Positions 1-31,623 of a stretch of DNA of 31,623 nucleotides are shown here, piece after piece; position 1 is the stretch's first letter, and each line of letters opens with the position of its first letter. The position numbers and the translations under genes were made by a program. The DNA lies in the IMG/VR virus record IMGVR_UViG_3300027742_000030, positions 1-31,623 of that record. One strand, 5' to 3'. The notes below the pieces were generated by a model, which had not been told where the DNA came from, made no database searches, and saw only the letters and a program-made list of their open reading frames with translations. Origin of the DNA: a virus.

Positions 1-44
1 TGGCAAAGGCGAAAGCCGATGTCATCCGCGGGGTGCGCCAATGA
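1..44 (+). CDS. 3' end of an upstream gene (partial)
   Basis: The window opens inside a reading frame that ends AKADVIRGVRQ and stops with TGA at 42-44. The stop overlaps the ATG of the next gene (41-43) in an ATGA junction, as at many other junctions here. Too little is visible to assign a function. It could also be a chance open frame, but the overlap supports it. Confidence 0.45.
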   Translation, partial: AKAKADVIRGVRQ

Positions 45-385
45 TGGCGCGGCATCCTGCGCATGAATTCTCACGGCCGATGCGCGTGCGTGCAGTAACG
101 ATGTTGTATTGTCCCGATGATCCGGTCTTGGGCAAGCCGATGTACGTCGCGCCGTGTCTATTCAGCCGCGGCGGATTCCAGGAGACGCTGGCGGCTGGCT
201 ATTGGCCGGATAATTCTGTGTTTGAGTACGCCATCGTTTATCGCGGGAAGCCGACGCGGTGGCGTGTGAGCGGGTGCTATTTGCTGGAAGAGGAAACTGG
301 ACGCGTTGCCGAGGGGCAGCTGAAAACGGATGATCATGTGTGCGTCAGGCTGATTGAGACCGCGACTGCGGCGAAAGAGAGGTGA
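41..385 (+). CDS. hypothetical protein, 114 aa
   Basis: An open frame of 114 residues starting at ATG 41, with an alternative ATG one codon later, overlapping the upstream stop. The protein is mixed alpha/beta in character with no signal peptide or membrane segment. It has a central run of aromatic residues (YWPDNSVFEYAIVYRGKPTRW) and a charged C-terminus. I do not recognise the family. It lies at the head of a run of tiny accessory genes before the nuclease gene and is probably co-transcribed with them. Confidence 0.6.
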   Translation: MMARHPAHEFSRPMRVRAVTMLYCPDDPVLGKPMYVAPCLFSRGGFQETLAAGYWPDNSVFEYAIVYRGKPTRWRVSGCYLLEEETGRVAEGQLKTDDHVCVRLIETATAAKER

Positions 386-389
386 CGTG

Positions 390-521
390 ATGTTTGAGCC
401 GTTACTGACCGACTTGGCTGAGTTGTCTGTGCCGGCTTGGCTGCTGTTGATGCTGTGTGCGGGCGTGATCGGTATATTCGCTGGCGCCTGTCTAGGGGGC
501 CGCGATGACGATGAGCACTAG
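390..521 (+). CDS. small single-pass membrane protein, 43 aa
   Basis: A 43-residue frame starting at ATG 390, five bases after the previous stop; an in-frame GTG lies one codon earlier at 387. After a short acidic N-terminus (MFEPLLTDLAEL) a hydrophobic stretch of about 20 residues (AWLLLMLCAGVIGIFAGACL) is followed by an acidic tail, GGRDDDEH. This is typical of small phage membrane proteins, but no family is recognised. A perfect hairpin follows its stop codon directly. Confidence rests on the hydrophobic profile and tight spacing. Confidence 0.5.
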   Translation: MFEPLLTDLAELSVPAWLLLMLCAGVIGIFAGACLGGRDDDEH

Positions 522-543
522 AATCCACACCGGCGTGTGGATT
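522..543. other. perfect 9-bp hairpin with CGGC loop between genes
   Basis: The arms AATCCACAC (522-530) and GTGTGGATT (535-543) are exact reverse complements around CGGC. It starts on the base after the stop of the 43-aa gene. No T-run follows, so it is not a classical intrinsic terminator. It may be an mRNA-stability or processing element. Confidence 0.6.
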
Positions 544-589
544 GACCTACGACAGTTACGCCGGAAGTAATCAACGCAGGAGATACGAC

Positions 590-811
590 ATGTTGGTAAT
601 CAAGCTCTATGTCAACCGCGATGAGATCGACGAGATCCATGTCCAGCGTGTAAGTGGCGACATTGGCGGGTGGTGTCAGTATGCCGTGAGGAAGCCGGAG
701 ATCCCTGGCACTGTGCTCCACCATTATGACTCAGGCGCCGTGGCACTGGCCGCGGTGGTGCTGAATGCGCTGGCTGAGGCGGGCTATGGAAGGCGTGATG
801 GCGAAGAATGA
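590..811 (+). CDS. hypothetical protein, 73 aa
   Basis: The start at ATG 590 is chosen because CAGGAGA (577-583) lies 6 bases upstream; the same frame is open back to 542 but without a ribosome site. The protein begins with a beta-like segment (MLVIKLYVNRDEIDEIHV) and ends with a helix rich in alanine and leucine (AVALAAVVLNALAEAGYG). It has no membrane segment or recognised motif. Its 3' end overlaps the next small gene. Confidence 0.6.
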   Translation: MLVIKLYVNRDEIDEIHVQRVSGDIGGWCQYAVRKPEIPGTVLHHYDSGAVALAAVVLNALAEAGYGRRDGEE

Positions 812-941
812 TGATGTTGTGCTGCGGGCGCTCATTGCGTTTGAACGGCATGCGCGGGCCGGGAGGAGCGGCGGATTGCTGGACTTGTGGCGGTTGGTGA
901 AGGCGGCACTGACCGAGTACAAGCGGAGGGCAGATGAGTGA
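798..941 (+). CDS. hypothetical small basic protein, 47 aa
   Basis: Starts at ATG 798 with GGAAGG (788-793) upstream; an in-frame ATG at 786 would add four residues. The protein is helical and arginine-rich with no Cys. It overlaps the end of the 73-aa gene and ends in TGA 939-941, overlapping the start of the nuclease gene at 934. This nested spacing supports translation. No family is recognised. Confidence 0.5.
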   Translation: MAKNDDVVLRALIAFERHARAGRSGGLLDLWRLVKAALTEYKRRADE

Positions 942-1290
942 ACATGATGAGCAGAAAAAGCTGTTCCAGTGGGCGCAGCTCTCAGAAGGCCGCTGGCCCG
1001 AGATAGCGCTGCTCCACGCTATACCGAACGGCGGCAAGCGCGATATCCGCGTGGCCCGCAAGCTAAAGGCCGAGGGGGTGCGCCGTGGTGTGCCGGACAT
1101 CTGCCTGCCGGTGCCGCGTGGGGGATATCACGGGCTGTATGTTGAGCTGAAGCACGGCAAGAACAAGCCGACGCCAGAACAGCGGACGTGGCTTGAGCGA
1201 CTGACTGCCGAGGGCTACTGTGCTGAGGTCGCGTGGGAGTTCGAGGGCGCCTCCGGGCTAATCAAGGGCTACCTGGAGGAGGCGCTGTGA
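934..1290 (+). CDS. VRR-NUC domain nuclease
   Basis: A 118-residue single-domain protein of the VRR-NUC group in the PD-(D/E)XK nuclease superfamily, common as stand-alone nucleases in phages. Visible motifs are IPNGG near residue 30, GVPDI with the metal-binding Asp at 55, the VELK core with E71 and K73, and TPEQ with Q83. The length fits the stand-alone family. GGAGGG lies just upstream of the ATG, inside the end of the previous gene. In phages such proteins are thought to act on branched or broken DNA during replication or recombination; the exact substrate here is inferred. Confidence 0.9.
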   Translation: MSEHDEQKKLFQWAQLSEGRWPEIALLHAIPNGGKRDIRVARKLKAEGVRRGVPDICLPVPRGGYHGLYVELKHGKNKPTPEQRTWLERLTAEGYCAEVAWEFEGASGLIKGYLEEAL

Positions 1291-1335
1291 AACAGTCGGC
1301 TTTGCGAGAAACTGGAAAGACAATAGGATTATTTC

Positions 1336-1364
1336 TTGACAAAATCACAATAGTGTGGTAGAGT
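1336..1364 (+). promoter_or_regulatory. sigma70-like promoter before the lysis module
   Basis: A consensus TTGACA at 1336-1341 is separated by 17 bases from TAGAGT at 1359-1364 (4 of 6 matches to TATAAT). It sits in one of the few real gaps of the window, after the nuclease gene and about 230 bases before the holin-like gene. It is likely to drive the lysis operon, giving a long 5' leader. Confidence 0.7.
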
Positions 1365-1410
1365 TTAGGCGTCAGAATCTGAACCTCGCCACTATGCGGG
1401 TAGTAGGATT

Positions 1411-1473
1411 CACCCGGTCGGGATTGGTGGGGATGTTGCGACAGGGATCGCGGCGGTCCGCCAATCCTAGACC
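1411..1473 (+). promoter_or_regulatory. structured 5' leader of the lysis transcript
   Basis: Within the roughly 300-base gap between the nuclease and holin-like genes, the predicted leader can form a long stem. GGTC (1416-1419) pairs with GACC (1470-1473), and GGATTGGTGG (1421-1430) pairs with CCGCCAATCC (1458-1467) with one G-T pair. A small apical hairpin, GCGA/TCGC (1438-1441 with 1448-1451), sits on top. Further short inverted repeats follow, such as CCGGCGG/CCGCCGG near 1517-1542. I see no tRNA and no known riboswitch. It may be a regulatory leader or small RNA. Confidence 0.45.
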
Positions 1474-1592
1474 ATTACTCGTACTCATCCGCCATGATGC
1501 GGAAGGAGCTCTTGGACCGGCGGTGCGATTCGGTTCCGCCGGGACTTGCACAGATTGTCGGTGCGGGCACAAGCCCCAGAGAGGCGGCGAGA

Positions 1593-1937
1593 GTGGAAGT
1601 TACTTTGACGGCGCTGTTGATTTCGTCTGTTGTCGGTATTGTCCTCTCATTCCTCGTTGAGAATATCCCCGCGTTCGCTGCCAAGTGGAACGGGTTTGAG
1701 TATAAGGGTCTGGCCGTCGCCGGGTCCGGTCTCATTGTTGACGCGGCTCTAGTCATCCTGAGCTACGTTGGTGCGCCGGTCGTCGGTGTGCCAATGCCGT
1801 TCATCTGGGACGGGCTGTGGACTGCCGTCGGCGTTTTCATCACGTATCTGATGGCGACACAGACGGCGTACCAGCTCCAGGCGGGCAACCTACGGCGCAA
1901 GCAGGAACCGCAACACGATGAGGCACCTACTCCGTGA
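1593..1937 (+). CDS. holin-like membrane protein
   Basis: A 114-residue protein read from GTG 1593, about 8 bases after AGAGG; the frame is open further upstream, but that part lies in the structured leader and is not protein-like. Three hydrophobic segments are visible (about residues 5-23, 37-56 and 70-90), followed by a charged tail (NLRRKQEPQHDEAP). Size, membrane profile and position directly before two predicted cell-wall enzymes fit a holin, which would open the inner membrane at lysis. The holin role is inferred from topology and context, not from a diagnostic motif. Confidence 0.65.
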   Translation: MEVTLTALLISSVVGIVLSFLVENIPAFAAKWNGFEYKGLAVAGSGLIVDAALVILSYVGAPVVGVPMPFIWDGLWTAVGVFITYLMATQTAYQLQAGNLRRKQEPQHDEAPTP

Positions 1938-2014
1938 CTGCCACTGCTGAGATCGGGCGCCATATCACACCTGAGCGCATTCAGTGCGGAGGCGAGCAAG
2001 AGGGGTTCGCATGA
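1934..2014 (+). CDS. possible 26-aa coupled mini ORF
   Basis: A GTG at 1934 overlaps the holin stop (GTGA), and the frame runs 26 codons to TGA 2012-2014, which overlaps the ATG of the glycosidase gene at 2011. The double overlap fits translational coupling across an otherwise empty gap. The peptide has no recognisable features and may have no function of its own. Confidence 0.25.
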   Translation: MTATAEIGRHITPERIQCGGEQEGFA

Positions 2015-3831
2015 GTGAGCATGTCATCTTCCACGAGGACTTCACCGGCGAGATCTGTAACGCCGTAGATGCCTATAGCAACATGATCAATGAGATCACC
2101 ACCGTCGGTGGCTGGACGCCATTCTGGCGCGAGGGCGACGGGTATCTACGCCCGGAGATGCACGTCATCGATGCATCGAATCCCAATTACCTGGAGCCCG
2201 TGCCAAGGCTGAATTCTGCTAGCCGCGGTATCAAGATCTTCAAACAGTGGAGCGTGATGGATGCCGGTTACTGCCGGCAGATAGTCGTGTCCGCTGGTAT
2301 CACAATGATCCAGGCGAGCCTGCAGGGGCATTGCTGGTATTCGCAGGCTGATGACCCGACCAAGAGCGTCTACAAATGCGGCGATAGCTTATGTGCCGTC
2401 ACCGAGGGTATGCGATTGTGGATTGGTATTGACGCCGCCGGTGGCACGGATCCATGGGCGGATTCAATCGAATGGTCGTATCAAAACATCTACGACGCCC
2501 ACGGCTACGTCTATCTGAGTCTTGTTGACCCCGGTCCGCTGGTAACAGTATTCATCCGTGCAGACAACGATTATGGATTCCTTCACGCTGACGCTTACTT
2601 TGCAAACGTGGAGCTGGTGGGTTACTCTGATGACGAGCCCGAGCCGTGCCGCGGCGCGCCCCGCGAGCAGTATGCGCGGGCGGTCAATGTAGTACCGCAA
2701 GATGCCACACAAGAGCGATATCTGGACATTGCAGAGATCGCGTGGGTGCGCGGGAGGCAGACCGTAACTGGCAGCTATGACGATGCTGGCATAGGCGACC
2801 TGGATGATAGGACCGCTGTGCTGTGGGACATTGATGAGGCCGACCGCTCCCTCTATCGCGCCTTCTATGCCGCAGCCTATCCGGGCACCAGGCTCGTATT
2901 TGACGGCGACGGTGTACCAGAATCCGAACCGCCTGAGCCGGAGCCCGAATCGCCGGACCCTGGCTGGAGGCCGCACAACTACGTGCCGACCGGCATCAAG
3001 CTGGGCTTCCACGCTGCCGGCGACGGCGGACAGACTGGCGATGTATTCGCGCCGCTGACGCCCCTCGGAGCGCAGCCACCAACGGCGAAGGTGATCGTGT
3101 CGCTGGGGGCAGCGCGTGACATCAAGATGATTGATCCGACCGTGAAGACCATCGGGCGCATCATCGACGCACCTGGATACGCCAACGTTGAGGGCTTCGA
3201 CTATAATGGTGATTCATTCGCGCAGGCCGACCGTCGCATGCGGATTGTCTCTGAGGCGTTCGGTCCGTACTGGCGGAGCTACGATTACATTGAGGTTATC
3301 AACGAGATCAAGCCGCCCTCACCAGAGGCACACATTAAGCTGGCTGAATTCTTCAAGCGCTGCATGTGGATTATTGAGAATTGGGGCTGGTCGTCACGCA
3401 TCGCGCTATTCTCGCATTCTACCGGCACGCCGGAACCGGCAGACTGGGACGCCATTGCTGACACCGGTGTCTTCGAGATGGCTGCCACAGGCGGACACGC
3501 TATCTCTCTGCATGAGTACAACCTCAATAGCGGCGGCGGCCATCTCTATCGCTATCGCGATCTCTACGAGCGCATCATCCTCCCGAGGCGGCTCGACATC
3601 CCACTTTACATCAGTGAATACAACGTGGACGTTGCCGACGCAGGCAATGCCGATCTGATGTTCGCCAACTGGACTGCCTATGATGCCGAAGTGAGCCGCG
3701 ATCCGTATATGGCTGGCGCGCACATCTATTCCACCGGCGAGGTGGACAGCGACTACCGGCCCACGATCTATTCGCTGTGGGACCGCTATCGTGCCTACGC
3801 GATTGCGGTGAGGGATCGCATCAATGGCTAA
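2011..3831 (+). CDS. putative clan GH-A-like glycoside hydrolase, lysin candidate
   Basis: A 606-residue protein started at ATG 2011 behind AGAGGGG; an upstream in-frame ATG at 1984 lacks a better site. Residues 1 to about 205 look like a beta-sandwich binding module. A middle domain of about 100 residues follows, then a Pro/Glu linker near 304-318, then a roughly 285-residue domain with the alternating pattern of a TIM barrel. In that barrel VINEI (N431, E432) and YISEYNV (E536) match the acid/base after strand 4 and the nucleophile after strand 7 of clan GH-A enzymes. Its place between holin and peptidase suggests cleavage of cell-wall or surface glycan at lysis; substrate and exact family are not known. 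The stop overlaps the next gene by 8 bases. Confidence 0.65.
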   Translation: MSEHVIFHEDFTGEICNAVDAYSNMINEITTVGGWTPFWREGDGYLRPEMHVIDASNPNYLEPVPRLNSASRGIKIFKQWSVMDAGYCRQIVVSAGITMIQASLQGHCWYSQADDPTKSVYKCGDSLCAVTEGMRLWIGIDAAGGTDPWADSIEWSYQNIYDAHGYVYLSLVDPGPLVTVFIRADNDYGFLHADAYFANVELVGYSDDEPEPCRGAPREQYARAVNVVPQDATQERYLDIAEIAWVRGRQTVTGSYDDAGIGDLDDRTAVLWDIDEADRSLYRAFYAAAYPGTRLVFDGDGVPESEPPEPEPESPDPGWRPHNYVPTGIKLGFHAAGDGGQTGDVFAPLTPLGAQPPTAKVIVSLGAARDIKMIDPTVKTIGRIIDAPGYANVEGFDYNGDSFAQADRRMRIVSEAFGPYWRSYDYIEVINEIKPPSPEAHIKLAEFFKRCMWIIENWGWSSRIALFSHSTGTPEPADWDAIADTGVFEMAATGGHAISLHEYNLNSGGGHLYRYRDLYERIILPRRLDIPLYISEYNVDVADAGNADLMFANWTAYDAEVSRDPYMAGAHIYSTGEVDSDYRPTIYSLWDRYRAYAIAVRDRING

Positions 3832-4492
3832 GCCTGAAGACATCCATCCCACTGACATCACCATCACCGCCAACGGCACTTGGGGGCATTATGTTCTCGA
3901 GGACTCCGGCCATTGTGGCGAGGCGCCATGTGTCGCGCCCACACCGGCGCTGGACCGGATCATCGGCTATGCTCAGCAGGATGATCGCTGGGCCAGCGAC
4001 CGCATGGGCAACACAATGCAGACTATTGGCAGCTATGGTTGCGCTATGGTGTGCGCATGCATGGTATATACGCAAGTAGATTCGACAATGCGGCCTGACG
4101 AATTCAACCGCGTGCTCACAGCTCAGCATGGCTACAACATCGTCAATGGGCGCGAGGCGCATCTGGCCTGGGACCGGCTGCCATACGTCTTCTCCCGCTT
4201 CGAGTGGCGGGGCCGCGAATCATGGTCACGGCTGCTAAAGCAGCATGAGATTGATCGTATTTTTGGATTCATCGATGAAGCGCCGCTAGTATTGTGGGTG
4301 GACTTCCAGCCTGCGAAAGCCGGGATGCAAACTCACTTTGTGTTGGCTACCGACCATACCACCGACGACATCGAGGCCATCGATCCATGGGGCGGCGTGC
4401 GGGGATCGCTGATGGAGCGCTATGGACGCAAGGGCGGCAACGATTCGCTCGAGCGGGCGATCTGGGGATATAGATTCCTGGGAGTGATGTGA
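3824..4492 (+). CDS. C39-like cysteine peptidase, endolysin candidate
   Basis: A 222-residue protein with the papain-like C39/C39_2 pattern. QQDDRW near residue 51 precedes the catalytic Cys in GSYGCAMV (C73), followed by a His in THFVLATD (H171) and an Asp in AIDPWGG (D187). Such domains in phages cleave peptide bridges of peptidoglycan or act in virion entry. There is no signal peptide, which agrees with release through the upstream holin-like protein. It overlaps the glycosidase gene by 8 bases, so the two are probably made together as a two-enzyme lysis set. The fold call is firm; the peptidoglycan role comes from context. Confidence 0.8.
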   Translation: MAKPEDIHPTDITITANGTWGHYVLEDSGHCGEAPCVAPTPALDRIIGYAQQDDRWASDRMGNTMQTIGSYGCAMVCACMVYTQVDSTMRPDEFNRVLTAQHGYNIVNGREAHLAWDRLPYVFSRFEWRGRESWSRLLKQHEIDRIFGFIDEAPLVLWVDFQPAKAGMQTHFVLATDHTTDDIEAIDPWGGVRGSLMERYGRKGGNDSLERAIWGYRFLGVM

Positions 4493-4749
4493 AGAGCACC
4501 GATTATCTGAGGGATAGTACCACAACAACACCAGAGATTGAGGTGCTGGCTATGCCGTCATCCTGGGATGCCGCAGCCGCTACAGTGCTGGCGGAACACG
4601 CGGAGTTATGGCAGCGATTGGCCGCATTGTCTACGAGCGACTGGATGGAAATCATAGATCCTGACCTGGATAGCAACCCCCGCACAGTACGGCACAGGAC
4701 GATCAATGGTGCTGGGTTTGTGGCACGGATTCTGAGGGGGAAGCGGTAA
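4489..4749 (+). CDS. hypothetical protein, 86 aa
   Basis: Read from GTG 4489, which overlaps the peptidase stop, with GGGAG (4480-4484) upstream; ATG 4552 would give a 65-residue form. The protein has a helical Ala-rich middle, a Trp/Asp segment (DWMEIIDPDLD) and a basic C-terminus. It has no membrane segment and no recognised family. It is embedded in the lysis operon and overlaps the next gene (TAATG). Confidence 0.55.
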   Translation: MKSTDYLRDSTTTTPEIEVLAMPSSWDAAAATVLAEHAELWQRLAALSTSDWMEIIDPDLDSNPRTVRHRTINGAGFVARILRGKR

Positions 4750-4946
4750 TGGGCCGCGAGTTCCAGGACTGCCTTGATGAACAGCTGCGCGATCCAGTGT
4801 TCCGGTTCTGGTGGTATGTCTACACGCCTGAATATTGGATGAGGAACAAGCTGGCGACGCTCCTATTCTGGGTGCGTGACAGAGCACACGACGCTGCGCT
4901 ATGGGCGTTGGGTACGAGCATTGTGGACGCCGAGGACGAGCTGTGA
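4749..4946 (+). CDS. hypothetical aromatic-rich protein, 65 aa
   Basis: The start ATG 4749 overlaps the preceding stop. The 65-residue product is strikingly aromatic in its first half (FRFWWYVYTPEYW), with an amphipathic helix following and an acidic end (DAEDEL). This could be a peripheral membrane or membrane-inserted protein, but no clean transmembrane segment is present. The function is unknown; its position suggests an accessory part of the lysis operon. Confidence 0.55.
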   Translation: MGREFQDCLDEQLRDPVFRFWWYVYTPEYWMRNKLATLLFWVRDRAHDAALWALGTSIVDAEDEL

Positions 4947-5167
4947 CCGGCGCGCCAGTTAGAGTTTGTGAGGGCGAAGTGTGTGATCTGGACCTGCCGA
5001 CGCGCATAGACGCCGTGGAGTGCTCGCTTGATGTGCTGCACGACAAGGTGGACATCGTTCTGGCCGCGCTGGATGACATGTGCAGGGAAGCGGTGAACAA
5101 CAACGACGATCTAACTAGCAAGGGCACCCGGGACAACAAATGCCAGACACGGACGACGGCAGAATAA
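4943..5167 (+). CDS. hypothetical coiled-coil protein, 74 aa
   Basis: Starts at GTG 4943, overlapping the previous stop (GTGA). The first part holds several Cys residues (VCEGEVCDLDL). The middle forms a likely helical coil (LDVLHDKVDIVLAALDDM), and the end is polar. It overlaps the XhlA-like gene by 28 bases in another frame. The coiled coil next to a second coiled-coil/TM protein suggests they may interact; this is inference. Confidence 0.5.
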   Translation: MTGAPVRVCEGEVCDLDLPTRIDAVECSLDVLHDKVDIVLAALDDMCREAVNNNDDLTSKGTRDNKCQTRTTAE

Positions 5168-5388
5168 CGCTCGCAGTGTTGGGTGAGAAGCTGGACAACA
5201 TCGAGCGGCTACTTGCGGCGCATATTGACGACGGCAAGGTAAAGCACATGGACCACGAGACCCGCATCCGTCACAACGAGACGGCGATCACGCGGCTAGA
5301 CCAGCGACAACGACAGGCGACGGGGGTATTAGCCTTCATTCAGCTCATTGTTGGTGGTGTGGCAGCGTGGTTTGGGAGCCGTCAGTAG
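5140..5388 (+). CDS. XhlA-like coiled-coil and single-TM protein
   Basis: An 82-residue protein with a long helical, heptad-like N-terminal part (LGEKLDNIERLLAAHI through about residue 60), followed by one C-terminal hydrophobic helix (GVLAFIQLIVGGVAAWFG) and a short basic tail. This architecture is that of haemolysin XhlA-type and related small phage lysis proteins, which anchor in the membrane and help the holin. No signal peptide or lipobox is seen, so it is not a classical outer spanin. Position at the end of the lysis genes supports the role. Confidence 0.6.
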   Translation: MPDTDDGRITLAVLGEKLDNIERLLAAHIDDGKVKHMDHETRIRHNETAITRLDQRQRQATGVLAFIQLIVGGVAAWFGSRQ

Positions 5389-5389
5389 G

Positions 5390-6448
5390 GTGTCTGGCGC
5401 TGCAGACCTTGGCCAGAAGGCAGCGCGCCTGGTATGGGCGTGTGAGGCTAACGACTGGACGCGCATCACCTGGACCGAGGCGGAGAGGGCACTAGGTCTG
5501 GAGCGAGTGAGATTCCGCACCAAGGTCAGGGCGTACAAGAAGCATCATCCTGATGAGTTTCGACGTGCAGCGCCGCAGATCACAGCATCAGAAGGCGTGA
5601 CGCCGGGGCTGGGGATGCCAGACCCTGAGGAGGCGTTTGAGCGGGCGTGCGGGGAGTGGAAGCGTACTGAACAACTCATTGATCTGCGCGCTAACCAGCG
5701 GCTCGTATTCGACCACGGACCGATTGCACTCGTAGAGACGGCGGACTGGCATATGGGCGGGCAGGGGATAGATTACCCCCGACTTGACCGGGAGCTGCGC
5801 ATCATTGCCGACACGCCGGGGATGTTCGCCATCGGTGCTGGCGATCTGATAAATCAGATGATCGTGGGCAAGCTGCTAAATGCTCGCGTGAATGACCGAC
5901 TGGCGATCCGTGATGAGTGGGCGCTGTTGCGCCGGGAGCTGAAGATCATCGCGCCGAAGCTGCTGGCGGTCGTGATGGGCAACCACGACAACTGGCTGGA
6001 GGCGCTGACCGGTGTCTCGTATTTCGAGCGAGAGTTGGAAGAGCTCAGGCCGACCGTCATCTATGACCCAGAGGATGCGATCATCAAAGTGCAGGTGGGA
6101 GACTGGGAGCTGCCGGTGCGCATCCGTCACAAATGGCGAGGCAGCAGCATCTACAATCCCACGCACGGCATAGAGCGGGCAGCGCGGGAGGATCATAACT
6201 TCCTGATCGGCATGGGCGCGCACATACATCGTTGTGGCATTGTGCGAGGCTTCCCGACGGATGGGATCACGGGGATGGCGATGATGGCCGGCTCGTACAA
6301 GCGATACGATGACTATGCCAGGCGGCAGGGCTTGGCACTGCCGAACCAGTCCATCAGCGTTGTGGTGGTCATCAACGAGCAGCATCGCTCACTGACGGGG
6401 TTTGGCGACTTGCAGACCTGCGCTGACTACATGGAGGCGATCTACTGA
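5390..6448 (+). CDS. calcineurin-like metallophosphoesterase
   Basis: A 352-residue protein from GTG 5390, chosen because it follows the previous stop directly; upstream in-frame TTG/GTG codons lie inside the preceding gene. Residues 1-60 look like a helix-turn-helix module. The catalytic domain shows the metallophosphoesterase motifs in order: D119 and H121 (ADWHMGG), D152 (GAGDLI), N198-H199-D200 (MGNHDNW), H247, and H278/H280 (GAHIHR). These bind two metal ions. The fusion suggests a nuclease or phosphatase acting on DNA, but the substrate is unknown. Its last codons (QTCADYMEAIY) recur in altered form at 7842-7880. Confidence 0.85.
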   Translation: MSGAADLGQKAARLVWACEANDWTRITWTEAERALGLERVRFRTKVRAYKKHHPDEFRRAAPQITASEGVTPGLGMPDPEEAFERACGEWKRTEQLIDLRANQRLVFDHGPIALVETADWHMGGQGIDYPRLDRELRIIADTPGMFAIGAGDLINQMIVGKLLNARVNDRLAIRDEWALLRRELKIIAPKLLAVVMGNHDNWLEALTGVSYFERELEELRPTVIYDPEDAIIKVQVGDWELPVRIRHKWRGSSIYNPTHGIERAAREDHNFLIGMGAHIHRCGIVRGFPTDGITGMAMMAGSYKRYDDYARRQGLALPNQSISVVVVINEQHRSLTGFGDLQTCADYMEAIY

Positions 6449-6504
6449 TGACAATAACGACACGGATCAAGCTGGGTCGCGAGCATATCGGAGGGCAGCG
6501 ATGA
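6448..6504 (+). CDS. possible 18-aa coupling ORF
   Basis: ATG 6448 overlaps the phosphoesterase stop. The 18-codon frame ends in TGA 6502-6504, overlapping the ATG of the LRR gene at 6501. It covers the ribosome site of that gene (GGAGGG near 6490) and may only serve to couple translation. No peptide function is implied. Confidence 0.25.
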   Translation: MTITTRIKLGREHIGGQR

Positions 6505-7184
6505 TACGTAGACGGCGGGCGATGTTGGCGGCGATGGGCGTCGAGGCCGGCTTCGTGTTCGTCCCCACTGACATCCCGCAGGCTGAGGCGGATGCGCTGA
6601 TCGCGTTCTACAATGCTACCAGTGGCGATTCGTGGACCAACAACACGAACTGGCTGACTGATACAACAGTCGCCAACTGGTTTGGCGTCACTGTTGATGG
6701 CGGGCATGTGGAACAGATTGATCTGCACAGCAATAATCTAGCAGGTGCTGCCGGAGACACGTTGGCTCCGCTCGCTGGGTCGCTGGACGAGCTGTTCTGT
6801 GAGGACAATGGAATTACATCGCTGGGCATTGGCGCGCTAACTTCGCTAACACGTTTTAAATGCGGTTCCAACAGCATTCCGGCCCTGGACGCGAGTGGTG
6901 TAGCAAATGGCCTGCAGTACATCAGCGCCGCGGATAATGGCATGTCCCAGGCCGCTGTGGATTCAATTATCCACAGCCTCTGGACGCGGCGCGCAGACTG
7001 GACCAGTGCCAATGTAGCGCTAAACGTAAGCGGCACGAATGCGACGCCGACTGGTACTTATCAGGACGGCTATCCTACGCCACTGCTGGCGCTAGAGGAA
7101 GTGCATGATCTCATCAATGACGACGACACAGCCGGGATTCAGACCTGGGCCGCAATCAGTTGGAATGGAGGCACTGCACCGTAA
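6501..7184 (+). CDS. leucine-rich-repeat protein
   Basis: A 227-residue protein from ATG 6501 with GGAGGG upstream. After a basic N-terminus and a weakly hydrophobic stretch, residues about 32-75 match the cap that precedes bacterial LRR domains (ALIAFYNATSGDSWTNNTNW, then WFGVTVDGG). Irregular repeats follow, such as VEQIDLHSNNL, LDELFCEDNGI and LTRFKCGSNSI. LRR proteins bind other proteins or surfaces; in a phage this might aid adhesion, but the gene lies away from the tail genes. It sits in a two-gene cassette bordered by a duplicated gene end, suggesting recent gain. Confidence 0.75.
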   Translation: MIRRRRAMLAAMGVEAGFVFVPTDIPQAEADALIAFYNATSGDSWTNNTNWLTDTTVANWFGVTVDGGHVEQIDLHSNNLAGAAGDTLAPLAGSLDELFCEDNGITSLGIGALTSLTRFKCGSNSIPALDASGVANGLQYISAADNGMSQAAVDSIIHSLWTRRADWTSANVALNVSGTNATPTGTYQDGYPTPLLALEEVHDLINDDDTAGIQTWAAISWNGGTAP

Positions 7185-7825
7185 TGAAATACTACCTGAT
7201 TCGAGGCGACCAGATTATCAGCACGATTGACGCAGACGGCGGCGACGTTGTGGCGATTCCGCTTCTGGGCGGTGGCGACGCAATGAGCCTGATGAGCGAG
7301 CAGCGCGCGCTCAATCTAATGAGCAATCTGGACCTGACCGCAGCCGAAGCGCTGGCCGAGATGGGCATAGCCGACCTACGGGAGTCGATGCTATCCAGTG
7401 TCTTTATCGCATCGGCGGCATCGGTGAACGGGTTGAATGTGACAGGGCTGGCGGCGTATCATCTGGCCGACATCAGCGCGGACTACTCGCTCTGGCAGGT
7501 ATGCGGGCAGCAAGACGATCTGCTGGGGCTGCACACGCAACTGTGGGCGATGGAACCAACCGAGACCCTTGGCCTGCTCGCCGTTGTGCATGTGTATGGC
7601 GAGGCGTTCTACGACGCGGCTGCAAGGACCGCCGCGGGGCTGACGGTGGCTCAGGCATTGGCGAGGCGGGACAGGATTGCGGACTATCTGGAGTCGCAGG
7701 GATATGCGGACACCGGTGCGCTTCGGGCAGTGACGACTGAGGGAGCACAGGTGGTGGGGATTGCAGGAGCGCTTGGGTATACCGAGACGCAACTGTGGGC
7801 GGCGATGGTGGAGCTTGCCGTATAG
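7184..7825 (+). CDS. hypothetical protein, 213 aa
   Basis: Starts at ATG 7184, overlapping the LRR stop (TAATG). The product begins with MKYYLIRGDQIIST and is largely helical, with many Ala/Leu segments and no Cys cluster, signal or transmembrane helix. No family is recognised. It ends 16 bases before the duplicated phosphoesterase-tail sequence, so it may have arrived together with the LRR gene as one cassette. Confidence 0.65.
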   Translation: MKYYLIRGDQIISTIDADGGDVVAIPLLGGGDAMSLMSEQRALNLMSNLDLTAAEALAEMGIADLRESMLSSVFIASAASVNGLNVTGLAAYHLADISADYSLWQVCGQQDDLLGLHTQLWAMEPTETLGLLAVVHVYGEAFYDAAARTAAGLTVAQALARRDRIADYLESQGYADTGALRAVTTEGAQVVGIAGALGYTETQLWAAMVELAV

Positions 7826-7841
7826 CACCATTGCCGGAGAA

Positions 7842-7880
7842 GAGACGTGCGCTGACTACCTGGAGGCGGTCTACATATGA
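7842..7880 (+). pseudogene. remnant duplicate of the phosphoesterase C-terminus
   Basis: This stretch encodes ETCADYLEAVYI followed by a stop, matching the phosphoesterase end QTCADYMEAIY (6413-6448). The DNA also matches closely (GCGCTGACTAC then TGGAGGCG in both). No gene leads into this frame, so it is a leftover gene end. The two copies bracket the LRR and 213-aa genes. Confidence 0.65.
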
Positions 7881-7902
7881 GGTCGGTGGGCGCTTACAGG
7901 AA

Positions 7903-7929
7903 TCACAGTTTGTGACTAAATCAGTCACA
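7903..7929. promoter_or_regulatory. alternative hairpin or operator-like inverted repeats
   Basis: TGTGACT (7911-7917) and AGTCACA (7923-7929) are perfect 7-bp arms around five bases. TGTGA (7911-7915) can instead pair with TCACA (7903-7907). It lies just ahead of the ribosome site of the NrdD-like mini gene and could be an operator or a switchable leader. No clear promoter hexamers are visible beside it. Confidence 0.45.
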
Positions 7930-7941
7930 TAAGGGGAGCAG

Positions 7942-8121
7942 ATGACGTATAAGTCAACTGAGGATGAGCCTGAAGTTCTCAAGATTCAGTGTGAGGTATA
8001 TTCGAGGTGTGTTGGCTACCTGCGACCTGTAAGCGCGTGGAACGAAGGTAAAAAACAGGAGTTCAAGGACCGAATAGTATTCAAGCTGCCAAAGGCAACA
8101 GATGGTAGAATTAGCATCTAG
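7942..8121 (+). CDS. NrdD C-terminus-like mini protein, 59 aa
   Basis: A 59-residue protein starting at ATG 7942 with AAGGGGAG (7931-7938) upstream. Residues about 19-46 (VYSRCVGYLRPVSAWNEG, then KQEFKDRIVF) match the conserved C-terminal segment of anaerobic ribonucleoside-triphosphate reductases. The large catalytic domain and the cone are absent. Similar stand-alone pieces occur in phages. Whether it works as a reductase partner or is a leftover domain is unknown. The local sequence is more AT-rich than its neighbours, a hint of separate origin. Confidence 0.6.
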   Translation: MTYKSTEDEPEVLKIQCEVYSRCVGYLRPVSAWNEGKKQEFKDRIVFKLPKATDGRISI

Positions 8122-8212
8122 GCAGCTATTACGAGGAGACGTAGTACGAATACTAGTACCTGGGACCAAAAACGCCCCAGCAGCCGCTAAGCGGCCTCTA
8201 AGGGACAACTAG
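8102..8212 (+). CDS. doubtful 36-aa ORF
   Basis: An ATG at 8102 inside the NrdD-like gene opens a 36-codon frame ending at TAG 8210-8212, just before the ParB-like gene. The peptide is basic (MVELASRQLLRGDVVRILV start) with no known family and a weak ribosome site. It is listed because the stretch 8122-8215 otherwise holds no gene. Confidence 0.2.
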   Translation: MVELASRQLLRGDVVRILVPGTKNAPAAAKRPLRDN

Positions 8213-8215
8213 CAT

Positions 8216-8752
8216 ATGGATGACAGGCTGACTTGGACCAATAGTACGCGCAAGCTGTCGGAGCTGGTGCCGTGGACGCATAACCCGCGAGGCATTAGCG
8301 AGGCTGACGCTGTACGGCTGGCGGAATCGCTGGACCAGTTCGGGCAGATTCACGCTATCGCTATTGGGCCTGGCAATGAGATTCTTGATGGGCATCAGCG
8401 CAAGAATGTGTGGGCAGCCTGCGACCGCTATGGTGCCGACTACGAGGTCGATGTGCGAATATCGTCACGCTCATTGACCGAAGCAGAGCGCGAGAAGCTG
8501 GTCGTCTACCTGCACTCTGGCGCGACCGGCGGCTGGAACTGGGACAAGCTGAGTGCATGGGATCCTACGGCGCTTGAGGGCTGGGGGCTGGATGAGGGCG
8601 CGCTGCGACAGTGGAACGATAACGCGGCGAATCTGCGGGAGATGCGTGAGGCAGAGAAAGAAGTACCAGACTTTCCTGAATATGATGAGAGCATTGCCGA
8701 TGAGGTCGAATGGTTGGAGTGTCCAGAGTGCGGTCATCGCTGGCCAAAATGA
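8216..8752 (+). CDS. ParB/Srx-fold protein with C-terminal Cys pair
   Basis: A 178-residue protein with the ParB N-terminal (ParB/sulfiredoxin) fold. Key segments are LVPWTHNPRG (17-26), SLDQFGQIHAIAI (38-50) and ILDGHQR (56-62), the nucleotide-binding-type motif of this family. The C-terminus carries CPECGHRW (C169, C172), half of a zinc ribbon. Stand-alone ParB-like proteins in phages often sit beside DNA methyltransferases, and here the stop overlaps the methyltransferase start (ATGA at 8749). A role with that enzyme in DNA modification or protection is inferred; plasmid partition is unlikely without ParA. Confidence 0.85.
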   Translation: MDDRLTWTNSTRKLSELVPWTHNPRGISEADAVRLAESLDQFGQIHAIAIGPGNEILDGHQRKNVWAACDRYGADYEVDVRISSRSLTEAEREKLVVYLHSGATGGWNWDKLSAWDPTALEGWGLDEGALRQWNDNAANLREMREAEKEVPDFPEYDESIADEVEWLECPECGHRWPK

Positions 8753-10230
8753 GTATGAAAGACTGGTTTCCGAAGGCGGAGACGAGACCGGTAACAGTGC
8801 GGCAGGCAATCGGATATCTGCCAGTCGGAAAGCAAGGCAATCATGAGCCACAGGTACTAAGGGCTTGGGAGCTAAGCAAGCCTGGCAAATCTCTCCTAGA
8901 GACTTGCCGATATGTTGGCAGCTTTCAGAGCGTTCGACTAGACCCGAACAAGCCAAGCATGACACAGATCAAAGCGCACCTCAATTGGCACTATGCAGTG
9001 GCGCGGCAACTAACGGCCTTGGAGGCTGGGCTAATTGGTAGCTTTCCGCAGAGCTTCCAATGGATCGGGGGCAAGGCAGACTATAAGAAGCGCATCGGCA
9101 ATAGCGTCTCGCCACTGATGATGCGCTTGATTGCAAAAAACATAATCAGTATGCTTAGAATAGGGAAGCCAATACGAGTGAAGAAGTTACAGAAAATAGC
9201 TGACTATCCCGCGCATCTTGAGGCATGTTGGCAAGAGCATCTTGCCCCGCGCGCTGAGGATGCGCCAACAGCCATCAGTACCTTTGCGGGTTGCGGTGGA
9301 TCGTCGCTGGGCTATTCAATGGCCGGCTTCCGTGAGCTGCTGGCCGTGGAGTGGGATGACAATGCTGTGGCAACGTTCAAGCTCAACTTTCCTGATGTGC
9401 CGGTGTATCACGGTGACATCTGCAAGTTGTCACCGGCGAAGTGCTTGGAGCTGACAGGGCTAGAACCTGGGCAACTGGATGTGCTCGACGGATCGCCGCC
9501 GTGCCAGGGATTCAGCACGGCAGGCAAGCGGAAGTTCACCGACGACCGCAACCAGCTCTTCCGCGAATTCGTGCGCTTGCTGCGAGGACTACAGCCGCGG
9601 GTATTCGTAATGGAGAATGTGAGCGGGATGGTCAAGGGCAAGATGAAGCTCATCTTTGCCGACATTCTGCGAGAGCTGAAGGCAAGCGGCTATAAGGTGA
9701 GCGTCCGGCTTCTGAATGCGATGTACTTTGGTGTGCCGCAGTCCCGGCAGCGGCTTATCTTCGTTGGCATGCGTAAGGATTTGGGAATAGAATCGAATCA
9801 TCCTAAGGCAGAGACGGGGCCGGTGCCGGTGCGTAGGGCATTTGTTGGTCTAGCTGACAATAAAGCTGACCGCGTGGTGCCTGACGCTGACAGCAAGACG
9901 CTTACTCAGATGACGACAGTGAGGCCGGGTCACAGATGCTCGTTGCATCACAGTCATCATAGGCTTTCATCATATGAGCCGTCACCGACAGTTGATAGAG
10001 GAGGCGGCGCTGGCGAATGGCATATCTGGCATCCAGTGGAAAATAGGCCGATTACAAGGGCTGAGGTCAAGCGATTGAGTTCATTCCCTGATGAGTATGT
10101 GTTTGCGGGTAGTATCAGCAATGCCTTTGAGCGCATCGGCAATAGTGTTCCACCGCTAATGATGCGCTCGATTGCGCGGCACATTCGGCAGGCGATATTG
10201 ACCAACGGCACACCAGGGCTGATGGGATAG
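8749..10230 (+). CDS. cytosine-C5 DNA methyltransferase with an extra N-terminal half-enzyme
   Basis: A 493-residue protein from ATG 8749. Residues about 175-475 form a complete C5 methyltransferase: motif I STFAGCGGSS (177-186), catalytic C252 in SPPCQGFS, ENV (289-291), QSRQR (331-335), a target-recognition region, and motif X RIGNSVPPLMM (462-472). In addition, residues 1-135 resemble the C-terminal third of another such enzyme: VRQAIGYLP, a recognition-like stretch, then RIGNSVSPLMM (115-125). The two motif-X regions also match at DNA level (9091-9134 against 10132-10175, 37 of 44 bases). An A-rich linker joins them. It probably methylates phage DNA against host restriction. No cognate endonuclease gene is seen. 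Confidence 0.9.
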   Translation: MSMKDWFPKAETRPVTVRQAIGYLPVGKQGNHEPQVLRAWELSKPGKSLLETCRYVGSFQSVRLDPNKPSMTQIKAHLNWHYAVARQLTALEAGLIGSFPQSFQWIGGKADYKKRIGNSVSPLMMRLIAKNIISMLRIGKPIRVKKLQKIADYPAHLEACWQEHLAPRAEDAPTAISTFAGCGGSSLGYSMAGFRELLAVEWDDNAVATFKLNFPDVPVYHGDICKLSPAKCLELTGLEPGQLDVLDGSPPCQGFSTAGKRKFTDDRNQLFREFVRLLRGLQPRVFVMENVSGMVKGKMKLIFADILRELKASGYKVSVRLLNAMYFGVPQSRQRLIFVGMRKDLGIESNHPKAETGPVPVRRAFVGLADNKADRVVPDADSKTLTQMTTVRPGHRCSLHHSHHRLSSYEPSPTVDRGGGAGEWHIWHPVENRPITRAEVKRLSSFPDEYVFAGSISNAFERIGNSVPPLMMRSIARHIRQAILTNGTPGLMG

Positions 10231-10275
10231 GACGGGCGCGGATAATAGGGTAGAGGTTAGCGGATGGGTTAGCTT

Positions 10276-10872
10276 ATGGCAGCGATGAAACGAACTAGGG
10301 CACAGCGGGCAGCAGACCTCGTTATCATAGAGGGACTGGCGCTCAAGGGCGCAACTGAGACGCAAATAGCGGACAAACTCTCAGAGATGCGTCCCTACAC
10401 ACTGTCGCGCCAACAGATCGGTTATGATCTCCGTAAGCTGGCGAAAATGTGGGCGGCGGAGGCAGTCGCCAATCTTGATGAGCATAAGGCGCTTGCGCTA
10501 GCTGAGGTCCGCCATTTACAGCGCACCTACTGGGATGCCTGGGAACGCAGTTGCAAAGATGCGGAGACGCTACGGCAGGAAGGCAGCGGCGAGGCACCGT
10601 CGAAGATCGTCAAGACCAGCAAGGGGCAGGCGGGTGATCCGCGCTTCCTGACTGGCGTACAGTGGTGCATCGAGCGCAGGTGCAAGATCATCGGAGTGGA
10701 CGCGCCGACGCAACAAGAGCATAGCGGCCCCGGCGGTGGACCACTAGAGGTGACACAAATTGAGCTTACAAATGATGAGCGAGCTGCGAGGGTTGCAGCC
10801 ATTCTTGATACAGCGAGAGCTAGACGAGATCGACAGGCTGGTGACGCACGGCTGGTTGAAGATCCGGCCTGA
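10276..10872 (+). CDS. terS: terminase small subunit (predicted)
   Basis: A 198-residue protein lying directly before and overlapping the large terminase. The N-terminus (about residues 10-55, with ATETQIADKL and LSRQQIGYDL) looks like a helix-turn-helix for DNA binding. A helical, oligomerisation-type middle follows (WAAEAVANLDEHKALALAEV) and then a flexible charged tail. Small terminases recognise the packaging site and feed DNA to the large subunit. The call rests on domain type, size and position. ATG 10276 has only a weak ribosome site; ATG 10285 is possible. About 45 bases before it hold no gene. Confidence 0.75.
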   Translation: MAAMKRTRAQRAADLVIIEGLALKGATETQIADKLSEMRPYTLSRQQIGYDLRKLAKMWAAEAVANLDEHKALALAEVRHLQRTYWDAWERSCKDAETLRQEGSGEAPSKIVKTSKGQAGDPRFLTGVQWCIERRCKIIGVDAPTQQEHSGPGGGPLEVTQIELTNDERAARVAAILDTARARRDRQAGDARLVEDPA

Positions 10873-12082
10873 TTGTCCCGAACCGCACGTCAAGCAGCGC
10901 GGATTCGTGCTGTCGCCGGCTATCAGGAAGGTCGTTGTGGCCGGGCGTCGTGCTGGCAAGACTACCGGCATGGCGATCAATGCGGCACGCAGACTCAGGG
11001 AGGGCAAGCGAGTGCTCTATGCCGGACCAACGGCAGAGCAGACGGATCGCTTCTGGTATGCGATCCGCCACTACTACCGCGATGACGTCGCAGCCGGACT
11101 GCTCAGGAAGAGCGAGACGAAGCGCATTATAGAACCACCTGGGGTAGACGAGAACGGGCCGCGCATTAGAGTTAAGACGGCGTTCAATGCGGACATGCTG
11201 CGCGGCGACTGGGGGAATGAGATTCTGTTAGACGAATACAGCCTGATGTCATCGGACGTAGACGAGGTGGTGCTGCCGATGCTCCTGGACCGCGGCGGCA
11301 CGATCACCTATGGGGGTACTCCGAAGCGCAAAAACCACTTCTTCCACAAGTACGTGCAGGCGATGGCGGACACGACCGGGCGTTGGGGGGCGTGGCACTT
11401 CACCAGCCATGATAACCCGTATCTGGACGCCGCGACGCTTGAGGAGATTAGCCAGGACTTGACCGAGGACGGCTACCGGCAGGAGATCATGGCCGAGTTT
11501 CTGGAAGGTGAGGGCGTGGTATTCCGCAACATTCAGGCTTGTCTGCATCATGAGCAGGCGGTGCCTGGCCGGCACCGGGCGCATCGAGTGGTGATGGGAT
11601 GCGATTGGGGAAAACAATCGGACTATACTTCGCTGTCTGTGGTATGCGCAGATTGCGGGCTGGAGCTAGCACTGGACAGATTCAATCAGATCGATTATAC
11701 TTTCCAACGCGGGCGCCTTAAGGCACTGGCCGAGCATTGGCACGTCACCGATATTCTCGCCGAGGCGAATGCGATGGGAACTCCGATCATCGAAGAACTA
11801 CAACGTGACGGGCTACCAGTTACGCCCTTTATGACAACTGCGACCAGCAAGCCGCCGCTTATAGAATCGCTGGCGTTGGCCCTTGAACGTGAGGATGTGC
11901 GTTGGCTGGACGACCCCATCGCAACGATGGAACTGGAGGCCTACGAGCGCACGGTGAGCGCGGCCACGGGCCGCAGCAGCTATAGCGCGCCGGCGGGCCT
12001 GCACGATGACACGGTGATTGCGCGGGCGTTGGCGAATCGTGCGCGGCTGGAAGCGGTGCAGGGCCAGGTATATGTCTACTAG
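10760..12082 (+). CDS. terL: terminase large subunit
   Basis: The packaging ATPase/nuclease, 440 residues from TTG 10760, chosen because AGAGGTGA lies 6 bases upstream; ATG 10772 is the alternative. Walker A is GRRAGKTT (62-69) and Walker B is ILLDEY (155-160). The RNase H-like nuclease domain shows D282 (GCDWGKQSDYT), E335 (LAEANAMG) and D416/D417 (LHDDTVIA). Length and motifs are complete. It overlaps the small subunit gene by over 100 bases in another frame, and the portal gene follows 8 bases after the stop. Confidence 0.95.
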   Translation: MSLQMMSELRGLQPFLIQRELDEIDRLVTHGWLKIRPDCPEPHVKQRGFVLSPAIRKVVVAGRRAGKTTGMAINAARRLREGKRVLYAGPTAEQTDRFWYAIRHYYRDDVAAGLLRKSETKRIIEPPGVDENGPRIRVKTAFNADMLRGDWGNEILLDEYSLMSSDVDEVVLPMLLDRGGTITYGGTPKRKNHFFHKYVQAMADTTGRWGAWHFTSHDNPYLDAATLEEISQDLTEDGYRQEIMAEFLEGEGVVFRNIQACLHHEQAVPGRHRAHRVVMGCDWGKQSDYTSLSVVCADCGLELALDRFNQIDYTFQRGRLKALAEHWHVTDILAEANAMGTPIIEELQRDGLPVTPFMTTATSKPPLIESLALALEREDVRWLDDPIATMELEAYERTVSAATGRSSYSAPAGLHDDTVIARALANRARLEAVQGQVYVY

Positions 12083-12090
12083 GGGGCTGA

Positions 12091-13521
12091 ATGATTGACC
12101 TCGATCTAGTCTATGCGGCGTATCAGGCATCCGAGGAACGCACGCGCCAGAAGAACATCGTGATTGCTCGCGATTACTACGAGGGCGAGCACAACACGAA
12201 GCTGAGCAAGCGCCAGGAGGAGTTCATCGGGTTCAATCTGGACAAGGAGCGCTTCGCCGTCAACTATTGCGCGCCGGTGGTGGATGCCGTGGTGGAGCGG
12301 ATGATCGTGACCGGCTTCCTCAGCGATGATGAGGACTACGCCGCGTGGTGCTGGGATGTGTGGGAGCACAACAGGATGGACGCCAAGCAGCGGGACACGC
12401 ATCAGCAGGCCATCAATGAGGCGGAGAGCTTCGTCTTCGTGGATTGGCCCGAAGGTGACGAGTTCCCGACGTTCACGCCGCATCCGCGCTACACCGACCG
12501 TGAGATCGGGGGAACCGGCTACGGCTGCAAGGCGCACTACGCACAGGATGATCCGAACCAGGAGCTTGAAGCTATCAGCAAGCGCTGGTATGAGAGCTAC
12601 CAGGACGAGAAGGGCAACAACAAGACACGCGAGCGGATGAACATCTACTACCCGGATCGCATTGAGCGCTGGGAGGCGACCACCAAGGGTACCTTCCACA
12701 ATTCCGGCTGGGCGCCATTTGCGGATGACGATGGCGACTCTACGATTCCGCGGGTTGACGGAGCTGGTAAGCCGCTGGGCATTCCCATCGCGCACATTCA
12801 CAAACCTGGAACCTATGAGCTGTGGGATGCGATCCCGCTGCAGGATCTCATCAACAAGACGGCGCTGGACATCATCGCGACGGCTGACGCCTGCGGCTTC
12901 CCGATTCGTATGGCCTATGGTTGGGTAGCAACGACCGACGGCAAGCCGCCCGAGACCGACGGAGGCAACTATCTCGCGCTCACGCCAGGAACATGGGTTA
13001 CCGTCGGGAGCCTGGAGGCACGCACCGAGATCGTCCCGCCCTCTGACCTGATGCCGATGCTAGCAGCGCTGGACTCGTACATCATGAAACTTGCGCAGGT
13101 GACGGATACACCAGCCGCGCGGTTCCAGATCACCGGGCAGATTGCCGCCGAAGGCACACTGAAGCAGCAGGAAGGCCCGCTGCTGGCAAAGGTGCGGGCG
13201 TACAAGACGCTCGTCGGCAACGGGTGGGAGAACCTATGTGGGATTGCTCGCAGCCTAGGCGCTGAGCACGGCGTCACATTCGGCGATGATGCGACGGTAG
13301 AGGCCCAATGGGAGCCATCAGAGACGCGCGACGAAAAGGTAGAACTGGAGACGCTAGAGATCAAGGGGCGGTTGGGCGTGCCGCAAGAGACGCTGTGGGC
13401 TGAGATGGGGTATGATGTGGATGAGGTCGCCAAGATGCAGGCGCAGAGGGCCGAAGAGCTGCAAGACCAGAGCAACATCGGTGGCGCACTGCTGCAGAGC
13501 TTTGAGCGCGGCGGAGTGTAG
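12091..13521 (+). CDS. portal protein, SPP1 gp6-like
   Basis: A 476-residue protein beginning MIDLDLVYAAYQ, with AGGGGG upstream of ATG 12091. The sequence shows features of gp6-type portals: an early YYEGEH segment, NYCAPVVDAVVERM near residue 60, and a late helical stretch (AALDSYIMKLAQVTDTPAARF) that matches the region lining the channel. The portal forms the dodecameric ring at one capsid vertex for DNA entry and exit. Order TerS-TerL-portal-MuF is canonical, which supports the call. Confidence 0.9.
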   Translation: MIDLDLVYAAYQASEERTRQKNIVIARDYYEGEHNTKLSKRQEEFIGFNLDKERFAVNYCAPVVDAVVERMIVTGFLSDDEDYAAWCWDVWEHNRMDAKQRDTHQQAINEAESFVFVDWPEGDEFPTFTPHPRYTDREIGGTGYGCKAHYAQDDPNQELEAISKRWYESYQDEKGNNKTRERMNIYYPDRIERWEATTKGTFHNSGWAPFADDDGDSTIPRVDGAGKPLGIPIAHIHKPGTYELWDAIPLQDLINKTALDIIATADACGFPIRMAYGWVATTDGKPPETDGGNYLALTPGTWVTVGSLEARTEIVPPSDLMPMLAALDSYIMKLAQVTDTPAARFQITGQIAAEGTLKQQEGPLLAKVRAYKTLVGNGWENLCGIARSLGAEHGVTFGDDATVEAQWEPSETRDEKVELETLEIKGRLGVPQETLWAEMGYDVDEVAKMQAQRAEELQDQSNIGGALLQSFERGGV

Positions 13522-13547
13522 TCGCAGGCTTTTGAAAGGAGCGAGCG

Positions 13548-13754
13548 ATGAGTTATGATGATACAGTGGGGTATGGCGATATCTTCGACATCGGAAAGGT
13601 GATAATCTTTCGTGGAGAGCCTACACACGTCAACAATGAGAACATCACGGTGAAACTGGCTATTACCTGGACTTGCGCCTACTGCGGACAGAGCAACGCC
13701 GCCGAGCGCGAGAGCTGTTGGGGCTGTCAGGCGCCGAGAACAGAGGCTATATAG
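13548..13754 (+). CDS. RanBP-type zinc-finger-like mini protein, 68 aa
   Basis: A 68-residue protein with a strong ribosome site in the repeated leader TTGAAAGGAGC. The C-terminal part has four spaced cysteines (C43, C46, C57, C60) in WTCAYCGQSN then SCWGCQAPR, like a RanBP2-type zinc finger. The function is unknown; it may bind protein or RNA. It sits between portal and MuF, and its stop overlaps a 12-bp palindrome just before the MuF start. Confidence 0.7.
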   Translation: MSYDDTVGYGDIFDIGKVIIFRGEPTHVNNENITVKLAITWTCAYCGQSNAAERESCWGCQAPRTEAI

Positions 13755-13756
13755 CC
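13745..13756. repeat. 12-bp perfect palindrome before the MuF start
   Basis: GGCTATATAGCC (13745-13756) is its own reverse complement. It contains the stop codon of the zinc-finger gene and ends one base before the MuF ATG (13758), where no good ribosome site exists. It might be a protein-binding site or a chance palindrome. Confidence 0.4.
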
Positions 13757-13757
13757 C

Positions 13758-16532
13758 ATGCCCATCACGCCGCGCATCATCGAAGCCGCTGACACCTTCC
13801 GCGCTCATTTACTTGCACGGGAGAGACGGGCCGCAGGCGCGATGGTCCGCTACTACGGCACCGCATGGCGGCGGCTACGGGGCGACATCACCGCACTATC
13901 GGCTGAGGTGGATGCGATGCGGCTGGCTGGCGAGGAGGTAACGCGCGGTAAGATCGTCAGGCTTGAGCGGATGCGCGCCATCCAAGTGCAGGTTGAGCAA
14001 GAGCTGGGACAGTTCGCACAGTATGCAGATGAGGCCATCGTGGCTCAGAAGCGCGAGAGCATCTTGGCTGGGGAGCGGGAATCGGCGGCTCTGATTGAGT
14101 ACGCATTCCCGCAGGGCGCCAGTATCAACATCAGCCACTACCAGATGCCGCGGGCCGCTGTTGAGAACCTGGTAGGCTTCCTGCAGGACGGGTCGCCACT
14201 ACAGGATATCATCACGGGCTATGTTGGCAGCGCAGCCGATGCCTTCGGTGAGACGATGGTCACGGGGTTAGTGACCGGGCTGGGGCCGCGGCAGTTGGCC
14301 CGCGAGCTGCGGCAAGCCTACGGGATGGGACTAACAGACGCGCTGCGGCTATCGAGGACGGAGAACCTGCGGGCCTACCGTACTGCGTCCCGGCAGACGT
14401 ATGAGGCCAATGCCGACGTGCTCAAGGGGTGGATTCGGCATTCGGCTAGGGACGACCGGGTTTGCCTAGCTTGTGTGATGCTTGACGGCACGCATTACGA
14501 CCTAGCAACAGACATGGCGGATCACGTGATGGGCAGATGCCTGGCTGCTGGAGAGCTGGTGTTGACGCGAGCGGGCTGGGCGCGGATCGAGGATATCACG
14601 GCTGGCGATTGCGTAATGACGCATAAGGGCAGATATCGGATGGTTACGGCGACAAGTAAGCGCAGGCATGATGGCGAAATCTTGCATATTAGGCAAGGTG
14701 AATACTCCGCGCGCGTCACGCCGGATCACCCAATAATGACCTCCACCGGATGGGTGGAGGCGCGCCTCCTAAATGCGAGTTCTATCTTGCGCACATTGAA
14801 TGATGTACTTCTGCGAGATTCAACGCGTAGCACTTCCCATCCGAGCGATATGAGAAGCGCATCTTTCCTGGCGTCTCCAAGGGCTTTCTTCCCTGTATTA
14901 TGCCAGAGCGGGTCAAGTTCTATGGCGAGCTTCACGGACAGAAACGCGAAGTCGATGTTGTATATGTCTACGGCATATTCCGGCACAGGGAAGAGCCCAG
15001 CATCATTCAGTGCGCCCATAAAGGCGCGTTCGTTGGGGCTTTGTACTGCGCGCCAATTTGCGCCGCGCGTTCTTGCGCGCTTGCGGCGTGCCTCGGGCGC
15101 GTTCCCAGCAGCAACAAGATTAGTGATGAACTCTGGCCGATCACGTATTAGGCGCCTTGCTGCCTCGCTGTTGGAGATTGGTTCAATGTTGCACTCTCGC
15201 ATCAACCGCATAAGCGACCTAGTATTGATTCCGGCTTCTGCTGTGAGTTCTCGATATGTTGCTTCCTCACCATATCGCCGACGGAGCCAGGCGCAGATAG
15301 GTTCACCGAGCCGTGCTTCAAGCTCACGGTTCCAGCGCAGCGAGACGATAATGCCACGCTGCTCCGGTGTCTTGCGCAATCCTAACGCTTTGGCGCGGTG
15401 GCGGACAGACCCTGGAGTACGCCCAGGCAATTCTGCGGCGATTTCTTCTGCATCATACCGGAAGAACATTTCACGTATAACTGAACCTTCTGAGCTAGTC
15501 CATCGTCGTCCCATTCGTTGCCTCCTTGATTGGTTTGGTAACATTATACACCAGCTCAACATAAAGGCAAGTGAATACACCGGCTTGGTTTACGATCTGC
15601 AGGTTGACCAAGACGAGAGTTTCATTGCTGGCGGCATAGTAGTCCACAACTGTGCGATGCTTCCAGAGACCAAGACCTATGCCGAGTTGGGCATCGATGC
15701 GCCTGAGCCGCAGTTCCAGCAGGAGTCGGCGCGAGAGTGGTTTGAACGCCAGCCGGAGAGCGTACAGCGCAAGATGATGGGCGCCGGCAAGTTTGACGCC
15801 TGGAAGGACGGAAAGTTTAAGCTTGATGACATCCCGCAGCTCACGCACTCGGACTTGTGGGGCGATGCCTGGACTCCCAAGTCGCTATACGAACTATTGG
15901 GCGAGGATGCGCCGGTGGGCACATATGCGGGGTGGGCGGCGGGACGGGGAGCAGCTATCCCGGATTGGATGCCGCCAAGGTTCGGAGATAAGACTGAGGC
16001 GGGGCAGTGGATAAGGGACAATCTACTCGCAAGGCCAGGCTCGCAATTCGCATACGACTTCATCGATCTATCGCCAGAGCAATTGCAGACATTGGCGGAT
16101 GTTCTCGCGGAGGAAAAGCAGAAGCACGGGCTGATGTTTGACATGATACTGCCGACCTCTGCGGAGTCAAATGCATTTGCATGGGTTCAGAACCGCGAGG
16201 TTCTAGGAGAGCAGCATAGCAACCTAACACTGACGTTTGCGGGAGCGGATGAAGAAATAGCGAGGCGGCATGCGCGGGCATTATCGGATGGATTTGTCAC
16301 GGAAGAAAACTATGCAGACGTGATAAGACATGAGTATGGACACCTTATGCTATTCAATGATCCAGAGCTTGCGCAGCGTGCTGAGGAATTATACTTGAGT
16401 GAGCATAGGGAGATGTGGGTGCAAATGAGCAGATACGCGGCGCAGAATTACCATGAGATGTTTGCAGAATCCTATTCTATGAAGGGGCGCAACTGGATGG
16501 CCGACAAGGTTATGGAGGCGCTGGGATTATGA
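13758..16532 (+). CDS. MuF minor head protein with intein and C-terminal zincin-like domain
   Basis: A 924-codon gene. Residues 1-260 plus 632 onward form a Mu gpF-like head protein: a helical N-terminus, the TENLRAYRTASRQTYEAN helix, and DDRVCLACVMLDGT leading to the conserved motif that reads GR/CAMLP once the intein is removed. Residues 261-631 are the intein, so the mature product would be 553 residues. The C-terminal part holds HEYGH (H858, E859, H862) and FAES (E904), the pattern of a zinc metallopeptidase. Codons in that domain are AT-richer (ATA, AGA, TTA) than in the MuF part, suggesting a swapped-in module. MuF proteins sit inside the head at the portal and sometimes carry variable effector domains. 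Confidence 0.9.
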   Translation: MPITPRIIEAADTFRAHLLARERRAAGAMVRYYGTAWRRLRGDITALSAEVDAMRLAGEEVTRGKIVRLERMRAIQVQVEQELGQFAQYADEAIVAQKRESILAGERESAALIEYAFPQGASINISHYQMPRAAVENLVGFLQDGSPLQDIITGYVGSAADAFGETMVTGLVTGLGPRQLARELRQAYGMGLTDALRLSRTENLRAYRTASRQTYEANADVLKGWIRHSARDDRVCLACVMLDGTHYDLATDMADHVMGRCLAAGELVLTRAGWARIEDITAGDCVMTHKGRYRMVTATSKRRHDGEILHIRQGEYSARVTPDHPIMTSTGWVEARLLNASSILRTLNDVLLRDSTRSTSHPSDMRSASFLASPRAFFPVLCQSGSSSMASFTDRNAKSMLYMSTAYSGTGKSPASFSAPIKARSLGLCTARQFAPRVLARLRRASGAFPAATRLVMNSGRSRIRRLAASLLEIGSMLHSRINRISDLVLIPASAVSSRYVASSPYRRRSQAQIGSPSRASSSRFQRSETIMPRCSGVLRNPNALARWRTDPGVRPGNSAAISSASYRKNISRITEPSELVHRRPIRCLLDWFGNIIHQLNIKASEYTGLVYDLQVDQDESFIAGGIVVHNCAMLPETKTYAELGIDAPEPQFQQESAREWFERQPESVQRKMMGAGKFDAWKDGKFKLDDIPQLTHSDLWGDAWTPKSLYELLGEDAPVGTYAGWAAGRGAAIPDWMPPRFGDKTEAGQWIRDNLLARPGSQFAYDFIDLSPEQLQTLADVLAEEKQKHGLMFDMILPTSAESNAFAWVQNREVLGEQHSNLTLTFAGADEEIARRHARALSDGFVTEENYADVIRHEYGHLMLFNDPELAQRAEELYLSEHREMWVQMSRYAAQNYHEMFAESYSMKGRNWMADKVMEALGL
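14726..15514 (-). CDS. EDxHD (Vsr-like) homing endonuclease, antisense inside the intein
   Basis: A 262-residue protein from ATG 15514, with a perfect AGGAGG six bases upstream (15521-15526 on the + strand). Residues 3-48 form a Myb/SANT-like DNA-binding unit (WTSSEGSVIREMF to GSVRHRAKALGL). A second helix-turn-helix-like segment follows near 83-120. The catalytic domain has E162 (SPNERAF), D188 (NIDFAF), E199-x-D201 with H205 (IELDPLWHN) and D218 (RKDALL), then GWEVLRV. This is the EDxHD fold known from phage intron and split-intein endonucleases. It is the only convincing minus-strand gene in the window. Its stop lies over intein block B. It would cut intein-free MuF alleles to spread the intein. 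Confidence 0.85.
   Translation of the reverse strand: MGRRWTSSEGSVIREMFFRYDAEEIAAELPGRTPGSVRHRAKALGLRKTPEQRGIIVSLRWNRELEARLGEPICAWLRRRYGEEATYRELTAEAGINTRSLMRLMRECNIEPISNSEAARRLIRDRPEFITNLVAAGNAPEARRKRARTRGANWRAVQSPNERAFMGALNDAGLFPVPEYAVDIYNIDFAFLSVKLAIELDPLWHNTGKKALGDARKDALLISLGWEVLRVESRRSTSFNVRKIELAFRRRASTHPVEVIIG
15521..15570 (-). promoter_or_regulatory. antisense promoter and ribosome site of the intein endonuclease
   Basis: On the minus strand TTGCCT (15570-15565) and a perfect TATAAT (15548-15543) are spaced by 16 bases, followed by AGGAGG (15526-15521) and ATG at 15514. All of it lies between the endonuclease start and intein block F. The endonuclease gene can thus be expressed independently of the sense structural transcript. 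Confidence 0.65.
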
Positions 16533-16717
16533 CAACCGGACTTCCCGTGTGTGCGGATTGCAAGCATTTTAACAGTGATGATATGACAGGGAACTTCTGT
16601 GATGCGTTTCCCGACGGAATACCTGACGACATATTTTTATGCATAATAGATCATAAAGAGCCATATGAGGGAGATGGGGGGATACAGTATGAGCCAGTTG
16701 CTTCTGGGGAGGATTAA
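16529..16717 (+). CDS. small Cys-rich protein, 62 aa
   Basis: A 62-residue protein whose ATG overlaps the MuF stop (ATGA). It begins with CADCKHFNSD and continues with FCDAFPDGIPDDI, then HKEPYEGDGGIQYEP. This matches a widespread small bacterial protein type with a CxxC near the start, a third Cys before AFPDGIP and a conserved GDxGIxxEP end. The function is not established. The Cys spacing suggests metal binding. It lies in a run of four mini genes after MuF. Confidence 0.65.
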   Translation: MTTGLPVCADCKHFNSDDMTGNFCDAFPDGIPDDIFLCIIDHKEPYEGDGGIQYEPVASGED

Positions 16718-16928
16718 CCTCATAGTGGAGCAGCCACGGCTGGAAATGTGCGGGTATTGCGGCGGTGCGGCGACATATGAGACAAATATGAGCGACGGCG
16801 CACGTAAAAAGTATTATGCCGCTTGTAAATTGTGCGGCGCCACAGGCAGCCACATGAAAACACTAGAGTCCGCAGCTATCGCATGGAACAGGGTCAACGG
16901 CGGGTATCTGGGACGGGATGTCGAATGA
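16689..16928 (+). CDS. Lar-like restriction-alleviation zinc-ribbon protein
   Basis: A 79-residue protein started at ATG 16689 behind a G-rich ribosome site (16676-16681); the frame is open slightly further upstream. It has two Cys pairs, CGYCGG and CKLCGA, followed by an Ala/Trp helix (LESAAIAWNRV), the layout of the Lar family. Lar of the Rac prophage eases type I restriction by EcoKI; in other phages the role is assumed only from similarity. It overlaps the flanking genes. Confidence 0.7.
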   Translation: MSQLLLGRINLIVEQPRLEMCGYCGGAATYETNMSDGARKKYYAACKLCGATGSHMKTLESAAIAWNRVNGGYLGRDVE

Positions 16929-17026
16929 CCCGCGACCAAACCCTGGCTCTGTTCCAGTGCCTACGCCGTGCATTGCTGATGATCGTGCGGCACCTGGAGA
17001 CGCTGATGGAGGAACTAAAGGAATGA
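16925..17026 (+). CDS. hypothetical amphipathic helix protein, 33 aa
   Basis: The ATG at 16925 overlaps the Lar-like stop. The 33-residue product is a single predicted helix with a leucine/isoleucine face (LFQCLRRALLMIVRHLETLM) and an acidic end. No family is recognised. The tight overlap supports translation, but the short length limits confidence. Confidence 0.45.
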   Translation: MTRDQTLALFQCLRRALLMIVRHLETLMEELKE

Positions 17027-17048
17027 GCGCTTTTGAAAGGAGCAATCG

Positions 17049-17219
17049 ATGCCAATTCAATCGTGTCGCAAAAATGGGAAGCCCGGCTATCGCTGGGGTA
17101 CATCGGGCACCTGCTATGTCTATACAGCAGGTGATTCCCAGAGCCGTAAACGTGCAAAACAACGCGCGCTGCTACAATCACGCGCTATCCATGCATCACA
17201 GGCACGCAAGAAGAAATAG
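17049..17219 (+). CDS. conserved phage mini protein, 56 aa, basic
   Basis: Starts at ATG 17049 in the repeated leader with AAAGGAG 7 bases upstream. It reads MPIQSCRKNGKPGYRWG then CYVYTAGDSQSRKRAKQRA, a pattern I recognise from small phage proteins of the type MPI-x-KPGYxxG-YTYxxGD-SRxRA. The C-terminus is strongly basic. Its role is unknown; it lies between the MuF genes and the scaffold gene, just before a terminator. A longer frame from 17023 overlaps it but lacks these features. Confidence 0.65.
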   Translation: MPIQSCRKNGKPGYRWGTSGTCYVYTAGDSQSRKRAKQRALLQSRAIHASQARKKK

Positions 17220-17251
17220 TCTAGTCTAATACGCACGAATCATAGGGCCGC

Positions 17252-17330
17252 ACTTACGCAGTAAGTCCCGCCCATCTCTAAGAGTACCGACCGCAAGGTC
17301 CGCGCTCTTCGAGGTGGGCGGTTTTCGTTT
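17252..17330 (+). terminator. intrinsic terminator after the packaging/MuF operon
   Basis: CCGCCCATCTC (17268-17278) pairs with GAGGTGGGCGG (17311-17321) with one wobble. Inside it AAGAG pairs with CTCTT (17305-17309), and at the tip GACC-GCAA-GGTC (17289-17300) has a GNRA loop. TTTTCGTTT follows (17322-17330). A second small hairpin, ACTTAC/GTAAGT (17252-17266), lies just before it. The scaffold gene starts 45 bases later, so head-gene transcripts may be partly insulated here. No clear new promoter is seen. Confidence 0.75.
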
Positions 17331-17374
17331 CAGGGGACACCGGGCGAGATTGCCCACAACACGAAGGAGCCGAG

Positions 17375-17962
17375 ATGGCAGAGCAGGAAGAGACACAGGT
17401 CGAGATGACCACAACACCGCTGGCGGGCGAGATACCTGCAGGCGACAATGCGCCAGATGCTACTGAGTTGCAAGCTGAACTAGAGAGGGTTCGCGCCGCA
17501 CTCAAATCAGCTAACAGCGAGGCAGCGAAACGGCGCAAGACGCTGGAAGCATTCGAGCAGGCCGAAGAGGAGCGCAAGCAGGCCGAGATGACTGAGCTGG
17601 AGCGGGTCCAGGCGAAGCTGAAAGAGGCGCAAGATCGCGCCGAGGCCATCGAGCTAGAGGCTCGGGAAGCCAAGATCGGCCACGCCGTCACACTCGCAGC
17701 GACGAAGGCGAATTTCTATGACCCTGAGGATGCAATGGCATTCCTAGTGGGCGTGGAGTTCGACGTTGACGATAAGGGCAAGGTACAGGGCGTAGCCGAA
17801 GCACTGGCCGCGCTGGTGAAGGAACGGCCTTACCTAGTCAAAGCTGCGACGCCCGGCGATCCCGATGCACGCAAGCGCAACACATCAACTAAGCAGGTCG
17901 CGACGTCGAAGCAGGCAGAGATTAACCGCCGGTTCGGCATTCGCGATCCATACGTGAAATAG
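17375..17962 (+). CDS. capsid scaffolding protein (predicted)
   Basis: A 195-residue acidic protein with a long coiled-coil core (about residues 30-100, rich in Glu, Lys, Ala and Arg: ELQAELERVRAALKSANSEA, then EEERKQAEMTELERVQAKLK). A short folded C-terminal region and basic end follow. Such proteins template the procapsid and leave before DNA filling. It precedes the decoration-like protein and major capsid protein, the usual order. No protease domain is fused to it. GAAGGAG lies upstream of the ATG. Confidence 0.8.
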   Translation: MAEQEETQVEMTTTPLAGEIPAGDNAPDATELQAELERVRAALKSANSEAAKRRKTLEAFEQAEEERKQAEMTELERVQAKLKEAQDRAEAIELEAREAKIGHAVTLAATKANFYDPEDAMAFLVGVEFDVDDKGKVQGVAEALAALVKERPYLVKAATPGDPDARKRNTSTKQVATSKQAEINRRFGIRDPYVK

Positions 17963-17973
17963 AGGAGCAATCG

Positions 17974-18399
17974 ATGGCTGATATCAGTTTTACGGCATCG
18001 GACGTTCGCCCGCTGCCTGGCTACTGCTCTCGGAGGATTGAGAGCGGTGGCACGATTTACACCGGCGAGGGGGTCTATATCGACTCCGCCGGCGATGGGC
18101 AGAGCACCGCTGCGGGCGGATCGTTGACCGCTGCGGCTTACGGCATCGCCGTGGCCGCAGAGGATGGCGGGACCGTTGCAGCGGATGGCTACAACGTGGA
18201 CGTTGTTTACAACGGGGCGGTGACGGGGTATTCCAGCATGACGCCTGGACTGCCCGTATTCGTCAGCGCAACCGCCGGACTGCTCACGCAGGAAACCCCG
18301 GTTGCGGGTTCCTATGTGTGCATGATCGGAATCGCGGAATCGGCCAGCATCATTCTGGTCAATCCGTCCTATGCCACACCGCTCGTGGTCAAGGCATAA
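17974..18399 (+). CDS. head decoration-like protein, 141 aa
   Basis: A 141-residue, beta-rich, Gly/Ala/Thr/Val-dominated protein with GAGGAGC before ATG 17974. Segments such as GGTIYTGEGVYIDSAGDG and GLPVFVSATAGLLTQ resemble the small beta-barrel proteins that trimerise on capsid surfaces (lambda gpD or DUF2190 type). It lies between scaffold and major capsid genes, the usual place for a decoration protein. The assignment comes from composition and context. Confidence 0.6.
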   Translation: MADISFTASDVRPLPGYCSRRIESGGTIYTGEGVYIDSAGDGQSTAAGGSLTAAAYGIAVAAEDGGTVAADGYNVDVVYNGAVTGYSSMTPGLPVFVSATAGLLTQETPVAGSYVCMIGIAESASIILVNPSYATPLVVKA

Positions 18400-18411
18400 G
18401 GGGGGTATGAA

Positions 18412-19533
18412 ATGGCTGTTATAGGATTCTCAGACCTCCGCAACAACACACTCCCTGCCCTGTGGGACGGGGATTACTTCGCCAGGCTCGAAATGCGTGA
18501 CGGCACGAGCTTCGAGGCGATGGTTCAACGGGCTTCCGCAGCGCTCGCCGGATTCAATGGTGAGCTTCTGAGTATGCCCCATTACTCCGGGATGTTTGCA
18601 GTTCAGGATACACCGGCGATCAAGTACGCCATCGGCACCTCGAATTCGTGGGAAGTCGCCACGGAGTACGGCGTGCCCGACCCGCGACGCGGTAAGACCG
18701 AGGGCCACATGGCTCCCATCCGCCCATATGATTGGGCGCTGGGCTGGACTCAGATGTATCTGCGCGAGCACTTCGCTGAAGATCTGGACGCTGACATCAA
18801 ATCTATGATCGACAGCGCGCGCAAGCTCTGGCAGAAGGCGCTGCTTACGCGGTTCTTCGACGACACTGCCAATACGGTCGATGCCACTGCGCTGGCCGAT
18901 CTTCCCTTCGCCAACTCTACCAGTGACATCAGCACCTACGTGCCGCCAGTCTCGCCCCAGGGCGAGGAGTTCGCAAGTACGCACAACCACTTCCTGGGCT
19001 ACGGCACCACGGGCGTTACGCAGGACACCTTCGACATCAGCGCGGTAGATGTGATGGTCGAGCATCTACAGGAGCACGGCTATGCTAGCCCCTATGAGAT
19101 GATCGTCAGCCGCACCGACATCAGCTCGTGGGCCGCCATAACCGGCTTCAAGCCCCCTGACTGGCAGGGTATCAGCTACCACGCTTCTGCTGTAGAGCGC
19201 GCAGACTTCAACGACATCGGCAGTTACATCGGTTCCGTTGAAACCAAACGCGGGATGGCGCAGCTCTGGGAGACGCCCAGGGTGCCCACAAAGCATGCGG
19301 GTCTGTATAAGCGCGTTGACGATGGCATCGGTGGCGGAGCAGGCGCTCCGCTGCGCGTGCGCATTGACGATATGTACGGGTTCGGGTTCAACCTGGTGCC
19401 CGGCAACTACGTCAATTCGCCGGTGCATCTGGTCGTTGGCTTCGGCAAGTTCGGCGTCGCCGTAGGCAACCGCCTCAACGGCGTACTGCTCGACCTGGCC
19501 GCATCCACCTACTCAGCTCCGAGCATCAGCTAG
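18412..19533 (+). CDS. major capsid protein, probable HK97 fold
   Basis: A 373-residue protein with a strong ribosome site (AGGGGGG, 18399-18405). Its size, position after scaffold and decoration genes, and mixed alpha/beta content fit an HK97-fold capsid subunit. Segments such as LWQKALLTRFFDDTAN (long-helix type), HNHFLGYG and a hydrophobic C-terminal part (VNSPVHLVVGFGKFGVAVGN) fit. No prohead protease gene lies nearby. The family name is inferred from context and length. Confidence 0.85.
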   Translation: MAVIGFSDLRNNTLPALWDGDYFARLEMRDGTSFEAMVQRASAALAGFNGELLSMPHYSGMFAVQDTPAIKYAIGTSNSWEVATEYGVPDPRRGKTEGHMAPIRPYDWALGWTQMYLREHFAEDLDADIKSMIDSARKLWQKALLTRFFDDTANTVDATALADLPFANSTSDISTYVPPVSPQGEEFASTHNHFLGYGTTGVTQDTFDISAVDVMVEHLQEHGYASPYEMIVSRTDISSWAAITGFKPPDWQGISYHASAVERADFNDIGSYIGSVETKRGMAQLWETPRVPTKHAGLYKRVDDGIGGGAGAPLRVRIDDMYGFGFNLVPGNYVNSPVHLVVGFGKFGVAVGNRLNGVLLDLAASTYSAPSIS

Positions 19534-19617
19534 TGAGAGCCTGACGATGGGGCGGGCGGGAAGGGGGCGATCCGACCGCTGGATAGCCTGCCTCATCACA
19601 GGACCAAGGAGCTACTA

Positions 19618-20280
19618 ATGACCAACTATGGACAATTCGATTCAATCCGAGCGCAGCACGATCTACTGGTTGATGGCAATGCTACCATCACCGGCACGCT
19701 GACGCAGACCGGCGCCGTCGCCGTTACGGGCGCTCTTGCAGTAACTGGCGCGGCATCGGTGGCAAGCACGCTGGAAGTAACAGACGCTACGACACTGACG
19801 GGTGCCACTGGCGTGACCGGTATGCTGAGCCCGAACGGTGGCATTACCACGACTGTGAATGTCGAAAACATCGGCGTTCCGACGGTGGTAAGCACTGCAG
19901 TCACTTTCGAATCATCCGGCGCACTGTGGACCATCGGGGATGGTGAGATCTGGGTGATTCATGGCCTGTGGTTGAACGTTACAACCAACTTCGACAGCGG
20001 CGGCTCCAATGACAATACGCTGCAGGTCGGAGATGGCGGCGACGCTAATGGCCTGCTGGATATGGTGGACGCAGAGCTACAGGCCGCCGCGGTCCAGGTG
20101 ACTGGTGCGGTGGCAGGATGGCACGGCTCAATGGCCGCCACTCTTGGCGCATACATGGCAGACGGGATGTTCATCTATGCGCCGTCGGGAGCCGACGAGA
20201 CTATCGACATCGTAACCGGGGGCACTGGCGCCGATGCTGGCGCGGGCACCCTCTATATGATGTACACGCGCATCGCGTAA
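19618..20280 (+). CDS. fibre-like virion protein, 220 aa
   Basis: A 220-residue protein. Residues about 20-70 are short pseudo-repeats of Val/Thr/Gly/Ala (ITGTLTQTGAVAVTGALAV, then TGAASVASTLEVTDATTL), typical of trimeric beta-structured fibre shafts. The C-terminal 130 residues form a likely beta-sandwich head. It lies straight after the major capsid gene, far from the tail tip genes, so it may be a head fibre or outer capsid protein. The 84-base gap before it holds no convincing gene; AAGGAG precedes the ATG. Confidence 0.6.
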   Translation: MTNYGQFDSIRAQHDLLVDGNATITGTLTQTGAVAVTGALAVTGAASVASTLEVTDATTLTGATGVTGMLSPNGGITTTVNVENIGVPTVVSTAVTFESSGALWTIGDGEIWVIHGLWLNVTTNFDSGGSNDNTLQVGDGGDANGLLDMVDAELQAAAVQVTGAVAGWHGSMAATLGAYMADGMFIYAPSGADETIDIVTGGTGADAGAGTLYMMYTRIA

Positions 20281-20287
20281 GCAACCT

Positions 20288-20367
20288 GAAAGGAGGCGTG
20301 ATATTCAAGCAACTAACGAGCCGGGTGGTGGCGTCGAGTTTCCTCCTTTCGCCTCGCCACCTCCGGC
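20288..20367 (+). promoter_or_regulatory. interleaved inverted repeats, possible pseudoknot
   Basis: GAAAGGAGG (20288-20296) is the exact complement of CCTCCTTTC (20342-20350). The segment 20320-20333 (GCCGG, then GGTGGCG) pairs with CGCCACC and CCGGC at 20355-20367. The order arm A, arm B, A', B' is that of an H-type pseudoknot in the mRNA between the fibre-like gene and the next head gene. It could tune translation of the gene at 20385 or protect the message. Confidence 0.5.
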
Positions 20368-20384
20368 ACCTTGAGGAGTGAACT

Positions 20385-20876
20385 ATGGCATTCGGCACGA
20401 AAGTTAAGGCCGGGACAGATGTATACAAAGAAGTCACGCTGGTATTGGACACCGTGCAATATGCCAGCGCTGATGTGTTGTTCGTGACACAGGAGATCGC
20501 CGGGTTCTATCCGGACGCGCACGAGGTACAGCTTGACACGCTGACTGTGCTCGACAAAGACGACCAGGGCGGGGCGTTCGACCTCGTTTTCTTCCGCTCT
20601 GAGGCTTCGATGGGCGGCACAATCAACGTCGCCCTCGACATCTCAGACGCCAGTGCTGACGAGATCGCCACTATCGTATCGATTGAGGCAAGCGACTATG
20701 TGGATCTAGTCAACTCTCAATACGCCGTTATCCCTCTCTCGCGTGCTGGTATGTGGACCAAGCTCAAGCCATCCAGCGGTGACGAAACATCGCTGTTTAT
20801 CGGCGGGATCAGCCGCAATGACTCAACGCACACCGCATCGGGCATAACGCTCAAAATCGGCGGCATCGCCCTATAG
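20385..20876 (+). CDS. predicted virion structural protein, 163 aa
   Basis: A 163-residue protein starting at ATG 20385 behind GAGGAG. It has alternating beta strands throughout (LDTLTVLDKDDQGGAFDLVF, then INVALDISDASADEIATIV), a beta-sandwich profile common in head decoration or accessory proteins. I recall similar uncharacterised proteins beside capsid genes of other phages, but no exact family is claimed. It lies between the fibre-like gene and the connector. Confidence 0.55.
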   Translation: MAFGTKVKAGTDVYKEVTLVLDTVQYASADVLFVTQEIAGFYPDAHEVQLDTLTVLDKDDQGGAFDLVFFRSEASMGGTINVALDISDASADEIATIVSIEASDYVDLVNSQYAVIPLSRAGMWTKLKPSSGDETSLFIGGISRNDSTHTASGITLKIGGIAL

Positions 20877-20886
20877 GGGGTGAACG

Positions 20887-21315
20887 ATGACCGTCACATA
20901 CCTGGGCACACTAGCGACAGATAGGGACAAGGTGCGTTTCCACCTGGGTGACACTGTTACCGCTGCTGGACCACTGCCTGCAGACGCCAATTTCACCGAT
21001 GCGGAGATAGACGGACTCGTCACGGCCGAGGGGTCGTGGGAGCGCGCCGTAGCAGCGGGCTTTGAGCGACTGGCGGCGGAGTGGACGCGCTACCCCAGCT
21101 TCCGCGAAACCAACGGGCTGAGTCTCAACCGCTCCGATATCGCCAAGGGCTACCGCGAACAAGCGGATCAATGGCACTCCGACTTCCCGAGAGCTGTGCC
21201 GGTGTACGCGGCGGGGCAGATTACCAAGGACGGCTACTCGGATGACGTAGCATCGGATGATGTGGACACGACAGGCGAATATGACCCGTCGTTTACATAT
21301 GTAATACCAGCATAG
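20887..21315 (+). CDS. head-tail connector protein (predicted)
   Basis: A 142-residue protein with GGGGTGA before ATG 20887. It opens with LATDRDKVRFHLGDT and FTDAEIDGLVTAEGSWERAVAAG, the helical pattern of connector or adaptor proteins of the HK97 gp6/SPP1 gp15 class. These extend the portal ring and bind the tail stopper. A polar acidic tail follows. Position after capsid genes agrees, although the next neck gene is displaced 3.6 kb by the glycan island. Confidence 0.7.
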   Translation: MTVTYLGTLATDRDKVRFHLGDTVTAAGPLPADANFTDAEIDGLVTAEGSWERAVAAGFERLAAEWTRYPSFRETNGLSLNRSDIAKGYREQADQWHSDFPRAVPVYAAGQITKDGYSDDVASDDVDTTGEYDPSFTYVIPA

Positions 21316-21337
21316 TCTCTTTGAAAGGGGGACGACG

Positions 21338-22537
21338 ATGAGTAAACTGTTAACAACGGGCGCGGCGCCCTGGGTGAAATCGGGATACGGAAAGCCCTGG
21401 ACGTATCTATTCCCGCGCCTGGCTAAGGCCGGACACGAATTGGCAATGGCGCCGTTCTTCGGTTGGCGAGGAAGTGTGGCGACCGTGGACATCGGCGGGG
21501 CACCCGTGAAGTTCTATCCTCTCGCCAGGGACCGCTTCTTCAACGATATCATCGAATATCACGCCGCGGACTTCGGAGCCGATGTGGTGATTACGATGCA
21601 GGACGTGTGGACGCTGAACGGATGGGGGCAGAAGGGACTTACTTGGTGCCCCAACTTCCCGGTGGACACTGAGCCGGTGAGCGACGCGATCCTGCACGCC
21701 ATCGAAGGCTGTCATACGCCATTAGTCAATACCCGCTGGGCACAACGGCAGCTATTCGAGCATGGATGGATGAATGCATACTATTTGCCCTACGGCGTTG
21801 ATTGCAGTATCTTCGCACCGGGCGACAAGGCTTCGGCGCGCGAAGCGCTGGGCCTACCGGCAGATGTGTTCATCGCCGGGATGGTGGCAGCCAACTCCAG
21901 CTTCCCATGCCGCAAGAGCTTCCCTGAGGTGCTGCAAGCGTGGCGCCGGTGGCTGGATGCGGGAAACGATGGTCTACTGTACATTTACACGACCGTCACA
22001 TCTAAGCGCAACAGCGGTGTGCAGCTTGAGCGAATCCTGAGCACGCTCAGTCTGGACTGGTCCAGTCTAGACGACCCGGATCCTGACCGCAAGGCGCGCG
22101 CCAAGGTGATGTTCCCACCGCAATACCGCATGTGGTGCGGCGCGGTGGATGATAATGAACTGGCGAACGTATACCGCTCGATGGATGTGCTGCTGTCGCC
22201 ATCACAGGCTGAGGGCTTCGGCATCCCCATCGTGGAGGCACAGGCATGCGGGACTCCGGTAGTAACGCTCAACATCACATCAATGCCTGAGCTGACGTTC
22301 GCGGGATTATGCCTTGAGCCGACACAGCCTATGTGGGAGACCGAGGGCGCCTGGCGCGGCGTGGCAGGGGTGGATGACATCATGGGGGCCTTGGATTGGG
22401 CCAGCGGACTCACTAATGCCATGCATGCAGAGCTTGCGGCGATAGGCCGGGCGGGCGCGCTTGATTTCGACTTCGACGTAGAGATCGAGCGCGACTGGCT
22501 GCCACTGCTGGAGCGAATCGAGGCCGAGAAATGCTGA
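21338..22537 (+). CDS. GT4-type glycosyltransferase
   Basis: A 399-residue GT-B fold enzyme with GAAAGGGGG before ATG 21338. The C-terminal donor-binding domain has SPSQAEGFGIPIVEAQACGT, giving the E-x7-E motif (E292, E300) of family GT4. The N-terminal domain has a Gly-rich start (SGYGKPWTYLFPRL). Such enzymes move a sugar from a nucleotide donor to an acceptor. Placed among head-neck genes, it may glycosylate a virion protein; acceptor and sugar are unknown. It overlaps the next gene by 7 bases. Confidence 0.88.
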   Translation: MSKLLTTGAAPWVKSGYGKPWTYLFPRLAKAGHELAMAPFFGWRGSVATVDIGGAPVKFYPLARDRFFNDIIEYHAADFGADVVITMQDVWTLNGWGQKGLTWCPNFPVDTEPVSDAILHAIEGCHTPLVNTRWAQRQLFEHGWMNAYYLPYGVDCSIFAPGDKASAREALGLPADVFIAGMVAANSSFPCRKSFPEVLQAWRRWLDAGNDGLLYIYTTVTSKRNSGVQLERILSTLSLDWSSLDDPDPDRKARAKVMFPPQYRMWCGAVDDNELANVYRSMDVLLSPSQAEGFGIPIVEAQACGTPVVTLNITSMPELTFAGLCLEPTQPMWETEGAWRGVAGVDDIMGALDWASGLTNAMHAELAAIGRAGALDFDFDVEIERDWLPLLERIEAEKC

Positions 22538-23046
22538 CGCCCTATATGCCAAAATTCGAGATCACGATGATGGACGCGATGTTTGCGCTCAAGCGACCGG
22601 CGAGCGTGTTGGAATTCGGCGCTGGCGGCTCTACCGTGCGCTGGTCGAGGTACTCATCCGTTTATTCGTGGCTGAGTGTAGAGCATGACAGCGAGTGGTA
22701 TGAGCGAGTGAGCGCCGCAACGTCTGCAAACGTCCATCTACGTATGGCTGCCTCTGATAGTGCGCAATCCTATATGAAGCTAATCATCAAGCGCGGCGGG
22801 CAATTTGACCTCATCTTCGTGGACGGCCTCTACCGCGCCGAATGCGTCAAGGCATCGCCGCAATGGCTGGCCCCTCACGGCGTTGTCATCCTGCACGACG
22901 CAATCCGCACGGAGTATGCAGAGGCGTGGAATGTTTATCCGCACCGCGCTATGCTGACGAAAGGCGGGCGCGTGCGCCAGGGGCAGCTCAAGCTGGAGCA
23001 TGGCGAATGTCGCAACGGCTTGATGCTGATGTGGGGTGACACATGA
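22531..23046 (+). CDS. class I SAM-dependent methyltransferase, 171 aa
   Basis: A 171-residue protein. Motif I for SAM binding is VLEFGAGGST (residues about 26-35). An acidic residue ends the second strand (SVEHDSEW), and FDLIFVDGLYR forms the strand-4 region. A short cap follows and HDAIRT lies near the active site. This resembles methyltransferases of sugar or surface-glycan clusters. It lies within the glycan island, overlapping the genes on both sides, and may methylate the sugars added by its neighbours. Confidence 0.8.
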   Translation: MLTPYMPKFEITMMDAMFALKRPASVLEFGAGGSTVRWSRYSSVYSWLSVEHDSEWYERVSAATSANVHLRMAASDSAQSYMKLIIKRGGQFDLIFVDGLYRAECVKASPQWLAPHGVVILHDAIRTEYAEAWNVYPHRAMLTKGGRVRQGQLKLEHGECRNGLMLMWGDT

Positions 23047-23483
23047 AACTCAATCTGGGCGTGGGCCGTGAGGCGCGCGCGGGCTGGGTGAACGTTGACC
23101 GGCAGCAATACGAGGGCGTAGATGTGCTGTGGGATCTGGACATGACACCTTGGCCCTGGGGACCGTGTGAGGCCGATGAGATCCTTGCCTTAGACATCTT
23201 CGAGCACCTGATGGATATGACCGCAACAATGGACGAATGCTGGCGCGTGCTCAAGCCTGGCGGGCTGCTGAAAATACGCGGACCACGGGCGGGTGGTGTG
23301 AATCACTATGCTGACCCGACGCATCGGCGCGGCTTCACTGACACATCATTCAACTACTATGCCGCCAACACACAGAAGGCGGATATCCCGCTAGTGTATG
23401 GCGTGGGCCGCTGGGAGCTAGTGCGCATCATCGGCGCGCCGGGCAGCCCAAACATCGAGTTTGTGCTGCGGAGGCTGCCATGA
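23043..23483 (+). CDS. SAM-dependent methyltransferase, short form, 146 aa
   Basis: A 146-residue protein starting MKLNLGVGREARAGWVNVD, the motif I style of predicted SAM methyltransferases, followed by ADEILALDIFEHL, the conserved strand-4 element, and ECWRVLKPGGLLKI, a hallmark of Methyltransf_11-type enzymes. It is short but complete enough for the core fold. ATGA-type overlaps on both sides place it firmly in the island operon. The substrate is likely a sugar or protein-linked glycan, by context. Confidence 0.82.
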   Translation: MKLNLGVGREARAGWVNVDRQQYEGVDVLWDLDMTPWPWGPCEADEILALDIFEHLMDMTATMDECWRVLKPGGLLKIRGPRAGGVNHYADPTHRRGFTDTSFNYYAANTQKADIPLVYGVGRWELVRIIGAPGSPNIEFVLRRLP

Positions 23484-24319
23484 CTATAGGCGTCGGAATC
23501 ATTGCTTTCAACCGCCCACAGTACCTACGACGCCTGCTGGCATCGCTGGAGATGCAGACCGACTTGAGCGGCTGTGACTTCCACATGTTCCTTGATGGCG
23601 CCGTGAATCCTGTGAGCGGCAACCGCTACGCAGAGCAGAAGGACATCGACGCTTGCGCCCGGTTGTTTGAGCATGCGCGGTTGCCCAATCGCACCATCCA
23701 CCGGCAGGAGCGCAACGTCAACATCGGCATCGCCTCGCTAGAAGCTACCGATACACTGGCATCCACCTACGAGCGCATTATGCAGCTTGAGGATGATGTG
23801 GTGCTATCGCCAGACTGGTTCCGGTTGGCGCGGCTGCTCTATGACGAACTTGAGATGCACCCGGATGTGTACTCATTCTCGCCAGGCTTCCGGCGTGCCG
23901 GCGCGCACTCAGAGGACGCCACCAACCTAGGACGCATCGCCTATTCCTGGCATCACATGTGGTGCGAGTGCTTCACCGCCGACCGCTGGGAGCGCATCAG
24001 GCCGGAGTATATGGAGTACCACGCTTACATTGTCAAACCGGATTACCTAGAACGGCCCGATGGCATTGTGCGCAAGTTTTTCGACGGCCTGGGCGGTATG
24101 CCACCGGATCTTGCGTGCTCACAGGACGGCGGGCGTGAGATGGCAATACGGCGCAATGGGATGTGCCGCGCTCAGTGTGCCGTTAATCGCGCACTAGGCA
24201 TCGGGAAGTACGGCATCCATTTCACGCCGCGAATATTTGCCAAGATGGGCTTCGCGCAGCAGACACCGTTTATGTTCGCATCTGACGCCACGCGGGAGGG
24301 ATTCGAGTGGGATGATTGA
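23480..24319 (+). CDS. GT-A glycosyltransferase, GT2/GT13-like
   Basis: A 279-residue protein. It begins with IGVGIIAFNRPQYLRRLLAS, the nucleotide-sugar binding start of GT-A enzymes. The metal-binding DxD-like motif is LEDDVVLSPDWF (E104, D105, D106), in a form seen in GNT-I-type enzymes. A Trp/His-rich stretch (SWHHMWCECFTADRW) lies near the acceptor site. It is the second glycosyltransferase of the island and overlaps genes on both sides. Confidence 0.8.
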   Translation: MTIGVGIIAFNRPQYLRRLLASLEMQTDLSGCDFHMFLDGAVNPVSGNRYAEQKDIDACARLFEHARLPNRTIHRQERNVNIGIASLEATDTLASTYERIMQLEDDVVLSPDWFRLARLLYDELEMHPDVYSFSPGFRRAGAHSEDATNLGRIAYSWHHMWCECFTADRWERIRPEYMEYHAYIVKPDYLERPDGIVRKFFDGLGGMPPDLACSQDGGREMAIRRNGMCRAQCAVNRALGIGKYGIHFTPRIFAKMGFAQQTPFMFASDATREGFEWDD

Positions 24320-24920
24320 TTACATCCTGCAACAAGGGCGCCGGGACTACTGGCCGCACCTGGACCTGGTGGCGCCGATACACCACGCCTACGCAGAGCG
24401 CCACGGCTGTGAGTATGTCGTGATACGCAACGCGTGGCCGGTCTGCGATTGGGGCGGCTGGGACAAGCTGCCGCTTCTTATCGAGCTGACCGGGCGCGCA
24501 GACACAGGCTGGGTGTTCTGGTTGGACGCTGACACGCTGGCCGTCGGGGACGCTGACCCACGCGCCGTGATGGGCGATTGCCTTGTGGGGATGGCTCGGC
24601 ACAAGGGGCACGCGACATCAACCACGCTCAATTGCGGCGTTCTGTTTATGCGAGCGTGCCCACAGACGCACGACTGGTTGACCGAGGTGCTGACGCGGCA
24701 ACCGGGCATCCCTCCGTGGTACGAGCAGGACATTATGAATGAGCTGCTAGAGGCCCCGGGGTGGGAGGACAAGGTCTGCGAATTGCCGCATATCTGGAAC
24801 TCAACCGTGTGCCTGGGGCATCCGCAAGAGTGCGAGATACGCGCTTGGCACGGGAGCGGTGGCCCGCCAGAGCAGAGGCTTGCGCCGATGCAGGCAGAAA
24901 TTGAACGGAGGGGACTATGA
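24312..24920 (+). CDS. GT-A glycosyltransferase, GT8/GT34-like
   Basis: A 202-residue protein from ATG 24312, which overlaps the previous stop by 8 bases; the frame is open upstream but only as antisense-like sequence. CDWGGWDKLPLL is followed by WVFWLDADTLAVGD (D72, D74), the DxD motif of family 8/34 transferases, and TLNCGVLFMR is a typical acceptor-side motif. HGSGG near the C-terminus fits a metal-binding His. It is the last gene of the island. Confidence 0.8.
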   Translation: MIDYILQQGRRDYWPHLDLVAPIHHAYAERHGCEYVVIRNAWPVCDWGGWDKLPLLIELTGRADTGWVFWLDADTLAVGDADPRAVMGDCLVGMARHKGHATSTTLNCGVLFMRACPQTHDWLTEVLTRQPGIPPWYEQDIMNELLEAPGWEDKVCELPHIWNSTVCLGHPQECEIRAWHGSGGPPEQRLAPMQAEIERRGL

Positions 24921-25282
24921 GCCTGAGCACGCTGGAGCTGTCACAACTGCGAGCCGATGCCAACGACTATCTCCCTGATGTATGTACTTTGCAGACACCA
25001 ACGCGCGCCGCTGATGCCTATGGCGGCTGGACTGAATCATGGCCCCCTACGCACACCGGTGTGGCCTGCCGGCTGGCAATAATGCCGCTAGGCCGCCCGG
25101 AGGACATCGACGCCGGCCAGATTGCAAGCGCTACGCGCTGGCTATTGGCGGTGCCATACAACCAGGCGATAGATGCGACGATGCGCGTAGTGCATGATGG
25201 CGTGACCTACGAGGTGGAGGGCGTAGAGGACATGCAGAGCAATCGCCCCTCGCGGCACGCCTACCTGCGGAGGGTGGATTGA
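24917..25282 (+). CDS. head closure / head-tail joining protein (predicted)
   Basis: A 121-residue protein whose ATG overlaps the glycosyltransferase stop. It contains YLPDVCTLQTPTRAADAYGG followed by WPPTHTGVACRLAIM, the pattern of phage head-tail joining (stopper) proteins, which form a small beta barrel that plugs the connector. It restarts the neck module interrupted by the glycan island. Confidence 0.75.
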   Translation: MSLSTLELSQLRADANDYLPDVCTLQTPTRAADAYGGWTESWPPTHTGVACRLAIMPLGRPEDIDAGQIASATRWLLAVPYNQAIDATMRVVHDGVTYEVEGVEDMQSNRPSRHAYLRRVD

Positions 25283-25611
25283 TGAGCATCACAATCACAG
25301 TTGATGACCGGGCGCTCAAGGAGCTCATCTCCAACACCGGCGGGCGATTCGAGCGGATCGTCGCGGACGGTGTGAACTATGGCATCCATCAGGAGTTCGG
25401 CACCTCAAAGATGAATGCGCAGCCGTTTATGCGCCCGGCGGTTGAGGCCGTGCGTCCTGGATTTGACCGCGCATTCCAGAATCAGCTTACGGACACGCAG
25501 ATTGAGGGCGTGGTAATCAAGGGCGCATTCGATATTGAGCGCGGAGGCAAAGAGCGGGCGCCAGTGGATACTGGGGCGCTCAAGAATTCAATCCATGTGG
25601 TGGAGCCATGA
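25282..25611 (+). CDS. HK97 gp10-like neck protein, motif order swapped
   Basis: A 109-residue protein started at ATG 25282 (TGATG overlap). It has both signature pieces of HK97 gp10-like tail-completion proteins, NYGIHQEFGTSKMNAQPFMR and APVDTGALKNSI. In the usual family the DTGALKNSI part comes first; here it is near the C-terminus (about residues 95-103), after the EFGTSKM part (about 40-55). This suggests a circular permutation or a separate sub-family. Position between head closure and tail terminator fits the role. Confidence 0.75.
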   Translation: MSITITVDDRALKELISNTGGRFERIVADGVNYGIHQEFGTSKMNAQPFMRPAVEAVRPGFDRAFQNQLTDTQIEGVVIKGAFDIERGGKERAPVDTGALKNSIHVVEP

Positions 25612-26009
25612 TCGAGATACGCGAGGGGTTGTATAGCAAACTCATCGGTGATACAGCGCTTATCTCGGAGCTGGGCGGCGAGACTGCAATCTATTATGGC
25701 GTGGCCCCGCAGGGGACGGCCCGCCCCTATGTTATCTTTTTCAACGCTGGCGGAGGGCCGGAGAATATCTATCCCGGCGGCCTTACCAGCGAAGTATACG
25801 TGGTCAAAGCCGTGGCGAATACGATGGGCGGCGCGCTGTCTGTGGATGATGCGTGCAAGAATGCGCTCCACAAGCAGGCCCTCGCCGTCACCGGCTATAC
25901 CAACATCTGGACGCGGCGCGAGAATGAACTGAGTTTGACGGAAATCTCGGATGATGGGCAACGAATCAGACACGAGGGGGCGTACTACCGCATCAGAGTG
26001 GATGCATAG
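25608..26009 (+). CDS. tail terminator protein, DUF3168-like
   Basis: A 133-residue protein overlapping the gp10-like gene (ATGA). It starts with an amphipathic helix (IREGLYSKLIGDTALISEL), then YYGVAPQGTARPYVIFFNAGG, then strands and IRHEGAYYRIRVDA at the end. This is the DUF3168/gpU-like pattern of proteins that cap the tail tube and join it to the head. It is followed by the tail tube gene, the usual order. Confidence 0.75.
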   Translation: MIEIREGLYSKLIGDTALISELGGETAIYYGVAPQGTARPYVIFFNAGGGPENIYPGGLTSEVYVVKAVANTMGGALSVDDACKNALHKQALAVTGYTNIWTRRENELSLTEISDDGQRIRHEGAYYRIRVDA

Positions 26010-26022
26010 GGAGGAGCAATAG

Positions 26023-26427
26023 ATGAGTGACACGGGGGCAACTGGGACTGGGATGTATTTGAAGTTTGTGTCTACGGTGCTGAGTACCAACTACAGGAGT
26101 TACAGCACCTCAGATAAAATGGGATTGGTGGACCAATCGGCGGGCAATGATTCGGGCAGTACGTATCTTACCACACTGCGCGATGGTTCGATGCAAACCT
26201 CGGTCAAGCATAAGGCCGGCGACACCGCCGTATGGGCAGCAATGGCACCGGGCACTGAGGGAACGCTGGAATGGGGCGAGGAAGGAACGGCAGCTGGCAA
26301 ACCAAAGCATACCGTCAATGCCTACGTCCAGAGCCGCCAGCAGGCCGCGAACTACAATGATCTGATCATTGTTGATCTGCAATTCCAGTTTAGTGATGAC
26401 AGCGGCGTCAACGACGACACCTACTAG
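26023..26427 (+). CDS. major tail (tube) protein, short form
   Basis: A 134-residue beta-rich protein with GGAGGAGC before ATG 26023. It contains LRDGSMQTSVKHKAGDTAVW and ANYNDLIIVDLQFQFSDD, typical of short tail tube proteins, which stack as hexamers along the tail. Location between tail terminator and tail chaperones supports it. No immunoglobulin-like add-on domain is present. Confidence 0.75.
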   Translation: MSDTGATGTGMYLKFVSTVLSTNYRSYSTSDKMGLVDQSAGNDSGSTYLTTLRDGSMQTSVKHKAGDTAVWAAMAPGTEGTLEWGEEGTAAGKPKHTVNAYVQSRQQAANYNDLIIVDLQFQFSDDSGVNDDTY

Positions 26428-26447
26428 GCTAATTGAAAGGAGCCGGC

Positions 26448-26822
26448 ATGACGACAGAACAGACGATCAATGAAGTGCGAGTGGTATTCCGTGACGCGAT
26501 CCCAGCCAAGTTCGGCTGGGGTCTTGCCACGCCGATGAACCGGCTACTGACACTCTGGAATATCAAAGTTGACGAGCTGCAGAGCGACGATGAAAAAGCC
26601 GAGGTATTCGTGCCCGGAGCCGACGTGGTAGAGATGATGCAAGAGGCGCTGACGCTTGCACAAGCCACGCAGCTGGTACGCGGGGCCGTGGAATCGTGGG
26701 ACTTCGACGGCGACCTCGGCAAGCCTGGGTGCTGCGATGACTTGGATGCAATAGCGGAGATGGCGCCGCTCGTTACGGCTGCACGCAGCATCTACTACGG
26801 ATTCCCGCTGTCGGGGGAATAG
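26448..26822 (+). CDS. tail assembly chaperone, gpG-like
   Basis: A 124-residue helical protein from ATG 26448 behind TTGAAAGGAGC. Position between tail tube and tape measure genes, length, acidic character and the overlapping second frame match the lambda gpG class, which coats the tape measure during tail assembly. It ends SGE-stop directly after a run of five G, where a minority of ribosomes could shift by -1 into the gpT-like frame. Confidence 0.75.
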   Translation: MTTEQTINEVRVVFRDAIPAKFGWGLATPMNRLLTLWNIKVDELQSDDEKAEVFVPGADVVEMMQEALTLAQATQLVRGAVESWDFDGDLGKPGCCDDLDAIAEMAPLVTAARSIYYGFPLSGE

Positions 26823-26867
26823 GGACGCGGGTCTACGAGTATCTGAGAGGACTTTCGGAAGACCCGC
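26813..26867 (+). other. -1 frameshift site: G5 slip and downstream stem-loop
   Basis: GGGGG (26813-26817) lies just before the gpG stop TAG (26820-26822). An 8-bp perfect stem, GCGGGTCT (26827-26834) with AGACCCGC (26860-26867) and a 25-base loop, starts 9 bases later. Re-pairing GGG by one base back allows reading in the -1 frame. The distance and stem match known programmed frameshift signals. Confidence 0.65.
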
Positions 26868-27034
26868 ATCCTCCGTGGGAGTATGTCCGCTGGACCATCG
26901 CCACACGCACGGGCTGGACGCTCGAATACATTGATGCACTGCCGCTGCACGAAGTGCGCCAGGTCATGAACATCTGGGGTTGGGAGAGCAAGGCCCGCGC
27001 CGATAATGCGCGCATGGCCAGGTGGGCGAAATAG
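26816..27034 (+). CDS. tail assembly chaperone, gpT-like extension (via -1 frameshift)
   Basis: The -1 frame is open from about 26740 to TAG 27032-27034 and has no ATG, GTG or TTG until far inside, so it needs the frameshift. The extension of about 72 residues (GIGTRVYEYLRGLSEDPHPP to RMARWAK) is rich in Trp and Arg (WEYVRWTIATRTGWTLEYI), like the T domain that recruits tail tube protein. The fused product would be about 195 residues. It ends just before the tape measure gene. Confidence 0.7.
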   Translation, partial: GIGTRVYEYLRGLSEDPHPPWEYVRWTIATRTGWTLEYIDALPLHEVRQVMNIWGWESKARADNARMARWAK

Positions 27035-27041
27035 GGGGCCT

Positions 27042-28910
27042 ATGGCACTAGGAACGCAGATAGCCAGTCTATACGCGAAGATCGGCGCTGACACACGCGA
27101 GCTTAACAAGGGCCTGCGTGATGCTAATGCGCGCCTCGATCAGACCGGCAAGAAGATGGGTGGTATGGGCAAGGCGACGGAGGGCGCCGAGGGCTCGACC
27201 AAGAACTTCGGCGCGACACTTGCGCAATTCGCCACAAAGGTGGGCATTGTAACCGGCCTTCTTGGTGGCATGGCCGTTGCCACCAAGAAGGCGTTTGAAT
27301 TCAGTGAGCAAGGCGCCGCCATCCTACAGACTGCGGCATCCTTCGACCGCCTGGGCGTGAGCATCGAGGAGATGCGCGCTGCTAGCCGCGGCACCATTGA
27401 CGACGTGGGGCTGATGAGTTCCACGCTGACGCTGGTCGCTGGGGCAAGTGAGGACTTGCAGGCCAAGATGCTGGTATCCGCCCCGCAATTGATGGAGATC
27501 GCGAAGGCTGCCAATGCCGTGAACCCTGCCCTGGGCGACACGTCCTTTATGTACGATTCCTTAGCCCGCGGCATCAAGCGCTCTTCCCCGCTGATTCTGG
27601 ACAACCTGGGCATAATCGTCAAGGTCGGCGAGGCCAACGAAACCTATGCAGCAGCAATCGGCAAGACGGTTGAAGAGCTAACTGCCGAGGACAAGCAAAT
27701 CGCCCTTCTAAACGCCACGATGGAAGCGGGCAGCCGACTTATCGAGCAGGCAGGTGAGTCTACCGAAGCTTATGGCGATGCCTGGGGTGCGGTGCGGGCT
27801 CATATCAAAAACGCCACTGATGCAATGAAGGAAAATGCTGCAGAAGGCCTCCTGCCAATCGTGCAATATCTGGCGGACTATCTGGACGCCGCACGCAAGA
27901 TTAATGAGCTTGATTTTGATGAGGGTTATACAGAGACCGCGAAATGGGAAAATCTAGCGAGCGCACAGGCAGAGGCTGCCGGGGAAATGGAAGCCAATGC
28001 ACAGGCCATCGCTAGGGGCAATGAGGCGATTGCCCAGGGCTGGAGCGATGTAGGAGCGTCGGCGCCATCGGCATCGGCCGGTGTTTCCGCTAATGCGGTT
28101 GCTTGGGAGCAATACAATGCCGCCATAGCTGCCAGTGATACCGCGAACTTGGCGGCGCAGAATCGGCTAATGTGGGAAACGAGCGAGGCCGCAGGGGCTG
28201 CTGCTATCGCCAATATGAACTTTGCGGCCAGCATCGGTGAGCTTTCCACGGCTCAATTCGCGCAGGCAGCAATTGATATTATGGCTGAGCAGATGCGTGA
28301 TGCTGGAAAGGGCGCTGAGGAAATCGCTGCAGGAACTCGGGCTATCCTGATTGAGTTTGGTCTGCTGACTCCCGCCGAAGAAGAGGCCAGAATAGCGATG
28401 GATACGTTTGCCGGGCGAATGGCAGAAGATGGCGCTGATGTTGATATGCTTGCTGCCGCGATCTTGAATGTCCATAATTACATGCAAATGCTGGAAGATA
28501 AAGAGGTAGATCTAACAGTCAACACGCATTTCAACACATATGGTGAACCAGCGGCGGCGGGAGGCGCTGGGGGCTACATCGATCCCGGTACGGGTAGCGG
28601 TTATAGCGTTCCATGGTCCGCGCCAGCGGGAGGTTCTGGGCAAGTAGCTCCACAGCCGGATGAAATGCTTGCTTCCGGTGGGCAGTTCTGGACTAGCGGG
28701 CCGGCGGTAATCAGCGTTGGCGAAGGCGCCGAACCCGAGTTCGTGTCTGTCATTCCCAAGAGCGATATGCAGGCGGGTGGCTACGGGGCGGGCTCAACCT
28801 GGAGCGGAAATCTCATCGTACAGGGAGCGGGCAGTCCCGAGGCCACCGCCGATCTGGTACTGCGCAAGCTGGCGGATCGCGGGATGATCGCGCAAGGCGG
28901 GCCACGCTAA
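27042..28910 (+). CDS. tail tape measure protein
   Basis: A 622-residue protein from ATG 27042 behind AGGGGG. The N-terminus (LGTQIASLYAKIGADTRELN) is the classical start of tape measure proteins. It is largely helical and Ala-rich, with a hydrophobic patch (KVGIVTGLLGGMAVAT, about residues 65-80) and a Gly-rich C-terminal part. By the usual 0.15 nm per residue a tail near 90 nm is expected. No peptidase or transglycosylase domain is seen. The stop overlaps the next start (TAATG). Confidence 0.88.
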   Translation: MALGTQIASLYAKIGADTRELNKGLRDANARLDQTGKKMGGMGKATEGAEGSTKNFGATLAQFATKVGIVTGLLGGMAVATKKAFEFSEQGAAILQTAASFDRLGVSIEEMRAASRGTIDDVGLMSSTLTLVAGASEDLQAKMLVSAPQLMEIAKAANAVNPALGDTSFMYDSLARGIKRSSPLILDNLGIIVKVGEANETYAAAIGKTVEELTAEDKQIALLNATMEAGSRLIEQAGESTEAYGDAWGAVRAHIKNATDAMKENAAEGLLPIVQYLADYLDAARKINELDFDEGYTETAKWENLASAQAEAAGEMEANAQAIARGNEAIAQGWSDVGASAPSASAGVSANAVAWEQYNAAIAASDTANLAAQNRLMWETSEAAGAAAIANMNFAASIGELSTAQFAQAAIDIMAEQMRDAGKGAEEIAAGTRAILIEFGLLTPAEEEARIAMDTFAGRMAEDGADVDMLAAAILNVHNYMQMLEDKEVDLTVNTHFNTYGEPAAAGGAGGYIDPGTGSGYSVPWSAPAGGSGQVAPQPDEMLASGGQFWTSGPAVISVGEGAEPEFVSVIPKSDMQAGGYGAGSTWSGNLIVQGAGSPEATADLVLRKLADRGMIAQGGPR

Positions 28911-30430
28911 TGGCGACGCTCCTGGCGACGTATGCGCTCTATGTTGACTGGAATAATGACGGTGACTATGGGGACGCGGACGAGGATATCAGCGCCGACT
29001 GGATGCAGATCACTATCACACGCGGCTATTCAAGTCCGCTGGCCCGCTATCCAACTGTGGGACGGATGACGGTGCTCCTGAGGAACGCTGCCAAGACATA
29101 CTCGCCGCCCGAGACGGCTGCGGCAAGACCGCGCCTACCAGTGAGACTAACGATGACCTATGGCGGTTCAACGGTGACGTTATTCGAGGGCTGGATTCAG
29201 ACGCTGCGCCCAGACTACGGCTCACATCTGGCCCGCCGGGCGGTAATGGAGTGCGTGGACGCTATCTGGCTGCTGGACCAGTTCGAGGGCGAGATTGCAC
29301 TGCAGACCAATGTCTATGCGGATGACGTAATCACCGCTGTGGTTGCTGCAGTCTATACGCCGCCCGCTACCGCCTATGACAGCGGCATCAATCTGTTCCC
29401 CGCCGCTGCCGACCGCTGGGCCGGGCGGCTTCTTGCGTGGTCCTCCTCTAGCGGCTCTGGGTCCGGCGTCATGCAAAAGGTAAGCGCGTCGAGTAAAATC
29501 ACCGATGCCTGCGTGAGCGACTGGGGGCGCTTCTTCATCTCGAAGGCGGGTACGCCCACGTTCTACAACCGCCACCGAATGCCCTTCGACAGCGCAACCG
29601 CTCTCACGCTGAATGATGACATGATAGGCCTTGACTATGGGATGAGTGCCGACAGTGTGCGGAACTATGTGGAGGTAACGTGCCATCCGCGCAAGGTGGG
29701 CACCGTCTACGAGGTTTTGGGACAGATCGACCAGAACGATGCGCCGATGATCGAAAACGGGGACTCGATTACGCTCGACATTGCCTTCCGCGATCCTGCG
29801 AACAATGCCGTGCAACTGGGCGGGAAGTCCGTCATCACGCCAGTGGCGACTACGGATTTCACCGCTACAGATGACGAGGCCGGCGAAGGCACCGACGACA
29901 CTAGCAACATTACGCCGTCAATGTCGGCATACGGGGACCATGCGGAGATCACGCTGGCTAATGCAGCCGGGCATCCGGTATGGGTGCAAACGCTTCGGGT
30001 GCGCGGGTTGGCGGTGCGCTCGCTGGAAGCCGTGACGGTTGTCGCAGAGGAGGCCAGCGACGTCGTACAGCGGCTGCGGGTAGATGCCGCTCTGATGAGC
30101 AATACTATCCATGCGCAGAACCTTGCGGACTGGCTACTGAGTTACTATAAAGACCCTCTGCACAACATTCAGGGCGTGACGATCTTCGCCAACTCTACCG
30201 CCACGCTGATGGCGGCAGCGCGGGACTTGGAGCTGATGGACCGCGTAGTTATCACCGAGACACAGACCGGGCTATCGGCGCAGGCAGGCTACATCTATGC
30301 GATGCGCCACACGATTGAGCGCGGGCGCATCCACCGCCTGAGCTTCAGCCTAGAACAGGCATACGATTATGGGGCGGACTGCCCGCGGTGGGGCACTGCC
30401 AAATGGGGCACTGCCAAATGGGTGTATTAG
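28910..30430 (+). CDS. distal tail / tail-tip protein, 506 aa
   Basis: A 506-residue protein directly downstream of the tape measure. It opens with YVDWNNDGDYGDADEDIS, a Ca-binding-like D-x-N-x-D-G-D loop known from the start of many phage tail proteins, and continues with beta-rich domains (SPLARYPTVGRMTVLLRN). The middle (KITDACVSDWGRFFISKAG) resembles hub-type folds. The end has the repeat WGTAK-WGTAK-W. It probably forms part of the tail tip that holds the fibres. Confidence 0.7.
   Translation: MATLLATYALYVDWNNDGDYGDADEDISADWMQITITRGYSSPLARYPTVGRMTVLLRNAAKTYSPPETAAARPRLPVRLTMTYGGSTVTLFEGWIQTLRPDYGSHLARRAVMECVDAIWLLDQFEGEIALQTNVYADDVITAVVAAVYTPPATAYDSGINLFPAAADRWAGRLLAWSSSSGSGSGVMQKVSASSKITDACVSDWGRFFISKAGTPTFYNRHRMPFDSATALTLNDDMIGLDYGMSADSVRNYVEVTCHPRKVGTVYEVLGQIDQNDAPMIENGDSITLDIAFRDPANNAVQLGGKSVITPVATTDFTATDDEAGEGTDDTSNITPSMSAYGDHAEITLANAAGHPVWVQTLRVRGLAVRSLEAVTVVAEEASDVVQRLRVDAALMSNTIHAQNLADWLLSYYKDPLHNIQGVTIFANSTATLMAAARDLELMDRVVITETQTGLSAQAGYIYAMRHTIERGRIHRLSFSLEQAYDYGADCPRWGTAKWGTAKWVY
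30389..30418 (+). repeat. tandem 15-bp repeat at the gene end
   Basis: TGGGGCACTGCCAAA occurs twice in tandem (30389-30403 and 30404-30418) and encodes WGTAK twice at the C-terminus of the tail-tip protein, followed by WVY. The repeat is in frame, so copy-number change would only alter the tail end. Confidence 0.9.
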
Positions 30431-30439
30431 GAGAGATCT

Positions 30440-31075
30440 ATGGCATACGGCGACGTTGGTGATGTAATAAACGGTGGCACGATCACAGAAACATGGGGCG
30501 ACCAGGCGCGCGCCAACTTTCAGGCTGGCGTACCGGACATCTTCACGACCGAGGGTGATATCGCCATTGCCACGGGCGGAGATGCGGCGGCCCGACTGGC
30601 TGTTGGCGCAGCTGATAGCGTGCTTGTAGCGGGCGCCGCGCGTCCTGAATGGCAAATTGCTCCAGCAGTGCATCTCACGAAATCCGGTACTACGTCTATG
30701 AATACCGGTGCCTGGACCACCATTGCCTTTGACACTGAAACTTCAGATACTGATGGGATGCATGAGGGCGTCACCTATCCTGGACGCATCACGATTCCCG
30801 CCAATGGCGGCGGCTGGTATGTGTTCGGATGTTTCGCAAACGCTTCACGTACCTCTGCCCATACCTGGCGATTGCGCATTTTACTAAACGGCACAACTGT
30901 GCTGGCACAAGGGCAGGCAATAGATAGTGCCAACATTTCATCACATATCACCCTGGCCGGCGGTTATTCACTCGCAGCGACAAATTATCTCCAAGTGCAG
31001 TATTATACCGATGACGGCTCCATGACCATTGCGGCGTCCCCGATGTTCTGGGCCATCTGGCAACGGAGGCAGTAA
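30440..31075 (+). CDS. tail fibre / receptor-binding-like protein, 211 aa
   Basis: A 211-residue protein with AGGAGA before ATG 30440. The first 75 residues contain short motifs typical of fibre bases (TEGDIAIATGGDAAARLAVG). Residues about 80-211 form a beta-sandwich with the pattern of C1q/TNF-like knob domains (WTTIAFDTETSDTDGMHEG, FGCFANASRTSAH, LQVQYYTDDGSMTIAASPMF). Such knobs trimerise and bind surface sugars. It stands between the tail-tip protein and a further fibre gene. Confidence 0.65.
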   Translation: MAYGDVGDVINGGTITETWGDQARANFQAGVPDIFTTEGDIAIATGGDAAARLAVGAADSVLVAGAARPEWQIAPAVHLTKSGTTSMNTGAWTTIAFDTETSDTDGMHEGVTYPGRITIPANGGGWYVFGCFANASRTSAHTWRLRILLNGTTVLAQGQAIDSANISSHITLAGGYSLAATNYLQVQYYTDDGSMTIAASPMFWAIWQRRQ

Positions 31076-31623
31076 TGCCGATTGAGCGCAGACCTGACCG
31101 CACGACCGTCATCTATCCTGCCAGGATGCAATTTATGGACAATGCCCGCTCGGTGGTGGGCGAGATCTATGTGGACGCGGACGGCGTGCTGCATATCGGT
31201 GACGTATCCAGTGGCGGTGGGGGCGGCACGGGCCCCACGTCGCAGCATGGTCTGAACGACCTCGCCATCCACACCGGCACACTAGACGACAACCAGGCAC
31301 CGCAATTCCTCAAGCACAACGGATCGCGGGCGATGACCGGCGATCTTGCGATGGGCGGCAATGCGATCACCAGTGTGGGCTTGGTCGATGGGGTAACCGT
31401 GAGCGCCCACGCCGCGCGCCACGAGAGTGGCGGCGCCGACGTGGTAGATCATGACTCGCTGACCGGATTTGTGAGCGATGAGCACATTGCGCATAGCGGC
31501 GTCACGCTCACGGCGGGTGATGGGCTTACCGGCGGCGGCACCATCACGGCAAGCCGCACATTCAACGTTGTAGGCGGTAGTGGGATTACTGCTAACGCAG
31601 ATAGTATAGCGCTGACTTGGGGC
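31075..31623 (+). CDS. tail fibre protein, N-terminal part (cut by window end)
   Basis: ATG 31075 overlaps the preceding stop (TAATG), with GGAGG upstream. The visible 183 residues show fibre hallmarks: a Gly-rich hinge (SSGGGGGTGPTS), LNDLAIHTGTLDDNQAPQFL, NGSRAMTGDLAMGGNAITSV, VSAHAARHESGGADV and LTAGDGLTGGGTITASRTF. These are common in shaft-forming tail fibres of siphoviruses. The gene continues beyond the window. Confidence 0.75.
   Translation, partial: MPIERRPDRTTVIYPARMQFMDNARSVVGEIYVDADGVLHIGDVSSGGGGGTGPTSQHGLNDLAIHTGTLDDNQAPQFLKHNGSRAMTGDLAMGGNAITSVGLVDGVTVSAHAARHESGGADVVDHDSLTGFVSDEHIAHSGVTLTAGDGLTGGGTITASRTFNVVGGSGITANADSIALTWG

Follow-up and report, generated by a model that had tools for sequence, protein, structure and literature searches.

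Is the N-terminal extension of a phage C5-cytosine methyltransferase a working second recognition module, or a leftover of the history of its gene? This question is raised by a gene in the window, as we call the whole 31,623-nucleotide stretch of DNA analyzed here, a 31.6-kb virus record that also carries a head and packaging region with terminase, portal, and head proteins. An earlier reading of the sequence alone had described the gene as a whole C5 enzyme standing behind an extra region that resembles the recognition domain and motif X of another, and profile searches confirm both parts. The 493-residue product of the open reading frame at 8749 to 10230 (plus strand) matched PF00145 over residues 175 to 479, which covers profile positions 3 to 322 of 324 (E = 4.5e-74), and motifs I, IV (PPC), VI (ENV), VIII (QxRxR), IX, and X were all present in this full-length match. 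When isolated, the first 144 residues matched positions 256 to 323 of 324, the last fifth of the same profile (E = 7e-9). An HMM of the module, built from rear modules, scored the rear module of the window protein at 158 bits and its front module at 110 bits over positions 5 to 136 of 145. The gene encodes a C5-cytosine methyltransferase that is itself intact and has, ahead of it, a complete second module for recognition with motifs IX and X.

Alignment divides the protein into residues 8 to 140, which hold a target-recognition domain (TRD) with motifs IX and X; residues 174 to 346, which hold motifs I to VIII; and residues 348 to 486, which hold a second TRD with motifs IX and X. In the front module (all parts on the plus strand), the target-recognition region covers residues 8 to 85 approximately (8770 to 9003) and is followed by motif IX (RQLTALEAGLIGSFPQSF, 9004 to 9057, from alignments) and motif X (RIGNSVSPLMMRLIAKN, 9091 to 9141), in which the conserved GN is present and which reads GNSVSP, not GNSVPP. 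A linker (9142 to 9267) that holds an in-frame GTG at 9178 leads to the catalytic domain (9268 to 9786), delimited by PF00145 and invariant columns. Its landmarks are FAGCGG, with motif I near 9277, PPC (9496 to 9504), ENV (9613 to 9621), and QSRQR (9739 to 9753), and its catalytic residues sit in invariant columns of the family alignment. The rear module, found with the module HMM, has its target-recognition region in the canonical place (9790 to 10044), followed by motif IX (10045 to 10098, from alignments) and motif X (RIGNSVPPLMMRSIARH, 10132 to 10182).

The window protein is probably a two-module C5 methyltransferase in which one core is shared by two alternative modules, and two target sites are predicted for it. 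Each module would supply a TRD, motif IX, and motif X, whose helix completes the AdoMet pocket, a role established for C5 enzymes (PMC5944983). The rear module and the core would together form a canonical enzyme, and the front module with the same core a circularly permuted one. Such a pairing is possible because C5 enzymes tolerate both splitting (PMC3404938; PMC5944983) and permutation (PMC5944983) between motif VIII and the TRD. Two modules would then direct methylation to two different target sequences, and shielding of phage DNA against host restriction enzymes would be the likely benefit. The family as a whole may build its enzymes by cassette exchange, with modules placed before the core, after the core, or in separate, translationally coupled genes.

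Structure prediction is compatible with this reading. An AlphaFold model of the front module plus core (residues 1 to 368; pLDDT 86, pTM 0.87) agrees with a compact enzyme of permuted order. In the full-length model (pLDDT 91, pTM 0.76), the core and rear module match solved C5 enzymes along their entire length; Foldseek aligned this model with 8yf3 over 356 columns (TMt 0.83) and with M.HaeIII and M.HhaI (TMt up to about 0.8). For the front-module-plus-core model, the best PDB matches covered essentially the core only (about 185 columns), which is expected because the chain is permuted and Foldseek aligns in sequence order. Nothing decisive came from a Foldseek search against a viral library. 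According to the full-length model, the rear module docks in the canonical way, and the front module folds well but is positioned less firmly; the pTM suggests that the front module could also dock in the canonical manner, and the model would fit two modules that compete for one site. The nearest solved structure, 8yf3, is a C5-carboxymethyltransferase, and use of carboxymethyl-AdoMet (Cx-SAM) was considered and rejected: motif X of 8yf3 has G-R where both window modules have G-N, and the window enzyme is expected to use ordinary AdoMet.

To ask how widespread this layout is, homologue searches covered viral contigs and bacterial genomes, and architectures were called with HMMs for the core (C) and the module (T); related loci are given L numbers. 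Most ParB-linked loci of the family have the canonical order C-T. The search for homologues with the same fusion, proposed in the sequence-only reading, returned 15 distinct uninterrupted T-C-T proteins, the window protein included (the others are in L004, L005, L018, L026, L031, L049, L054, L070, L100, L104, L110, L111, L224, and L238), some with partial or short front modules (L049 and L070). Another three are interrupted, by a stop in the rear module (L002), a frameshift before the rear module (L039), or a frameshift in the front module (L045); each break, which may be a sequencing error, spares one module that is still joined to the core. A search for relatives of the front module alone found only L098, no phage record covered 80% of the window protein, and the plasmid matches examined (L260, L261, and L262) had a canonical core plus module and no double layout. 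Purely permuted T-C proteins occur in L063 and in the cyanobacterial contig L145, and a remote archaeal protein (L173) also has motif X ahead of motif I. In L116 (1616 to 2914), the order is C-T-T, with two apparent tandem recognition regions after the core and motifs IX and X with the second only.

Modules also occur as separate genes, with a core gene followed by three module genes in L051, L052, and L065 and by two in L060 and L267; in L267, the first of the two carries a frameshift. In these arrays, most genes overlap their neighbors by ATGA or TTGA, as in translationally coupled operons. L051, L052, and L065 each have a module akin to the window front module in second place, and L060 and L267 have none of this type; entire modules are thus gained and lost. 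A DNA-pattern scan for further stand-alone module arrays yielded one already-known contig only; L267 came from the core search.

The window front module is closest to rear modules found in other phages (60% identity with L098 and L078, 58% with L055, and 56% with L066), and it is 50 to 51% identical to the stand-alone second modules of L051, L052, and L065. Elsewhere in the family, front modules likewise pair with rear modules as nearest relatives (L026 with L044, 75%; L002 with L037, 70%; L063 with L013, 64%; L224 with L021, 63%). In a tree of 162 modules, the window front module falls in a clade of seven rear modules, three stand-alone modules, and this one front module, with 100% SH-aLRT support. 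Across the same tree, the front label requires 17 changes for 20 rows, at least 8 of which are forced by strong branches. In a tree of catalytic domains, which is weakly resolved, the T-C-T proteins are scattered and cluster no better than shuffled labels, with 15 changes for 16 module-core-module rows and at least 3 forced by strong branches. The window core is 87% identical to that of L039, and the modules of the two proteins differ. These relationships suggest that the same kind of module has been exchanged as a cassette among positions before the core, behind it, and in genes of its own. Neither tree supports a single origin of the fusion, although both are weakly resolved. Recent tandem duplication of the rear module as the source of the front one was also rejected; the two are only 38% identical over their whole length, and the nearest kin of the front module are the rear modules named above.

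Substitution patterns point to constraint on the modules. Between the window front module and L098, changes at codon positions 1, 2, and 3 number 42, 36, and 87, with a dN of 0.37 and a saturated dS; for the stand-alone modules of L051, L052, and L065, dN/dS is about 0.09 to 0.23 where measurable. Twenty residues that are highly conserved in rear modules are kept at 94% in rear, 92% in stand-alone, and 86% in front modules, and the window front module retains 15 of 18 conserved positions, fewer than typical rear modules. These comparisons show modules under purifying selection, with a front-position signal that is inseparable from that of rear-position relatives, since no close relative carries the same front module in front. 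Of the two origins offered by the sequence-only reading, a second recognition domain is the better supported, as the module is complete, conserved, recurrent, and like the rear modules of other phages; that it confers a second target site is a prediction.

The two motif X regions of the window gene share a DNA repeat of 46 bases (9089 to 9134 and 10130 to 10175) with 85% identity, in agreement with the 37 of 44 matching bases that had been noticed from the sequence. Over 45 nucleotides, the two segments are 82% alike, and their residues agree at only 12 of 15 positions. Compared with 151 motif X segments of relatives, each has its closest match in the other; for the front segment, the best identity to a relative is 78% and the median 62%. 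Recombination within the gene is hinted at by this mutual closeness, and the likeness may be its trace, with shared codon usage as a possible contributor. Motif X segments also tend to be alike within the genes of L104, L018, L005, L070, L100, and L111, and other T-C-T proteins show no such likeness.

The repeat is among the observations that would suit a front module that no longer functions, either a tandem duplicate or the fused tail of a neighbor that lost its catalytic part, in which case the enzyme would have one specificity and represent only an intermediate of permutation. We consider this unlikely. The permutation-by-duplication model, in which duplication is followed by truncation, requires exactly such an intermediate (PMC5944983), the purely permuted members L063 and L145 exist, and the short front modules of L049 and L070 could be read as decaying; however, an identity of 38% between the window modules does not indicate a copy, the excess of third-position changes and the retained conserved residues oppose decay, and reading frames are open in most members. 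Fusion with a neighboring methyltransferase that had lost its N-terminal part, the second origin offered by the sequence-only reading, is possible as a starting point, but no catalytic remnant precedes the module, and in relatives modules move as units. It is also quite unlikely that the front module serves as an additional DNA-binding, dimerization, or regulatory domain, with the sole target determined by the rear module. The rear module does hold the canonical site in the full-length model, and the pTM of that model is lower than that of the front module with the core; against this, motifs IX and X are kept, although DNA binding alone would not require them, and homologous modules are the sole modules of their enzymes.

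Production of two isoforms, the full-length protein and a core-plus-rear-module form from an internal start, is a tentative proposal that we find rather doubtful, and it would be compatible with a shared core and two alternative modules. Among 19 front-module proteins, 8 have an ATG in the linker with a Shine-Dalgarno-like stretch 8 to 12 nucleotides upstream, matches that are common by chance, but the window offers only the GTG at 9178, with a weak AGGGA; initiation of a shorter isoform at this codon is speculative. An assembly or sequencing artefact is extremely improbable. The source is a metagenomic contig, but the layout recurs in many unrelated contigs, long ones included (L026, 56 kb; L005, 56 kb; L238, 122 kb), with ParB upstream throughout, and assembly error was rejected on this ground. 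The sequence-only reading had allowed that the N-terminal part might be a separate gene in a related phage and the fusion an artefact; the module is indeed separate in L051, L052, and L065, but the fusion itself, found in independent contigs, is no artefact.

With two alternative modules on one core as the preferred reading, the window enzyme can be set beside known systems. M.phiBssHII reportedly has one N-terminal domain (HaeII specificity) plus conventional ones, is said to occur as two isoforms and to retain the function of its N-terminal domain when this is moved to the conventional place, and is reportedly kin to the Bacillus phage phi3T enzymes. It differs from the window enzyme, which is ParB-linked, in its catalytic subfamily and genetic setting. 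The likeness lies in target-recognizing domains at separated locations, as M.phiBssHII is described where it is cited (Sethmann et al. 1999, EMBO J 18:3502, PMC1171429; cited in PMC8936443); the window enzyme has a TRD upstream of motif I (at most 60% identical to rear modules) plus a conventional TRD. A phi3TII-like enzyme of Bacillus phage EZ-2018a (L259, 2731 to 4008) carries, N-terminal to motif I, a short stretch that resembles a TRD (LSKPSPAVVA) and lacks motifs IX and X, a layout that is possibly closer to M.phiBssHII.

Circularly permuted C5 enzymes (M.BssHII, M.Alw26I, M.Esp3I, and others) make up 27 of 20,677 REBASE entries (PMC5944983). Like them, the window enzyme has a motif X before motif I (9091 to 9141 versus about 9277), with the permutation placed inside the variable region; unlike them, with motifs IX and X only ahead of motifs I to VIII, it also has a full rear set of motifs IX and X (10045 to 10182). 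It is therefore not a member of the permuted M.BssHII type, whereas its own family has permuted members in L063 and L145. The sequence-only reading had drawn this contrast, with motif X both early and late, but had missed the precedent of M.phiBssHII. Among the split enzymes M.AquI and M.EcoHK31I, the M.AquI TRD and motifs IX and X can lie on a separate polypeptide that complements a core of motifs I to VIII (PMC3404938). Core and module are on separate polypeptides in L051, L052, L060, L065, and L267 as well, but the known split enzymes have one small subunit where L051, L052, and L065 have three module genes per core, and the window protein is a single open reading frame with two modules fused to the core. 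The Bacillus phage enzymes SPR, SPbeta, and phi3T, cited as having several TRDs for several targets (Wilke et al. 1988, cited in PMC8936443), are again single phage enzymes with several recognition domains. Their TRDs, however, stand in tandem in one variable region with one shared set of motifs IX and X, whereas the two TRDs of the window enzyme flank the core, each with its own motifs IX and X.

C5 enzymes with N-terminal TRDs, permuted order, split chains, or tandem TRDs are thus already known, and the interesting part is the shuffling of modules and the arrays of several subunits. In the open-access papers searched, we found no description of a complete TRD-IX-X module before a complete C5 enzyme, of free module movement among three positions, or of a core gene with an array of two or three distinct module genes behind it. 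Collectively, the architectures allow a broader reading, on which we are evenly divided: a combinatorial phage C5 system in which a core has two or three interchangeable modules, fused or as stand-alone subunits, that compete for one docking site, making it a C5 counterpart of Type I enzymes with multiple specificity subunits and a living intermediate between canonical and permuted enzymes. One family with closely related cores shows nearly every proposed step (canonical, doubled, split, and permuted), and permutation by duplication, for which the case has rested on end states and engineered proteins, can now be tested directly on natural intermediates. If the modules work as proposed, the family would hold a natural collection of interchangeable specificity parts for a single core, a ready means of testing how phages keep pace with host restriction enzymes and a supply of components for programmable methylation of cytosine.

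Directly upstream of the methyltransferase gene lies a gene for a ParB-like protein of 178 residues (8216 to 8752, plus strand), with matches to PHROG 620/498 and a C-terminal zinc-ribbon tail (CPECGHRWPK); its stop and the methyltransferase ATG at 8749 overlap as ATGA. A ParB-like gene directly precedes the core in 181 of 195 related loci, a count in which some loci are repeat fetches of one contig. In most, the upstream protein ends in a zinc ribbon (CPxCGHxxPK), and the methyltransferase start is usually overlapped. In the phages nearest to this one, with about 80% identity in terminase and 71 to 73% in ParB, that ParB is fused to two sorts of N6/N4-type methyltransferases (L082, 2870 to 4138; L084, 683 to 2221). 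The open reading frames of both end in TNGTPELMG, and the window C5 enzyme ends in TNGTPGLMG (10201 to 10230, plus strand), so that a tail NGTPxLMG is common to this enzyme and to unrelated methyltransferases at the same locus. The locus looks like a modification hot spot at which only the methyltransferase may have been exchanged between conserved ends, ParB and NGTPxLMG.

Elsewhere in the window, a glycosyltransferase-like gene (phrog_2170) lies at 21338 to 22537, in the phage morphogenesis region. A C5 methyltransferase of the same family in a KSB1 MAG (L148, 947 to 2677) contains a Hint/intein of about 150 residues, and the motif IV catalytic Cys (PP-C) follows immediately after it. In the window, a head morphogenesis (Mu F-like) protein of 924 residues (13758 to 16532) contains a likely intein of some 370 residues that interrupts its sequence. 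Its first residue is the Cys in GRC-LAAGELVLTRAGW, it ends in VVHN, followed by CAMLPE, and it matches Pfam Intein_splicing (8.5e-8) as well as Hint_2.
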